Source of the DNA: Undibacter mobilis | Lineage (GTDB): Bacteria > Pseudomonadota > Alphaproteobacteria > Rhizobiales > Xanthobacteraceae | DNA: 64,000 bases | Assembly (NCBI RefSeq): GCF_003367195.1 | Contig: NZ_QRGO01000002.1 | Coordinates: 62,001 to 126,000, forward strand | Direction: 5' to 3' | In this document: positions 1 through 64,000 of the stretch, in pieces | How the letters are laid out: each line of letters starts with the position of its first letter | Numbering within the stretch: the stretch's first letter is position 1 | The notes under the pieces: generated by a model | The model's input: the letters and a program-made list of their open reading frames with translations, nothing else | The model's database searches: none | Told to the model about the DNA's origin: nothing | Program-made: the position numbers and the translations under genes

Positions 1-296
1 TCAGCCGGCAGCGCTGCGCCATCGATCAGGAAACGCACGGTCGCGGCATTCGGATTGGTGTCGTTGACCGTGAGCAGCACCGGTTGCTGTGCCGCTTCCG
101 CCTCGCGCCAGGTGCCGTGCGGCAGGAAGCCGTCGTCGCGATAGGTCCATAGATGGGCGTCGAGCGCCTCGATGCGCTCTTCGCTGGAGCCTTGCACCGC
201 GACGCGCCAGCCGCGCTCCAGCGATTTCTCGATGAGCGGCGTCAGCACGCCTTCGAGCTTCTGGCCCTGCAGATGGTAGAAGAGAATTTCGGTCAT
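1..296 (-). CDS. holC: DNA polymerase III chi subunit (HolC), 5' part
   Basis: Chi is the clamp-loader accessory subunit that links the DNA polymerase III holoenzyme to single-stranded-DNA-binding protein. Read on the minus strand from ATG at 296, the protein begins MTEILFYHLQGQKLEGVL and contains an ERGWRVAVQ segment followed by LDAHLWTYRDDGFLPHG, the characteristic HolC pattern. About 98 residues are present and the frame is still open at base 1, so the C-terminal third lies outside the window. holC usually follows pepA directly in alphaproteobacteria; here a small plus-strand gene separates them. Confidence 0.9.
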   Translation of the reverse strand, partial: MTEILFYHLQGQKLEGVLTPLIEKSLERGWRVAVQGSSEERIEALDAHLWTYRDDGFLPHGTWREAEAAQQPVLLTVNDTNPNAATVRFLIDGAALPA

Positions 297-395
297 GACT
301 TCCGCATCATACGCAGGCCCGCCGGTGCCGTCTCGAACTGACTAAATTTAGACACGTTTTGATTGTCTCATCGGAAACTGCAACGGGAGGATAAC

Positions 396-479
396 ATGGA
401 CCGAAAAGGCAAATGCCATGCGTTCCTTCCGAAGTCTCGGCATCGCGGTCGCGATGCTCGTCCCGCTGTCGGCGATTGA
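396..479 (+). other. 27-codon upstream reading frame ahead of the secreted-protein gene
   Basis: A GGGAGG Shine-Dalgarno-like sequence (385-390) sits 5 nt before ATG 396, which opens a 27-codon frame (MDRKGKCHAFLPK...) ending in TGA at 477-479. It overlaps the first 62 bases of the 418-864 gene in another frame. The good ribosome site belongs to this frame, not to ATG 418, whose own site is poor. It could be a leader peptide that couples translation, or the mark of a one-base frameshift near 416. This is seen in the sequence; its function is unknown. Confidence 0.35.
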
Positions 480-864
480 CACGCCGGCTTACGCAATCAC
501 CACCGAACAATGGCGCAATGTCTGCTTCGACTCGCTGGGCCTGCGCAGCGCGACGTCGCAAGTCGACGTCGGCAAAGCCGGCTTCAGAATGGACGATGGC
601 GTCGCGCCGGCCGCCCGTGCCAAGCCGCCGCCGCCCACATGGGACGCCACGCTCAGGAGCACCATCGCGTTCATCAAGGCCTATCCGGACTCGGGCGGCA
701 ACTACTTGCTGATCGTTCAATGCGTCGGCACCGCCGAGCGATACGGCACAACGTTTCCCAAGTGCAATTCGACGCAGACGCCGATCACGGCGGCAACGCC
801 GAAGACGCTCAGCGAATACACGGATGATGAACTCATCGACTGGGTGAACGCCAACATTCCATGA
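418..864 (+). CDS. Small secreted hypothetical protein
   Basis: 148 residues; family not recognised. It begins with a clear Sec-type signal peptide (MRSFRSLGIAVAMLVPLSAI, likely cleaved after the PAYA near residue 26), so the product should be periplasmic. The mature part has three cysteines, at about residues 37, 101 and 116, and a conserved-looking TTEQWRNVCFDSLG start, with a C-terminal TLSEYTDDELIDWVNANIP. It is expressed opposite to pepA and holC, which it separates. The start is uncertain because a stronger ribosome site serves an overlapping short frame at 396. Confidence 0.6.
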   Translation: MRSFRSLGIAVAMLVPLSAIDTPAYAITTEQWRNVCFDSLGLRSATSQVDVGKAGFRMDDGVAPAARAKPPPPTWDATLRSTIAFIKAYPDSGGNYLLIVQCVGTAERYGTTFPKCNSTQTPITAATPKTLSEYTDDELIDWVNANIP

Positions 865-934
865 TGCCGGACGGCCGCTGAATGCCGAGCGACCCGCGTG
901 GCGGATTTTGAACGCGCAAGAGAGCCAGGCGCCC

Positions 935-2464
935 TCACCGCTCGTAGAAATCCGCCACCAGCCGGTCGAGCAGCCGGACGCCCCAGCCCGAAGCCCAGCT
1001 TTTGTTGATGTCGTTCTGGCGCGAATCCATGCCGGTGCCGGCAATGTCGAGATGCGCCCACGGCGTCTTGTCGACAAAGCGCTGCAGGAACTGCGCCGCA
1101 GTGCTTGAGCCGCCGGCGCGCGAGCCGCCGGTGTTCTTCATGTCGGCGAACTTTGAATCGATCATCTTGTCGAACGCCGCCGACAGCGGCATGCGCCACA
1201 CCGGCTCGCCCGTCGCCTCGCCGCTCGCCGTCAGGCGCTCGCTGAGTTCGTCGCTGTTGGAGAACAGGCCGGCAAATTCATGACCGAGGGCCACAATGAT
1301 GGCGCCGGTCAAGGTCGCCAGATTGACCATGAACTGCGGTTTGTATTTTTCCTTTGTGTACCAGAGCACGTCCGCGAGAACGAGGCGGCCTTCGGCGTCG
1401 GTGTTGATGATCTCGATGGTCTGGCCCGACATCGAGGTCACGATGTCGCCGGGCCGCTGCGCATTGCCGTCCGGCATGTTCTCGACGAGACCGATAACGC
1501 CAACGGCATTGACCTTGGCTTTACGCCCTGCAAGCGCCTGCATCAGGCCGACGACGCAGGCCGCGCCCGCCATGTCGCCCTTCATATCTTCCATGCCGGC
1601 CGCCGGCTTGATCGAAATGCCGCCGGTGTCGAAGCACACGCCCTTGCCGATGAAGGCAACGGGCGCCTCGCCCTTCTTGCCGCCGTTCCAGCGCATCACA
1701 ACGACGCGACTCTCGCGCGTCGAGCCCTGGCCGACGCCGAGCAGCGCGCCCATGCCGAGCTTCTTCAGCGCCGCCATATTGAGAATCTCGACTGTGCAGC
1801 CGGCTTTTTTCAATGCCAGCGTGCGGCGAGCGAACTCTTCCGGGAAGAGCACATTTGGGGGCTCGTTGACGAGATCGCGCGCCGTGAGCACGCCGCCGGC
1901 AAGGGCCTCGCGCGCGACAAAGGCCTTGCGTGCCGCCGCGACGTCGCCGGTTGCAATGACGACGTTACGCTGGCCGACCGGCTTGTCGTCGGCTTTGCGT
2001 TTGGTCTTGTAGCGGTCGAAGGCGTAGGCGCGCAGCAGCATGCCCAGCGCCAGATCGGCAGCCTGCTCGGCACTCATGCCGGCATTTTTGCCGCCATCCT
2101 TGCCCTTGCCCGCCGCCGGCAGGTCGGCGACGACCGTGGCATCGCCCGCCTTCGGCAGTTTGCCCATCGCCGCACCGCCCAGCTTGACGATGTCCTCTGA
2201 CTTCAGCTCGGCCACCTTGCCGGCGCCGAGCACGAACAGACGGTCGACCTTGAGCCCGTCGGGCATGATCAGTTGGAGCGCGGAGCCGCTTTTACCGCTG
2301 AATTGCTCGGCCTTGGCCGCGCGGGTCACCAGCGCCGCCGCCGCCCCGAGGGCCTCGGTCGCACGCGCGCCGAACTTCAACCCCTCATCGCAGAAAACGA
2401 CCAATGTGCCGCCCGGCTTGGCTGCGAAAACGGGACTAAACGAGATCCGGGGAGCATCGGCCAT
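935..2464 (-). CDS. pepA: Leucyl aminopeptidase (cytosol aminopeptidase, M17)
   Basis: Removes N-terminal amino acids from peptides in the cytoplasm; a hexameric enzyme with two metal ions. At 509 residues it has the usual M17 length. The metal-binding and catalytic segment NTDAEGRL is at residues 354-361, and [10 protein letters not shown], carrying the catalytic lysine region, is at about 273-282. ATG 2464 is the natural start, with the [14 protein letters not shown]-terminus. The gene reads toward holC and diverges from the lpt operon. Assignment is by clear family motifs. Confidence 0.96.
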
Positions 2465-2832
2465 GGCGGGGTCCTTGGGTCAGGCAGGAAATAGCGACGA
2501 CCTGACCCATATGCGCCGCACCGGGGGCTCTGCAAAGCCCCCGAACCGCCAAATGGAGCCTTTTCACCAGCCACAAACCAGCTCTGAGCCGAACTGCCCA
2601 AGGGCGCCGTTACAGCTTGCCAGAATCGCTTCCCGCAGGCTTGGTTTGGGCCCAGTATCCGCCCCCGCCATTAACCAATTGTTGGGCATGTTCAATGGCT
2701 TTGCCTTGCCTGAGCCATTTTGTACGTCGAACAACGTTAACCAACAGGATCGGGTTAAGATTGCTGCGTCACGGTGCCGGACGGGGGTCCGGCGCGGGGG
2801 CGTTTTAGGGGACCTGGGACAAGACAGCGCGC
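2465..2832. other. Intergenic region between pepA and lptF
   Basis: A 368-bp divergent region that should hold the promoters of pepA (leftward) and the lptF operon (rightward). A perfect 7-bp hairpin (2523-2529 with 2536-2542, loop ctgcaa) lies 59 bp upstream of pepA. Short open frames inside look like spurious GC-rich reading frames. No recognisable regulator box was found. Confidence 0.4.
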
Positions 2833-4002
2833 ATGGGCTCCATCAGCCGCTATATCTTCCGCACCACCTTCGGTGCCTTTGCGCTCGTGCTCATCAGTCT
2901 CACGGCGGTGATCTGGGTGACCCAGGCGCTGCGCGACATCGACATCATGACCAGCCAGGGCCAGACCATTCTGGTCTTCGTCGGCATCACCGGTCTCATT
3001 ATTCCCCTGCTCGTTCTGGTGATCGCGCCGATCGCGCTGCTGATCGCGGTCGCGCACAACCTCAACAAGCTATCGACCGATTCCGAGATCATCGTCATGA
3101 ACGCGGCCGGCATGTCGCCGTGGTTCCTGTTCCGCGCCTTCATGTCAGTAACGCTTGTTGTCTCCATCCTGGTGATGGCGATCAGCGCCTATTTCGCGCC
3201 CAAGGGCCTGCGCATGCTGCGCGACTGGCTGACCGAAGTGCGCGCCAATGTCGTCAGCACCATCGTCCAGCCAGGTCGCTTCACGCCGATCGAAGCCAAT
3301 GTCACCATCCATATCCGCGAGCGGCGACAGAACGGTCAGCTCGTCGGCATTTTCCTCGACGACCGCCGCAATCCGAACGAGCGCATGACGGTGATCGCCG
3401 AACGCGGCGAACTCGTGGATAACGACAACGGCACGTTCCTCGTTCTGCAAGATGGCATCGTGCAGCGCCAGGAGACCCGCAAGCCGGAGCCCGCAATGGT
3501 CGTGTTCGACCGTTACGCGTTCGATCTGTCGCAGTTCTCCGGCGGCCCGCAAGCGGTCACATACTCGATCCGCGAGCGCTATCTCTGGCAGCTTCTGTTC
3601 CCGGATCCCAAAGACAAATACTATGTCGAGCAGCCGGGCCAGTTCCGCGCCGAATTGCATGACAGGCTGGTGGCGCCCCTTTATCCCATCGCCTTCGTCA
3701 TCATTGCCTTCGCCTATCTCGGGCCGCCGCGGACCACGCGCCAAAGCCGCAACATGTCGATGCTGGGCGCCATTGGCGGCGTCGCCTTGCTGAGGCTCAT
3801 CGGCTTTGCCTCAACCGTGCTCGGCGCCAACGCGCCGTTCATGCTGGTCCTGCAATACATCGCCCTCGCCTTCGCCATCGGCGGCGGGCTTTTCGTCATT
3901 CATCGCGGCCTGATCATCGAGCCGCCGGCCTTTCTCAACCGCTGGATCGAAACGGCAACGGCACGTATCCTGCGCCTCACGCAACGCGTGGCCGCGTCAT
4001 GA
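2833..4002 (+). CDS. lptF: LPS export ABC transporter permease LptF
   Basis: Inner-membrane permease of the LptB2FG machine that extracts lipopolysaccharide from the inner membrane and pushes it along the periplasmic Lpt bridge. The 389-residue protein has the YjgP/YjgQ layout: an N-terminal membrane block (SRYIFRTTFGAFALVLISL, then LIIPLLVLVIAPIALLIAV), a central periplasmic beta domain, and C-terminal helices after residue 280. The stop overlaps the lptG start by 4 bp (ATGA), so the two are translationally coupled. First gene of the six-gene lptF-rsmA operon. Confidence 0.95.
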   Translation: MGSISRYIFRTTFGAFALVLISLTAVIWVTQALRDIDIMTSQGQTILVFVGITGLIIPLLVLVIAPIALLIAVAHNLNKLSTDSEIIVMNAAGMSPWFLFRAFMSVTLVVSILVMAISAYFAPKGLRMLRDWLTEVRANVVSTIVQPGRFTPIEANVTIHIRERRQNGQLVGIFLDDRRNPNERMTVIAERGELVDNDNGTFLVLQDGIVQRQETRKPEPAMVVFDRYAFDLSQFSGGPQAVTYSIRERYLWQLLFPDPKDKYYVEQPGQFRAELHDRLVAPLYPIAFVIIAFAYLGPPRTTRQSRNMSMLGAIGGVALLRLIGFASTVLGANAPFMLVLQYIALAFAIGGGLFVIHRGLIIEPPAFLNRWIETATARILRLTQRVAAS

Positions 4003-5093
4003 ACGTCGTCGGCGGCACATTGGCGCGCTATTTCGGCATGCGCTTCCTGAACACCGTGCTCCTGGTGTTCGCGGGCATTTTTCTTCTGGTGGCTTTGCTC
4101 GATTACATCGAGTTGATGCGCCGGGCCTCCGACATCCCGAATGTTTCGGGAATCATGGTGGCCAAGACGTCCCTGTACCGCGTGCCGCAGGTCACCGAGC
4201 GCATCCTGCCGTTCTGCATCCTGATCGGCGCCATGTCCTGCTATCTCAACCTGTCGCGCCGGCTCGAACTGGTGGTGGCGCGCTCGGCCGGCATGTCGGC
4301 CTGGCAATTCGTCGCGCCGGCGCTGATCGTCGCCTTCCTGCTCGGCGTCTTCGCCACGACCGTCTACAACCCGGTGTCCGCCATCCTCCAGGAGCGCTCC
4401 AAGCGCTTCGAGGCCGAATTGTTCGGCCAGAACGCGATGGGCGCCCAAAGCGGCGGCCCGTTCTGGCTCAGCCAGAAGACCAGCGATGGCACGGCGATCA
4501 TCAATGCCGCGTCAAGCCGCGACCAAGGCGTGTCGCTGTTCGGCGTCACCGTGTTCAGCTTCGACAATGAGGGACATTTCCGCCAGCGTATCGAGGCCCG
4601 ATCCGCAGTGCTGGAACCGGGGGTGTGGCACCTGTCCAATGCCCGCGTCTATGAGTTGCAGAAGCTGCCTCTCGACCTGGCCGAGTTCCGGTTCCAGACC
4701 AGCCTCACCCCCGAGCAGGTTCGCGAAAGTTTTGCAACCCCAGAGACAGTACCTTTTTGGGAATTGCCACTGTATATCCGCATTGCCGAGCACGCTGGAC
4801 TTGGCGCGGCAGGCTATAGATTGCAGTTCCAGAAGCTTCTTGCCCGGCCCTTCTTTCTGGCCGCCATGGTATTCCTTGCCGCGGCTGTAAGTTTACGGTT
4901 CTTCCGTTTCGGTGGCGTGCAGAAGATGGTTTTGAGTGGCGTCACCGCGGGCTTTCTGCTTTATATCCTCCAGAAGGTAACCGAGGACCTGAGCAAGGCC
5001 GACCTGATGCACCCAGTGGCAGCGGCCTGGCTGCCTGTGCTCGTTGGCGGCCTGACCGGGTTTATGGCGTTGTTGTATCAGGAGGACGGTTGA
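3999..5093 (+). CDS. lptG: LPS export ABC transporter permease LptG
   Basis: Partner permease of LptF in the LptB2FG lipopolysaccharide exporter. 364 residues with the same topology as LptF: N-terminal helices (FLNTVLLVFAGIFLLVALLD and following), a periplasmic domain with FPFWELPL-type sequence near residue 250 (seen as VPFWELPLYIRIAEHAG), and C-terminal membrane segments. It starts within the lptF stop codon, and its own TGA (5091-5093) shares one base with the ATG of lptD, giving a tight operon. Confidence 0.95.
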   Translation: MNVVGGTLARYFGMRFLNTVLLVFAGIFLLVALLDYIELMRRASDIPNVSGIMVAKTSLYRVPQVTERILPFCILIGAMSCYLNLSRRLELVVARSAGMSAWQFVAPALIVAFLLGVFATTVYNPVSAILQERSKRFEAELFGQNAMGAQSGGPFWLSQKTSDGTAIINAASSRDQGVSLFGVTVFSFDNEGHFRQRIEARSAVLEPGVWHLSNARVYELQKLPLDLAEFRFQTSLTPEQVRESFATPETVPFWELPLYIRIAEHAGLGAAGYRLQFQKLLARPFFLAAMVFLAAAVSLRFFRFGGVQKMVLSGVTAGFLLYILQKVTEDLSKADLMHPVAAAWLPVLVGGLTGFMALLYQEDG

Positions 5094-7597
5094 TGGCGGT
5101 GCGCCCCAGCACTCGTCCGTCAGTGTCAGACCGCCGCTCCCGCGGCGTATGTCGCGTTTGGACAGCCCTGTTTCTGGCCGCCTGCGGTCTCGGCGCTCTC
5201 AGCGTCGGCTTGCCTGCGCCTGCTCACGCCCAAACGACTCTCGACTTCCCGCCGCCGCCGCCGGCGCGCGCCAAGTCGGCCGCTGCCATCGAGCGCGACA
5301 AGTCCGGCCAGAAGCAGATGCTCGTTCAGGCCAACGAGATCAAATACGACTACGCCAACAATCGCGTTTCGGCCGTCGGCAACGTGCAGCTCTACTACGG
5401 CGGCGCGACCATCGAGGCTGACAAGGTTACTTACGACCAGAAGACCAAGCGGCTGCGCGCTGAGGGAAATGTCCGCCTCACCGAGGAAGACGGCAAGATC
5501 ACGCATGGCCAGGTGATGGATCTGGCCGATGATTACCGCGACGGCTTCGTCGATTCCTTGCGCGTGGAGACGCCGGACCGCACCCGCATGGCCGCCGCGC
5601 AGGCCGAGCGCTCTGGCGGCAACTACACGGTGTTTCACAACGGCGTCTACACCGCCTGCGAACCCTGTAAGGACAACCCGCAGAAGCCGCCGCTCTGGCA
5701 GGTGAAGGCTGCGCGCATCGTCCACGATCAGGGCGAGAAGATGATCTATTTCGAGGACGCGAAGCTGGAGTTCTTCGGCCAGCCCCTCATGTATTTGCCG
5801 TACTTCTCGGCGCCCGATCCGACCGTGAAGCGCAAGACCGGCTTCCTGATGCCGACCGTCTCGACGAGCTCGAAATACGGCACCGCGGTCGAGATCCCCT
5901 ACTATTGGGCGCTGGCGCCCGATTACGACGCGACCGTCGCGCCGATGATCACCACCAAGCAGGGTGTGCTGCTGCAGGGCGAATTCCGCCAGCGGCTGAT
6001 CAACGGCGCCTATTCGATCCGCGCCGCCGGCATCCATCAGGCCGATCCGAACTATTTCAAGCGCAGCGACGGCTCCTCCACGCCGGGCTTCCGCGACAAT
6101 CGCGGCAGCGTGGAATCGAGCGGCCGCTTCGCGATCAACGACAAGTGGGCCTGGGGCTGGGACGCGCTGTTGGTGTCCGACCGCACGTTCCTGCAAGACT
6201 ACAATCCGCGCCTGTCGCAGTACCGCGCCACCGATCCGCTGCAGACCGGCATGGCCGAAGGCAAGTCACAGCTCTACCTGACCGGTCGCGGTAGCCGCAG
6301 CTATTTCGACGCCCGCAGCATGTACTATCTCGGCTTCTCGGAGTCGGACGTGCAGGGCCAAATCCCGGTCGTCCATCCGGTGGTCGACTACGACTACACC
6401 GTCGATCGTCCGATCATCGGCGGCGAACTCGGCTTCAAGTTCAATCTCACCAGCCTGTCCCGCAGCCAGGCCAATTTCGACGCCATCACGAAAACAGCGC
6501 TCACCGCCGGCTCGAACGGCGGCAGCATTTGCAACACGGCCGATCCCGCCGCCAAGACTTCGGCCAACTGTCTGTTGCGCGGCGCGCCCGGCACCTTCAG
6601 CCGCTTCACCGCGGAGACACATTGGAAGCGCAGCATCACCGACGGCCTGGGCCAAGTGTTCACGCCCTTCGCCTCGGTGCGCGCCGACGCCGGTTCGATG
6701 AACGTCTCCAACGACCCGAACATCGGCAACTTCGTCAGCCCCGGTCAAACCGACCTCGTCCGCTTCATGCCGACCGTTGGTTTGGAATACCGCTTCCCCT
6801 TCATCAATGTCAGTTCCTGGGGCACGCAGACGGTCGAACCGATCGCGCAGATCATTGTGCGGCCGAACGAAACGCAGGTCGGCAAGTGGATCAACGAAGA
6901 CGGCCAGAGCCTGATCTTCGACGACACCAACCTGTTCAAGGTCGACAAGTTCTCGGGTTATGATCGCGCCGAAGGCGGCAGCCGCGCCAATTACGGCATC
7001 CAGTACACCGCGCAGTTCGACAAAGGCGGCTTCGTCAACGCCCTGTTCGGCCAGTCGTACAGCCTGTTCGGTCAGAACTCCTTCGCCGTCACCGACAGCA
7101 GCAATACCGGCCTCAACAGCGGCCTCGATACCCGATCCTCGGATTACGTCGCCCGCCTCGCCTACCAGCCGAACAGCATCTTCACCTTCACCTCGCGCTT
7201 CCGCTTCGATCAGGCCAATTTCGGCATGCAGCGGATGGAGCTTGAGGCTTCCGCCAGCTTCGACCGCTGGAGCGGTTCGGTGCTCTATGGCGACTACGCG
7301 GCACAGCCGCTCATCGGCTTCCTCGACCGCCGCCAGGGCATCCTGGGATCCGGCCAGTACAAGCTGGACGCCAACTGGGTGATCCTCGGCCAGGCGCTCT
7401 ACGACATCAACGACAAGAAGTTCGCCCAGACGCGGCTCGGCCTCGGCTATATCGACGATTGCCTCATCTTGGCCGTGAATTACATTACTAATTACACCTA
7501 CAGCGGCAACGTCTCGAACAACCACACCGTGATGCTGCAGCTGAGCCTGCGCACGCTGGGCGGTACCTCGGTCAGCCAGGGTGTGGGCGGTCAATAA
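5093..7597 (+). CDS. lptD: LPS-assembly outer-membrane protein LptD
   Basis: The outer-membrane beta-barrel that, with LptE, inserts lipopolysaccharide into the outer leaflet. 834 residues. A signal peptide ends near residue 46 (LPAPAHAQTT). It is followed by a periplasmic OstA/LptA-like domain (VQANEIKYDYANNRVSAVG, about 79-97) and a long C-terminal barrel rich in alternating aromatic strands. ATG 5093 is chosen over the in-frame TTG at 5090 because it gives a TGATG junction with lptG and has GGAGGA at 5081-5086. Clear family member. Confidence 0.95.
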   Translation: MAVRPSTRPSVSDRRSRGVCRVWTALFLAACGLGALSVGLPAPAHAQTTLDFPPPPPARAKSAAAIERDKSGQKQMLVQANEIKYDYANNRVSAVGNVQLYYGGATIEADKVTYDQKTKRLRAEGNVRLTEEDGKITHGQVMDLADDYRDGFVDSLRVETPDRTRMAAAQAERSGGNYTVFHNGVYTACEPCKDNPQKPPLWQVKAARIVHDQGEKMIYFEDAKLEFFGQPLMYLPYFSAPDPTVKRKTGFLMPTVSTSSKYGTAVEIPYYWALAPDYDATVAPMITTKQGVLLQGEFRQRLINGAYSIRAAGIHQADPNYFKRSDGSSTPGFRDNRGSVESSGRFAINDKWAWGWDALLVSDRTFLQDYNPRLSQYRATDPLQTGMAEGKSQLYLTGRGSRSYFDARSMYYLGFSESDVQGQIPVVHPVVDYDYTVDRPIIGGELGFKFNLTSLSRSQANFDAITKTALTAGSNGGSICNTADPAAKTSANCLLRGAPGTFSRFTAETHWKRSITDGLGQVFTPFASVRADAGSMNVSNDPNIGNFVSPGQTDLVRFMPTVGLEYRFPFINVSSWGTQTVEPIAQIIVRPNETQVGKWINEDGQSLIFDDTNLFKVDKFSGYDRAEGGSRANYGIQYTAQFDKGGFVNALFGQSYSLFGQNSFAVTDSSNTGLNSGLDTRSSDYVARLAYQPNSIFTFTSRFRFDQANFGMQRMELEASASFDRWSGSVLYGDYAAQPLIGFLDRRQGILGSGQYKLDANWVILGQALYDINDKKFAQTRLGLGYIDDCLILAVNYITNYTYSGNVSNNHTVMLQLSLRTLGGTSVSQGVGGQ

Positions 7598-7669
7598 CGC
7601 CTTGCCGCTTGTGGCGGCGGTAACAGGGCCGCTACGGCGGCCGCAGAACGGGCGGCCACGGCCCTTGTT

Positions 7670-7750
7670 GACGTGGACCCTTGAAGCCCTGGATTCTTGA
7701 AGACTCGGACTCTTGAAGACCTGGACCTCTGGAATACCTGAACACTTGTA
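7670..7750. repeat. Five-copy degenerate 16-bp tandem repeat
   Basis: In the 162-bp gap between lptD and the SurA-like gene, five tandem units share the pattern GACCTGGACTCTTGAA: 7670-7685, 7686-7701, 7702-7717, 7718-7734 (17 bp) and 7735-7750. Each unit ends in a CTTGAA-like hexamer. The array stops 9 bp before the surA start codon, so it lies in the translation-initiation region. This is seen directly; its role is unknown. Confidence 0.8.
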
Positions 7751-7759
7751 GGCGCGGAT

Positions 7760-8716
7760 ATGATGGAACGGACGATGTCGGGGCAGCGGCGGAAACCTCA
7801 ACCGAACCGAGTCTGGATCGCAGGCGCCCTGGTGGCGGCGGCTTTCGCCGTGCTCGTCGCCCCCGCTCCGGCGCGTGCGCAAGTCGTGGTCATCGCCAAC
7901 GGCTCGCCCATCACCGAGCTCGATATCTCTCAGCGCAGCAAGCTCATCGCCACCTCGACACGCAAGACACCGACGCGCCAGGAGGTCATCAATGAGCTGA
8001 TCGATGATCGCCTCAAGATCGCCAAGGCGAAATATTACGGGCTCGATGTCGGCGACAAGGAAGTCGACAACGCCTTCGAGAACATGGCGCAGCGTCAGCG
8101 TATGACGCCGGCGCAGTTCGGCCAGATGCTGGAGCGCAGCGGCATTTCGCCGGCCGCCCTCAAGGCGCGCCTGAAAGCTCAGATCGTCTGGACCCAGATG
8201 GTGCGTGGCCGCTTCGGCTCCAGCCTGCAGGTCGGCGACGCCGACGTCGCCAACGCCATGCGCGCCGCGAACACGCCGGAAAACGTCACCGGCTATGTCT
8301 ACACGCTCTATCCCATTACCGTGATCATTCCCAATGGCTCCGCGCCCGGCATCGCCGATGCCAAACGGCGGGAGGCCGAGAACCTGCGCAGCCGCTTCAA
8401 CAGTTGCGACTCAGGAATCCGGCTGGCGCGCGGCCTGCGCGACGTTGCCGTGCGTGAGCCGGTGACACGCAGCTCTTCCGACCTGCCCGATCAGCTTCGC
8501 GATGTGCTGGCGCGGCTCGAGATCGGCCGGCTGAGCACGCCGGAAGCGACCCCACAGGGCTGGCAGATGTTCGCGTTGTGCGGAAAGAGAGAAAACCAGA
8601 CCGACTCGCCGGCCAAGAAAGAGATACGCGAGAAGCTCTTCAACGAGCGCTACGAAGCGGAATCCAAGAAATTCCTGGAAGACATTCGCAAGTCGGCGAT
8701 GATCGAATACAAATGA
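7760..8716 (+). CDS. surA: SurA-like periplasmic chaperone (SurA N-terminal domain)
   Basis: Periplasmic chaperone expected to escort outer-membrane proteins such as LptD. 318 residues with a signal peptide ending near residue 40 (PAPARAQVVV). A SurA N-terminal domain follows (VIANGSPITELDISQRSKLI, then the helical VINELIDDRLKIAKAK segment). The C-terminal half corresponds to a single PPIase position but I see no clear parvulin motif, so isomerase activity is doubtful. It sits in the usual lptD-surA-pdxA-rsmA order, and its stop overlaps the pdxA start (ATGA). Confidence 0.85.
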   Translation: MMERTMSGQRRKPQPNRVWIAGALVAAAFAVLVAPAPARAQVVVIANGSPITELDISQRSKLIATSTRKTPTRQEVINELIDDRLKIAKAKYYGLDVGDKEVDNAFENMAQRQRMTPAQFGQMLERSGISPAALKARLKAQIVWTQMVRGRFGSSLQVGDADVANAMRAANTPENVTGYVYTLYPITVIIPNGSAPGIADAKRREAENLRSRFNSCDSGIRLARGLRDVAVREPVTRSSSDLPDQLRDVLARLEIGRLSTPEATPQGWQMFALCGKRENQTDSPAKKEIREKLFNERYEAESKKFLEDIRKSAMIEYK

Positions 8717-9747
8717 CACCCGCGTCCGGCCTTCCCCTCGCACTGACTTTGGGCGAGCCGGCCGGCATCGGCCCCGAACTCACGCTCGATGTCTGGCGCC
8801 GCCGCACCGCGCTGCATGTGCCGGCGTTCTACGTCGTCGGCGATCCTGATTTTTTTCGCGACCGCGCCCGCATGCTGGGCCTCGATGTGCCGGTGAAGAG
8901 CGTCGCGGCTGCGGAAGCCTGCGCCACCTTCGATCGCGCCCTTCCGGTGGTGCCGCTCGACATTCAGGTGACGGCACAGCCGGGCGTGCCCGATGGCTCC
9001 AGCGCCCCCGCCGCAATTGCGTCGATCCGCCGCGCCGTCGCCGATGTGCTCGCGGGCCGCGCCGGTGCCGTAGTGACCAATCCGATCGCCAAGAACGTGC
9101 TCTATCGCTCCGGCTTCGCCGAGCCGGGCCACACCGAATTCCTCGCCAAGCTCGCGGAAGAAGCGACCGGCCGCAAGACGCAGCCGGTGATGCTGCTGTG
9201 GTCGCCCGAACTCGCTGTGGTCCCGGTGACCATCCATCTGCCGTTGAAGGACGTGGTCGGCCGCCTGAGCAAGGCGCTGATTATCGAGACCGGCCGCATC
9301 GTCGCGCGCGATCTAGCCAACCGCTTCGGCATCGCACGGCCCCGGCTGGCGATTGCCGGCTTGAACCCGCATGCCGGCGAGAATGGCGCGCTCGGCGAAG
9401 AGGACCGCGACATCGTCGCGCCCGCCGTCGCCGCGCTGCGCAGCGAAGGCATTGATGCGGTCGGACCGCTGCCCGCCGACACGCTGTTTCATGCACGTGC
9501 CCGCGCGGGTTACGACGTCGCTTTGTGCATGTATCACGACCAGGCGCTGATCCCGATCAAGACGCTCGCCTTCGATCACGGCGTCAACGTCACCTTGGGT
9601 TTGCCGTTCGTGCGCACCTCGCCCGATCACGGCACGGCCTTCGATATCGCCGGCACCGGCAAGGCCGATGCCTCAAGCCTTGTTGCAGCGCTCATCCTCG
9701 CCGCGCGGCTGTCGGCACACGCGCCGACGTTGGCGACGGCCCAATAG
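8713..9747 (+). CDS. pdxA: 4-hydroxythreonine-4-phosphate dehydrogenase
   Basis: Oxidises 4-phosphohydroxy-L-threonine in DXP-dependent pyridoxal 5'-phosphate synthesis. From ATG 8713 the protein is 344 residues and begins [23 protein letters not shown], the canonical PdxA start. Metal-binding histidines lie in GHTEFLA and in [12 protein letters not shown], and the C-terminal [16 protein letters not shown] segment is diagnostic. A longer upstream frame from 8578 is rejected because it runs inside surA. Start and surA stop overlap by 4 bp. Confidence 0.96.
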
Positions 9748-9758
9748 GCACATACTCC

Positions 9759-10610
9759 ATGGGCTCGATCGACGATCTGCCCCCGCTGCGCGACGTCATC
9801 CGCAAACACGAATTGCGGCCCAAGAAATCGCTCGGCCAGAACTTCCTGCACGATCTCAATCTCACGGCCCGCATCGCGCGCGCCGCCGAGCCCCTGGAGT
9901 CCGTCACCGTCATCGAGGTCGGCCCCGGACCGGGCGGGCTGACACGTGCGCTCTTGTCGCTCGGCGCCCGCCGCGTCGTCGCTATCGAGCGCGACGAGCG
10001 CGCCATCGGCGCGTTGCAGGAAATATCGGACCACTATCCGGGCCGGCTCGAAATCGTATCCGGTGACGCGCTGGAGGCCGACTACAACGCGCTGATCGGC
10101 CCCGAGCGCTGCCGCATCGTCGCCAACCTGCCCTACAATGTCGGTACCGCTCTGCTGATCCAGTGGCTCACCGCCGAACCCTGGCCGCCGTTTTACGACC
10201 GCATGGTGCTGATGTTTCAGCGCGAGGTTGCCGAACGCATTGTTGCCCGTGTCGGTGACGATGCCTATGGCAGGCTTGCCGTGCTCGCCGGTTGGCGTAC
10301 CGACGCGAAGATATTGTTCGATGTGGCGCCATCGGCCTTCGTGCCGCCGCCCTCGATCACCTCATCGGTGGTGCGGCTCGAGCCGCGCGACACCCCAATT
10401 CCCTGCGATGCGAACGCCCTGCAGCGCGTTACCGAGGCCGCCTTTGGTCAGCGACGCAAGATGCTGCGGCAGAGCCTTAAATCGCTCGCCGTCGACACCG
10501 CCGCCCTGCTCGGCGCTGCCGGCATCGAGCCGACCGCGCGCGCCGAAGAGATCGACGTGCCGGGATTCGTGGCGCTGGCGCAGGAATATGTGAAGCTGAA
10601 GAACCAGTAG
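9759..10610 (+). CDS. rsmA: 16S rRNA dimethyladenosine transferase (KsgA)
   Basis: Dimethylates A1518 and A1519 in the 3' hairpin of 16S rRNA with S-adenosylmethionine. 283 residues from ATG 9759. It shows the KsgA hallmark [11 protein letters not shown] (about 23-33), SAM motif [13 protein letters not shown], and catalytic motif IV NLPYN. A longer open frame upstream (from 9525) is antecedent to pdxA sequence and is not used. Last gene of the lptF-rsmA operon; it converges on gmk with only 17 bp between. Confidence 0.96.
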
Positions 10611-10627
10611 CTCGCAAGCCAATGGGG

Positions 10628-11299
10628 CTACGGCGTCAGCCCTTTCAGTTCCGTCAGCAGCTTGTCGACGAACACATTCAGGTTCGGCATCTTCACGCGC
10701 TTGAGCCGTTCCGCGATCAGGATGGCGCGCAGCCGCGCAAAGCTCTTGTCGAGATCGCGGTTGACCAGAATGTAATCGTACTCGTTCCAGTGCTGGAATT
10801 CTTCCGCGGCATTGCGCAGCCGTTGCGCGATCACGGCATCGCTGTCCTCGGCGCGGCGCACCAGGCGCGACTTCAGCTCCTGCGCCGACGGCGGCAGCAC
10901 GAATACGGTCACCACATCGTCGCGCATCTTGTCGAGCAGTTGCCGCGTGCCCTGCCAGTCGATGTCGAACAGCACGTCGCGGCCTTCCGCTAGCGCCTTC
11001 TCCACCGGCTCGCGCGGCGTGCCGTAGAAATTGCCGTGAACCTCGGCCCATTCGAGCAGTTCGCCGGAGTCGCGCATCACCTCGAACTGGCGTTTGGTCT
11101 TGAAGAAGTAGTGAATGCCTTCGATCTCGCTCGGCCGCTTCGCCCGCGTCGTCGCCGACACCGACAAAGCCAGCTTGCCGGGATAATCGATATTTTCCTG
11201 CTCCAGCAGGGTGCGGGTCAGCGTGGTCTTGCCGGCGCCGGAGGGCGACGACAGCACCAGCATGATGCCGCGGCGTGTGATGTCGGGTTCGTCGTTCAT
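10628..11299 (-). CDS. gmk: Guanylate kinase
   Basis: Phosphorylates GMP to GDP with ATP. 223 residues with the P-loop SSPSGAGKTT near residues 17-26 and the GMP-binding region including SATTRAKRPSEIEGIHYFF. The start ATG at 11299 overlaps the yicC stop by 4 bp, so gmk is translationally coupled to yicC. The pair ends the minus-strand run that begins at fabD. Confidence 0.96.
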   Translation of the reverse strand: MNDEPDITRRGIMLVLSSPSGAGKTTLTRTLLEQENIDYPGKLALSVSATTRAKRPSEIEGIHYFFKTKRQFEVMRDSGELLEWAEVHGNFYGTPREPVEKALAEGRDVLFDIDWQGTRQLLDKMRDDVVTVFVLPPSAQELKSRLVRRAEDSDAVIAQRLRNAAEEFQHWNEYDYILVNRDLDKSFARLRAILIAERLKRVKMPNLNVFVDKLLTELKGLTP

Positions 11300-12186
11300 T
11301 CCAGGTTCTGCACCTGTTCGCGGAACTGCTCGACCACGGTTTTCAGTTCAAGCCCGATATTGGCAAGCTCGACGTCATTGGCCTTGGCGGTCAGCGTATT
11401 CGATTCGCGGTTGAGCTCCTGCGCCAGAAAATCGAGGCGGCGCCCGATCGGCCCGCCCTCGGCAATCAATTTGCGTACCTGGGTGCCGTGGGAGGCAAGC
11501 CGGTCCAGCTCTTCGCGGATGTCGGCCTTGCTCGCCATCAGGATTGCCTCCTGATAGAGGCGGTCGCTGTCGAACCGCTGCGAGGCCTCGATCAGGTTCG
11601 CGATCTGCTCGGCGAGCCTGGCCTTGATCGCTTCCGGCTTGCGGCCGGGCGCTGCCTCGGCGCGTGCGGCGAGCGATCCGATTTCGTCGAGCCGCGCCGT
11701 CAGGATCTTGCCGAGCGCATCGCCTTCGGCCCGGCGCATCGCGACCAGATCGGCGAGCGTCTTGTTGAAGCCGGCAATCACCGCCTGCTCGGCCGCCTGG
11801 CGAGCCTCCGGCGTGTCGTCATCTTCAGTCACCTCGATCACGCCCTTGAGCGCGAGAATGCCGTCGAGCGTCGGCCGCCCCGCGCCGACAATGCGGTTAT
11901 CGATTTCATCAAGCGTGGCGATGATCGCCGCCAGCACCGGCTCGTTGATTTTTACCTTCGGCGCCGTGCCTTTGCGCTCGACCGAAAGATTGCCGTAGAC
12001 CGTGCCGCGGGCGAGCGCATCGTTCGCCGCCTTGCGGGCTGCGACGTCGACGGCGTCCCAGCCCGGCGGCACGCGCAGGCGCACGTCGAGCCCCTTGGCA
12101 TTGACGGACTTGATCTCCCAATTCCAGACATAGGCGCCGGCGACGCCCTGCCCACGGGCAAATCCGGTCATGCTCGACAAGGCCAT
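11296..12186 (-). CDS. yicC: YicC family endoribonuclease-like protein
   Basis: 296 residues starting MALSSMTGFARGQG and ending in the typical YicC tail with LDFLAQELNRESNTLTAKAN. Family members act in RNA turnover; the E. coli protein is reported as an endoribonuclease. The conserved YicC-like N-terminal domain and the C-terminal DUF1732 are both present at the expected length. It lies between mltG and gmk, a conserved rhizobial arrangement, and overlaps gmk by 4 bp. Confidence 0.93.
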   Translation of the reverse strand: MALSSMTGFARGQGVAGAYVWNWEIKSVNAKGLDVRLRVPPGWDAVDVAARKAANDALARGTVYGNLSVERKGTAPKVKINEPVLAAIIATLDEIDNRIVGAGRPTLDGILALKGVIEVTEDDDTPEARQAAEQAVIAGFNKTLADLVAMRRAEGDALGKILTARLDEIGSLAARAEAAPGRKPEAIKARLAEQIANLIEASQRFDSDRLYQEAILMASKADIREELDRLASHGTQVRKLIAEGGPIGRRLDFLAQELNRESNTLTAKANDVELANIGLELKTVVEQFREQVQNLE

Positions 12187-12353
12187 AGATAAAAACTCGC
12201 GCTGCTGTTCAACGGTGAAGACCGGCGGACCTTATAGCGTTTTCAAGCGAGGTGGATACCGATCCGCGTGAAGAAACGCGCCGACATAAAGCATCCGGTC
12301 GGGGCGTGGAAACGCCGCTTCGGCAGAAAGCATAGAAGAAGGAAACCGCTCCG

Positions 12354-13610
12354 TTACCGCCGCAGGCCGGCTTTCGGCTTCGGATCGACCGCCGGCGCCG
12401 GTGCTTCGGCCGGCGCGGCGGCAGGCGCTGCCGGGGCGGCGCCGTTGCCGCGCTCGATGGCCCGCAATTTGACAACCGCCTTCTGGTGCTCGGCGTAACT
12501 GTCCGAGAAGGTGTGGCCGCCGGTGCCGTCGGCGACGAAGAACAATTCCTTGGTACGCGCCGGATTGGCGGTGGCCTCGAGCGAAGCGCGGCCCGGATTG
12601 GCGATCGGCCCCGGCGGCAGCCCTTCGATCGTATAGGTGTTGTACGGCGTGTGCTGCTCGATTTCGCTCTTCATGATCGGCCGGCCGAGCGCGCCTTTGC
12701 CGCCGGTCAGGCCGTAGATGATGGTCGGATCGGATTGCAGCTTCATCTTCGCCTTGAGACGGTTGACGAAGACGGCGGCGACGCGCGTGCGCTCGTCGTC
12801 GCGACCCGTTTCCTTCTCGACGATCGAAGCCAATGTGACGAGCTGCTCCGGCGTCTGGATTTGCGCCGGCAGGTCGGGCGAGCGACGCGCCCACACTTCC
12901 TGCAGCACGCGCTTCTGCGATTGCTGCATGCGCTGCAGGATCAGTTCGCGCGACATGCCGCGCGTAAACTTGTAGGTCTCGGGCAGCAACGTGCCCTCGC
13001 GCGGAATTTCCTTGATCTGCCCCGACAGTGCATCGGTCTCAAGCAGGCGCTGCACGATCTGCTCGGAGGTCAGCCCCTCAGCGACGGTGAAGGTGTGCTG
13101 CACCACCTTGCCTTCGCTCAAGGTCTCGACGACATCCGACAGGCTGGCCTGCTTGGCGAACTTGTATTCGCCGTGCTTCAGCGTCAGCCCGCGCGCCTTC
13201 AGCACGGCAACGCCGCCCATAAACACGTAAGGCTGATCGATCACGCCTTCTCGCTTCAGAAGATCGGAGATATCGCTGACGCCGTAGCCCTGAGGAATGT
13301 TGACGATCTTGTCTTCGCCGAGCGGACCCGGCGCATCGAATCTCTGCTTGCCGACATACAGCGCGCCGCCGCCCGCGAGGGCGACGAGAACGAGTAGCGT
13401 GAAGATGGCATTGCCGAACACCACCATCGGGTGGCGGACGCGGGCCGAATGACGCCGCGGCGCCGGCACCATTTCGGGCTCAAGCGCCGCGCGTGGGCTG
13501 CGCGGCAATTTGTTGGATGACGGCGGCGGCACCGGGCTTGCGGCCGCACGCGCGACAGAACCGGGGCGCGTACCCGGCTGTCGGTCGTGATCTGGTGGAA
13601 GGTTCGCCAA
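12354..13610 (-). CDS. mltG: Endolytic murein transglycosylase MltG
   Basis: Cleaves nascent glycan strands in peptidoglycan, setting their length. 418 residues. A proline-rich cytoplasmic tail (1-60) precedes one membrane helix (MVVFGNAIFTLLVLVALAGG, about 62-81) and a periplasmic YceG domain with the catalytic-glutamate motif LASIVEKETG and RVAAVFVNRL. The C-terminus is an alanine/proline-rich tail. The listed start is TTG at 13610; ATG 13472 would shorten only the cytoplasmic tail, so the exact start is unsure. Confidence 0.92.
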   Translation of the reverse strand: MANLPPDHDRQPGTRPGSVARAAASPVPPPSSNKLPRSPRAALEPEMVPAPRRHSARVRHPMVVFGNAIFTLLVLVALAGGGALYVGKQRFDAPGPLGEDKIVNIPQGYGVSDISDLLKREGVIDQPYVFMGGVAVLKARGLTLKHGEYKFAKQASLSDVVETLSEGKVVQHTFTVAEGLTSEQIVQRLLETDALSGQIKEIPREGTLLPETYKFTRGMSRELILQRMQQSQKRVLQEVWARRSPDLPAQIQTPEQLVTLASIVEKETGRDDERTRVAAVFVNRLKAKMKLQSDPTIIYGLTGGKGALGRPIMKSEIEQHTPYNTYTIEGLPPGPIANPGRASLEATANPARTKELFFVADGTGGHTFSDSYAEHQKAVVKLRAIERGNGAAPAAPAAAPAEAPAPAVDPKPKAGLRR

Positions 13611-13901
13611 ACGTCCGCTCTCGCTTTCCTAGCCCGACAGGCTTTATCCGATGTCCGATTCGCGCATTTGACCGATCATGCCTGACTTCGGAGCGGCGCT
13701 GGCCCTGGGCAAGGGACCGCAGCTCGAAAACGAAAGCAGATTGCGCAGGTTAGAAAGAATTGTGGCGAAAGCGCGAGGCCGCACCGCCTTGTCTGCAATA
13801 CCGGCGCGCATGGCCCTCTTTACCACCACACCCGGTCGAAGTTCCCCTCCGCGTGCCCTCGCCACGTCCGCGCAAGGTTAGCGCAGCCATGGCCCGGAAC
13901 G

Positions 13902-15167
13902 CTAGCCGTTATAGCGGCTGAAGATCAGCGACGCATTGGTGCCGCCGAAACCGAACGAGTTGGACAGCGCTACATCTACGTCGCGTTTGCGGGCTTTGTG
14001 CGGCACGAGATCGATCGGTGTCTCGACCGATGGATTGTCGAGGTTGATGGTCGGCGGCACGATCCCGTCGCGGATCGAGAGGACGGAGAAGATCGCCTCG
14101 ACTGCGCCGGCCGCACCAAGCAGATGGCCGATGCACGACTTGGTCGACGACATCGAGACATGCGCGGCATCGTTGCCGATCAGCCGTTGCACGGCGCCAA
14201 GCTCGATCTCGTCGCCGAGCGGCGTCGATGTGCCGTGGGCGTTGATGTAGTCGATGTCGCCCGGCGACAACCCGGCCCGCTTGAGCGCCATCTTCATGCA
14301 GCGATAGGCGCCATCGCCATCCGGAGACGGCGCGGTGATGTGATAGGCGTCGCCGGACAGGCCGTAGCCGACGAGTTCGCCGTAAATTCTGGCGCCGCGC
14401 GCCTTGGCATGTTCGAGTTCTTCCAGCACGACAGCGCCGGCGCCCTCACCCATGACGAAGCCGTCACGCGCCTTGTCGTAGGGACGCGACGCGCGCGTCG
14501 GTTCTTCGTTGAACGCGGTCGAGAGCGCGCGCAGCGCCGAGAAGCCGGCGAGCGACATCCTGTTCACAGGCGATTCAGCGCCGCCCGCCACCATGACGTC
14601 GGCGTCGCCGAGCGCGATCATGCGGCCGGCATCGCCGATCGCATGTGCGCCGGTCGAGCACGCGGTGACCACCGCCGAGTTCGGGCCCTTCAGGCCATGC
14701 TCAATCGAGACGAAACCGGACGCCAGATTGATGATGCGGCCGGGAATGAAGAACGGCGAAACGCGGCGCGGGCCCTTCTCGTGCAGGATCACCGCCATAT
14801 CGGCGACGCCTTCGATGCCGCCGATGCCGGAGCCGATCAGGACGCCGGTCGCGACCTTCTCGTCCTCAGTCTCAGGATGCCAGCCGGCGTCGTTGAGCGC
14901 CTGGGTCGCTGCGCACATCGCATAGACGATGAACGGATCGACCTTGCGCTGCTCCTTCGGCTCCATCCACTGATCGGGATTGTAGGTGCCGTTGGTGCCG
15001 TCGCCGCGCGGAATGATGCAGGCGATCTTGGCCGGCAGATCGGACACCTCGAAGGTATCGACCTTCTTGGCGCCGCTCTCGCCCTTGATCAGGCGTGACC
15101 ATGTCGGCTCGACGCCGCAACCCAGCGGCGTCAGCATTCCCAATCCGGTGACGACAACCCGTCTCAT
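13902..15167 (-). CDS. fabF: Beta-ketoacyl-ACP synthase II
   Basis: Condenses malonyl-ACP with acyl-ACP in fatty-acid elongation. 421 residues from ATG 15167 (MRRVVVTGLGMLTPLG). The catalytic triad is visible: C170 in VVTACSTGAH, H311 in NAHGTSTPLGDE and H348 in KSCIGHLLGAAGA. A longer upstream frame is ignored because MRRVVVTG is the family start. It follows acpP in the fab operon; a 291-bp gap separates it from mltG, so mltG may have its own promoter. Confidence 0.97.
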   Translation of the reverse strand: MRRVVVTGLGMLTPLGCGVEPTWSRLIKGESGAKKVDTFEVSDLPAKIACIIPRGDGTNGTYNPDQWMEPKEQRKVDPFIVYAMCAATQALNDAGWHPETEDEKVATGVLIGSGIGGIEGVADMAVILHEKGPRRVSPFFIPGRIINLASGFVSIEHGLKGPNSAVVTACSTGAHAIGDAGRMIALGDADVMVAGGAESPVNRMSLAGFSALRALSTAFNEEPTRASRPYDKARDGFVMGEGAGAVVLEELEHAKARGARIYGELVGYGLSGDAYHITAPSPDGDGAYRCMKMALKRAGLSPGDIDYINAHGTSTPLGDEIELGAVQRLIGNDAAHVSMSSTKSCIGHLLGAAGAVEAIFSVLSIRDGIVPPTINLDNPSVETPIDLVPHKARKRDVDVALSNSFGFGGTNASLIFSRYNG

Positions 15168-15363
15168 ATCCGGCTCCGTGCTATTACGATGACGCACGCA
15201 GCCGCGACGGCTCGGCCATCGGCCAGCGCGCCGCGCTGCGAACACACTTCACCGGGAAATCCGGAGATCGGTCGCCCGCACACATCCAGGCCCGCACGCC
15301 GGTAGCCGGCAAGGCGGGGCCCGGAAATCCGATGCGTGGCAGCGTCAGCTCGCCTCGCAGCGT

Positions 15364-15603
15364 TCAGCTCTTGGCGTTCTTTTCGAGGAATTTGACGGCG
15401 TCGCCGACGGTGAGAATCGTCTCGGCGGCATCGTCGGGGATTTCGCAGCCGAACTCTTCCTCGAAGGCCATCACGAGCTCGACAGTGTCGAGACTGTCGG
15501 CACCAAGATCATCGATAAAGCTTGCCCCTTCGGTCACCTTGTCGGGCTCAACGCCCAGGTGCTCCACGACGATCTTCTTCACCCGCTCGGCAACGTCACT
15601 CAT
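15364..15603 (-). CDS. acpP: Acyl carrier protein
   Basis: Carries growing acyl chains on a phosphopantetheine arm. 79 residues, start [18 protein letters not shown], with the attachment serine S37 in the [10 protein letters not shown] motif. It is highly acidic, as expected. ATG 15603 is the family start; an in-frame ATG 21 bp upstream is not needed. It lies between fabG and fabF, separated from fabG by a 325-bp gap that probably contains its own strong promoter. Confidence 0.97.
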
Positions 15604-15928
15604 CGGTCCAACCTCGTGCTTCATTAGAATTGGCTGTGCCCCGGTCGGTTCACAGCCATCGCGCTTCGGCCTCGTCGTGGTGACAGTGGCGTCTACGGCG
15701 TCGGATCGCGGGTCAGTTCGGCACCGCTATTTTGGTGCATCGAGACTTCCCGCCATCGGCCGCCCCAGCCGGGCCGAAATTCGGTTACCACACTTCAAAT
15801 GCGTTGACTAGCAGCCCCAGTCTATTCGTTAGAGGGCTGAAAAGCCACGCTAAATCACATCTTGTCGCTACGCGCTCGGTATTGCTTTGCACACCGCCGC
15901 CGCCCTCCGGCAACGGTGTGCGGACGCC
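15604..15928. promoter_or_regulatory. acpP upstream region with inverted repeats
   Basis: A 325-bp non-coding stretch between the fabG stop and the acpP start. Near acpP lies a perfect 8-bp inverted repeat TGGCTGTG/CACAGCCA (15631-15638 and 15651-15658) about 30 bp before the start codon. Next to fabG, a perfect 8-bp stem (15889-15896 with 15914-15921) could act as a weak terminator, without a T run. Promoter hexamers could not be fixed with confidence. Confidence 0.45.
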
Positions 15929-16666
15929 CTAGAACATCGCCATGCCGCCATTCACATGAATGGTCTGTCCGGTCACGTAGGCCGCCTCGTCGGAGGCCAA
16001 ATAGACTGCCGCCGCGGCCACGTCCAGCGGCGTGCCGAGTTTCCCCGCAGGAACCTTGGACAGGATCGTCTCGCGCTGCTTGTCGTTGAGCTTGTCGGTC
16101 ATGGCCGAGGTGATGATGCCCGGCGCAATGCAGTTGGCGGTGACGTTGCGCTTGGCATATTCGGCGGCGACCGACTTCATCATGCCGACCATGCCGGCCT
16201 TCGACGCCGTGTAATTCCCCTGCCCCGGATTACCGGTGAAGCCGACCACCGACGAGATGCCGATGATGCGGCCGTAGCGCCGGCGCATCATCCGCGAGAC
16301 CGCCGCGCGCGTCAGGCGGAACGTCGCCGTGAGATTGACGGCGATGACCTTGTCCCAGTCCTCGTCCTTGAGCTGAACGAACAGGTTGTCCTTGTTGACG
16401 CCGGCATTGGCGACGAGGATGTCGAGCTTCTCCATCTTCTCTTCCGCCGCCGGCACCAGCGCCTCGACCTGCTCCATGTTGGACAGATCGCAGGGCAATA
16501 CATGAACGCGACTGCCGAGTTCGCCGGCCAGCTTGTCCAGCGCGTCCTGGCGCGTGCCGGAAATGGCGACGGTGGCGCCCTGCGCATGCATCGACCGCGC
16601 AATGGCCTCGCCGATGGCGCCGGTCGCGCCGGTGACCAGCGCGGTTTTTCCGTTGAGACTAAACAT
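15929..16666 (-). CDS. fabG: 3-oxoacyl-ACP reductase
   Basis: NADPH-dependent reduction of beta-ketoacyl-ACP. 245 residues, classical SDR fold: nucleotide motif TGATGAIGEAIA at 12-23, NAG at about 87-89, and catalytic S139, Y152 and K156 (YTASK). The ATG at 16666 shares one base with the fabD TGA, showing translational coupling. Standard second gene of the fab operon. Confidence 0.96.
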   Translation of the reverse strand: MFSLNGKTALVTGATGAIGEAIARSMHAQGATVAISGTRQDALDKLAGELGSRVHVLPCDLSNMEQVEALVPAAEEKMEKLDILVANAGVNKDNLFVQLKDEDWDKVIAVNLTATFRLTRAAVSRMMRRRYGRIIGISSVVGFTGNPGQGNYTASKAGMVGMMKSVAAEYAKRNVTANCIAPGIITSAMTDKLNDKQRETILSKVPAGKLGTPLDVAAAAVYLASDEAAYVTGQTIHVNGGMAMF

Positions 16667-17613
16667 CAGCCATTTCTCCCGGCTTTAAAGGCGGTGACGT
16701 CGTCGGGCGTGCCGATCGAGGTCGTGGTCGCACCGTCGGCGATGCGCTTGTTGAGGCCGGCCAGCACCTTGCCGGCGCCGACTTCGTAAAACTGCGTCAC
16801 GCCCTGCGCCGCCATATAGGCAACGCATTCGCGCCAGCGCACGGTGCCCGTCACCTGCGCGACCAACGACTTGACGATGTCGGCGGGTTCGCTCAGCGGG
16901 CCCGCGGTGACATTGGCGACCACCGGCACGGCGGGCTTGTTGACCTGAACCTTGGACAAGGCCTCGGCCATCACGTCGGCGGCCGGCTGCATCAGGGCGC
17001 AATGGAACGGCGCGGATACCTGCAGCAGCATGGCGCGCTTGGCTCCCTTGCCCTTGGCAATCTCGACGGCGCGTTCGACTGCCGCCTTGTCGCCGGACAC
17101 GACCACCTGCCCGCCGCCATTGTCGTTGGCCGCCTGACATACCTGGCCCTGCGCGGCTTCGGCGGCCACCGCTGCCGCGGCATCGAAATCGAGACCGATC
17201 AGCGCCGCCATGGCGCCGGCGCCTGCCGGCACCGCCTTCTGCATGGCCTGACCGCGGGTGCGCAACAGACGCGCCGCATCCGACACCGAAAAGGTACCGG
17301 CCGCGGCCAGCGCCGAATATTCGCCGAGCGAATGGCCGGCGACGAATTGGGCGTCGCGCTGGAGGTCGAGCCCGGCCTCCGCCTGCAGCACGCGGAAGGC
17401 CGCCAGCGACACCGCCATCAAGGCCGGTTGCGCATTCTCGGTCAGGGTCAGCGTCTCGATCGGGCCCTCGAAGATCAGCGTCGACAGTTTCTCCGACAGC
17501 GCTGCGTCGACCTCATCGAACACCGCTTTGGCGACCGGAAAGGCATCGGCCAGCGCCTTGCCCATGCCAACCGTCTGGCTGCCCTGACCGGGAAATACGA
17601 ATGCGACCGTCAT
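16666..17613 (-). CDS. fabD: Malonyl-CoA:ACP transacylase
   Basis: Loads malonate from CoA onto ACP. 315 residues from ATG 17613 (MTVAFVFPGQGSQTVGMGKA). The nucleophile is S95 in VAGHSLGEYS and the partner histidine is in SAPFHCALM. An in-frame extension to 17700 is rejected because MTVAFVFPGQGSQ is the family start. First gene of the fab operon; the promoter must lie in the 247 bp before the divergent 17861 gene. Confidence 0.96.
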   Translation of the reverse strand: MTVAFVFPGQGSQTVGMGKALADAFPVAKAVFDEVDAALSEKLSTLIFEGPIETLTLTENAQPALMAVSLAAFRVLQAEAGLDLQRDAQFVAGHSLGEYSALAAAGTFSVSDAARLLRTRGQAMQKAVPAGAGAMAALIGLDFDAAAAVAAEAAQGQVCQAANDNGGGQVVVSGDKAAVERAVEIAKGKGAKRAMLLQVSAPFHCALMQPAADVMAEALSKVQVNKPAVPVVANVTAGPLSEPADIVKSLVAQVTGTVRWRECVAYMAAQGVTQFYEVGAGKVLAGLNKRIADGATTTSIGTPDDVTAFKAGRNG

Positions 17614-17860
17614 GGTCTTCTGCTTACCCTGCGCTGTGTCTGGATACCGTCGCCTGTACCCGGAACCCAGCCCCGGGGCGAAACCGGGGCCGAAAAACAC
17701 GGGTCCTCGCGCGATGTCAACCTGAGTTATCCGAAGCTCCCCCGGGCGCGGGCCCGAAGGCAGTAACCAGTCTAAAAGACTCTGCCGCTAGGATTTTTCG
17801 CTCAACCACACTGTATCCTTGGGCGCGGCGACATCGTAGCCCCGCGCGGCGGAACCGTTC

Positions 17861-18085
17861 ATGGCCGACCTGAACACCGAGGAGGACATTGAGCGCGCTC
17901 GCACCGACCCCGGTTTCCGCCAGGAATTGCTGGCCCGAAACCTGGAAAGGCTGCTGGCGGCACTCAATACGGCGCGCAAGAACGGCGACGAACGCGATCC
18001 CGTATGCGCCCGCCAGATCCGCGAGGGCGTCGATCTGGCGGTGAAGCTCGCCGGCCGGCTGCAAAAAGGCCCGACTGCGGCGTAA
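17861..18085 (+). CDS. Conserved small hypothetical protein
   Basis: 74 residues, highly charged and predicted helical, starting MADLNTEEDIERARTDPGFR and ending IREGVDLAVKLAGRLQKG. I recall similar short proteins in related Rhizobiales but no function. It is soluble, with no signal or membrane segment. It diverges from fabD and precedes the rpsF promoter. The opposite-strand frame over the same bases (17717-18109) looks like a shadow. Confidence 0.65.
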   Translation: MADLNTEEDIERARTDPGFRQELLARNLERLLAALNTARKNGDERDPVCARQIREGVDLAVKLAGRLQKGPTAA

Positions 18086-18112
18086 ACCTCGGCCGATCAG
18101 CCCCGCCAATCC

Positions 18113-18140
18113 TTGCCTTTTGCGCCAGAATCCCTATAAC
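18113..18140 (+). promoter_or_regulatory. Candidate promoter of the rpsF operon
   Basis: TTGCCT (18113-18118) and TATAAC (18135-18140) are separated by 16 bp, a reasonable housekeeping-sigma promoter. It lies about 200 bp before rpsF, leaving a long leader that could carry S6:S18 autoregulation, although I could not fold a convincing S6:S18 motif by eye. Confidence 0.4.
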
Positions 18141-18340
18141 CCCGCGATCTTCCGTCGCTCCCGGTTGGGGACTGAACGGACGGCCGTTTTTCGACTGATA
18201 ATTCAGCCGCTTACGGTAGGGCCCTCAAAAGCCCGGCGTCCCGTGTTTCCGCCTTCAGAGCAAATCGAGCCTTTCCCGAAGGGCTCGAAGGGCTAGGCGC
18301 CGAGACGACGGAAATGGGCAAACCAAGGGAAAGGCATTCC

Positions 18341-18793
18341 ATGCCATTGTACGAACACGTCTATCTGGCGCGGCCCGATCTGAGCCCGCAGCAGGTGGAA
18401 GAGCTGACCGTCAAGCTGACCGGTGTCATCACCGAAGGCGGCGGCAAGGTCACCAAGTCCGAATACTGGGGCCTCAAGTCGCTCTCCTACCGCATGAACA
18501 AGAACCGCAAGGCGCACATGACGTTGCTCAACGTCGAAGCCCCCGCGGCGGCGCTGACCGAAGTCGAGCGCCAGGAGCGCATCAACGAAGACGTCATGCG
18601 CTATCTCACCATTCGCGTTGAAGAGCTCGAGGAAGGTCCCTCGGCGATGATGCGCAAGTCGGACCGCGATGATCGCGGTGACCGTGGCGATCGGGGTGAC
18701 CGCGGCGACCGCGGCTTCGGTGGTGGCCGTGGTGGCGACCGTGAGCGTCGTCCGCGTCGCGACGACGATGCCGATACCGGCGGGGAGGAATAA
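18341..18793 (+). CDS. rpsF: 30S ribosomal protein S6
   Basis: 150 residues from ATG 18341 ([20 protein letters not shown]), with AAGGGA upstream. Residues 1-100 form the S6 domain that pairs with S18 on the small subunit. The C-terminal 45 residues are an arginine/aspartate/glycine-rich tail with repeated DRG units (about 106-127), much longer than in E. coli, as is common in Rhizobiales. rpsR follows after 3 bp. Confidence 0.97.
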
Positions 18794-18796
18794 GTC

Positions 18797-19051
18797 ATGG
18801 CTTTCGGTTCTTCGCAGGGTGGCGGCCAGCGCCGTCCGTTCTTCCGTCGTCGCAAGACCTGCCCGTTCTCGGGCGCCAATGCGCCGAAGATCGACTTCAA
18901 GGACGTGAAGCTGCTGCAGCGTTACGTCTCCGAGCGCGGCAAGATCGTGCCGTCCCGCATCACTGCGGTGTCGGCCAAGAAGCAGCGTGAACTCGCCCAG
19001 GCGATCAAGCGCTCGCGCTTCCTCGGTCTGCTGCCTTACGTCATTCGGTAA
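18797..19051 (+). CDS. rpsR: 30S ribosomal protein S18
   Basis: 84 residues, basic, with the S18 core [12 protein letters not shown] and [19 protein letters not shown]. It binds S6 on the platform of the small subunit. It starts 3 bp after rpsF in one operon and is followed by a repetitive palindrome before the DUF2232 gene. Confidence 0.97.
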
Positions 19052-19060
19052 CCGCCTCGC

Positions 19061-19149
19061 CCTGAGGAGCGCACCGCAAGGTGCGCGTCTCGAAGGGCGA
19101 AGCGACATCCCTCATCCTTCGAGACGCGGGCTTGCGCCCGCTCCTCAGG
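19061..19149. repeat. Repetitive extragenic palindrome, copy A
   Basis: Nested inverted repeat downstream of rpsR. Outer arms CCTGAGGAGCG (19061-19071) and CGCTCCTCAGG (19139-19149) are perfect; inner arms GCGTCTCGAAGG (19085-19096) and CCTTCGAGACGC (19116-19127) are perfect. Related copies lie at 31938-32031 and 35657-35743, all intergenic. It may protect the rpsF-rpsR mRNA 3' end or simply be a mobile-element-derived repeat. Confidence 0.85.
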
Positions 19150-19266
19150 ATGAGGCTCAAGAAACGAGGCGCGCGGGACTGAGCCCGGGCGCCGATGGTT
19201 GGGGCGGACGGTTCTGCTGAAGAACACGATCCGCCTCTAACCGCTCCTGGAGCGGGACAGCTGGTG

Positions 19267-20232
19267 ATGATGCAATTTGGCCTCATAGGTTTGGGTTCGG
19301 GCGCGGCGGCGGCATTGCTGTTCGCATCGCTGACCTCGGGCTCGCCGCTTTCGGTGCCCCTCGCCTATCTGGCGCCCCTTCCCATCATGATCGCAGCGCT
19401 GGGCTGGAGCCACTGGGCGGCGCTGATCGGTGCCGTCACCGGCGGCCTCGCCATCTGGCTGCTGTTCGGCAGTCTTTTCTTCGTTGCCTTTTTCGCCGGC
19501 ATCGGCCTGCCCGGCTGGTGGCTCGGCTATCTGGCCATGCTGGCGCGGCCGGTTGGAAGCAACGGCACCGCTTCGCTCGAATGGTATCCACCCGGCCGTC
19601 TGGTGGCCTGGGCAGCGGGCCTTGCCAGCGCTCTCATCGTTCTCACCGTGCTGATGATGGGCGGCGACGCCGATGCATTCCGTGAAGCCATGCGCGTGGC
19701 GGTGCATGAGGTGTTCCGTATCGCCGCCAGCGAAGCTGGCTCGTCAGGACCGGCCGCATTGCGCAATCCCGAACGCTTCGTCGACCTGCTGGTCGTCGTC
19801 ATTCCGCCGGCCACCGCGGTGATGGCGACGCTGACCAACACCGTCAATCTCTGGCTGGCCGGCCGCATCGTAAAATTCTCCGGCCGCCTGACACGGCCAT
19901 GGCCGGCGATTTCCGAGATGACGCTTCCGCCGTTGACCGCCGCGGCGCTCGCCGTCGCGGTCGCCGTCACCTTCATCGACGGCATGGTCGGCATTGTCGC
20001 CGGCATCGTCATGGCGAGCCTGCTGATTGTCTACGGCGTGCTCGGCTTTGCCGTCATTCACTCGGTCACGCGCGGCATGTCGGCGCGCGGCTTCGTGCTC
20101 GCCGGCGTCTATGCGGCGGTGCTGATTTTCGGCTGGCCGATCCTGGTGCTGTGCCTCGTCGGACTTGCCGAACAGATTTTCAACTTCCGGGCCCGCGCCG
20201 CGCTGCGGCGTGGTCCCCCGGCGTCGACCTGA
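19267..20232 (+). CDS. DUF2232 multispanning membrane protein
   Basis: 321 residues with about eight hydrophobic helices (for example MIAALGWSHWAALIGAVTGG and VVIPPATAVMATLTNTVNLW) and a short basic C-terminus. It matches the DUF2232 family by composition and by its conserved position between rpsR and rplI in alphaproteobacteria. Function unknown; probably an inner-membrane protein. ATG 19267 (or 19270) is preferred over an in-frame ATG at 19195 because GGAGCGGG at 19249-19256 lies just upstream. Confidence 0.8.
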   Translation: MMQFGLIGLGSGAAAALLFASLTSGSPLSVPLAYLAPLPIMIAALGWSHWAALIGAVTGGLAIWLLFGSLFFVAFFAGIGLPGWWLGYLAMLARPVGSNGTASLEWYPPGRLVAWAAGLASALIVLTVLMMGGDADAFREAMRVAVHEVFRIAASEAGSSGPAALRNPERFVDLLVVVIPPATAVMATLTNTVNLWLAGRIVKFSGRLTRPWPAISEMTLPPLTAAALAVAVAVTFIDGMVGIVAGIVMASLLIVYGVLGFAVIHSVTRGMSARGFVLAGVYAAVLIFGWPILVLCLVGLAEQIFNFRARAALRRGPPAST

Positions 20233-20273
20233 ATTTTTAACTTCATCAAACGATCAAACGAGGAGTAACGACA

Positions 20274-20936
20274 ATGGAAGTGATCCTGCTGGAGCGTATC
20301 GGCAAGCTCGGCAAAATGGGCGACGTCGTCCGCGTCAAGGACGGCTATGCCCGCAACTTTCTCCTGCCGCGCAACAAGGCGCTGCGCGCCAACGCCGATA
20401 ACAAGGCGCGCTTTGAAAGCATGAGGGCCGATCTCGAGAAGGAAAGCCTCGAGCGCAAGGGCGAGGCCGGCAAGGTCGCGGCCAAGGTCGACGGCAAGTC
20501 CTTCACCGTGATCCGCCAGTCCTCGGAAACCGGCCAGCTCTACGGTTCGGTGACCACTCGCGACATCGCCTCGCTGATCTCGAGCGATGGCGTGACCATC
20601 TCGCGCACCCAGATCGAACTGAACGCGCCGATCAAGACGCTCGGCCAGTTCAAGGTGCCGCTGGCGCTGCACCCGGACATCGACGTGTCGGTGACCGTGA
20701 TCATCGCCCGCAGCGAAGCCGAAGCCGAGCGCATCGCGCGCGGTGAAGACGTGACCGTCCGCGCCTCGGTTGCCGAGGACGCCGAAGCGGAAGCTCAGGC
20801 CGCCCGCGAGCGCGCCGAAGCGCTGTTCGACGCCGAGGAAGAGGAAGTCGAGGCCGAGGCCGCCGAAGCGACCGAAGAGCCCGCGGCCGAAGCCAAGCCG
20901 GCCAAAGGCAAAAAGAAGAAGAGCGAAGAGGCCTGA
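20274..20936 (+). CDS. rplI: 50S ribosomal protein L9
   Basis: 220 residues. Residues 1-150 are the L9 fold, starting [19 protein letters not shown] with the [11 protein letters not shown] signature, long linker helix and C-terminal RNA-binding domain. The last 60 or so residues are an acidic Ala/Glu-rich tail ending in a lysine-rich [10 protein letters not shown], longer than the 149-residue E. coli protein. Strong AGGAG at about 20260. It ends the ribosomal operon before a strong terminator. Confidence 0.97.
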
Positions 20937-20955
20937 TCGCCCGACGCTTGAAAAG

Positions 20956-20990
20956 AAAAACACCGCCCGGCACATCCGGGCGGTGTTTTT
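20956..20990. terminator. Rho-independent terminator after rplI
   Basis: Perfect stem ACACCGCCCGG/CCGGGCGGTGT with a CACAT-type loop, followed by a T run (20986-20990) and preceded by an A run, so it can act on both strands: it ends the ribosomal operon and faces the end of the minus-strand cytochrome gene. Confidence 0.9.
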
Positions 20991-21030
20991 GTTTGCGGAG
21001 ATATCGAAGCGCGTTGCGGCGCCAGCCGGG

Positions 21031-21606
21031 TTACTCGGACTTCGGCTTGTCGGCCGCGGCCGGCGTCACGGCGATGCCGGATTTGATTTCGGTATTGGCC
21101 TTGGGCTCTGGAGCACTCTCGGGCTTGGCCTCGGTTTTGGGTTCGGGTTTGGGCTCCGGCTTGGCTTCGGTCTTCACCGGCTCGGGCTTGCTGTCGGTCC
21201 TGGCCTCCGAAGGCTTTGCCTCGGACGGTTTGGCGTCCGAAGGCTTCGTATCCGAGGACTTGGTGTCGGAAGGCTTGGTATCGGAAGGCTTGGCGGTACG
21301 GCGCTGCTGAGGCTGGCGCTTCTGATCCGCCGCCGGCGCCGCACCGGCCGATTCAATATAGCGGGCCAGCAAATTGGCCGTCTCCCGGCTCGCCGTGTAG
21401 TGCTCGCGCAGAAAGCCCTGCAGCCCGAACAGACCACCAGCTTTGGCCAGCCCCTGCGGGCTTTTGTGGCAGATGGCGCAGTCGGAGGCGAAAAGCTGTT
21501 GCGCCGACTTGCCCCGGTCGAGGTTGTCCTGGGCGCAGGCCGGCGCCGCCATCGTCAGCATGGCCAGTCCCGCCAGGCGGAAAACTCTCAGTCCCATCAA
21601 CGTCAT
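21031..21606 (-). CDS. Small c-type cytochrome with a repetitive charged tail
   Basis: 191 residues from ATG 21606. Signal peptide to about residue 25 (MAAPACAQ), then one heme-binding site CAICH (C43, C46, H47) and a short conserved domain with GLFGLQGFLREHYTASRETA (about 58-77). No methionine follows the heme motif, so the distal ligand is not Met; H69 is a candidate. Residues 106-135 are six five-residue KPSDT/KPSEA repeats, followed by a Lys/Pro/Glu tail. Likely an exported monoheme protein; partner unknown. Confidence 0.75.
   Translation of the reverse strand: MTLMGLRVFRLAGLAMLTMAAPACAQDNLDRGKSAQQLFASDCAICHKSPQGLAKAGGLFGLQGFLREHYTASRETANLLARYIESAGAAPAADQKRQPQQRRTAKPSDTKPSDTKSSDTKPSDAKPSEAKPSEARTDSKPEPVKTEAKPEPKPEPKTEAKPESAPEPKANTEIKSGIAVTPAAADKPKSE
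21202..21291. repeat. In-frame 15-bp tandem repeat
   Basis: Six consecutive 15-bp units encoding KPSDT, KPSDT, KSSDT, KPSDA, KPSEA and KPSEA in the cytochrome gene. Units differ slightly at the nucleotide level. In-frame repeats of this kind can change copy number without breaking the protein. Confidence 0.8.
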
Positions 21607-21905
21607 CGCCGCCGATCCCTCTGTCCTGGGCCCAAAGAGCGCGCCCAAAATACGCAGCCCCGGCCCTCCCTTTAGCCGATCGCCCCGCCCGGCCGCACCG
21701 TGGCTCCATAGCGGATTCACAAGGACTTGTGACCACCCGATTGGGCCGGAACAAGGCTCGGGCCCTGCCAATCCTGCATGCAGCGTCGCAATTTGCGGCA
21801 TTGCTGAGGCATTCAGTCTTTGGTTGAATACCGCCTGTTGCAACCGGCCGCCGCCGGGCCGGTTAACGCATCGCGCGGGTACGACGCGCGATCGGTGTCC
21901 GAGTG

Positions 21906-23189
21906 ATGTCGGGCGGATGGATGCGGCCGATGGACCGGTTGCTTCGTTTCTTACTGAAGACGTTTATCCGGCGCGGCAATTTCCGGGTCACCACGTCGCG
22001 CGGCACCGTCCTCATTTTCGGCGACGGCTCCGGGCCGCCGGTATCGGTGCGCTTTGCCACCCGTGCCGCCGAATGGGGCATCCTGCTCGACCCCGAGCTC
22101 AAGCTCGGCGAGTCCTACATGAACGGTACATTTGTCGTCGAGGAAGGCTCCATCGCCGATGTGCTGGCGATCGCGCTCGGCCAGGACAGCGAAGTGCCGC
22201 ACTGGGCCAAGCCGCAGTTCCTGATCCGCTATCTCTGGCGCCGCATCAAGCAGTTCAACCCGCGCAAGCGCTCGCGGCAGAACGTCGCCCATCACTACGA
22301 CCTCGACGGCCGGCTCTATTCCCTCTTCCTCGATGCCGACCGGCAATATAGCTGCGCCTATTTCGAGCGGCCGGACCAGTCGCTCGACGATGCGCAACTG
22401 GCCAAGAAGCGCCATCTGGCCGCCAAGCTGCGCCTCTCGCCCGACCGCAAGGACCTGCGCATTCTCGACATCGGCTGCGGCTGGGGCGGGCTCGGCCTCT
22501 ATCTGGCCGAATACGGCAACGCCAATGTCACCGGCATCACCTTGTCGCAGGAACAGCACGCCGTCGCCAACGAGCGGGCCGTGGAACGCGGCCTGTCGGC
22601 GCGCGCCCGCTTCATCCTCCAGGACTACCGCGACCTGAACGACAGCTTCGACCGCATCGTCTCGGTCGGCATGTTCGAGCATGTTGGCGTCAATCACTTC
22701 GAGACTTACTTTAACAAAGCCGCCGAACTCCTGAAGGACGACGGCGTCATGGTGTTGCACTCGATCGGCCGTTCCGAGGGGCCGAGCGTCACCAATCCGT
22801 GGATTTCCAAATACATTTTCCCCGGCGGCTACATCCCGTCGCTGTCCGAGGTGCTGCCGAAGATCGAAAAATCCGGCCTGCTCGTCACCGATATCGAAAT
22901 CCTGCGGCTGCACTACGCCGAAACCCTGAAGCACTGGCGCGAGCGTTTCCTCGCCCACCGCGAGGAAGTCGAGCGCATCTACGACCGACGCTTTGTCCGC
23001 ATGTGGGAGTTCTACCTCGCCGCTTCCGAAATGTCGTTCCGCGAGCAGGATATGATGGTGTTCCAGATCCAGCTCACCAAACGGCAGGATGTGGTGCCGA
23101 TCACCCGCGACTACATCATGCGCGAAGAACAGCGCCTGCGCGTGCTGGAAGACCGGCGTCAGGTGCCTTTGCGTCTGGCCGGCGAATAG
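21906..23189 (+). CDS. cfa: Cyclopropane-fatty-acyl-phospholipid synthase
   Basis: Methylenates unsaturated phospholipid acyl chains using S-adenosylmethionine. About 427 residues. SAM motif I is DIGCGWGGLGLYLAEYG; the GMFEHVG segment and the C-terminal RMWEFYLAASEMSFREQ are typical of the family. In-frame ATGs at 21906, 21921 and 21930 are all possible starts. Single-gene unit followed by its own terminator. Confidence 0.95.
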   Translation: MSGGWMRPMDRLLRFLLKTFIRRGNFRVTTSRGTVLIFGDGSGPPVSVRFATRAAEWGILLDPELKLGESYMNGTFVVEEGSIADVLAIALGQDSEVPHWAKPQFLIRYLWRRIKQFNPRKRSRQNVAHHYDLDGRLYSLFLDADRQYSCAYFERPDQSLDDAQLAKKRHLAAKLRLSPDRKDLRILDIGCGWGGLGLYLAEYGNANVTGITLSQEQHAVANERAVERGLSARARFILQDYRDLNDSFDRIVSVGMFEHVGVNHFETYFNKAAELLKDDGVMVLHSIGRSEGPSVTNPWISKYIFPGGYIPSLSEVLPKIEKSGLLVTDIEILRLHYAETLKHWRERFLAHREEVERIYDRRFVRMWEFYLAASEMSFREQDMMVFQIQLTKRQDVVPITRDYIMREEQRLRVLEDRRQVPLRLAGE

Positions 23190-23218
23190 GCCGTTCCGGA
23201 TTGCCGAGCGAATTCAAC

Positions 23219-23245
23219 GCCGGCGCTGATCGCGCCGGCTTTTTT
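23219..23245 (+). terminator. Rho-independent terminator after cfa
   Basis: Stem GCCGGCG (23219-23225) pairs with CGCCGGC (23233-23239) across a 7-base loop and is followed by six T residues (23240-23245), 30 bp after the cfa stop codon. Confidence 0.9.
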
Positions 23246-23417
23246 GATGCGCCGCTCGTACCGGCGTCAGGTCAACCGATTTCGCGCGATGCATTCGCTT
23301 GTACCGGCACACGCTGTGGACAGCGGCAATAAGGCGAATGCGCCATCGCGCCGCCGGGTCTGCGTGGTTAAGCAAGCGTGAACAAAAATCCGCCGCACAA
23401 GCGCCGCACGCAAACTC

Positions 23418-24935
23418 ATGGCCCCAGTCGAATCAGTCCTTCGCAAACCGGTCTCTGCCCCGCTCGGCAAAGAACCGGACCCGCTTTACCGCACCGCACC
23501 GCACAACATCGAGGCGGAGCAGGCGCTGCTGGGCGCGATCCTGATCAACAACGAAGCCTTCTACCGGGTCTCCGATTTTCTCAAGCCCGAACACTTCTTC
23601 GAGCCAATCCATAACCAGATCTACCAGATCGCCGGCGACCTGATCCGCGCCGGCAAGGTGGCGACCCCGGTTACCGCCAAGACCTTCCTCGATTCATCGA
23701 TCGTCATCGGCGGCCTGACGCTGAGCCAGTACCTTGCCCGCCTCGCCGCCGAAGCGACCACCATCATCAACGCCGAGGATTACGGCCGCACCATCTACGA
23801 CCTGTCGATCCGCCGCGACCTGATCAAGGTCGGCGAGGACATGGTCAACGTCGCCTACGATGCGCCGGTCGATTTCGCGCCGCGCGCCCAGATCGAGGAC
23901 GCCGAACGCAAGCTGTTCGAACTCGCCGAAGTCGGCCGCTACGACGGCGGCTTCCAGCGTTTCGGTCAGGCGCTCACCACCGCCGTCGACATGGCCGCGC
24001 ACGCCTATCAGCGCGACGGCAAACTGTCCGGCATCGCCACCGGCCTTGCCGATCTCGACCGCATGATGGGCGGCCTGCAACCGTCCGACTTGATCGTGCT
24101 TGCCGGCCGGCCCGGCATGGGCAAGTCGTCGCTCGCCACCAATGTCGGCTACAACATCGCCAAGTCCTATGTCGGCGAGGTCAAGCCCGACGGCCACATG
24201 AAGGCGGTGAACGGCGGCGTGGTCGGCTTCTTCTCGCTGGAAATGTCGGCCGAACAGCTCGCCACCCGTATCATCGCCGAGCAGACCGGCATTCCGTCGA
24301 ACCAGATCCGCCGCGGCTCGATCGGCGAAGCCGATTTCGAGCGCATCAAGGATGCCTCGATCGAGATGCAGAACATCCCGTTCTTCATCGACGAGACCGG
24401 CGGCCTGTCGATCGCGCAACTGTCGGCACGGGCGCGGCGCCTCAAGCGCCAGCGCGGCCTCGATCTGCTGATCATCGACTATCTTCAGTTGCTCACCGGT
24501 TCGTCGAAGCGCTCGAGCGAGAACCGCGTGCAGGAAATCACCGAGATCACCACCAAGCTCAAGGCGCTCGCCAAGGAGCTTCAGGTGCCGGTGATCGCGC
24601 TGTCGCAGTTGTCGCGTCAGGTCGAGAGCCGCGAAGACAAGCGCCCGCAGTTGTCCGACTTGCGTGAATCGGGCTCGATCGAACAGGACGCCGACGTCGT
24701 GCTGTTCGTCTACCGCGAAGAATATTACCACGTCATGCGCAAGCCGCTGGAGAGCGACCGCGAGAAGTTCGCGGCCTGGATGGCGGAAGGCGACAAGGTC
24801 GGCGGCAAGGCCGAAGTCATCATCGGCAAGCAGCGTCACGGCCCGACCGGCACGGTCGAACTCGGCTTCGACGGCTCGATCACCAAGTTCTTCACCTTGG
24901 CGCACAGCGATCATCTGCCTGAGCGGATGGAGTAG
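23418..24935 (+). CDS. dnaB: Replicative DNA helicase DnaB
   Basis: Hexameric 5'-3' helicase of the replication fork. 505 residues: N-terminal DnaB domain (RTAPHNIEAEQALLGAIL, about 25-42), linker, then the RecA-like motor with Walker A GRPGMGKSS at 230-238, Walker B LLIIDYLQLL and the DLRESGSIEQDADVV segment. A short insertion after the P-loop (KSYVGEVKPDGHMKAVNGG) is typical of Rhizobiales. Start ATG 23418 has a weak ribosome site. Confidence 0.97.
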   Translation: MAPVESVLRKPVSAPLGKEPDPLYRTAPHNIEAEQALLGAILINNEAFYRVSDFLKPEHFFEPIHNQIYQIAGDLIRAGKVATPVTAKTFLDSSIVIGGLTLSQYLARLAAEATTIINAEDYGRTIYDLSIRRDLIKVGEDMVNVAYDAPVDFAPRAQIEDAERKLFELAEVGRYDGGFQRFGQALTTAVDMAAHAYQRDGKLSGIATGLADLDRMMGGLQPSDLIVLAGRPGMGKSSLATNVGYNIAKSYVGEVKPDGHMKAVNGGVVGFFSLEMSAEQLATRIIAEQTGIPSNQIRRGSIGEADFERIKDASIEMQNIPFFIDETGGLSIAQLSARARRLKRQRGLDLLIIDYLQLLTGSSKRSSENRVQEITEITTKLKALAKELQVPVIALSQLSRQVESREDKRPQLSDLRESGSIEQDADVVLFVYREEYYHVMRKPLESDREKFAAWMAEGDKVGGKAEVIIGKQRHGPTGTVELGFDGSITKFFTLAHSDHLPERME

Positions 24936-24944
24936 CGTCGTTAT

Positions 24945-24980
24945 CCGGGCCCGCGCATTTCATGCGCGTCCGGGAATGAC
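24945..24980. repeat. Imperfect intergenic palindrome after dnaB
   Basis: ATCCGGGCCCGCGCA and TGCGCGTCCGGGAAT flank a short TTTCA loop just after the dnaB stop. It resembles the CCGGGAAT-type intergenic palindrome seen at 27951-28000. It may also help end dnaB transcription, though there is no T run. Confidence 0.55.
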
Positions 24981-25048
24981 CGATTAATACGTCCACCCTT
25001 CCCCACCGCCCCGTGCGGCGCTAGCATCCCGGCAACAAAAAGACCGGG

Positions 25049-26689
25049 ATGGAAATGGATACGTTCGATTACGTGATTGTCGGCGCAGGCTCCGCCGGCT
25101 GCGTGCTCGCCAACCGGCTGAGCGAAGATCGCAATGTCAGCATCTGCGTGCTCGAGGCCGGCCCCGCCGACTGGCACCCATACATCCACATCCCGGCCGG
25201 CTTCATCAAGACGTTCTACAACACACGCATCAACTGGTGCTATTCGCAGGAGCCCGGCGACTACACCAACGGCCGCCGCATCTTCTCGCCGCGCGGCAAG
25301 ACGCTCGGCGGCTCGTCCTCGATCAACGGCCACATTTACAACCGCGGCCAGCGCAGCGACTTCGACACCTGGGCGCAAATCGGCAACCGCTCCTGGGGCT
25401 ATGCCGATGTGCTGCCCTACTTCCGGCGCATGGAACGCCGCATCGGCAATGGCGACGACACCTATCACGGCCGCAACGGCGAACTGACCGTCACCGACAT
25501 CGACTGGCGCGATCCCTTGTGCGACGCCTTCATCGACGGCGCCGTCAGCCTCGGCATCCCGCGCAACCCCGATTACAACGGCGCCATGCAGGAAGGCGTC
25601 TCATACGCCCAGCGCACCATCCACAACGGCCGCCGCATCAGCGCCGCCACGGCCTTTCTGCATCCGGCGATGAAGCGCGGCAACGTCACGGTGCGCACGC
25701 AGGCCCATGCCACCGAAATCGTGTTCGACGGCAAACGCGCCACCGGCATCCGCTACAAGGTTGGCGGGCGCGGCGGCGAAACGAAGGAAGTTCGCGCGCG
25801 CCGCGAGGTCATCCTCTCCGGCGGCGCCTATAATTCGCCGCAACTGCTGCAATTGTCCGGCGTCGGCCCGGCCGAGCTTCTCGCCGCGCGCGGCATCGCC
25901 GTAAAGCACGCCCTGCCCGGCGTCGGCGAAGGCCTGCAGGATCACTACGCGCCGCGCTCGGTGGCGCGGGTGAAGAACATCAAGACCATCAACCAGCGCG
26001 CCCGCGGCTTCAATCTGGCGATGGAAGCGCTGAATTGGGCGGTCCGGCGCCGCGGCATTCTCGCGCTGTCGCCGACCTTGGTTTACTGCTTCTGGCATTC
26101 CGGCGAAACGGCCGAGACCTCGGATCTCCAGCTCACCTTCACGCCGGCAAGCTACATGGAAGGCGAACAGGGCAAGCTTGAGCGCGAGCCCGGCGTCTCT
26201 GTCGCCTCGTGGCAGCAGCGGCCGGAAGCGCGCGGCCATGTTCGCATCCGCTCCAGCGATCCGTTCGAGCCGCCCGCGATCCAGACCAATTATCTCGGCC
26301 ACGAACTCGACCGCCGCGTCACCATTGCCGGCATGAAGCTGGCGCGCCGCCTGCTCTCCTCCGTGCCGATGCAGCCTTATTACGACTACGAGGATTTTCC
26401 CGGACCGAATGTGCAGACCGACGATGAATTCCTGCATGCCGCGACGATGCGCGGACAGACCACCTTCCACCCCGGCTGCACCTGCCGCATGGGTCCGTCG
26501 ACCGACAGCATGGCGGTGGTGGACGACACCTTGCGCGTCCACGGCCTCGAGGCCTTGCGCGTCGTCGATGCCTCGATCATGCCGCGCATGATCTCGGCCA
26601 ATCTCAACGCCTCGACCCTGATGATTGCCGACAAGGCTTCCGACATGATTCGCGGCCGCCCCGCCCCGGAAGCAGCCACAATTGCCTGA
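25049..26689 (+). CDS. GMC-family FAD-dependent oxidoreductase (choline dehydrogenase-like)
   Basis: 546 residues with the N-terminal FAD motif VIVGAGSAGCVLANRLSED (9-27), GMC signature 1 around GKTLGGSSSINGHIYNRG (about 89-106), signature 2 GGAYNSPQLLQLSGVGP, and the active-site HPGCTCRMG near residue 473. It is cytoplasmic, without a signal. Family members oxidise alcohols; the substrate cannot be read from the sequence. No betaine-aldehyde dehydrogenase neighbour is present, so a choline role is not supported. Confidence 0.9.
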   Translation: MEMDTFDYVIVGAGSAGCVLANRLSEDRNVSICVLEAGPADWHPYIHIPAGFIKTFYNTRINWCYSQEPGDYTNGRRIFSPRGKTLGGSSSINGHIYNRGQRSDFDTWAQIGNRSWGYADVLPYFRRMERRIGNGDDTYHGRNGELTVTDIDWRDPLCDAFIDGAVSLGIPRNPDYNGAMQEGVSYAQRTIHNGRRISAATAFLHPAMKRGNVTVRTQAHATEIVFDGKRATGIRYKVGGRGGETKEVRARREVILSGGAYNSPQLLQLSGVGPAELLAARGIAVKHALPGVGEGLQDHYAPRSVARVKNIKTINQRARGFNLAMEALNWAVRRRGILALSPTLVYCFWHSGETAETSDLQLTFTPASYMEGEQGKLEREPGVSVASWQQRPEARGHVRIRSSDPFEPPAIQTNYLGHELDRRVTIAGMKLARRLLSSVPMQPYYDYEDFPGPNVQTDDEFLHAATMRGQTTFHPGCTCRMGPSTDSMAVVDDTLRVHGLEALRVVDASIMPRMISANLNASTLMIADKASDMIRGRPAPEAATIA

Positions 26690-26746
26690 TTGAAATCGAC
26701 CGGCATTCACGTGGACGCAACGCGCCGGGACCGTTAAACCTTGAAC

Positions 26747-27922
26747 ATGGCCACGATCGACCTCATTGAAACCGCCCCGCCGGTCGACACCGGTATCGTC
26801 GAAAAGGACGGCCCGCCCGCGGCGCAGGCCGGCGGCACGCTGACCATCGACCTCGGCGCCCTTGCCGCCAACTGGCAGACCTTGCGCCGCCGGGCCACGC
26901 CCGCCGAATGCGCCGCCGTGGTCAAGGCCAATGCCTATGGGCTGGGCATCGAGCCGGTCGTGCATGCGCTGGCCCGGGAAGGCTGCAAGACATTCTTCGT
27001 CGCGGACCTGAGCGAAGCGCGCCGTGTGCGCGCCGCCGCGCCCGACGCGGCGATCTATGTGCTCAACGGCGTGATGCCCGGCAGCGGGCCCGAGTTCTCG
27101 GTGATCAAGGCGAAGCCCGTGATCAGCTCGACGGTCGAGCTGGCCGAATGGGATGCCTATTGCGCTGCCTCCGGCTGGCGCGGCGGCGCGGCGTTGCATG
27201 TCGATACCGGCATGAACCGGCTCGGCGTCTCGATCAACGAAGCCGCGGCGCTCGCGCCGCGCATCCGCGCCGAGAACCACGGCATTCATCTTCTGATGAG
27301 TCACTTCGCCTGCGCCGAAGAGACCGACAATCCGCTCAACGAGAGACAGATCAAACTCTTCCGCGAGGTGCGCCTCCTCTATCGCGGCATTCCGTCATCG
27401 CTGTCGAACTCGTCCGGTATCTTCCTCGGCGATGCGGCGCATTGCGACGTGGTGCGTCCGGGCGTCGCGCTCTATGGCGTCAATCCGACGCCAGGCAAGC
27501 CGAACCCGATGCGGCCGGTGATCGATCTGAAAGCGCGCGTCATCCAGGTGCGCAGCGTGACGCGCGGCGAAACCGTGGGCTACAGCGCCACCTGGACGGC
27601 GCGGCGCGCAACGCGCGTTGCGGTGATCGCGGCTGGTTATGCCGACGGCTTCCTGCGCGCCTCCGGCTCGACCGATGAAACGCCCGGCGGCTCTGCGCTC
27701 GTCGCCGGCAGACTGTGTCCAATCGCCGGCCGCGTCTCGATGGACCTGTCCACGATCGATGTGTCCGACCTGCCGGAAGGCGCCGTGCGCCGCGGCGACA
27801 TGGTGACCCTGATCGGCGACGACCTGCCCCTCGACGAGGTCGCCCGCGGCGCCAGCACCATCGGCTACGAGGTGCTCACGAGCCTCGGACGCCGCTATCA
27901 CCGGGTGTATCGAAGGGACTGA
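26747..27922 (+). CDS. alr: Alanine racemase
   Basis: PLP enzyme making D-alanine for peptidoglycan. 391 residues from ATG 26747 (MATIDLIETAPPV). The PLP lysine is K60 in VVKANAYGLG and the second catalytic tyrosine is in the VGYSATW segment. The N-terminal 30 residues before TLTIDLGALAANW are a non-conserved extension. It sits between the GMC oxidoreductase and radA; dnaB-alr-radA is a conserved rhizobial neighbourhood. Confidence 0.95.
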   Translation: MATIDLIETAPPVDTGIVEKDGPPAAQAGGTLTIDLGALAANWQTLRRRATPAECAAVVKANAYGLGIEPVVHALAREGCKTFFVADLSEARRVRAAAPDAAIYVLNGVMPGSGPEFSVIKAKPVISSTVELAEWDAYCAASGWRGGAALHVDTGMNRLGVSINEAAALAPRIRAENHGIHLLMSHFACAEETDNPLNERQIKLFREVRLLYRGIPSSLSNSSGIFLGDAAHCDVVRPGVALYGVNPTPGKPNPMRPVIDLKARVIQVRSVTRGETVGYSATWTARRATRVAVIAAGYADGFLRASGSTDETPGGSALVAGRLCPIAGRVSMDLSTIDVSDLPEGAVRRGDMVTLIGDDLPLDEVARGASTIGYEVLTSLGRRYHRVYRRD

Positions 27923-27950
27923 TCCTCGGTCATTCCATTACGCGTGCAGC

Positions 27951-28000
27951 GCGGACCCGGAATCCATGTCCCCTGCTGCGGCGTATGGACTCCGGGCGCG
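27951..28000. repeat. Intergenic inverted repeat between alr and radA
   Basis: CCCGGAATCCAT (27956-27967) pairs with ATGGACTCCGGG (27985-27996), 11 of 12 bases, with GC-rich flanks GCGCGGA and CGCGCGGC. It looks like a member of a repeat class (CCGGAATCCATG) common between genes in Bradyrhizobium-like genomes. Confidence 0.6.
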
Positions 28001-28050
28001 CGGCCTCAGTCGCGCTCCGAATTGACGGGCTTGGGACTTCGTTTACGAAT

Positions 28051-28066
28051 GTTCTTGTAATGTTCT
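28051..28066 (+). promoter_or_regulatory. LexA (SOS) box upstream of radA
   Basis: GTTC (28051-28054), seven bases, GTTC (28062-28065): an exact match to the alphaproteobacterial LexA recognition pattern GTTC-N7-GTTC. It lies 61 bp before the radA start codon, consistent with SOS control of a recombination gene. Confidence 0.7.
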
Positions 28067-28126
28067 CATACGGGCTTTAGCCTGCCTGCGACCATTCGGG
28101 AACGATTCCGCCTATGCCGGCCTGTC

Positions 28127-29530
<1,404 letters not shown>

Positions 29531-29768
29531 CGGCCCGGTGACGCCCCGCTATAGAAGGCGCGCGCGAGGCCGGCCCGCCAGCGGGCGAGAGGCGCCCGGC
29601 CGCGGGCAAAAAAGAGCCTGACACAAAGCACTTAGAACCGATATTGACGCCGTGCCCGCAAGCCGCCAAGAGGCTTGGGGAAACGAAAGCTTTGGATTCG
29701 CCGTGCCGGCCACCCGTCGCAAGGGGCCGCGCCAACGCCAATTCGCGGAGCGCTTGGAAAAGCCTGGC

Positions 29769-30397
29769 ATGCCGGTCACCTTGCTCGACATCCTGCTTCT
29801 GGTCGTAATGCTGATCTCCGGGCTGCTCGCCATGATCCGCGGGTTCATGCGCGAGGTCCTCTCGATCGCGGCCTGGGCCATCGCGGCCTTGGTCACGCTG
29901 TATTCTTTCTCCAAGGCACTGCCGATCGCTCAAGGCTACTTCTCCAGCAATACGGTTGCGACCGCGGTCACCATCGGCGCCATCTTTGTCGCAACGCTGC
30001 TCATCGTCTCCATCATTACGGTCCGGATTTCGGACATGGTGCTCGATAGCCGGGTCGGTGCACTCGACCGCACGCTCGGTTTCCTGTTCGGCCTCGGCCG
30101 CGGTCTGTTGATTGTGGTGGTGGCCTACCTGTTTTTCGACTGGCTGGTTCCCGAGCGCAGTCAGCCGGCCTGGATCAGCGGCGCCAAGTCAAAGGTTGTG
30201 CTCAAGAGCACAGGGGATTGGCTCAAGGGCATGTTGCCGGATGACCCCGAAAGCACCATCTTACAAAAGCTGAAGCGGCCGAAGCCGGCCGATCAGGATG
30301 CTCCTCCCGACGGGGCGCCGGAACGCCGTTCGGAGCTGGGCTCGACTGTGCGCATGGCTGCGGTTTTGCAGCCGGACCCTAGACTGGGAACCCGCTA

Positions 30398-30398
<1 letters not shown>
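29769..30398 (+). CDS. cvpA: CvpA family inner-membrane protein
   Basis: 209 residues from ATG 29769 (MPVTLLDILLLVVMLISGLL). Four predicted membrane helices fall in the first 130 residues, followed by a charged cytoplasmic tail with proline-rich sequence. E. coli CvpA is needed for colicin V production and envelope integrity; its molecular role is unclear. An in-frame ATG at 29652 would add 39 basic, non-conserved residues and is rejected. The stop shares a base with the purF start, the classical cvpA-purF arrangement. Confidence 0.9.
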
Positions 30399-31912
<1,514 letters not shown>

Positions 31913-31937
31913 GGCCGGCCGCTTGACCTCCACTGCC

Positions 31938-32031
31938 CCTCATGCTGAGGAGCGCTTCGAAGGAATGCGTCTCGCAGTATGAGGCCTCCTCCTTCGAGAC
32001 GGCCGCGTCCCGTGGCCTCCTCAGGATGAGG
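31938..32031. repeat. Repetitive extragenic palindrome, copy B
   Basis: Terminal arms 31938-31952 and 32017-32031 (CTCCTCAGGATGAGG) match at 14 of 15 positions when inverted. Inner sequence contains TTCGAAGGAATGCGTCTCG and CCTTCGAGACGG, related to the inner arms of copy A. It lies between purF and the SDR gene, and its right end provides the SDR ribosome site. Confidence 0.8.
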
Positions 32032-32039
32032 TTCGACGG

Positions 32040-32786
32040 ATGACCGCGCAAAAGCCGCTCACCGACAAGATCGCTCTGGTTACCGGCGCCTCGCGTGGCA
32101 TTGGCGCAGCGCTGGCGCTGCAGCTGGCCGAGGCCGGCGCACATGTTGTCGCCGTCGCGCGCACTGTCGGCGGACTGGAAGAGGTCGACGACAAGATCAA
32201 GGCCGCAGGCGGCACCGCGACTTTGGTCCCGGTCGACGTGAAGGACATGGACGGCATCGCACGGCTGGCTTTGGCGCTCAATGATCGCTATGGCCGGCTC
32301 GACGTCATGGTCGGCAACGCCGGTATCCTCGGTGTGTTGTCGCCGCTGGCGCATGCCGAACCCAAGGACTTCGACAGCATCTACGCAGTCAATGTGAAGG
32401 CGAACTGGCAATTGATCCGCACCATGGACCCGCTGCTGCGCGCCGCGCCTGCGGGCCGTGCGGTGTTCATCACGTCCGGCCTCGCCTGGGCTGGGCGCGC
32501 CTATACTGGCGTCTACGGCTCCAGCAAGGCCGCGCTGGATGAACTGGCGCGTACTTATGCGGCCGAGACGGCGACGACCCATGTGCGCGTCAATCTGTTC
32601 AATCCCGGGCCGACGCGAACGCGCATGCATGCCAGCGGCTGGCCGGGCGTCGATCCCGAAACGCTGCCGGCGCCGGACGAGGTCGCCAAGGCCATCGTGC
32701 CGCTGTGCCTGCCGTCATGCAACGACAGCGGCAAGGTCTACGATTATCGCGCGGGCAAGTTTCTGACGTTCAAGGCGCCGGCGTAG
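32040..32786 (+). CDS. SDR family oxidoreductase
   Basis: 248 residues, Rossmann fold with TGASRGIGAALALQLAEAG (18-36) for the dinucleotide, NAGILG, and the catalytic Y/K pair in YGSSKAALDELA. Substrate unknown. The start codon lies only 8 nt after the GAGG that ends repeat copy B, so the repeat seems to supply the Shine-Dalgarno sequence. This gene follows purF in related genomes. A hairpin at 32797-32815 (TGCCCG/CGGGCA) follows the stop. Confidence 0.88.
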   Translation: MTAQKPLTDKIALVTGASRGIGAALALQLAEAGAHVVAVARTVGGLEEVDDKIKAAGGTATLVPVDVKDMDGIARLALALNDRYGRLDVMVGNAGILGVLSPLAHAEPKDFDSIYAVNVKANWQLIRTMDPLLRAAPAGRAVFITSGLAWAGRAYTGVYGSSKAALDELARTYAAETATTHVRVNLFNPGPTRTRMHASGWPGVDPETLPAPDEVAKAIVPLCLPSCNDSGKVYDYRAGKFLTFKAPA

Positions 32787-32903
32787 CGGAGCCGTTATGC
32801 CCGCAAAATCGGGCATCCGGTGACCCAAGCGCCTTCGATAGACTGCTGCGACAGCGATAACCGGTTCATCGCTTTCGTCGGTAATGGCGCGCGATGCGCC
32901 CTC

Positions 32904-34268
32904 TCAATTCTTCCACTTCGCCTTCCCCTCATAGGGGTTGGCCTTCTCGCGCAGCATCAGCCGCACCGGCGTGCCCGGCAATTCGAAGGCCTGGCGCAAC
33001 GAATTGACGAGATAGCGCTTGTAGGCGTCGGGTACGGCATCGGCGCGCGTACAGAATACGACGAAGCTCGGCGGCCGCGACTTCACCTGGGTGATGTAGT
33101 TCAGCCGCAGCCTGCGGCCCGACACCGCCGGCGGCGGGTGCGCGGAGGTCGCGTCCTCAAACCAGCGATTGAGGGCGCTCGTTGAAATGCGCCGGTTCCA
33201 AACCGCATGCGCATCAATGACCGCCTGCATCAGGCGGTCGAGGCCCTCACCGGTCAGCGCCGACACCGCGACCAGCGGTACGTCCGGCAATTGCGTCAGT
33301 TTCTCGCGCGCTTTCTCACGCAGCTTCGAAATGTCGCCGGGATTGCGCTCTTTAAGGTCCCACTTGTTGACCGCGAGCACCACCGCGCGGCCTTCGCTCT
33401 CCACCAGGTCCACAATCTTCTGGTCCTGCTCCTCGAAGGCGTTGTCGACATCGAGCAGCACGACCACGACTTCGGCGAAGCGGATGGCGTTGAGCGTTTC
33501 GCCGACCGACAGCTTCTCAAGCTTTTCTTCGACGCGCGAGCGACGGCGCAAACCGGCCGTGTCGTGCAGGCGGAATTTCTCGCCGTGCCAATCCAGATCG
33601 ACGGCAATGGAATCGCGCGTCGTGCCGGCTTCCGGCGAGGTGAGCAGCCGCTCCTCGCCGATCAGGCGATTGATCAAGGTCGATTTGCCGGCATTCGGCC
33701 GGCCGACAATGGCGACGCGGATCGGATGGGGACCGTCCTCATCCTGCTTGGCTTCAAGCACCTCCGCGGTTTTTTCCGGCAAGGCCTCGCGCAAGGCATC
33801 ATAGAGATCGGGCATGCCTTCGTTGTGTTCGGCCGATAACGCCACCGGTTCCCCGAGACCCAGCGAATAAGCGTCCAGCCGCCCGGATTCGCCCGCCTTG
33901 CCTTCCATCTTGTTGGCGATCAGCACCGCCGGCTTGCCCGACTTGCGCACCAGCGCCGCGAAAGCGCGGTCGTCCGGCAGCGCGCCGGCGCGCGCATCCA
34001 TGACGAAAAAGACCGCGTCGGCCTGCGCGATCGCGGTCTCGGTCTGCGCGCGCATCCGTCCGGAGAGCGTCTCGGCGCCGGACTGCTCGAAGCCGGCGGT
34101 GTCGATCACGGTGAAATCGAGATCGCCGAGCCGCGCTTCGCCCTCGCGGCGGTCGCGCGTCACGCCCGGCCGGTCATCGACCAGCGCGACGCGCCGGCCA
34201 ACCAGCCGGTTGAACAGGGTCGATTTGCCGACATTGGGCCGGCCGACAATGGCGACGGTGAAACTCAT
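32904..34268 (-). CDS. der: Ribosome-assembly GTPase Der (EngA)
   Basis: Tandem-G-domain GTPase needed for 50S maturation. 454 residues from ATG 34268 ([20 protein letters not shown]). G1 of the first domain is GRPNVGKS (9-16) and the second is GRPNAGKS near residue 195; DTAG and NKWD/NKME motifs follow in each, then a KH-like C-terminal domain ([20 protein letters not shown]). The upstream in-frame extension to 34361 is not conserved. Confidence 0.96.
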
Positions 34269-34321
34269 GGTGTGCCGTTTCGCGCCTTCGCGCGGTCCTT
34301 GAAAAGCGGACCTGCGCGACT

Positions 34322-34828
34322 CTAGCGCTGGAACGTACCGGAGGGCTGCGGCGCTGGCCATGCGCCGCCCGACGATGACGTCGTGCCTTGCGCCGGAGCC
34401 GGCCAGCCGGATGACGGAGCCTGTTGCTGTGTCGCCTGCGGCGCGGGCGCCTCCTGCGATTGGACCGGAGCGACCGGGGCCGCAGCGGCCCTCGGCGCGG
34501 GTTTAGGGGCCGCGCGCTTGACCGTCCTCTTGGGAGCCGGTTTCGGCTTTTCCGGCTCCACCGGCGCAGCAGCCGGTTGCTGCGGAGCCGACGCGGCGGC
34601 ATCGGCACCCGCGGCCGTCTGGGCGCCCATCCGGTATTCCTGCGGAATGCCCTGGGTCACACCGGGCACGCCTTCGGGAAACACGTCCTTGCGCTCACCG
34701 GGCAGCTTCTTCTTTTCGTTCAGGCCGAAGATATCGAGGTTATCCGGATCGAAATTGGCGCAGCCGGACAGAGCCGGCGCGGCGAGCACCAGCAGCGTCC
34801 ACAAGGCAAAGCGTGGCAGACTGCGCAT
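34322..34828 (-). CDS. Proline/alanine-rich lipoprotein
   Basis: 168 residues from ATG 34828, with GAGGAGCAAG just upstream; an in-frame TTG at 34840 is less likely. The signal peptide ends in lipobox LSGC, giving a lipid-anchored cysteine near residue 22. A short conserved block follows ([18 protein letters not shown] and [18 protein letters not shown]), then about 110 residues of low-complexity Pro/Ala/Gln sequence. It lies between a TPR membrane protein and der, the place BamB holds in many alphaproteobacteria; no beta-propeller is present. Confidence 0.75.
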
Positions 34829-34836
34829 CTTGCTCC

Positions 34837-35520
34837 TCAACCCTTCTTGCCGTCGGCAGCGGCCTTGCCTTCGCCCGCGATCAGCGCGGACAGCACTTCA
34901 ACGCGCTGGCGCGAGCCGGGCGGCGTCTCGGCATCGGCTGAAATCATGTCGATATAGCGTCTCGTCTCGGCAACATCATTGGCGCGGAACGCCGACAACG
35001 CCAGCAGTTCGCGCGCGGTGTGCCGGTAAGGCCGGCCCGCCGCGGTGATTGGTTCCAGACGGCTGCGCAGGTCGGCATATGGCGCGCTATCGACCAGCAG
35101 CAGCCCGGCGCGCACAGCGGCGAGATCCTGCCAGAGCGGACCAAGCGAACCATCGGCGGCAATGGCGCCATAGGCTTTCACGGCTTCTTCCGGCTTGCCG
35201 GGGTTCGCGGCTGCGAGTTCGGCCGCGGCGCGGAACCGGGCCAGCACGGCATAACCTTTCGGCGCCTCGCCCGCGACCTTGGCAAAGGCCTTTTCGGCCT
35301 CGGCGTGCTTGCCCTGCTCGCTGAGCGTCACGGCGTCTTCGAAGGCCGCTCCGGCAACCGACGCCTTCTGGCCGACGTAATATTCATAAGCGCGCCAGCC
35401 GCCGATGCCGGCGACAATGAGCACAGCCACGGCGATGATGACGAGGCTATAGCGGTCCCACAGCGCTTTCAGCTTCTCGCGCCGGACTTCCTCGTCAACT
35501 TCGTTGAAAATATCGGCCAC
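34837..35520 (-). CDS. TPR-containing membrane protein (YfgM-like)
   Basis: 227 residues with an acidic N-terminus (MADIFNEVDEEVRREKLKAL), one membrane helix (LVIIAVAVLIVAGIGGW, about 26-42) and a periplasmic tetratricopeptide-like helical region (SEQGKHAEAEKAFAKVAGEA). E. coli YfgM, with PpiD, works beside the SecYEG translocon; the same role is inferred. Start is GTG 35520 with GGGGAG upstream. The stop region carries the ribosome site of the lipoprotein gene, indicating an operon. Confidence 0.8.
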   Translation of the reverse strand: MADIFNEVDEEVRREKLKALWDRYSLVIIAVAVLIVAGIGGWRAYEYYVGQKASVAGAAFEDAVTLSEQGKHAEAEKAFAKVAGEAPKGYAVLARFRAAAELAAANPGKPEEAVKAYGAIAADGSLGPLWQDLAAVRAGLLLVDSAPYADLRSRLEPITAAGRPYRHTARELLALSAFRANDVAETRRYIDMISADAETPPGSRQRVEVLSALIAGEGKAAADGKKG

Positions 35521-35656
35521 GAATGGCTCCCCGCACCTTCAAAAACCCGCCCAGCCCTGGCCGGGCGCAAGCGGCGTAACCTAGCGGTATGGCGGCCGCA
35601 AGGCAAAAAGTGTCCCAGACAACCGTTAAGATTCAGAGGGTTAGGCGCCTCCGCCG

Positions 35657-35743
35657 CCTCCTGAGGAGCGGCCGAAGGCCGCGTCTCGAAGGATGGGCGG
35701 CCACATGGCTCGAGACGGGCCTGCGGCCCGCCTCACCATGAGG
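35657..35743. repeat. Repetitive extragenic palindrome, copy C
   Basis: CCTCCTGAGGAGCG with GCGTCTCGAAGGATG on the left and CTCGAGACGGGC with CCTCACCATGAGG on the right, the same layout as copies A and B but more diverged. It lies between the TPR gene and the panB stop codon. Confidence 0.75.
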
Positions 35744-35758
35744 TCGAAAGACGCCGCC

Positions 35759-36583
35759 TTAGCCCTTCTTTTTCATCGGATAAGTGTGCTCGGGCGCCGG
35801 GAAGGTCCGGGCGCGGACCTCGGCGGCATAATCGGCCATCGCCTTCTCGATGCCGGGGCCGAGGTCGCCGAAACGCTTGACGAATTTCGGCACCCGCGGC
35901 GTCAGGCCCAGCATGTCCTCCATCACCAGCACCTGACCGTCGCAGGCGACCGAGGCGCCAATGCCGATCGTCGGGATGGCAACCGCTTCGGTGATCTTGC
36001 GGCCGAGCGGCTCGGCGATCGCCTCCAGCACCACCGAGAAGGCGCCGGCCTGAGTGACGGCCAGCGCATCCTGTTCGATCGGCGCCCAGTCGGTCTCGTC
36101 ACGCCCTTGAGCGCGGAACGAGCCGATGGTGTTGATCGATTGCGGCGTGAGACCGACATGCGCCATCACCGGCACGCCGCGCTCGACCAGAAAGCGGATG
36201 GTCTCGGCCATGCGCGCGCCACCTTCCATCTTGATGGCGCCGCAGCCGGTTTCCTTCATGACGCGCGCCGCACTCATGAAGGCCTGCTCCTTCGACGCCT
36301 CATAGGTGCCGAACGGCATGTCGACGACGACGAGCGCGCGCTGCGAACCGCGCATGACCGCATGACCCTGCAGGATCATCATGTCGAGTGTGACCGGCAC
36401 GGTGGTCTCGAGCCCGTGCATCACCATGCCGAGTGAATCGCCAACCAGAATGACGTCGCAATACTTGTCGGCGAGGCGCGCGGTGTGGGCGTGATACGAC
36501 GTCAGCATCACGATGGGCTCGCCGCCCTTGCGGGCGCGGATATCGGGCGCGGTGAAGCGCTTGATCTGTTCCTGTACAGACAC
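35759..36583 (-). CDS. panB: 3-methyl-2-oxobutanoate hydroxymethyltransferase
   Basis: Adds a hydroxymethyl group from methylene-THF to ketoisovalerate, making ketopantoate for coenzyme A. 274 residues with [36 protein letters not shown] and [14 protein letters not shown], the family signatures. Start GTG 36583 ([15 protein letters not shown]). No panC is adjacent. Repeat copy C lies 15 bp after the stop. Confidence 0.95.
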
Positions 36584-36620
36584 GTCCTAGTCTCCCGGGC
36601 AGTTTAACTGCGCAGCCGCC

Positions 36621-37214
36621 TTACTTGCTAAAGACGGGCACGCCGATGACGTACGGATGGAAATAGAAGGCGAGCGCGGCATAGAGCGCGAGGCCGGCGA
36701 CAACGACGATGATGTCGTTGCGATAGCCGGACGGCGCGGTCACGGGGCCATTGTCGCCGCGCTTCTTCGCCGCGATCCGCGCCATGACGCCCCAGGCCAG
36801 GAATGAACCGAACAGCAGGATCGAGCCGAGATCGCCGTTAGCGAGAAGATGCGCCAGCGCCCAGGTCTTGACCGCGGTCAGCATCGGATGCTTGAGCCGC
36901 GTCTTGATATGGCTTGGGATGTAGGTGGCGACGAAGAAGATCGCCGCGAACAGCATCAAAGTCGCGGCAATGTGGCGCATGAAGACCGGCGGATACCAGA
37001 CGTCGATCCAGCCGGTGGCACGGTATTGCGCGAAGCCCCAGATGATGAGCACCAGCCCGGCGAGCGACACCAGCGAAAAAGCAATACGATAACCATTGGT
37101 ACCGAGGCGCTCGATCGCCGCCGCGCGTGCATCGCGCCGGGTCACGAACAGATGCGAGGCGTGAAACACCGCCAGTCCGACGATGAGGCACATCAGACCC
37201 AAATTATTGCCCAT
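36621..37214 (-). CDS. NnrU family membrane protein
   Basis: 197 residues with five to six membrane helices. Conserved residues resemble NnrU, a membrane protein linked to denitrification and nitric-oxide handling: HASHLFVTRRDAR near the start, then PSHIKTRLKHPMLTAVKTWALAHLLANGD. No denitrification genes are nearby, so the role here is open. ATG 37214 is preferred over the in-frame GTG 37223 because GGTGGA precedes it at a good spacing. Confidence 0.8.
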   Translation of the reverse strand: MGNNLGLMCLIVGLAVFHASHLFVTRRDARAAAIERLGTNGYRIAFSLVSLAGLVLIIWGFAQYRATGWIDVWYPPVFMRHIAATLMLFAAIFFVATYIPSHIKTRLKHPMLTAVKTWALAHLLANGDLGSILLFGSFLAWGVMARIAAKKRGDNGPVTAPSGYRNDIIVVVAGLALYAALAFYFHPYVIGVPVFSK

Positions 37215-37421
37215 CGCTTCCACCCGCTAACGCATTGACGCCGCTATTGGCGGCGCAGTAGAGGCGATGATGGCCGCCAATGCAAGCCGTTTGCCGCACT
37301 GCAACCGCGCGCCCGATGCGGCACCACCGGCCATCTTTCGCTTGCCGCGCGCAGCGCCAATGCAGATATTTCTGCCGACAGGTCAAGCAAGACAAAACGC
37401 CGAAACGTGGAGGAAACATCG

Positions 37422-38399
37422 ATGCTGAAACGGATCGCGCTCGGCCTGCTGGCCGTCGCCGCATTGGCCCTGCCCGCGCAGGCGCAGACTTCCGCGCCCG
37501 CCTGGCCACCGAAGAATGTGCGCATCATCGCGCCGTTCGGGGCCGGGTCGACGCCCGACATCGTGGCGCGCCTCATCGCCGAGCAACTCGGCAAGCAATA
37601 TCCGAACTCGACCTTCGTCGTCGAAAACAAGGCCGGCGCCTCCGGCAATACCGGCACCGATATTGTCGCCAAGGCGACGCCCGACGGCACCACCATCGGC
37701 GTCTCGATCGGCGGGCCGCTGGCAATCAACACGCTTCTGTTCTCGTCGCTGCCCTACGATCCGAAGAAGGACATTGCGGCGGTGACGCAGCTGATCACCC
37801 AGCCGAGCGTTCTTGCGGTATCGAACGATCTCGGCGTCAATTCGGTGAAAGAGCTCGTCGCGCTGATGAAGGCCAACCCGGGCAAATATAACTTCGCCTC
37901 CATCGGCAACGGCTCGCTGTCGCATCTGGCCATGGAAGCGGTGGCCATCAAGGCGGGCACAAGGCTCGTCCATATTCCTTACAAGAGCTCGCCCGAAGCC
38001 ATCCTCGCCGTCATTCGTAACGACGCGCAGATGGCCTGCCTGCCCGCGATCTCGGTGATGTCGCAGGCCAAGGACGGCAAGGTGAAGGCGCTCGCGGTCT
38101 CGACCGCCGAACGCTCGCCTTATATTCCCGACCTGCCGACGCTGAAGGAAAGCGGCATCGATATCGACGCCGACGCGTGGATGGGCCTGATCGCGCCGGG
38201 CGGCACGCCGAAGCCGATCGTCGATGCCATCAACAAGGACGTCGTCGCCATCATCAAGCTGCCTGAGGTGAAGGACAAGCTGGCCGTGCAGCTCATGGCG
38301 CCGGTCGGCAATACGCCGGAACAGTTCCGCGCCCGCATCGACGGCGAGATCGAGCGCTGGGCACCGGTGATCAAGGCCGCGGATGTGAAGGTGAATTGA
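37422..38399 (+). CDS. Bug-family tripartite tricarboxylate transporter binding protein
   Basis: Periplasmic solute-binding protein of about 325 residues. Signal peptide MLKRIALGLLAVAALALPAQAQ, then WPPKNVRIIAPFGAGSTPDIVARL and VVENKAGASGNTGTDIVAKA, the Bug signatures. The GGAGGA ribosome site is at about 37409. No TctA/TctB membrane genes are beside it, as is common for orphan Bug proteins, so the ligand (usually a carboxylate) is unknown. Confidence 0.9.
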   Translation: MLKRIALGLLAVAALALPAQAQTSAPAWPPKNVRIIAPFGAGSTPDIVARLIAEQLGKQYPNSTFVVENKAGASGNTGTDIVAKATPDGTTIGVSIGGPLAINTLLFSSLPYDPKKDIAAVTQLITQPSVLAVSNDLGVNSVKELVALMKANPGKYNFASIGNGSLSHLAMEAVAIKAGTRLVHIPYKSSPEAILAVIRNDAQMACLPAISVMSQAKDGKVKALAVSTAERSPYIPDLPTLKESGIDIDADAWMGLIAPGGTPKPIVDAINKDVVAIIKLPEVKDKLAVQLMAPVGNTPEQFRARIDGEIERWAPVIKAADVKVN

Positions 38400-38417
38400 A
38401 ACGCACAACGTGCCGTC

Positions 38418-39131
38418 TCAGCGGTCGGCACTAAGGCGGAAGTTCATCTCGATTTTCGGCTCGGACCGCCCGCTCGCCAGTTGCCACGGCGCATAACCGG
38501 GCGTGGGCCCGGGATCGCGCGGCAAGTCAATCGGCCACGTCTGCTGTTGCACGCCCGGCAAGGCCAGAGTGACCGATCGCGCACCTGTTTTCAGACTGAG
38601 CGTCACATGGGCGCGGATGACGGGCCGGCCTTCATCGGTGCCCTGCCACGCTGGCCCGAGTGCGGGCTCGAGAGTCTGCGATCCCTCCTTCACAGCGATA
38701 TGAACGCCGGTTGGATCGGCCGGCAGCGACATGCCGGACGGCAGCCTGAATTGCAGCTCCAGCGTCATGAAACCACGCGTCATGTAAGGCGAGCGGATCA
38801 GTTCGTACCACGCCCCCCACGCCAGAAGGGCCAGGACCGCCACAACCACGATGGCGAAGGGGCGCGAGACGCGCTTCCGTTTCGGCGCCCTTGATGGGCC
38901 GGCCACCCCCGCATCCGCCGGCGCCTCGGCTGTCATCCCGAATTTGAGATACAGCAACACCCCGGCGACAAAGCCGATGACGCCGCCGATTGGCCCGATA
39001 TTAAAGAACGCGCCCATGGCAACGCCGCCATCGCGGTCCGGACCCGCCAGCGCCATGACCAGCATGGCGAGCGCAAACCAGCCGGCGAGCGCACCGAGGA
39101 TACCCGAGAGAAACCCGATGATGAAACGCAT
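38418..39131 (-). CDS. Hypothetical membrane protein
   Basis: 237 residues; family not recognised. Three hydrophobic segments: 2-30 (FIIGFLSGILGALAGWFALA), about 42-64 and about 91-110 (FAIVVVAVLALLAWGAWYEL), then a soluble, probably periplasmic, C-terminal domain of 125 residues with beta-strand pattern (TLELQFRLPSGMSLPADPTG). It converges on the Bug gene. Confidence 0.6.
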   Translation of the reverse strand: MRFIIGFLSGILGALAGWFALAMLVMALAGPDRDGGVAMGAFFNIGPIGGVIGFVAGVLLYLKFGMTAEAPADAGVAGPSRAPKRKRVSRPFAIVVVAVLALLAWGAWYELIRSPYMTRGFMTLELQFRLPSGMSLPADPTGVHIAVKEGSQTLEPALGPAWQGTDEGRPVIRAHVTLSLKTGARSVTLALPGVQQQTWPIDLPRDPGPTPGYAPWQLASGRSEPKIEMNFRLSADR

Positions 39132-39270
39132 GGCGGCCCCGTCCCGACACTAGGGAGAGGCTGACGCTTTTTCCGCCGAAGAACAAGGCGCGAATGCGCA
39201 ACCGAAGAGCGGCGCATCAAATTGCCCGTCATCGCCCGCGAAAGCGGGCATGAGGCCGAGAGCCCGAAGC

Positions 39271-40899
<1,629 letters not shown>

Positions 40900-40983
40900 G
40901 GCCGGGCATGTGGCAGGGAAAGCGCCTTATTTCAAGGCTTTTCCCTGCTTCCTGTCCGGTCTGACGAACCCCAGGCGGCCCGT

Positions 40984-41445
40984 TCAGGCCGCTTTGGCCG
41001 CGGCATCCACCGGATGCTTCTTGCGGGTGCCGACGGCAATGCGGTTCCAGACATTGATAGCGCCGATCACCATGATGATCTTGGCGATATCGGATTCCGA
41101 GAAATACCGGCGCAGTTCGTCGTAGTCGGCATCCGGCGCGCGGGTCTGCGCCAGCAGGGTCAAGGAGTCGGTAAAGGCCAGCACCGCCCGCTCCTCGTCG
41201 GAGAACACGGTGGACTCGTGCCAGGCCGACACCAGATTGATCCACTGCTCGGAGAGGCCGTCGGCGCGCGACTCCTTGGAGTGCATATCGACGCAATAGG
41301 AACAACCGTTGATGATCGACGCGCGCAGCTTGATGAGGTGGAACAGCCGCATCGGCAGACCACTGTTCTTGCAGTGCATCTCCAGCGCGATCGCCGCCTT
41401 CATGGCGTCCGGCGCGACAGTGGCGAAATCGAAACGGGTCTTCAT
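40984..41445 (-). CDS. Carboxymuconolactone decarboxylase / AhpD-like protein
   Basis: 153 residues from ATG 41445 (MKTRFDFATVAPDAMKAAIA). The redox motif CSYCVDMH is at about residues 49-56 (Cys-x-x-Cys followed by His), as in AhpD alkylhydroperoxidases, so a peroxide-reducing role is inferred. It starts 13 bp after the Rrf2 regulator stop on the same strand, and the two form an operon. Confidence 0.88.
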   Translation of the reverse strand: MKTRFDFATVAPDAMKAAIALEMHCKNSGLPMRLFHLIKLRASIINGCSYCVDMHSKESRADGLSEQWINLVSAWHESTVFSDEERAVLAFTDSLTLLAQTRAPDADYDELRRYFSESDIAKIIMVIGAINVWNRIAVGTRKKHPVDAAAKAA

Positions 41446-41458
41446 GGCTCTACTCCTG

Positions 41459-41965
41459 TTACGGGTTGGTTGATCGATTGCGCTCGTGGAGATCGAAGAA
41501 GGCGCAGGTGCGCGCGGTAATCGCCTTGCCCAGTTCGCTGCCACCGCGGCCACCCAGATCGGCGATGGTGACCTGCTTCAGCTCCGCGCGGTACGCCCGT
41601 TCGGCCTTGAGCATCGCAGCGTTCACCGCGCAGGGCGACTTGAAGAAGTGGCTCGCGACCGGGCTCGGCCCGCGCTGACGGATCTCTGCGCAGCGGAAGG
41701 CGGGCTCAGGCCCTTCCACGGCAAGCACGACATCGAGCAGTGTGATCTTGTCAGCCGGTTTCGCCAGACGATAACCGCCTTTCGGCCCCGGCACGGATTC
41801 CAGAAGCCCTGCCCCGGCCATGGCCTGCAGATGCTTCAGGAGATAGCTCGGCGATACGCCGTGGAATTCCGCCAGCGCCTGCGCTGACAACACGCCCGTC
41901 TCCGACAGGCCGGAGAGCAGCAACACGCAGTGGATCGCCTGTTCGACGCCTTCGCCGAGTTTCAT
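41459..41965 (-). CDS. Rrf2 family transcriptional regulator
   Basis: 168 residues with the Rrf2 winged-helix start MKLGEGVEQAIHCVLLLSGL and the DNA-recognition segment GVSPSYLLKHLQAMAGAGLL, then GPKGGYRLAKP. Cysteines near residues 92, 112 and 154 could bind an Fe-S cluster or sense redox change. It is followed by the AhpD-like gene, its likely target. A 6-bp-arm palindrome lies 15 bp upstream. Confidence 0.88.
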   Translation of the reverse strand: MKLGEGVEQAIHCVLLLSGLSETGVLSAQALAEFHGVSPSYLLKHLQAMAGAGLLESVPGPKGGYRLAKPADKITLLDVVLAVEGPEPAFRCAEIRQRGPSPVASHFFKSPCAVNAAMLKAERAYRAELKQVTIADLGGRGGSELGKAITARTCAFFDLHERNRSTNP

Positions 41966-41979
41966 GATCTTGCCTTTCG

Positions 41980-41996
41980 TGGATATTATTTATCCA
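41980..41996. promoter_or_regulatory. Candidate Rrf2 operator
   Basis: Perfect inverted repeat TGGATA-N5-TATCCA in an AT-rich patch directly upstream of the Rrf2 start codon (41965). Position and symmetry fit autoregulation of the Rrf2/AhpD operon. Confidence 0.5.
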
Positions 41997-42134
41997 TGAT
42001 TAAGGGCGAATGCAAGCGTGCCCGTCGAGACCATGCCGGAACCTCCCTTCAAGCGGTGGCGATTTGCGCCAACCTTATCAATTGTTTCGAAAGAACCCGC
42101 TCCTACAGTGCGGTATCTTATTAAGGAAGCGCCA

Positions 42135-42776
42135 ATGGACCATCCGGACCACCAAGACAAAACTGCACTCAACGACCTCTTCGACGACGCCCTCGCACAG
42201 ACCCGCGTCATGCCGCGCCGCCATTTCCTCGCAGCCGGCGCCGGCGCTTTCGCCGCCGCCTATGCCGGCGAGGCGATTGCTGCCCCCGCGCCTGCCGCGG
42301 CTACCGAACAAGACCGCGCCTACATGCGTCAGGCCATCGCGCTGATGCGTAAGGCCGGCGTCGTCGATCGCACTGGCGGCCCGTTCGGCTGCGTCATCGT
42401 ACGCGACGGTCAGATCCTCGCCGCCGAGGGCAACAGCGTGCTGCGCGATAACGATCCTTCCGCGCATGCCGAGGTCAACGCGATCCGCGCGGCGTGCAAG
42501 AAGGTCGGCCAACCGAACATCAAAGGCGCGGTGATGTTCACGAGCTGCGAATGCTGCCCAATGTGCTACGCGACGGCCTATTGGGCGCGCGTCAGCAAGA
42601 TCTATTACGCCGCCGCCTGGACCGACTATGCCGACCTGTTCGACGATTCCAACATCGCGCAGGACATGAAGCGACCCTACGCCAAGCGCACCGTTCAGGT
42701 CGCGCCGCTGTTGCGCAGCGAGGCGCAGCAGGTCTGGCAGGAATTCCGCAAGCTGCCCGATCGCGCCAGGTACTGA
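42135..42776 (+). CDS. Tat-exported nucleoside/guanine deaminase-like protein
   Basis: 213 residues from ATG 42135 (AAGGAAG upstream). A twin-arginine signal MPRRHFLAAGAGAFAAAYAG (R28, R29, F31, L32) suggests folded export to the periplasm. The deaminase domain has HAEVNAI (H111 metal ligand, E113 proton shuttle) and ECCPMC (C141 and C144 metal ligands); the usual proline before the first ligand is replaced by C140. Cytosine/guanine-deaminase fold, but substrate unknown. It ends at a strong terminator facing dctA. Confidence 0.82.
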   Translation: MDHPDHQDKTALNDLFDDALAQTRVMPRRHFLAAGAGAFAAAYAGEAIAAPAPAAATEQDRAYMRQAIALMRKAGVVDRTGGPFGCVIVRDGQILAAEGNSVLRDNDPSAHAEVNAIRAACKKVGQPNIKGAVMFTSCECCPMCYATAYWARVSKIYYAAAWTDYADLFDDSNIAQDMKRPYAKRTVQVAPLLRSEAQQVWQEFRKLPDRARY

Positions 42777-42798
42777 GGCATCTCAGGCTCCAAAAAAT

Positions 42799-42830
42799 GA
42801 AAAGCCCCCGCTCATCGCGGGGGCTTTTTT
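42799..42830. terminator. Bidirectional rho-independent terminator
   Basis: Stem AGCCCCCG (42803-42810) with CGGGGGCT (42818-42825), flanked by an A run on the left and a T run (42825-42830) on the right, so it can stop both the deaminase transcript and the opposite dctA transcript. Confidence 0.9.
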
Positions 42831-42848
42831 ATTGGTCGCGTTGGACGT

Positions 42849-44192
42849 CTAGCTTTGGACCAGCGCCCCGCCCGGCTCCTGGGCTTCGCCCTCCAAAATC
42901 GGATGCGCCATGGCATGGTGCAGCGCCGCCTTGTCGAGTTCGCCCTCGGAGCGGCTGATGACGATGCAGGCGACGCCGTTTCCGATCAGATTGGTAAGCG
43001 CACGGCATTCGCTCATGAACTTGTCGATGCCCAGCAGCAGCGCCAGCGAGCCGATCGGAATATCCGGCACGATGGCGAGCGTCGCCGCCAACGTCACGAA
43101 GCCCGCGCCGGTCACGCCGGACGCGCCCTTCGACGTGATCATGGCAATGCCGAGAATGCCAAGCTCCTGCCAGATGGTCAGGTGCGTGTTGGTCGCCTGC
43201 GCCAGGAACAAGGTGGCCAGCGTCATGTAGATGTTGGTACCGTCGAGGTTGAACGAATAGCCGGTCGGAATGACCAGACCGACGACGGGACGTGAAGCGC
43301 CGAGATGCTCCATCTTCTGGATCATCTGCGGCAGCACGGTTTCAGACGACGACGTACCGAGCACGATCAGCAATTCATCCTTGATGTAGCCGATGAAGCG
43401 GATGATCGAGAAGCCGGCCATGCGCGCGATGGCGCCAAGCACCAGCAGCACGAACAGCAGGCTGGTCAGGTAGAAAGTGCCGATCAGCGCGATGAGCTTG
43501 GTGAGCGAGCCGATGCCATAGGCGCCGATGGTGAAGGCCATGGCGCCGAAAGCGCCGATCGGCGCCACGCGCACCACGATGCGGATGATGCCGAAGAACA
43601 CTTTGGCCGCCTGGTCGATGGCGTTGGCGATCGGCTGGCCGCGCTCGCCGAGTGCAGCGATCGCGAAGCCCGACAGAATCGACACCAGCAGCACCTGCAG
43701 CAGGTCGCCGCGCGCCAGCGCACCGACATAGCTGTCCGGAATGATCGCCAGCAAATGCGCGACGATGCCGTCTTCCTTGGCTTTCGTCACATACGTCGCG
43801 ACCGACTTCATATCGAGCGAAGCCGGATCGATATTGAAGCCGGCGCCGGGCTGCAGCAATTCGCCGACGATGAGGCCGATGGCGAGCGCCAGGGTCGACA
43901 CGATTTCGAAATACAGCAATGTCTTGACGCCGACGCGGCCGACGCGCCGAAGATCGCCCATCGACGAGATGCCGTGCACCACGGTGCAGAAAATGACCGG
44001 CGCGATCATCATCTTGATCAAGGCGATGAAGCCATCGCCGAACGGCTTCATCGCCTTGCCGAGATCGGGCCAGAAATGGCCAAGCGCGATGCCGATTGCG
44101 ATGGCGATCAGAACCTGGATGTAGAGAATGCGGTACCATGGGTTACGTGGACGCGCGGCTGTGGCCGGCGCCGGAATGGCAATTTGCGACAT
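42849..44192 (-). CDS. dctA: C4-dicarboxylate transporter DctA
   Basis: Proton- or sodium-coupled symporter for succinate, fumarate and malate of the DAACS/glutamate-carrier fold. 447 residues from ATG 44192 ([20 protein letters not shown]). Hairpin and transport motifs [10 protein letters not shown] and [20 protein letters not shown] are intact. No DctB/DctD sensor pair or obvious sigma-54 promoter is present. It lies on the same strand 204 bp after the ion-channel gene. Confidence 0.94.
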
Positions 44193-44396
44193 GTTGCTTC
44201 TTCTTGCTCGAAGGGACGTTTCGCCGACGGCATAGGCCCAAGCATCGGATCGTCGCAAGCAATCCAAAAGGATGAGACCTTCACATCCGCTTGAAGAAGA
44301 TGGAGAAAATCGACCTTGGTCACACTCGACCAAAGGCGTAGTAAATGGGGTCAGGCCATTGGCTGATGGCGGAAATCGATGCCGCGCGTCAGGCGC

Positions 44397-45467
44397 TCAG
44401 GCCGGCAAGGCACGCATCGTCGCGCCGATGCAGACGATGGCCATGATCGCCGGAAGCGCCCAGCGCAGATGCCTCTGCAGGGCCAGCCAGGCCGCAACAT
44501 GACCGCGCTCTGCCGCGATCAGCCGCGACAGCACGACGTCCGACAGCAGGACGACGATCAGATAGAAATAGCCCAGCGATATGATCTGCGCGACCGGCGT
44601 ATTGAGCGAGATAGCGCCCGGAAAACTCGCCTCGAACGTGAAGCTGAGTGCGGCAAGCGCCAGCATCGACGAGAAGATTTGCGTGCCCTTCTCCTTGCCG
44701 GTCAATTCCGGCGTCCACAGGATGAAGATCGACACCGTGAGCACTGCGAGGATCGGCACGAAGATGCGCAGGATGTATTGCTCGGAATGGCGCAACACCT
44801 GAACGGTTGCGTTGAGCCGCGAATAGAAACGCGCGTTCCAGCCGACCGCTTCCTCGTTGGCAAAACGCGGCCGTTCCGCTTTCCAGTCGGCAACCGACAG
44901 CGTGTTCTCGACGTCCGACAGCTTGCGATCTTCTTCGGTTGCCAGCAGAATCGCTTCCTGCTTGGCGTAACGCGGCAGCGACATCGACAAGGTCAGGTTC
45001 TGGCGGTCAAATGGAAAGGCCGCAAGGTTCATGGCGAAGCGGAAATCGCTTTCGTAACGCTCGATCAGCGTGACATCGCCATCTGAATGGACAGACACCG
45101 CCATGGTGCGGGACGTCTTATCGCCAGTCTGGTTGTCGACCGCGAGCTGCGGCGTCCAGATGGTTTTGAGATAGGCGTCGGCGTCCGGCCCGACATAATC
45201 GGCGCGTGCAAAGCCGCGCGCGATCGGATCGAAACGCAGCCGACTGTCGGTCCAGCGCTGCGTCACCTCGATGGACAGGCGGCCCTGCCCCGCAACTTCC
45301 GCGATCCTGAGAATGTTGAGCACGCGCAACGCGACGCGCACGCGCACCGGCAATTCGCCGGGCGGCAGCGCTGTCACCGCCGTCATCGACGGCGTATCGG
45401 CCGCCTTCGCCGGCAGCGTGGCAATGGCTGCCGCGAGCAAGAGAAGAACTGCGAGCAGCCGCCTCAC
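44397..45467 (-). CDS. Prokaryotic pentameric ligand-gated ion channel (GLIC/Cys-loop superfamily)
   Basis: 356 residues. Signal peptide 1-23 (IATLPAKA), then the extracellular ligand-binding domain with the family hallmarks WTDSRLRFDP (72-81), IWTPQL (103-108), DGDVTLIERY and the Cys-loop-equivalent AAFPFDRQNL (149-158), which has proline but no cysteines, as in bacterial members. Four membrane helices follow: M1 YILRIFVPILAVLTVSIF (231-248), M2 about 260-280, M3 about 293-314, M4 about 335-353. Aligning M2 with GLIC and nicotinic receptors from memory puts E259 at -1', K260 at 0', T262 at 2', S266 at 6' and L269 at 9', suggesting a cation pore. Start is GTG 45467, overlapping the sensor gene's stop as GTGA. 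Confidence 0.88.
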   Translation of the reverse strand: MRRLLAVLLLLAAAIATLPAKAADTPSMTAVTALPPGELPVRVRVALRVLNILRIAEVAGQGRLSIEVTQRWTDSRLRFDPIARGFARADYVGPDADAYLKTIWTPQLAVDNQTGDKTSRTMAVSVHSDGDVTLIERYESDFRFAMNLAAFPFDRQNLTLSMSLPRYAKQEAILLATEEDRKLSDVENTLSVADWKAERPRFANEEAVGWNARFYSRLNATVQVLRHSEQYILRIFVPILAVLTVSIFILWTPELTGKEKGTQIFSSMLALAALSFTFEASFPGAISLNTPVAQIISLGYFYLIVVLLSDVVLSRLIAAERGHVAAWLALQRHLRWALPAIMAIVCIGATMRALPA

Positions 45468-46471
45468 TTCGACGCCTCGCGCCGCGTAATGGCGAACTGG
45501 AACAGCACGACGAAAACCAGAAAGGCAAGAATACCGCCGCACAAAGCGGTCACCCACAGTTCGATGCGGGTTCGCGCCAGACCCGCGAGCGGATCGTCTT
45601 TCAGCGCAATGATGAGGCCGACCAGCCGGCCGCTGAAGTCGACCAGCGGTTCGATCGAAGTGCTATAGTTGCGGCCATCGAGACGCACGGTGCCGATTTC
45701 GAGATCGCGCACCGGCGACACACGCTCCTGCTTGAGAAAGCGCGTGAACAGATCGGAGTCGGTCGACACCGCGAGCGCCAGATCGCCGAACCGCGGCAGC
45801 TTGTCGTCAATCTTCACGCCGCTCATCGACGGCACGATCACCACGGCGGCGTCGGCATTGGCTGAGGCCTTCACCATTTCGAGGATCGGCTGGATCGCGA
45901 CGCCGGCCTCGGCTGTGCCGACAAAACGCCCCTCGTAATTGATCACCGCAATACCGCGCATGCCGATGCCGGCGATGCCGATTTCCACACCGGTCTGCGG
46001 CTGGCGGCTGCGGTTGGCCGCAACCACCATCGAGCGGAAGGCCGAAATGTCGTCGTCAAACTGCTCCGGGCGGTGCATGCGCAGGAAATAGTGAAGGTCC
46101 TCGGAGTGATAGCCGAAGATCTCGATGCCGGCGTTGTTCTTGACGTAGTCGAACACCGGCGCGGACACCCGCCGCAACATATCGCGGTCGCGAGCAGCCA
46201 TCGCTCGCCCAACCTGGTCGCGGCGGGCCGTTGTCTCCGCCAGCGCCTGCGCCAGCTTGCCGGCCTGGTCGAATGCCGAATCCAGCGCGCCGCTGACCAG
46301 CTTCATCTGGGCGATGCGGTCTCGGTGCGCCGTCTCCTGCATCGCGTTGCGCTGAACCGCCATCATTGCGGCGAGCGTCGCCGCCAGAACGGCAGCCATC
46401 GCGAGCGAATACCAAATGGAGGCAACGAAAAATCGCGGGCGGACGGCGCCCTGCTCAGACTGTAACGGCAC
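45464..46471 (-). CDS. Periplasmic double-Cache-like sensor protein with no output domain
   Basis: 335 residues. One membrane helix near the N-terminus (about 16-38), a periplasmic region of about 265 residues, a second helix (about 306-327), then only eight cytoplasmic residues (ITRREASK). The periplasmic part resembles double-Cache domains of chemoreceptors and cyclases: GIEIFGYHSEDLHYFLRMH, QFDDDISAFRSMV, GVEIGIAGIGMRGIAVI and FVGTAEAGVAI. With no kinase, cyclase or methyl-accepting domain, its signal must pass through the membrane or periplasm. Start is GTG 46471. Its stop overlaps the channel start by 4 bp, so the two are co-translated. Confidence 0.8.
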   Translation of the reverse strand: MPLQSEQGAVRPRFFVASIWYSLAMAAVLAATLAAMMAVQRNAMQETAHRDRIAQMKLVSGALDSAFDQAGKLAQALAETTARRDQVGRAMAARDRDMLRRVSAPVFDYVKNNAGIEIFGYHSEDLHYFLRMHRPEQFDDDISAFRSMVVAANRSRQPQTGVEIGIAGIGMRGIAVINYEGRFVGTAEAGVAIQPILEMVKASANADAAVVIVPSMSGVKIDDKLPRFGDLALAVSTDSDLFTRFLKQERVSPVRDLEIGTVRLDGRNYSTSIEPLVDFSGRLVGLIIALKDDPLAGLARTRIELWVTALCGGILAFLVFVVLFQFAITRREASK

Positions 46472-46586
46472 GGAAATTCCAGGAAGACGAATGCGGGAGC
46501 AATGCTACGTGCCCGAGGGCCGGGGCGGCGTCAAGAAGCGACGGTGAGCAACGTGACGCCCGACACGCGCGTGAGTTGACGAGCCA

Positions 46587-47144
46587 CTACAACATGCCAG
46601 GACGGAAGTAGCGGCGCAGACTTATCGAGCGGCCCGATACCATGAACTGGCCGTCACCGCGATAATGAATGGTCTTGGGATATTTTGGTGCGCGCGGCGC
46701 ATGCGCTTTCACCACCTCGAAGACGAAGAAATTATAGCGATCGATCAGCCGGCCGTCGTGCAACTTGCATTCAAGACTGGCGTGACACTCGGCAATCAGC
46801 GGTGCCTTCACCTCGCTCGCCGCTGCCGCCGTGAGTTTGAATGCCGCAAATTTGTCGGTGTCGACGCCGGAGCAATTGCCGATCTTGGCCACCACCGGCG
46901 CAAGATCGAACGTCGGTACATTGATCACGCATTGTCTGGAGCGGCGGATCAGCTCGAACGAATGATTGCCGCTGGCGATGACACAGCCGACCAGCGCGGG
47001 CGCGAATTCCATGACCGTATGCCAGCCCATTGTCATGATGTTGCGCTCTGCCTTGTGGGCCGAAGACACCAGCACCACCGGGCCCGGCTCGAGAAAGCGG
47101 CGGATCTCCTCCACCGGGAAATCCGTCTTCCGGATTGGCTTCAT
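46587..47144 (-). CDS. Flavin reductase family protein
   Basis: 185 residues starting MKPIRKTDFPVEEIRRFLEP, with the FMN-binding split-barrel pattern PVVLVSSAHKAERNIMTMGW and GCVIASGNHSFELIRRSRQC. Such proteins reduce flavin or act as small flavoenzymes; the substrate is unknown. It lies 115 bp upstream of the Cache gene on the same strand and may share its transcript. It diverges from yeiH. Confidence 0.85.
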   Translation of the reverse strand: MKPIRKTDFPVEEIRRFLEPGPVVLVSSAHKAERNIMTMGWHTVMEFAPALVGCVIASGNHSFELIRRSRQCVINVPTFDLAPVVAKIGNCSGVDTDKFAAFKLTAAAASEVKAPLIAECHASLECKLHDGRLIDRYNFFVFEVVKAHAPRAPKYPKTIHYRGDGQFMVSGRSISLRRYFRPGML

Positions 47145-47181
47145 GGCTGACCTCCTGCACGGCCGTTTGGCGGCGCTTTTC

Positions 47182-47232
47182 GTTCGTTTAATTCGAACAT
47201 TTTATGTTATATAATCAATTGGATCGAACATT
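47182..47232. promoter_or_regulatory. yeiH promoter region with repeated TCGAACATT boxes
   Basis: The 9-mer TCGAACATT occurs at 47193-47201 and again at 47224-47232, 31 bp apart (three helical turns), on either side of a TATAAT -10-like hexamer (47210-47215). GTTCG-N7-CGAAC (47182-47198) overlaps the first copy. A candidate operator for the downstream LysR regulator, or for flavin reductase control. Confidence 0.45.
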
Positions 47233-47288
47233 CGGATCGGCTCATGATCGGCGCATTCCCGCTCGAATTGAACTCCGGAAATGCCCTG

Positions 47289-48329
47289 ATGACCGCCGTT
47301 GTCCCTGATTCCGCCATTTCGGCCGCCGCCCGTCTGCGCGCCGGCCTGATCGCCACCCTGCCCGGCCTCGCTTTGACCTTTGCCATTGCCGCCGCAGCCT
47401 TCGGCCTGCGGCTGATCCCCGGCATCTCGGTCCTCAGCCCGATGATCCTCGCCATCCTCATCGGCATCGCCTTTCACAACGTCGTCGGCACGCCGGCGCG
47501 CGCAAAAGCCGGCATCACCTTCTCTTTGCGCCGCATTTTGCGCTTCGCCATCATCCTGCTCGGCCTGCAACTGACCGCCGCGCAGGTCGCAGAGGTCGGC
47601 GCCAGCGGTGTAGCCTTGATCGTCGTAACGCTGGTGGCAACGTTCACGTTCACCAAGTGGTTCGGCGCGCTGATCGGTGTCGATGGCAAGCTTTCCGAAC
47701 TGATTGCCGCCGGCACCTCGATCTGCGGCGCCTCCGCGGTGATCGCCACCAATACGGTGACCCAGGGGCCCGACGAGGACGTCGCCTATGCGGTCGCTTG
47801 CGTCACCGTGTTCGGCTCGATCGCGATGTTTGTGTATCCGCTGCTGCCCGGCCTGTTGCATCTTACGCCGCATGAATACGGCCTGTGGAGCGGCGCCTCG
47901 ATCCACGAAATCGCGCAGGTGGTCGCCGCCGCCTATCAGGATGGCGAACAGGCCGGATATTTCGGCACCATCGCCAAACTGTCGCGCGTCATCCTGCTGG
48001 CGCCGCTGGTCATCGCGCTTGGCGTGATCGCCAGCCGGCGGATGGGCGCGAATACCAGCGCCGGCAAAGCGCCGCCGTTGCCGTGGTTCGTCTTCGGCTT
48101 CATCGCCCTGATCATTGTGAACAGTGCGGTCACCATCCCGGCCGCAATGAAGGATATCATCGTGCCGGCCACCGCATTCCTGCTGTCGGTCGCGCTGGCG
48201 GCCATGGGACTCGAGACCGACATCGCCAAGCTGAAACGCAAAGGCCTGCGTCCGCTGCTGCTGGGCCTCGCCGCTTCGCTATTCATTTCGGCCCTGAGCC
48301 TGATCCTCATCAAACTCGTTTACGCCTAG
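47289..48329 (+). CDS. YeiH/YadS-type putative sulfate exporter family protein
   Basis: 346 residues from ATG 47289, close to the E. coli YeiH length; an in-frame ATG at 47244 would add 15 residues. About ten membrane helices; conserved [17 protein letters not shown] and [13 protein letters not shown] match the UPF0324/YeiH family. Transport of sulfur oxyanions is suggested for relatives but unproven. The next gene is a LysR regulator 17 bp downstream, unlike E. coli where yeiE and yeiH diverge. Confidence 0.85.
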
Positions 48330-48346
48330 GACATGAGCGCGACCGC

Positions 48347-49291
48347 ATGAGCATGACGCTGGAACAATTGCGCATCTTCGCTGCGGTCGCCGAGCGCGAA
48401 CATGTCACACAGGCCGCGCGCGCACTCAACCTCACCCAGTCGGCAGTCAGCGCCGCGGTGAGCGCGCTGGAAGCACGCTACGGCGTCCGACTGTTCGATC
48501 GCGTCGGCCGGCGGATCGAGCTCACCGAAAGCGGCCGACTGTTCCTCACCGAGGCGCGCGCGGTGCTGGCGCGCGCCGCCGCGGCCGAGACCGTACTCAC
48601 CGATCTTGCCGGCCTCAAGCGCGGCTCGCTCAGCCTCGCCGCCAGCCAGACCGTCGCGAGCTACTGGCTGCCGCCTTTGATGGCACGGTATCGCGAAAAA
48701 TATCCCGGCATCGCCCTCTCCCTCATCGTCGGCAACACCGAAACGGTCGCCGCCATGGTGCGCGAGGGCACGGTCGATCTCGGCTTTGTCGAAGGTGAGA
48801 TTGACGAGCCGGCGCTGACCGCGATTCCGGTAGCCGACGACCAGCTCATCGTCGTCACTCGTGCCGACAGGGCGATGGAACATCGCCAGCCAAAAAACCG
48901 CCAGCCTCTAGGCGCCGTCGATCTCAAGGCCATGCGCTGGGTGTTTCGCGAGCGCGGCTCGGCGACACGGTCAATCTTCGAGGATGCGCTCGCCGTACTC
49001 GGCGTCGATCCCGACACTCTCGATATCGTGCTCGAATTGCCGAGCAACGAAGCGGTACGCGCCGCCGTCGAGCACGGCGCTGGCGCCGCAGCCTTGTCGA
49101 AGCTGGCCGTCAGCGACGCGCTGGCCTCAGGCGCGCTGACTGCGCTGAACTTTGTCTTGCCCAAGCGGCAGTTCTACGCCGTACGCCACCGCGAGCGCTG
49201 GGTCAGCCAGGCCGAACGCGAATTACTCACGATGGCGGCGGACGGCCGCGAAACGCCGCTCCCGCTCGCTTCAAAGCGCAAGAGTCGCTGA
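48347..49291 (+). CDS. LysR family transcriptional regulator (CysB/YeiE-like)
   Basis: 314 residues. Winged-helix N-terminus MSMTLEQLRIFAAVAEREHV with the recognition helix LTQSAVSAAVSALEARYG, then a periplasmic-binding-like effector domain (TVASYWLPPLMARYREKYPG). Its place directly after the YeiH-type exporter suggests it regulates that gene, as YeiE does in enterobacteria. It converges on the arsC-like gene with only 3 bp between stop codons. Confidence 0.9.
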   Translation: MSMTLEQLRIFAAVAEREHVTQAARALNLTQSAVSAAVSALEARYGVRLFDRVGRRIELTESGRLFLTEARAVLARAAAAETVLTDLAGLKRGSLSLAASQTVASYWLPPLMARYREKYPGIALSLIVGNTETVAAMVREGTVDLGFVEGEIDEPALTAIPVADDQLIVVTRADRAMEHRQPKNRQPLGAVDLKAMRWVFRERGSATRSIFEDALAVLGVDPDTLDIVLELPSNEAVRAAVEHGAGAAALSKLAVSDALASGALTALNFVLPKRQFYAVRHRERWVSQAERELLTMAADGRETPLPLASKRKSR

Positions 49292-49294
49292 GCC

Positions 49295-49645
49295 TCAGCC
49301 GCCAACCTTGGCGTAGTCCTCCGGCTTGAAGCCGACCAGGATCTTGCCGCCACCGATCTCCAGCACCGGACGCTTGATCATCGACGGCTGCGCCAGCATC
49401 AGTTTGATGGCCTTGGCTTCGGTGAGCCCTTCCTTGTCTTGCTCGGGCAGCTTCTTGAAAGTGGTGCCGGCCTTGTTGAGCAAGGTCTCCCAGCCGACCT
49501 TCTTCGCCCAGGCAGCAAGCTTGTCCTTGTCGATGCCCGCCGTCTTGTAGTCGTGGAAAGCGTAGTCGACGCCCTTTTTGTCGAGAAAGGCGCGCGCCTT
49601 CTTCATCGTGTCGCAGTTCTTGATGCCGTAAATGGTGATGGGCAT
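49295..49645 (-). CDS. ArsC/Spx-family small thioredoxin-fold protein (YffB-like)
   Basis: 116 residues from ATG 49645 (MPITIYGIKNCDTMKKARAF). One cysteine (C11) in KNCDTMKKA, as in YffB and single-Cys ArsC-like reductases; C-terminal PSMIKRPVLEIGGGKILVGF is the family signature. It may act in glutathione-dependent reduction. It reads in the same direction as, and 198 bp after, the alpha/beta hydrolase. Confidence 0.9.
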   Translation of the reverse strand: MPITIYGIKNCDTMKKARAFLDKKGVDYAFHDYKTAGIDKDKLAAWAKKVGWETLLNKAGTTFKKLPEQDKEGLTEAKAIKLMLAQPSMIKRPVLEIGGGKILVGFKPEDYAKVGG

Positions 49646-49843
49646 GGTCGGAGCACGCTCTCGATGTCTGCTTTGGTTCTTGACGAAGAGTAGCTTGCAC
49701 GCGTGCTGGTTGGCCACATCATAAGCGAAGCTGTCAAAAGGAATTTGCGCCCGGGACACGATCTGTAGCGGAGACCCGCGTCGCGCGCCGGAGAAAGAGA
49801 CGCCCGCGTGCGGCGGGTGTCTCCCTTTGTCGAGCATTGGACG

Positions 49844-50698
49844 TCAGGCCTTGAAGAACGCCAGCAGGTCCTTGTTGATGACGTCGGCGTGCGTCGTCGC
49901 CATGCCGTGCGGGAAACCCTTGTAGGTCTTGAGCTCGCCCTTCTTCAGCAACTTGACCGCAAGCAAGGCCGAGTCGGCGATCGGCACGATCTGGTCGTCT
50001 TCGCCATGCATCACCAAGGTCGGCACCTCAATTTTCTTGAGGTCGTCGGTGAAGTCGGTTTCCGAGAAGGCCTTGATACAGTCGTAATGCGCCTTGGCGC
50101 CACCCATCATGCCCTGCCGCCACCAGTTGTCGATCACTCCCTGCGACACCACTGCGCCCGGACGGTTGAAGCCGTAGAACGGGCCGGCCGGAACGTCGCG
50201 GAAAAATTGCGCGCGGTTGCTCGCGGTCGCGGCGCGGAAACCGTCGAACACTTCGAGCGGCAAGCCGCCCGGATTGGCGGCGGTCTTGAGCATGATCGGC
50301 GGCACGGCGCCGAGCAGCGCGGCCTTGGCGACGCGGCCATTGCCGCCGTACTGCGCGACGTAACGCGCGACTTCGCCGCCTCCGGTCGAATGGCCGACAT
50401 GGATGGCGTTCTTCAGGCCCAGATGCGCGGCCAGCGCGTCGACGTCGGCGGCATAGGTGTCCATTTCATTGCCGGTGTCGGTCTGGCTGGAGCGGCCGTG
50501 GCCGCGGCGGTCGTGGGCGATGACGCGATAGCCTTCGCCGAGGAAAAACAGCACCTGGGCGTCCCAGTCGTCGGCGCTCAGCGGCCAACCGTGGTGGAAC
50601 ACGATCGGCTGCGCCGTCTTCGAGCCCCAGTCCTTGTAGAAGATCCGCGCGCCGTCCTTGATGGTTATGAAGCCGCCGCCCGCATTGGTCTCGCTCAT
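49844..50698 (-). CDS. Alpha/beta hydrolase (non-heme chloroperoxidase-like)
   Basis: 284 residues from ATG 50698 with GGAGAG upstream. Catalytic triad visible: S104 in VGHSTGGGE, Asp in HGEDDQIVP and His in GFPHGM. The oxyanion region [12 protein letters not shown] and DRRGHGRS match the chloroperoxidase/esterase group that can perhydrolyse acids. It diverges from an OhrR-type MarR regulator, with two operator copies between them, so peroxide-inducible expression is inferred. Confidence 0.9.
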
Positions 50699-50729
50699 AA
50701 CACTCTCCATTTTTGTTTGGCGATATTCA

Positions 50730-50795
50730 TTATCGCGATATCTTTTTCTAGCGCGCATCGCCGCACCAGTCAAGATAATATTTATCGCGATATCT
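50730..50795. promoter_or_regulatory. Two MarR-type operator boxes
   Basis: The 14-mer TTATCGCGATATCT occurs exactly at 50730-50743 and 50782-50795. Each contains the perfect palindrome TATCGCGATA (50731-50740 and 50783-50792). The 52-bp spacing is five helical turns. They lie between the divergent hydrolase and MarR genes, where a shared repressor would act. Confidence 0.75.
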
Positions 50796-50871
50796 ATTTG
50801 CGCGGAGCCACAGACTGTCATACCTTCGTCGCAAGCGGCCGCTCCGCGCCGCGCAAAGGGAACCGCCGGCC

Positions 50872-51318
50872 GTGCACCGTCCGCTCGACAAACACTTCTG
50901 CTTCACGCTTTACGCCACCAGTATGGCGATCACGCGAACCTATAAACCGATGCTCGACGACCTCGGCATCACCTATCCGCAGTATCTGATGCTGACGGCG
51001 CTGGCCGAGCAAAACGGAATGACCATCGGCGCCATCGCCGCCCGGCTAGGGCTCGAGTCGAGCACGGTGACACCGCCAGTGAAGCGGCTGGAACAAGCGG
51101 GTTTCGTTCAGCGCAAGCGTAGCACTACCGACGAACGGCAGGTGACCGTGCAGCTCACCGTTGCCGGCCGCACGTTGCTCACAAAGTGCCAATGTCTCGG
51201 CGATACGCTGATCGAGAATGCGGGCGTCAGCGAAAGCCAACTCGCGAGCCTCAACCGCCAGCTCCAGAAGATTCACCGGACGCTGTGCGACAAGCTCGAC
51301 GCTGGCTCAAGGCGTTAG
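50872..51318 (+). CDS. OhrR-type MarR family transcriptional regulator
   Basis: 148 residues from GTG 50872. The N-terminus [20 protein letters not shown] carries C10, the place of the peroxide-sensing cysteine in OhrR, with Y24 and Y35 in the [16 protein letters not shown] segment where OhrR has its hydrogen-bonding tyrosines. Winged helix: [20 protein letters not shown]. Further cysteines (C106, C108, C139) could form a two-Cys redox pair. It probably represses itself and the divergent hydrolase. Confidence 0.88.
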
Positions 51319-51330
51319 CCGGCGTGACGA

Positions 51331-51591
51331 TCAACGCCGAACGAGCCGCAGCCAAGGCCCGGCGTGGAACAGACTCATCAGCGCATACATCACGCCCATG
51401 CCTGCGAGGGGCGAACCGCCATATAGCGATGTGCACAGCATGCCGGCTGGTCCGCCGAACGCGCCGGTCCACAATGCCATCAACGCGAAGACCGGCGCGG
51501 CTGCGTAACCAAGAGCCCTGACCAGCGCGGGAGCGGCATCGTCGCTCCCGATCCGGTCGCGCAGGATCCGATCCCCGGCCGCGCGGTCCAT
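51331..51591 (-). CDS. Small hypothetical membrane protein
   Basis: 86 residues starting MDRAAGDRILRDRIGSDDAA, with two hydrophobic segments (about 26-45, YAAAPVFALMALWTGAFGG, and about 57-75). It starts 4 bp after the DUF899 stop and has GGGTGA before its ATG, so it looks like the last gene of the ArsR operon. No family recognised. Confidence 0.6.
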   Translation of the reverse strand: MDRAAGDRILRDRIGSDDAAPALVRALGYAAAPVFALMALWTGAFGGPAGMLCTSLYGGSPLAGMGVMYALMSLFHAGPWLRLVRR

Positions 51592-51595
51592 GGCG

Positions 51596-52348
51596 TCACC
51601 CGCGCGCCAGCGCGCCACAGCACGATGCGGCGTTCGCCGTACCGGACTCGTAACGGTCGTGGTGACGCACCCATGCCATCGTGAACGGCAGGTCGTGCTC
51701 GTCACGGCCGTTCGGCGTGAGATCGAGCATCCGGTACGTCCCCATCATCACCTCGACACCGCGGCCATAGGTCGAATAGGTGTGGAAGACGTCGCCCGTC
51801 TCATCCTTGAAGAACACGCTGACGCCCGGCAATTCGTCGCGGACAAAAGGTGAGGTCCCGTAATTGTACACCGGCGCACCCTTGGCGACCTCGCCAGGCG
51901 TGAAGCTGACGCGGAAGTCGTAGTTGAAGCTGGTGCCGCTCGACGACAGCCACTTGAACTTCCAGCCCATGCGTCGCTTGAAGCGCACGATCTCATCGTA
52001 AGGCGCACGCGAGATGGCGACAAAGGTGGTGTCCCGCTGCGCAAGATGAGGAATCATGCCGTCGCTATGATCGGCCATGTAGGAGCAGCTCTTGCAACCC
52101 TCCTCCCAGCCCGGCGCCAGCATGAAGTGCTGTACCATAAGCTGGCGGCGGCCTTCGAACAGTTCGGCAAGGCTCTCGTGGCCGTCCCGTCCTTCGAAGA
52201 CGTAATTCTTCTCGATCTTGACCCAGGGCAATTTTCGTCGCAACTGCGCGACACGATCGCCATGCCGCGTCAGCTCCTTCTCCTCCTCGAGCAGAGCGAG
52301 GCGCTGCTTCAACCAGTCTTCGCGCGATGCGACGGTGTGTTCACTCAT
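51596..52348 (-). CDS. DUF899 thioredoxin-like protein
   Basis: 250 residues from ATG 52348 (GGAGAG upstream). DUF899 pattern: WLKQRLALLEEEKELTRHGD at the N-terminus, PWVKIEKNYVFEG, then a CxxC pair in GCKSCSYMADH (about 85-95) and FAISRAPYDEIVRFKRRMGW-like sequence. A thioredoxin fold is likely; the redox partner is unknown. Third gene of the ArsR-SRPBCC-DUF899 operon, a partnership common in Rhizobiales. Confidence 0.88.
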   Translation of the reverse strand: MSEHTVASREDWLKQRLALLEEEKELTRHGDRVAQLRRKLPWVKIEKNYVFEGRDGHESLAELFEGRRQLMVQHFMLAPGWEEGCKSCSYMADHSDGMIPHLAQRDTTFVAISRAPYDEIVRFKRRMGWKFKWLSSSGTSFNYDFRVSFTPGEVAKGAPVYNYGTSPFVRDELPGVSVFFKDETGDVFHTYSTYGRGVEVMMGTYRMLDLTPNGRDEHDLPFTMAWVRHHDRYESGTANAASCCGALARG

Positions 52349-52379
52349 GATTCTCTCCATTCTCGCCTGCGATCGCGTG

Positions 52380-52913
52380 TCAGATCGGCAGACGCTTGGC
52401 GTATTCGGCCTTGAGTTTGACCCAGCTATCCCAGAACGGGACGGTCTTCAGCCCGCGCATCTTCGCCACCAGGACGTCGAGATGGGCGTGCCAGCCGGGG
52501 CCGACCATGGCCATGATGCCGGGATCCGGCATGCGGCGGTGAACGAGCGTCAGCAGCACCTCGTTGCCTTTCGGCGTGAGAGTGAATGTTACCTCGCCGT
52601 GCTTGCCGAAGGTGTAAGACAGAATGTGCGGCGGATCGTATTCGAGAAGCTGGCAGACCGCGGTGTGCTGCTCGCCGAAACCTTCGGGCCGCTGGCCCGG
52701 CGGATTGGTGAGTTCATCGTTGCGCCAGGTGAGTTCGAATTCGCTACCGGCCTTCTTGGCCATGTCCCCCGAGGCGAGCCACTGACGGCGCAGATCGCTT
52801 TTCGTCAGATAGTCCCAGACGCGCTCGATAGGCCCGGGCAATACGCGTTCGATCTTCAGCGTCGCTGGTTCGATCACCTCACCGTAGCTGCCTGAAGTCA
52901 TGATGTCGGTCAT
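52380..52913 (-). CDS. SRPBCC (AHSA1-like) domain protein
   Basis: 177 residues with the START-like fold pattern LKIERVLPGPIERVWDYLTK near the N-terminus and the C-terminal helix GWHAHLDVLVAKMRGL. It binds an unknown hydrophobic ligand or acts as a co-chaperone-like protein. It overlaps the ArsR gene by 4 bp (ATGA) and is therefore coupled to the regulator. Confidence 0.88.
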   Translation of the reverse strand: MTDIMTSGSYGEVIEPATLKIERVLPGPIERVWDYLTKSDLRRQWLASGDMAKKAGSEFELTWRNDELTNPPGQRPEGFGEQHTAVCQLLEYDPPHILSYTFGKHGEVTFTLTPKGNEVLLTLVHRRMPDPGIMAMVGPGWHAHLDVLVAKMRGLKTVPFWDSWVKLKAEYAKRLPI

Positions 52914-53296
52914 TGACGCGGTCCCTTCTTCTTGATGCTTGGCTTCTTGGTGGCGGAAAGCTTGCGCGCATCGTCAGCACGCAACAGGCTTTCGAGAATG
53001 TCGAGGCGGCCGGCCCAGAAGCGCTCGTAGTGTCCGAGCCATTCATGCGCGCTGGCGAGCGGGCCGGGTTCGAGGCGGCACATATGCGTCCTCCCCTTCA
53101 CTTCGCGGCGGATAAGCCCGGCGCCTTCCAGCACCTTGATGTGCTTGGAAGCGGCCGCGAGCGAGATCGAGAACGGTTCGGCCAGTTGACCGACCGAGCG
53201 CTCGCCGGCAGCGAGGTCACGCAGCATCTGCCGGCGCGTGGCATCGCCGAGGGCGTGAAAAACGGTGTCGAGCTGGGGCGTCAATAATTCAACCAT
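52910..53296 (-). CDS. ArsR family transcriptional regulator
   Basis: 128 residues. Winged helix: VFHALGDATRRQMLRDLAAG, then PFSISLAAASKHIKVLEGAG (recognition helix) and the wing REVKGRTHMCRLEPG. No metal-binding Cys pair of ArsR/SmtB type is present; it belongs to the SdpR-like subgroup that partners SRPBCC proteins. Its first three codons are part of a palindromic operator, so it should repress its own four-gene operon. Basic, lysine-rich C-terminus. Confidence 0.9.
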   Translation of the reverse strand: MVELLTPQLDTVFHALGDATRRQMLRDLAAGERSVGQLAEPFSISLAAASKHIKVLEGAGLIRREVKGRTHMCRLEPGPLASAHEWLGHYERFWAGRLDILESLLRADDARKLSATKKPSIKKKGPRQ

Positions 53297-53343
53297 GTGG
53301 TTGAATATAGACGGTCCGGATAATTAGTCAACCATATGGTTGA
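53288..53343. promoter_or_regulatory. Two ArsR operator palindromes, one over the start codon
   Basis: TTCAACCATGTGGTTGAA (53288-53305) and the perfect palindrome TCAACCATATGGTTGA (53328-53343) have centres 39 bp apart, close to four helical turns. The first includes the ArsR start codon (53294-53296), so binding would block both transcription and the initiation region. Confidence 0.75.
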
Positions 53344-53435
53344 ATGGTTTTTGCCGCCGTTTCAGGCCATTGATGCCACGACAAAAATGCGTTCGTGTGA
53401 GCGATGCCCCGCCTCTCGCCTGAGTTCAGCGCGGC

Positions 53436-54242
53436 CTATTTTGCCGTCGGCACCACCGGCACGTTGTCGTAACGCGACGTCAGATCGGTAGCGGCAAGCT
53501 TGGCCCAGACCTCCCCGGCGTCGTCGGCGAAATCGAACGCGCTGAACTCGGCCGGATCGACCATGCCGGCGGTCGCCAGTTGCTCGAAATTGATGACCGA
53601 CTTCCAGAACGCGCGATCGACCATGATTGTCGTCACCGGCGGCGCCTTGCGCGTAACGCGCAGATTCAGGATCTCGAACAGTTCGTCCAGCGTGCCGAAG
53701 CCGCCGGGAAAAACCACCAGCGCATTGGCACGCATGGCCAGATGCATCTTGCGGATCGAGAAATAGTGAAACTGGAACGTCAGATCCGCCGTCGTGTAGG
53801 GGTTGGGCCTCTGCTCGAACGGCAGTTCGATGTTGAATCCAATCGACGGCGCGCCGGCATCGTGCGCGCCGCGGTTCGCCGCTTCCATGATGCCGGGGCC
53901 GCCGCCCGTGGCGATGACGTTGTCATGAACCTGGCCGCGCGGCCGCAAGGCGCCGCCCTGCTCCGAGGCGATGCGGGCAAAGGCGCGCGCCTGCTGGTAC
54001 CAGAACGGATGACGCCCCGGCCCGTCTTCGCGCACGCGCGCCGAGCCGAACACCACGATGGTCGAGCGGATGCGCCAGCGGCCCAGCACCTCCTCCACCG
54101 CGTTGAACTCGTTCTGCAGCCGCTCGCCGCGATTGCCGTTGCCCGGCCTGAATTCACCGCAGAGCGGCTCCTCGGGGTCGGTTATCAGCGCGCGCGGCGG
54201 ATCGTCTGTCACATTCAAAGTCCGTCGAACCAGATCTTCCAT
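53436..54242 (-). CDS. LOG family protein (TIGR00730-type)
   Basis: 268 residues with the LOG motif PGGFGTLDELFE and the Rossmann loop GGGPGIMEAANRGA. LOG proteins hydrolyse nucleoside 5'-monophosphates such as cytokinin ribotides or AMP to release the base. It is longer than plant LOG because of an N-terminal extension. The start lies 28 bp inside the upstream hydrolase gene, so translation is coupled. Confidence 0.88.
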   Translation of the reverse strand: MEDLVRRTLNVTDDPPRALITDPEEPLCGEFRPGNGNRGERLQNEFNAVEEVLGRWRIRSTIVVFGSARVREDGPGRHPFWYQQARAFARIASEQGGALRPRGQVHDNVIATGGGPGIMEAANRGAHDAGAPSIGFNIELPFEQRPNPYTTADLTFQFHYFSIRKMHLAMRANALVVFPGGFGTLDELFEILNLRVTRKAPPVTTIMVDRAFWKSVINFEQLATAGMVDPAEFSAFDFADDAGEVWAKLAATDLTSRYDNVPVVPTAK

Positions 54243-55426
54243 TGCGGCACGGCAGTCGCATAGGTGCCGCGATGCGAGGTCGGCCCGGTCGAGACTGCCT
54301 GAACCTGTGTATTACCATTGCCGATGGCGTGCTGGTAGGTCGCTGCGAGCTGGCCGAGACCGATCGAGATCGCCTCGTCCGTCTCGCCGTAGTAATTGCG
54401 CGTCGGCGACTTGACGATCCAGCGATAGGCGGCGGTCTGCGCCACGAGCTTCCCATACGCCGACTCGGCGAAGAACTGCGGATTGAAATAATCCGGCTTC
54501 AGCAATTTACGCAGATCGGTCGGCACGTCGGCGGGATTGAACGGCTCGCGCAGGTAAGCTTTGCGCGCGACGTCGTAGTAGGCGTCGGCGATCAGCGATC
54601 GCGCCAGTCCCGGCACGCCATAGTAATTCTCGAACGAAAACGACGACAGGATAAACAGCGAGTTCACCCAGTCGGCGTCGATCTTGCGCGGAAAGCTGAG
54701 GAAGCCATTGAGCGCGACGAAGATGTCGACCGGCGCACTGGCCGTGGCCGCGGCATCGACCTTCACACCGGCCGCTTCCAGCTTCTCCAGGAATGCCATG
54801 GTGACGAAGCCGCCTTGCGACCAGCCGGCAATGAACAGCTTCGGGCTCTCCAGCTTCATGTGGGCCAGCACGGCACGGCTGGCGATCAGCATGTCATAGG
54901 ACGCCTGCTGGTGGCTGGCCTTGACCATGTAGCCTTCCGGCTCTTTCGATGCGCCCATGCCGAAATAGTCGGCGCCGATGACGATGTAGCCCTGGCCACC
55001 GAACTGCGCGAGCATCAGCTGCGTCTCCGGCGATTGATCCGGATAAGACGGTACTTGCGTCTTTTCGTAGACCGTTCCGTGCTGATACGAGACCAACGGG
55101 AACGACGTACCTGCGATATCGGGAATGGCGATGAGCCCGGTCGCCACGATCGGCTTGTTGCCGCGCTCCGGCACCACGGAATTATAAGTCACACGGTACA
55201 GTTTCACCGCGTTCTTCGCCGCGCTGTATTTGACGGTGACGCCGAAAAACTTAGGCGTGTCCTCGGTCAGCACCTTGTTGAGTTTGTCGGCATCCCAGCG
55301 GCCGATAAATTCATAGGTCACCCCCGCGGCGACCTGAATGGCACCACTGCCCTGCGCTGCCGCAGGCTGGGCTGCCAAACCCAGCGCAAATATGACAATG
55401 GCCAGCAATCGACGTGCAAAGGGCAT
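54215..55426 (-). CDS. Secreted alpha/beta hydrolase (lipase-like)
   Basis: 403 residues from ATG 55426, which has GGAGGT upstream; the in-frame ATGs further upstream are rejected. Signal peptide MPFARRLLAIVIFALGLAAQ with cleavage near residue 25 (PAAAQ). The nucleophile serine is in IAGWSQGGFVTMAFL, and SYQHGTVYEKTQVPSYP with GADYFGMGAS resembles fungal-type secretory lipases and esterases. Substrate unknown. The gene overlaps the LOG gene. Confidence 0.85.
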   Translation of the reverse strand: MPFARRLLAIVIFALGLAAQPAAAQGSGAIQVAAGVTYEFIGRWDADKLNKVLTEDTPKFFGVTVKYSAAKNAVKLYRVTYNSVVPERGNKPIVATGLIAIPDIAGTSFPLVSYQHGTVYEKTQVPSYPDQSPETQLMLAQFGGQGYIVIGADYFGMGASKEPEGYMVKASHQQASYDMLIASRAVLAHMKLESPKLFIAGWSQGGFVTMAFLEKLEAAGVKVDAAATASAPVDIFVALNGFLSFPRKIDADWVNSLFILSSFSFENYYGVPGLARSLIADAYYDVARKAYLREPFNPADVPTDLRKLLKPDYFNPQFFAESAYGKLVAQTAAYRWIVKSPTRNYYGETDEAISIGLGQLAATYQHAIGNGNTQVQAVSTGPTSHRGTYATAVPQWKIWFDGL

Positions 55427-55505
55427 CGGGACCTCCGAGGACAACATGACGCGACGCTCGCTCAAACCGCTTAAGTTTCGCTGAAGACCGCGCGCGATCT
55501 TTCCG

Positions 55506-55928
55506 TCAGCCAGACGCGAATTTCACATGGCCATGGTCGTCAATCGGCCACGCCGGATTCCACGCGATCTCCCAAGCGTGCGTGTCGGGGTCGGCAATAT
55601 AGCCGCGAAAGCCGCCATGCGCCGGTTCGTCAGGCAGCCGCAGCAGATTGCCGCCAGCCGCGGCCAGGCGCTCGATCAACGGCGCCACCTGCTCCTTTTC
55701 GCGGACATTGTGCGCGAGGGCGAAGGCGCCGGGTCGCAGCAGGTTGCCGCGGGCCATGTCATTCGCAAGCGCCGCCGTGAGCCAGGTCGCCAGCACCAAA
55801 CCATTCATCTGATAGAAGATCACCTCATCGTTCTCGAAGACCGGCGTCCAGCCAAAGCCTTCGGTGTAGAACCGCCGCGAGCGAGCCAGCTCGGCGACTC
55901 CCAAGGTGATCACTGCGATCTGTTGCAT
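55506..55928 (-). CDS. VOC family protein (glyoxalase-like)
   Basis: 140 residues from ATG 55928 (MQQIAVITLGVAELARSRRF). Two beta-alpha-beta-beta-beta units with the metal-site pattern of the vicinal-oxygen-chelate family; C-terminal GYIADPDTHAWEIAWNPAWP is typical of the 'glyoxalase' annotation group. An antibiotic or electrophile resistance role is common but cannot be assigned. Its promoter lies in the 415-bp gap before the TetR gene. Confidence 0.85.
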   Translation of the reverse strand: MQQIAVITLGVAELARSRRFYTEGFGWTPVFENDEVIFYQMNGLVLATWLTAALANDMARGNLLRPGAFALAHNVREKEQVAPLIERLAAAGGNLLRLPDEPAHGGFRGYIADPDTHAWEIAWNPAWPIDDHGHVKFASG

Positions 55929-56343
55929 TCGACAAATCTCCTTCTGCACGCATTGCAGACAGCGACGCCATTCGCGCCGCAAATCAAGACTTCGCACGAC
56001 CTCAATTGAAGGATTGCGAGGAAATTTCCCTCAATCCCTCGACGCCGCCGCCTGAAAAATCGTCCAACCGGCCGCACGGCCGCCGCTCCGGAAACAGCGC
56101 CGATCGCAACACCGGAGGTGTCGAATATATGGCGGCGCCCCCCGGTGCCGCTCGATAATGCCGGAGATTAAAACCGGATTCGCGAAGCGCTTCCAGCAAT
56201 CCTTGATGCCCCATCAAATCTTGACCGACATCAGCCAGTAGACCGGCCGATCCCGCGCCGGCGCGCCGCGAACTTGACTGTATTGGACGCTTGTCCTATT
56301 AATTAGGACAAGCGTATGAATCGTCACGGGGCTTCCGCCGAAC
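55929..56343. other. Intergenic region between VOC and TetR genes
   Basis: 415 bp of non-coding DNA serving the divergent VOC and TetR genes. It contains the 29-bp perfect TetR-type palindrome (56287-56315). A minus-strand 71-codon frame (56002-56217) has no recognisable features and is not called. Confidence 0.5.
56287..56315. promoter_or_regulatory. TetR operator palindrome
   Basis: Perfect 12-bp arms ACGCTTGTCCTA and TAGGACAAGCGT around the spacer TTAAT, 28 bp before the TetR start codon. Length and symmetry suit a TetR dimer or pair of dimers; autoregulation of the TetR-YciI-yghU unit is inferred. Confidence 0.75.
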
Positions 56344-56949
56344 ATGACCGCCCTCACAACCCGCGAGCAAATCGTCACGACCGCCGACCGTCTGTTCTAT
56401 GAGAACGGTTACGAACACACGTCGTTTGCCGACATTGCAGCAGCCGTAAATATCTCGCGCGGCAATTTCTATTATCACTTCAAGGCAAAGGACGAGATAC
56501 TGACCGCTGTCATTGCCGCTCGACTCGCTCATACGAAGACGATGATCGAGGGTTGGGAGCGCGAAGCGCCCAATCCCGAGGCACGCATTCGCCGCTTCAT
56601 GCACATGATGATCGCGAACCGCGCCGCTATCAAACGTTACGGCTGCCCGGTCGGCACGCTCGTGACCGAGATGGCCAAGCTCGACCACGTCGCACGTGAG
56701 GACGCCAACAAGCTATTCGGTCTCTTCCGCGCCTGGCTCGGAACGCAATTCCGCGCCCTCGGTTGCGGCGCAGACGCCGACCGGCTCGCGATGCATCTGC
56801 TGGCGCGCAGTCAGGGCGTCGCCACGCTTGCCAATGCATTTGGCGACGACCGCTTCATCCGCCGGGAAGTTGCCCTGATGGAAGAATGGCTGACCGCGGC
56901 CGTCGCCCATGCAACGCCCAGACCCGACAACCGCCGAAGACAACACTAG
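56344..56949 (+). CDS. TetR family transcriptional regulator
   Basis: 201 residues. The N-terminal helix-turn-helix TSFADIAAAVNISRGNFYYH (about 26-45) is canonical; the C-terminal half is a ligand-binding helical domain with RYGCPVGTLVTEMAKLDH, like the AcuR/YcdC-type group. It is followed 20 bp later by the YciI gene. A perfect 29-bp palindrome upstream suggests self-repression that is relieved by an electrophile or similar ligand. Confidence 0.92.
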   Translation: MTALTTREQIVTTADRLFYENGYEHTSFADIAAAVNISRGNFYYHFKAKDEILTAVIAARLAHTKTMIEGWEREAPNPEARIRRFMHMMIANRAAIKRYGCPVGTLVTEMAKLDHVAREDANKLFGLFRAWLGTQFRALGCGADADRLAMHLLARSQGVATLANAFGDDRFIRREVALMEEWLTAAVAHATPRPDNRRRQH

Positions 56950-56969
56950 CATCGTCAAAAGAGGATCGG

Positions 56970-57257
56970 ATGTTCATTGTACTGCTCAAATTTTCGGATA
57001 ACAAAGCAAAAGCCGGTCAGTTCATGGACGGCCACAAGGCCTGGCTGAAACGCGGCTTCGACGACGGCATTTTTCTGATGTCCGGCAGCCTCAAGCCGCA
57101 ACTCGGCGGCGGCATCATGGCGCACAACACGTCACGCGAAGCCCTTGAGGCCCGGGTTAACGACGATCCATTCGTCACCCACGGCATTGTCGTGCCCGAG
57201 ATCATTGAAATCGAGCCTTCCCAGCGCCAACCCCAGCTTGAGGGCTTGTTCGGCTAG
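56970..57257 (+). CDS. YciI family protein
   Basis: 95 residues from ATG 56970 with GAGGA upstream, beginning MFIVLLKFSDNKAKAGQFMD. YciI-like ferredoxin-fold proteins include small dehalogenase or hydrolase-like enzymes with a His-Asp pair; here HKAWLKRGFDDGIFLMSG carries both. It sits between the TetR regulator and yghU and is likely co-transcribed with them. Confidence 0.88.
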   Translation: MFIVLLKFSDNKAKAGQFMDGHKAWLKRGFDDGIFLMSGSLKPQLGGGIMAHNTSREALEARVNDDPFVTHGIVVPEIIEIEPSQRQPQLEGLFG

Positions 57258-57298
57258 GTCCGCAACTCATATACCGACGACATCAGGAGATCAGGAAC

Positions 57299-58171
57299 AT
57301 GACCGAGACGAACGATTACACGCCGCCCAAGGTTTGGGTGAACAAGCCCTCAGGCGGCCAGTTCGCCAACATCAACCGTCCCGTTTCGGGGCCGACTCAT
57401 GAAAAAGAACTGCCGGTCGGCAAACATCCGCTGCAACTTTATTCTCTGGCCACGCCTAACGGCCAGAAGGTGACGATCATGCTCGAGGAATTGCTTGCCC
57501 TCGGGCACAAGGGCGCGGAATACGACGCCTGGCTGATCAAGATCGGCGACGGCGAGCAGTTCGGCTCCGGTTTCGTTGCCGTCAATCCGAATTCGAAGAT
57601 CCCGGCCTTGATGGATCGCAGCGGCGCAAAGCCGATCCGCGTCTTCGAATCCGGCGCCATCCTCACTTATCTCGCCGAAAAGTTCGGTGCCCTGCTGCCG
57701 ACCGATCCGGCCGCGCGCGCCGAATGCTTCTCCTGGCTGTTCTGGCAAATGGGCAGCGCGCCCTATCTCGGCGGCGGCTTCGGTCACTTCTATGCCTATG
57801 CGCCGACCAAGATCGAATACGCGATCGATCGCTTCGCGATGGAGACCAAGCGCCAGCTCGACGTGCTCGACAAGCGTCTCGCCGACAACGAGTACATCGC
57901 CGGGCCCGACTATACGATCGCCGACATCGCCATCTTCCCATGGTACGGCGGACTCGTGAAAGGCTGGCTCTATGGCGACTCCGCCACCTTCCTGAGCGCC
58001 CACGAATACAAAAACGTGCTGCGCTGGGCCGAGCAGCTCGCGAAGCGGCCCGCCGTCAATCGCGGCCGTATCGTCAACCGCATCTCCGGCGATCCCAAGA
58101 GCCAGCTCCACGAACGCCATGACGCCGGCGACTTCGACACGAAGACGCAGGACAAAATCGTAAAGGCATAA
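57299..58171 (+). CDS. yghU: YghU-type glutathione S-transferase
   Basis: 290 residues of the nu-class GST (disulfide-bond oxidoreductase YghU/YfcG-like) with N-terminal VWVNKPSGGQFANINRPVSG, the thioredoxin-fold segment QLYSLATPNGQKVTIMLEEL and C-terminal helical domain GPDYTIADIAIFPWYGGLVK. It reduces disulfides or peroxides using glutathione. Third gene of the TetR unit. A copy of its 3' end (about 45 bp) is found 3.8 kb away at 61906-61950. Confidence 0.92.
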   Translation: MTETNDYTPPKVWVNKPSGGQFANINRPVSGPTHEKELPVGKHPLQLYSLATPNGQKVTIMLEELLALGHKGAEYDAWLIKIGDGEQFGSGFVAVNPNSKIPALMDRSGAKPIRVFESGAILTYLAEKFGALLPTDPAARAECFSWLFWQMGSAPYLGGGFGHFYAYAPTKIEYAIDRFAMETKRQLDVLDKRLADNEYIAGPDYTIADIAIFPWYGGLVKGWLYGDSATFLSAHEYKNVLRWAEQLAKRPAVNRGRIVNRISGDPKSQLHERHDAGDFDTKTQDKIVKA

Positions 58172-58183
58172 GCGCCGATAGAA

Positions 58184-58212
58184 GGCCGCCGCGCTTTCCT
58201 CGCGCGGCGGCC
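58184..58212. terminator. Strong hairpin after yghU
   Basis: Perfect 11-bp stem GGCCGCCGCGC (58184-58194) with GCGCGGCGGCC (58202-58212), loop TTTCCTC, right after the yghU stop. There is no T run, so termination may be Rho-dependent. A decayed version of the same hairpin lies at 61951-61974 beside the yghU stub. Confidence 0.6.
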
Positions 58213-58215
58213 CCT

Positions 58216-58269
58216 CTACATCTCGAATTCGAATTTCAGGCTCGGCGCCGAGCGTCCCGCCGGGCCGTG
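58216..58269 (-). pseudogene. 3' stub of a VOC-family gene
   Basis: Reads HGPAGRSAPSLKFEFEM* on the minus strand; 49 of 54 bases match the 3' end of the complete VOC gene at 61981-62034. Only the last 17 codons and the stop remain. Most differences are synonymous or conservative, as expected of a copy that was under coding selection before truncation. Confidence 0.8.
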
Positions 58270-58281
58270 CCCGATGCCCGC

Positions 58282-58413
58282 CTAGGCATCGGGGATCTGC
58301 TCGCGCATCAGCCGCTTGATCGCAAGCAGCATCAAAACGGCGCCGCTGCCGAGAACGGCTGACATCACCACCGCGCCCGCGGGACTGGTACGATCCATCA
58401 TCACCGCGAAGGC
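58282..58413 (-). pseudogene. 3' stub of an MFS transporter gene
   Basis: Encodes the last 43 codons of an MFS protein (FAVMMDRTSPAGAVVMSAVL onward, ending LMREQIPDA). Bases 58306-58413 are identical to 60608-60715 in the complete MFS gene; the last codons differ. The fragment ends 2 bp before the terC stop codon. Confidence 0.85.
58306..58413 (-). repeat. 108-bp perfect direct repeat, left copy
   Basis: Identical over 108 bases to 60608-60715, same orientation, 2302 bp apart. The interval contains terC and the OxyR-like LysR gene. Recombination between the copies would delete or duplicate that pair. Confidence 0.9.
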
Positions 58414-58415
58414 AA

Positions 58416-59414
58416 CTATGCACCCGCCTCTTTGACCGACGCCGCAGAGCGCCGCGTCTTGATGAGACTCCAGATGATGCCGGCAGCGATGATCGCAAAG
58501 GTAACGCCGAGCGACAGCGCCGCGGGGACCTTCTCGAGGCCCAGCAGATCGGCGACAAAGATCTTGCCACCGATGAAGAGCAACACAACCGCCAGCGCCG
58601 GCTTCAGGTAAGTGAAGCGGTGGATCATCGCGGCGAGCGCGAAATACAACGCACGCAGGCCGAGGATGGCGAAGATGTTGGAGGTGTAGACGATGAACGG
58701 GTCCGTGGTGATGGCGAAGATCGCCGGCACCGAATCCACCGCGAAGATCACGTCGGCGATCTCGACCATGACCAGCGCCATAAACAACGGCGTGATGTAG
58801 CGAACCATCTTGCCGGTCTGCGGATCGAGCTTCCTGACGAAGAAATTCGGCCCGTGATGCTCGTCCGTGACCTTGAAGCGCTGCCGAAGGAAGCCAATCA
58901 CGGGATTGTTGCCGATTTCGGGCTCCTTGTCGCCCATCCACAGCATCTTGATGCCGGTCAGGATCAGGAAGGCAGCGAAGATATAGAGCACCCAACCGAA
59001 CTGCGAGACCAGCGCCGCGCCTAATCCGATCATGATGGCGCGCAGCACGATCACGCCGAGAATGCCCCAGAACAACACCCTGTGCTGATACTTCCTCGGC
59101 ACCGCGAAGAACGAGAAGATCAGCGCGATGACGAAGACATTGTCGAGCGCCAAAGTCTTTTCGACGACGAAGCCGGTCAGGTAGTTCATGCCAGGTTCGG
59201 CGCCGAGTTGCCACCAGACCCAGCCACCAAAGGCGAGGCCAAGGCCTATATAGCCCGCCGACAGGACCAGGCTCTCGCGCGCCTCGATCTCGCGATGGTC
59301 GCGGTGAAGAACGCCGAGGTCGAACACAAGCAAGGCGATGACGACGGCGATAAAGCCAAGCCACATCCAGACCGGCGTGCCCAGCCAGTCGGCGAACAGA
59401 AACGACAAGTCCAC
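58416..59414 (-). CDS. TerC/Alx family membrane protein
   Basis: 332 residues from GTG 59414 (GGAGA upstream). Nine or so membrane helices with the acidic intramembrane residues typical of TerC: EKTLALDNVFVIALIFSFFA and EIADVIFAVDSVPAIFAITT. Family members such as Alx export manganese or respond to alkaline pH or tellurite. Stop codon is 2 bp from an MFS-gene stub. It diverges from an OxyR-clade regulator. No yybP-ykoY manganese riboswitch was seen upstream. Confidence 0.9.
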   Translation of the reverse strand: MDLSFLFADWLGTPVWMWLGFIAVVIALLVFDLGVLHRDHREIEARESLVLSAGYIGLGLAFGGWVWWQLGAEPGMNYLTGFVVEKTLALDNVFVIALIFSFFAVPRKYQHRVLFWGILGVIVLRAIMIGLGAALVSQFGWVLYIFAAFLILTGIKMLWMGDKEPEIGNNPVIGFLRQRFKVTDEHHGPNFFVRKLDPQTGKMVRYITPLFMALVMVEIADVIFAVDSVPAIFAITTDPFIVYTSNIFAILGLRALYFALAAMIHRFTYLKPALAVVLLFIGGKIFVADLLGLEKVPAALSLGVTFAIIAAGIIWSLIKTRRSAASVKEAGA

Positions 59415-59459
59415 GAAGGTCTCCAACCGGCCCGATTTCCGAACCTGACGTCCGACATC

Positions 59460-59482
59460 GCGAGAGGACCGGTGTCTCTCGC
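59460..59482 (-). other. Stem-loop in the terC leader
   Basis: GCGAGAG (59460-59466) pairs with CTCTCGC (59476-59482) about 45-70 bases upstream of the terC GTG. It might modulate terC expression but does not match a known riboswitch pattern I can recall. Confidence 0.4.
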
Positions 59483-59575
59483 CAGAGGGGCCCGGACAGT
59501 GAGCGGGGCCGCCGCAGCTGGCCTGAGGGGCAATGGCCACGGCTTCATCGAGAGGAACTTAGGGCGGACCCGTTG

Positions 59576-59621
59576 ATAGTTCAAATTGATTATGGCAATA
59601 CTTGTATTAGCTTTTAGCTAT
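59576..59621. promoter_or_regulatory. Candidate OxyR/LysR-type boxes between terC and the LysR gene
   Basis: TTAGCTTTTAGCTAT (59607-59621) closely fits the OxyR half-site pattern ATAG-N-T-N3-A-N-CTAT. A weaker match ATAGTTCAAATTGAT lies at 59576-59590. Starts are 31 bp apart, not the standard 22. The boxes are 8 bp before the LysR start codon, suiting autoregulation. Confidence 0.5.
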
Positions 59622-59629
59622 CGGACCAG

Positions 59630-60553
59630 ATGCCCTTCCGCCCTACCCTTCGCCAGCTGGAATATGTGGTCGCACTGGCCGAATACGCCCATTTCGGCAA
59701 GGCCGCCCGCCGTTGCCACGCCTCACAGCCGACCCTTTCGGTGCAGATCGGGCTGGTCGAGGAAGGTCTGGGCGTCCAGCTGTTCGAGCGCACGCCGACC
59801 TCCGTACTGATAACGCCTGCCGGGGAAAAGGTCGTTCACGGCGCCCGCCTGACGCTCGCCGCCATGAACGACCTCTTGGATTCGGTGGCGAGCGATACGC
59901 GCGCGCTGGGCGGCGCGGTGCGGCTTGGCACGCCGCCGAGCTTCGGCCCCTACTTCCTCCCGACTTTCCTGCCACCGATCCATCGCACCTATCCCGATCT
60001 CAAGATCTACATCGCCGAGGACCGCCCAGCCGCGATCGAGGCATCGGTCGCCGAAGGCCTGCTCGATTGCGGTATCGGGCCGGGGTGCGAACGGCCGGGA
60101 CTTGCGTTCATGCGCATCGGCACCGAGCGGTTCTTTCTCGGCGTGCCCGCCGACCACCGTCTCGCGTCGAAATCGGCCGCGCACGTTTCCGACCTCAAGG
60201 GCGAACGTCTGCTGGCGCTGGGCAGCGGCAACCGGCTTCTGGACAATGTTCGCCATCTGGCGGAAGCCAGCGGCGCGATCGTCGTCGACGACTATGAAGG
60301 CACCAGCCTCGACGCCATCAGGCAAATGGTGTCGATCGGCATGGGCTGCTCGCTGTTCCCCGAACTCTACGCACGCGCCGAGTTTCGCCATGCGGAAGAC
60401 GTGCGGCTGCTCGAGATCGAGGATTGGCGGGAGACTCGCGCCGTCGGTCTCTATTTTCGCGATACCAGCGGGCGCAAGCGCCATTTCGAGGAACTTGCGG
60501 CCGAGGCACGCCGCGCCGCGGCGAAGCTCGGGATCAGCGCGGCGACAAAGTGA
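59630..60553 (+). CDS. OxyR-clade LysR family regulator lacking the peroxidatic cysteine
   Basis: 307 residues. N-terminus PTLRQLEYVVALAEYAHFGKA with recognition segment CHASQPTLSVQIGLVEEGLG is OxyR-like. In the effector domain the segment that carries Cys199 in E. coli OxyR reads LLALGSGNRLLDNVRHLAEA, with no cysteine in place of the HCLRDQ motif and none at the Cys208 place. It therefore should not sense peroxide by the standard disulfide. It diverges from terC, its likely target. Confidence 0.85.
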   Translation: MPFRPTLRQLEYVVALAEYAHFGKAARRCHASQPTLSVQIGLVEEGLGVQLFERTPTSVLITPAGEKVVHGARLTLAAMNDLLDSVASDTRALGGAVRLGTPPSFGPYFLPTFLPPIHRTYPDLKIYIAEDRPAAIEASVAEGLLDCGIGPGCERPGLAFMRIGTERFFLGVPADHRLASKSAAHVSDLKGERLLALGSGNRLLDNVRHLAEASGAIVVDDYEGTSLDAIRQMVSIGMGCSLFPELYARAEFRHAEDVRLLEIEDWRETRAVGLYFRDTSGRKRHFEELAAEARRAAAKLGISAATK

Positions 60554-60583
60554 CGGCGCCAAGCCGCGTCCAATGTCTGTCCG

Positions 60584-61792
60584 CTAGACGTCAGGCGAAG
60601 GCTCGCTCATCAGCCGCTTGATCGCAAGCAGCATCAAAACGGCGCCGCTGCCGAGAACGGCTGACATCACCACCGCGCCCGCGGGACTGGTACGATCCAT
60701 CATCACCGCGAAGGCGAACGGCGCCGCCGATCCGACAATCAGGCGTACCGACGTAATCTGGCCCTGAAGCGTGCCGTAGCCACGCCGACCGAACAGCTCC
60801 AGCGGCAAAGTACCGCCGACGATGCTGTAAAGACCGCTGCCCATGCCGAAGAGAATTGCGAACAGCACAGCTCCTACCAATGACGGCGCACTGGCCGACA
60901 ACACGATCAACGCGCCCGGCAGAAGCGCAGCCGAGATGATTGCCAAAGTGAGCTGGGAGATCCCCTTTCCGAACACCATGTTGATGAAGCGGCTCGCCAC
61001 CTGCGACGGCCCGAACACGGTGCTGACCACGACACCGGCAAGCCCAAGCCCCAGCGCCTGCAGCATCGGCAACATGTGAACCAGAATGGCAGAACTGATG
61101 AAGCTCTCGAAGGCGAAGGCCCCCGCCGTCAGCACAAGGCCTTTGCGCCGCGCCGCCGGCAGCAGCAGGCCGTCGGCCGATTGTATCGCGCCGGACGCTT
61201 CCGCCCTGACCTCCTCTTCCTTCGGTGAAGCGTCCGCGACCGGTCGCGACAGCCATGCGTGGATCGGCAGGCACAGTATCAGATGCGAAGCGGCAAAGAT
61301 GAGATAGACCTGCTGCCACGTCAGCACGTGGTGAAGCCACGTCGTCAGCGGCCAGAACATCGTCGAGGCAAAGCCGGCTATGAGCGTCAGATAGACGATG
61401 CTGCGCTGGGCCCTGTCGTGATGGCGCTGCACCAGAAGCGAGAATGCCGCGCCATATTGCACCAGCGTCGAGGCGATCTCGATCGCGAACAGCGCCGGCA
61501 CGAAAGCGGCTCCGGACGGCGCCAGCGCACAGCCAACCAGCGCCAGCGCTGCAACCAGCGATCCGCCGGCCATGACTCTCCCGGCGCCGAAGCGGTCGAT
61601 CGCCCGTCCAGTCAGCGGCGCGACCAGCCCGCCGATCAGCAAGGCGCCGGAAAAAGCGCCGAACATCCATTCGGACGACCAGCCGAAGTCCCGCGAAATT
61701 GACGGCTCGAGAATACTGAAGCTGTAATAAAGCGTGCCGTAGCCGATGATCTGGGTGACACCCAGAGCGGCGATCTCAGCCCAGAGCCGCAT
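60584..61792 (-). CDS. MFS transporter
   Basis: 402 residues with 12 predicted helices and a central cytoplasmic loop (VADASPKEEEVRAEASG, about 187-203). Motif-A-like TGRAIDRFGAGRVMAGG follows helix 2. Resembles the oxalate/formate or monocarboxylate-type MFS group; substrate unknown. Its final 36 codons' sequence (60608-60715) is duplicated exactly at 58306-58413. Confidence 0.9.
   Translation of the reverse strand: MRLWAEIAALGVTQIIGYGTLYYSFSILEPSISRDFGWSSEWMFGAFSGALLIGGLVAPLTGRAIDRFGAGRVMAGGSLVAALALVGCALAPSGAAFVPALFAIEIASTLVQYGAAFSLLVQRHHDRAQRSIVYLTLIAGFASTMFWPLTTWLHHVLTWQQVYLIFAASHLILCLPIHAWLSRPVADASPKEEEVRAEASGAIQSADGLLLPAARRKGLVLTAGAFAFESFISSAILVHMLPMLQALGLGLAGVVVSTVFGPSQVASRFINMVFGKGISQLTLAIISAALLPGALIVLSASAPSLVGAVLFAILFGMGSGLYSIVGGTLPLELFGRRGYGTLQGQITSVRLIVGSAAPFAFAVMMDRTSPAGAVVMSAVLGSGAVLMLLAIKRLMSEPSPDV
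60608..60715 (-). repeat. 108-bp perfect direct repeat, right copy
   Basis: Part of the complete MFS gene; identical to 58306-58413. This is the likely donor of, or surviving partner to, the stub beside terC. Confidence 0.9.
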
Positions 61793-61893
61793 TCACGTCG
61801 CCCCAATCAGGTGGTCTCGATTGCAGCGCGTCGCGCGGCTGTGATGGTACGCGAGCGGCGTTCTACAGCCTTCGTTGGCGATCCTCAAGGGAT

Positions 61894-61950
61894 CGCGCCC
61901 GCGACGGCCGCATCGTCAACCGCTTCTCCAGCGATCCAAAAAGCCAGCCC
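61894..61950 (+). pseudogene. 3' stub of a yghU-like gene
   Basis: Reads GRIVNRFSSDPKSQP in frame; 39 of 45 bases (61906-61950) match yghU at 58064-58108. It is followed directly by a decayed copy of the post-yghU hairpin and then the VOC gene stop codon, so it preserves an ancestral yghU-hairpin-VOC convergent arrangement. Confidence 0.75.
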
Positions 61951-61980
61951 CCCGCGCTTTCCTCGCGCGGCGGCCTCTTT

Positions 61981-62415
61981 CTACATCTCGAACTCGAACT
62001 TCACGCTCGGCGCCGAGCGTTTCGCCGGGCCGTGATAGACGGCCTCAATATTATTGCCGGCGGGATCGAGCACGAAAGCAGCGTAGTAGCCGGGATGATA
62101 CTTGCGTTTGCCCGGCGCGCCGTTGTCCTTGCCGCCTGCGGCGAGCGCGGCTTTGTAGAATGCCTCGACCGTCGCCTCATCTTTGGCCTGAAAGGCGAGA
62201 TGATGCCGCCCGGTCGTCTTGCCGAGCGCGGCCTCACTGCCCGGCGTCGAGACGAACAATTCATCGGCCCAGAAATAATCGTCGGCACTTCCGCCCAGCG
62301 GAATGTCCAGCACCTTGAACACCGCTTCGTAGAAACGGCGCGCCGCGGCAAGATCGTCGACCACGAGCTGGATGTGATCGATCAGGCGGCCGCGGTGAAT
62401 TTCCATGGTTTCCAT
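61981..62415 (-). CDS. VOC family protein (glyoxalase/dioxygenase-like)
   Basis: 144 residues from ATG 62415 (GGAG upstream). Sequence METMEIHRGRLIDHIQLVVD at the start, TTGRHHLAFQAKDEATVEAF in the middle and YYAAFVLDPAGNNIEAVYHG at the end are VOC-fold signatures with metal-site His/Glu. Complete copy of the gene whose 3' stub lies at 58216-58269. Confidence 0.9.
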   Translation of the reverse strand: METMEIHRGRLIDHIQLVVDDLAAARRFYEAVFKVLDIPLGGSADDYFWADELFVSTPGSEAALGKTTGRHHLAFQAKDEATVEAFYKAALAAGGKDNGAPGKRKYHPGYYAAFVLDPAGNNIEAVYHGPAKRSAPSVKFEFEM

Positions 62416-62505
62416 GACGAGCTCCCTATGCCGATTAAACGGCGCCCGTCCTGCCATGTTCCCACGGCGGCGCGAAGCGAGCCCGTTGCCGCAGGCGCGG
62501 AACCA

Positions 62506-63366
62506 TCAGGCAAAACGTTTGGCCCCCGCCACGCACAGAACGACGATGGCCGTCGAGGCGATCATGCTCCATGCCACCGCCTCATGCAGCAGCAGCGCCG
62601 CCAGCATCAGGCCGAAGAAGGGCTGCAGCAATTGCAACTGTCCCACTGCGGCGATACCGCCCCGTGCCAGCCCGCGATACCAGAAGATGAAGCCGACCAG
62701 CATGCTGAAGACCGACACATAGCCCAGCGCCAGCCACGCCGGTACGCCGACGCCGCCCCATGTCTCCGGCATCGTGGCAAATGCGATCGCGGCCATCGCC
62801 GGCAGCGACATCAGAAGCGCCCAGGAAATCACCTGCCAGCCGCCGAGCCGGCGCGACAAGGTCGCGCCTTCGGCATAGCCGAGCCCGCACAATAAAATCG
62901 CGGCCACCATCAAAAAGTCGCCCGCTACCGACGCCCCGTCGCTGTTGCGCAGCGCGAAGCCGGCAACCACGGCAGCGCCAAGGACCGAGAACAGCCAGAA
63001 CGCCGGCTTCGGCCGCTCGCCGCCGCGCACTACGCCGAACATCGCGGTCGCGAGCGGCAAGAGGCCAACGTAAACGATGGAATGCGCCGCGGTGATGTGC
63101 TGCAGCGCCAGTGCGGTACACAGCGGAAAGCCGACCACCACGCCAATGGCGACGATGAAGAGCGGGACGATGTCGGCGCGCGCGGGGCGCGCCTGGCGCA
63201 AGCCGTAGAGGAAAGCAGCGCCAAGTGCGGCTGCGATGGCGGCGCGCGCCGACGTCAGGAACATCGGCGAGAATGCGGCGACGCCGACGCGCGTGGCCGG
63301 CAACGAGCCGCTGAAAATAATGACGCCGAGCAGGCCGCTGCCCCATCCTGCCATCGAGCCTTGCAT
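62506..63366 (-). CDS. EamA/DMT family transporter
   Basis: 286 residues with ten predicted helices in two EamA repeats (for example RVGVAAFSPMFLTSARAAIA and LALGYVSVFSMLVGFIFWYR). Drug/metabolite transporter superfamily; substrate unknown. It diverges from a MocR-type regulator, an arrangement in which the regulator usually controls the exporter. Confidence 0.9.
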   Translation of the reverse strand: MQGSMAGWGSGLLGVIIFSGSLPATRVGVAAFSPMFLTSARAAIAAALGAAFLYGLRQARPARADIVPLFIVAIGVVVGFPLCTALALQHITAAHSIVYVGLLPLATAMFGVVRGGERPKPAFWLFSVLGAAVVAGFALRNSDGASVAGDFLMVAAILLCGLGYAEGATLSRRLGGWQVISWALLMSLPAMAAIAFATMPETWGGVGVPAWLALGYVSVFSMLVGFIFWYRGLARGGIAAVGQLQLLQPFFGLMLAALLLHEAVAWSMIASTAIVVLCVAGAKRFA

Positions 63367-63426
63367 CTGAACCTCCGTCTGTGGCGGCTGACTATCCGGC
63401 CTGGGCTGGCGCGGCCAGCCACAGTT

Positions 63427-63452
63427 CAGTACAATTTCAACAATCCGTACTG
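63427..63452. promoter_or_regulatory. Inverted repeat between EamA and MocR genes
   Basis: CAGTAC (63427-63432) and GTACTG (63447-63452) form a perfect 6-bp inverted repeat with a 14-bp spacer, 35 bp before the MocR start and 61 bp before the EamA start. Candidate operator for the MocR regulator. Confidence 0.4.
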
Positions 63453-63486
63453 GTCCATATAGCCATACACTTCGGGACAGACTGTG

Positions 63487-64000
63487 ATGACCGCCGGCGC
63501 CGCGACACGCACCGAAAGCCTGATGAGCGCGATCCGCGACCGGGTCGCGCGGCGGTCATTGCGCCCCGGCGACCGCCTGCCCTCGGTGCGCAGTTTTGCC
63601 CGGACCATGGGCGTGTCGCCCTCCACCGTGGTCGAGGCCTACGACCGGCTCGCCGCGGAAGGCGTGATCAGGGCCAAGCGCGGCTCGGGCTTTTATGTGA
63701 CCGGAGCTGATCTGCCGCCGCTCGCTTTGGCGGAGATGGGCCCGCCGCGCGAGCGCGGCGTCGATCCGTTCTGGGTGGCGCGCCAGTCGCTCGATGCCGA
63801 AGCCTCGACGCTCAAACCCGGTTGCGGCTGGTTGCCCGCCGACTGGATGCCGCACGCCGCCTTGCGCAAGAGCCTGCGCACCATCAGCCGCGCCGATGAC
63901 GCGTTGCTGGCCGACTATGGCAACACGCGCGGCTCGCTCAACCTGCGCCGGATGCTGCTCGCCCGTTTTGCCGATGAAGGCATGCCCGCATCCGCCGACC
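63487..64000 (+). CDS. MocR/PdxR-type regulator (GntR domain fused to aminotransferase), 5' part
   Basis: At least 171 residues, open at the window end. The GntR winged helix is clear: RPGDRLPSVRSFARTMGVSP then TVVEAYDRLAAEGVIRAKRG and GSGFYV. The start of the PLP aminotransferase fold follows (LADYGNTRGSLNLRRMLLAR). MocR regulators use PLP and an amino-acid-like ligand to control a neighbouring gene, here probably the EamA transporter. ATG 63487 start. Confidence 0.9.
   Translation, partial: MTAGAATRTESLMSAIRDRVARRSLRPGDRLPSVRSFARTMGVSPSTVVEAYDRLAAEGVIRAKRGSGFYVTGADLPPLALAEMGPPRERGVDPFWVARQSLDAEASTLKPGCGWLPADWMPHAALRKSLRTISRADDALLADYGNTRGSLNLRRMLLARFADEGMPASAD

Follow-up and report, generated by a model that had tools for sequence, protein, structure and literature searches.

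A stand-alone dCache_3 protein encoded with a pentameric ligand-gated channel: a candidate two-gene receptor-channel system restricted to one channel clade

In the window analysed here, a stretch of 64,000 nucleotides of Undibacter mobilis DNA (contig NZ_QRGO01000002.1), the gene for a predicted pentameric ligand-gated ion channel (pLGIC) overlaps the gene for a membrane-anchored double-Cache protein, and the best reading of the two genes is a two-gene receptor-channel system. We give a probability of roughly 0.55 to the proposal that the dCache_3 protein derives from a chemoreceptor, serves as the sensory subunit of one receptor-channel unit and controls the channel by way of an anion ligand. 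The basis for reading the pair as a unit is the assignment of both proteins to their families, their linkage throughout one clade of channels, the overlap of the genes, the conserved signature of a sensor in the Cache protein, and the absence from that protein of a cytoplasmic output domain.

Results

Judged by its sequence, the product of 44397-45467 is a pentameric ligand-gated channel (Table 1). The protein matches PF02931 (E 1.5e-19; 70.8 bits, cut-off 26), and its nearest solved relative is GLIC, the Gloeobacter proton-gated channel, to which residues 36-344 align across the ligand-binding domain (LBD) and the membrane part (phmmer, E 2.7e-16). The motifs WTD/FDP, WTP and FPFDRQ were all found. 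The single cysteine is at residue 346, and thus the protein has no Cys-loop disulphide; the Cys pair is absent from prokaryotic members of the family as well, according to PMC549065. Within M2, the GLIC alignment places E259 at -1', L269 at 9', A273 at 13' and F276 at 16'. A profile search of the whole genome returned this one PF02931 match and no second.

The partner gene product matches PF14827, dCache_3, over residues 60-287 (E 3.1e-17; 63.4 bits, cut-off 25.7), as do all 10 further partners that were scanned. In its AF2 model (mean pLDDT 93.7, pTM 0.84), a long N-terminal helix includes TM1, two Cache lobes follow, and the C-terminal helix is TM2. Mean pairwise identity is higher in TM2 than in TM1, both for the 33 rows of the window's type (0.61 vs 0.44) and for all 78 partner rows (0.30 vs 0.26). 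About 7-10 residues follow TM2 in the window partner, with no Pfam match to HAMP or MCPsignal after that helix, so the protein is not a methyl-accepting chemotaxis protein (MCP). The tail is at most 18 residues long in 37 of the 78 partners and 21-66 residues long in partners of other subclades, and one of 10 partners scanned, that of L090, passed the HAMP cut-off (25.8 vs 25). Short tails in so many partners imply that the tail is dispensable, and they direct the search for signal transfer to the periplasm or membrane, through which any signal of the Cache partner would probably pass. The short tail is presumably a loss rather than the older state, on a tree whose root is unfixed.

These results bear out what the first-pass annotation had observed, and support in part its reading that the Cache protein senses a ligand and gates the channel or delivers ligand to it. 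It had listed Cys-loop-superfamily landmarks, had described the upstream gene product as a two-TM, double-Cache-like protein with about eight cytoplasmic residues, had noted that the reading frames overlap by GTGA, and had let its reading depend on the membership of the channel in the neurotransmitter-gated family. The landmark motifs, the PF02931 score together with the GLIC alignment, the PF14827 match together with the AF2 model, and the junction described below agree with it in each respect.

Table 1. Coordinates of the channel gene, its dCache_3 partner and related features in the window
Feature	Position	Strand	Basis
Pentameric ligand-gated channel gene, 356 aa, GTG start at 45467	44397..45467	-	PF02931; GLIC alignment
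Putative signal peptide of channel, about residues 1-25, length approximate	45393..45467	-	Sequence read by eye
Channel ligand-binding domain, residues 38-226	44790..45356	-	Range of PF02931 match
Loop-C motif G209-W210-N211, specific to the Cache-linked clade	44835..44843	-	W210 in 79/79 of clade, 0/29 others
Pore helix M2 region, residues 256-280	44628..44702	-	GLIC alignment
GTGA overlap of Cache stop and channel start	45464..45467	-	Sequence; stop and start overlap in 62/77 Cache-first pairs
dCache_3 partner gene, 335 aa, GTG start 46471, stop 45464	45464..46471	-	PF14827; AF2 model
Cache TM1, about residues 21-38, poorly conserved	46358..46411	-	Helix in AF2 model
Cache lobe 1, about residues 61-199, CitA/DcuS/DctB-like, with R131, D141, R146, E163, R172	45875..46291	-	
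Cache lobe 2, about residues 206-298, membrane-proximal	45578..45856	-	AF2 model; dCache_3 match
Cache TM2, about residues 304-325	45497..45562	-	Pairwise identity vs TM1
C4-dicarboxylate transporter DctA, 204 nt downstream of channel, outside the claimed unit	42849..44192	-	PRK01663

At the junction of the two genes (...AAGTGAGG...), the GTGA at 45464-45467 contains both the Cache stop codon and the channel start codon. Such an overlap of stop and start is seen in 62 of the 77 Cache-first pairs; four bases ([A/G]TGA) are shared in 57 of them and one base (TGATG) in five. The spacing is different in the other 15, and 13 of these have a candidate start no more than 7 bases from the stop. The Cache and channel genes are predicted to be translationally coupled by this overlap, which is kept in relatives. 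The Cache gene comes first in every pair but one: in L142 it closely follows the channel gene, on the same strand. The two genes are in the same frame at L070, L080 and L092. Alignment of a single Cache-channel chain obtained by reading through the stop at these three loci was rejected: MAFFT put the channel LBD onto the Cache half, and both read-through alignments (A4 and A5) gave low identities. Among 125 loci, no open frame matched both profiles as a Cache-channel fusion would.

The occurrence of the pair was surveyed from loci chosen for the channel. Sixty-eight loci in named genomes were fetched by channel alignment alone, blind to the Cache gene, and a Cache gene adjoins the channel at 66 of them in a first pass and at 67 with a wider Cache profile. 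The locus gained, L094, has decayed and retains remnants of the two genes, and the 68th, L095, begins inside the channel, with a match from residue 139. Just upstream of the decayed pair of L094, which is from Pseudanabaena sp. M53, a further pLGIC-like gene was read by eye (L094:4700-6740). Whole-genome samples, with some genomes present in more than one of them, were scanned for every PF02931 gene of any kind; such genes occur in 24 of 397 genomes of the window's order, 7 of 398 of the phylum, 12 of 244 of the phylum of Pseudanabaena, 3 of 48 of the class of G435, 2 of 250 of the order of Acidovorax and 5 of 101 of the order of the Methylococcales locus. The surveys, the 68 blind loci and eight further genomes make up 123 channel loci, and a Cache gene is present at 91 of these. 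The unselected survey of the order has a Cache gene at 11 of 27 channel places. That the two genes are regular neighbours, on which the first-pass annotation had also let its reading depend, is seen at 67 of the 68 blind loci and for 78 of the 79 channels of the clade described next, and confirms that their adjacency is more than chance.

A channel tree was built from 108 of the 123 loci, after removal of 12 duplicates and 3 short pieces (L094, L137 and L147; neither L137 nor L147 has a Cache gene). A single clade (support 100/99) comprises 79 of the 108 channels and holds all 78 that adjoin a stand-alone dCache_3 gene; the 79th is L095, which is cut by the contig end. No adjacent dCache_3 gene was found beside the 29 non-clade channels within the flanks scanned, which extend 1.2-1.5 kb upstream and 0.8-1.3 kb downstream for 28 of them; for L135 they include 693 bases upstream of the channel core, so absence of a partner is weakly tested there. 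The Cache label changes twice on the channel tree, as against 26.4 times in shuffles, and L095 accounts for one of the two changes. One gain is the simplest reading of this pattern, and not a proof, because the root of the tree is unfixed; some long-branch joins outside the clade are also unsure. Members of the clade come from the Rhizobiales, Reyranella, the Beta- and Gammaproteobacteria and Pseudanabaena-type cyanobacteria, and they include three Rhodopseudomonas loci (L046, L052 and L053). L087 is labelled Bordetella parapertussis and is a metagenome bin, for which the species name is unreliable.

Most subclades of the channel tree recur in the Cache tree, which has 78 rows. Both trees place the betaproteobacteria Acidovorax and Ideonella within the window's subclade, whose 33 members are otherwise alphaproteobacterial as far as they are named, and this nesting indicates that the Cache and channel genes travelled there as a unit. 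The trees conflict on L013 and on a Reyranella-type group of five (L022, L026, L058, L064 and L077), where partner exchange or tree error is possible. Covariation between Cache and channel, measured as mutual information on 78 pairs (Neff 51), was dominated by clade-specific columns and gave no usable inter-protein signal.

A search of the 397 genomes of the order with the Cache profile A2, five candidates being scored per genome, gave matches in 61. The ten strongest matches and a weaker one in G167 are the 11 genes that lie beside 11 clade channels. The remaining matches that cover most of the profile are in frames of about 580 aa or more, frame length being a rough guide only, since the frame that holds the pair gene of G019 is 659 aa long; four matches in short frames are partial. 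All seven long-frame matches that were scanned are dCache_3-HAMP-MCPsignal chemoreceptors. These share with the partners the sensor domain and the invariant residues of the putative ligand lobe, whereas the window partner has no MCP signalling domain and has a channel gene instead.

It is conceivable that the two genes share an operon and a cue and that their products never touch, in which case the Cache protein would pair with full-length chemoreceptors, as the output-bearing relatives just described might suggest, and the channel would act alone. We consider this very improbable. Despite 23 MCPsignal matches, the window's own genome has a single Cache-profile match and no second among the best 5 of 20 first-look candidates, which were the ones scored; the tail of 37 partners is at most 18 residues long; and the stand-alone full-length copies in the order survey, again with five candidates scored per genome, all adjoin channels.

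What might the Cache protein sense? Ordered by Foldseek E-value, the relatives of the partner model begin with Mlp24, an amino-acid chemoreceptor, followed by DctB and LuxQ, and many amino-acid receptors come after LuxQ. Lobe 1 has the fold of a CitA/DcuS-type periplasmic domain and is modelled best as a CitA-like carboxylate sensor. Its sequence match to CitA is weak (E 0.02-0.27). R172 aligns with CitA Arg107; R131 is invariant in the partners and is the putative equivalent of CitA Arg66. The likeness to the carboxylate sensor kinases CitA, DcuS and DctB consists of the fold of lobe 1 and one aligned pocket Arg. The partner differs from them in that it has no kinase and no conserved counterpart of the CitA/DcuS pocket His (CitA 69), the Arg-His spacing also being different; it has two lobes, as DctB does. 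The transporter gene downstream of the channel matches NCBIfam PRK01663 (655.5 bits against 513), and DctA lies near the pair in 4 of 69 neighbourhoods, so as a pointer to the ligand this neighbour is a hint only. In L038, a DctA that is 84% identical follows the pair by about 0.5 kb, and in L061 and L065 one that is 56-57% identical lies about 1.8 kb before the Cache gene. The ligand of the unit is perhaps an organic acid.

The channels of the clade have residues of their own. At positions that we take to lie in the loops named here, W210 of loop C is present in 79 of 79 clade channels and in 0 of 29 other pLGICs, with G209 also typical of the clade. Special to the clade as well are D180 and S184 in loop F, G85, R88 and A96 in the pre-beta5 loop, which carries an insertion relative to GLIC, and A270, T277, G299 and Y302 in the M2-M3 region. 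Residues of the family at large are retained, with P152 and D154 in all 79 channels and W72, W104 and P106 in 97-99%. A13' and F16' occur in the pore throughout the clade. An acid at -1' accompanies cation selectivity in known members of the family, and 59 of the 79 clade channels have one there; nine, the Pseudanabaena rows among them, have Pro at -1', and ion selectivity may differ in these. The channels of L090, L091 and L017 have an extra low-complexity stretch of about 40-105 residues between the signal peptide and the LBD.

Since loop C is conserved in the clade, the channel's own site has not been abandoned, and this site may bind a ligand or touch the Cache partner. With orthosteric loops that are specific to its clade, the channel might even be gated without the partner. 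An alternative role for the Cache protein is that of an assembly or trafficking helper, or of an auxiliary subunit that senses nothing, while the channel answers to an agonist of its own at the loop-C site. Obligate linkage and coupling suit a subunit or a chaperone equally, and the strong conservation of loops C and F and the shortness of the partner's tail also accord with such a role. A mere scaffold, however, would have no need of the invariant chemoreceptor-type residues in the putative ligand lobe, and on balance we regard the helper role as unlikely, while giving it serious weight.

No third gene is shared by the pairs. Outside the pair itself, no cluster of neighbours occurs in more than 12 of 69 neighbourhoods, and those that reach 12 are confined to the Rhizobiaceae; the widespread clusters that coincide with the pair consist of its two genes and of their antisense or shifted frames. 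An AraC-type regulator gene, read by eye, flanks 10 of 69 pairs, all in Bosea, Methylobacterium, Rhodoplanes and Rhizobium records (L037, L039, L040, L042, L043, L049, L050, L061, L065 and L079); it is possibly a shared regulator, or simply a member of a common family.

Two neighbours were seen beside channels outside the clade. In the branch f44, from the same order, a glutamate decarboxylase gene lies directly upstream of the channel on the same strand in four of four cases (L015, L018, L019 and L020). The TIGR01788 scores are 425 bits for L015 and 411 bits for L020, against 380.4, the genes of L018 and L019 are 72-73% identical to the decarboxylase so identified, and in L015 and L020 the channel ATG is 28-29 bases from the first base of the glutamate decarboxylase stop. 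ELIC likewise neighbours a glutamate decarboxylase gene, as PMC3119659 describes, so the f44 channels may be ELIC-like modules for GABA or amines. In L147, from the phylum of Pseudanabaena, a gene for a CheB methylesterase (459.6 bits against 342) precedes a divergent pLGIC-like gene on the reverse strand, with a candidate channel ATG that starts 9 bases from where the cheB stop codon begins, which makes a direct link to chemotaxis possible for another branch of channels.

Chemotaxis enters the interpretation of the Cache-channel pair as well. Tasneem et al. 2004 (PMC549065) predicted an operon of an ART-LGIC and a stand-alone Cache gene in Rhodopseudomonas and proposed that the two products cooperate; operons with periplasmic-binding-protein genes are described there too. 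Under their proposal for such operons, the Cache protein would present or concentrate a ligand for the orthosteric site of the channel, and the ion flux would alter motility. MCP domains were found in 10 of 10 pair genomes examined and FliG in 9 of 10, as one would wish for such a role. The exception is G167, where FliG gave no match and MCP a single one, so a link to motility is possible and not required. Moreover, the Cache protein is anchored in the membrane and is no soluble binding protein, and presentation of a ligand in this manner seems to us improbable.

Discussion

How might a sensor without an output domain act on a channel? In the receptor-channel unit that we favor, a dCache_3 protein of chemoreceptor descent would have lost its HAMP and kinase-control parts and would be held in the inner membrane by its two helices. 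The membrane-distal lobe would bind a small anion, a di- or tricarboxylate being the likeliest, and the state of the binding site would be relayed to the neighbouring pentameric channel through contacts in the periplasm or membrane, so that the ligand would control the flow of cations across the inner membrane. Contact between Cache protein and channel, the class of the ligand, the direction of its effect and cation selectivity are the parts of this scheme that we infer. In a more ambitious version, a single event would have replaced the kinase-control module of a chemoreceptor sensor by a separate pentameric pore, and the channel would be opened or closed by ligand recognition in the Cache subunit and not only in the pentamer's own LBD. 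This version is tentative, and we hold it to be somewhat short of an even chance. If it is true, the clade would provide a pLGIC whose sensor is an obligate subunit with a gene of its own, and an organic-acid signal would be converted directly into an ion flux.

The Rhodopseudomonas operon of PMC549065 has the same gene arrangement as the pair described here. There it was reported in one bacterium, whereas here the arrangement extends to a whole clade from several classes and two phyla, and the conserved overlap, the chemoreceptor kinship and the carboxylate-type fold of lobe 1 go beyond that report. No later work on the pair was found in searches, some confined to their 12-20 top-ranked papers, of a literature that excluded most subscription papers and bioRxiv, and a pLGIC inventory (PMC4795631) does not mention Cache, operon, Rhodopseudomonas or Bradyrhizobium. 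New here is that the pairing defines one clade and is exclusive to that clade in our samples, together with the gene overlap, the chemoreceptor kin and the ligand-lobe signature.

Several known channels offer points of comparison. The clade channels belong by sequence to the same family as GLIC, in both the LBD and the membrane part, and differ from it in the loop-C Trp, the pre-beta5 insertion and the 16' Phe; a separate Cache gene accompanies them. With ELIC they have in common an operon neighbour that hints at the ligand of the channel; the neighbour of ELIC may make the ligand, according to PMC3119659, while the neighbour here resembles a sensor of it. DeCLIC and other channels with fused N-terminal domains also carry an extra periplasmic modulatory module, which in the available descriptions is part of the same chain, whereas here it is a separate membrane protein. 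The alpha2-delta protein of voltage-gated calcium channels, as mentioned in PMC549065, is likewise a Cache-bearing auxiliary subunit of an ion channel, but it is eukaryotic and serves an unrelated channel, and is a parallel only.

Exclusive association with a partner that has a chemoreceptor-type ligand lobe provides a testable handle on the gating of a whole branch of channels. To our knowledge, few bacterial pLGICs have an established agonist or natural role. Soil bacteria and cyanobacteria alike have the partner gene beside channels of this branch, and its presence across the whole branch points to a little-studied receptor in two parts. It also suggests that, within the pLGIC superfamily, receptor and pore can be divided between subunits. 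Such a pair would be a compact system in which to understand how an auxiliary Cache subunit controls a channel, as alpha2-delta does in animals.
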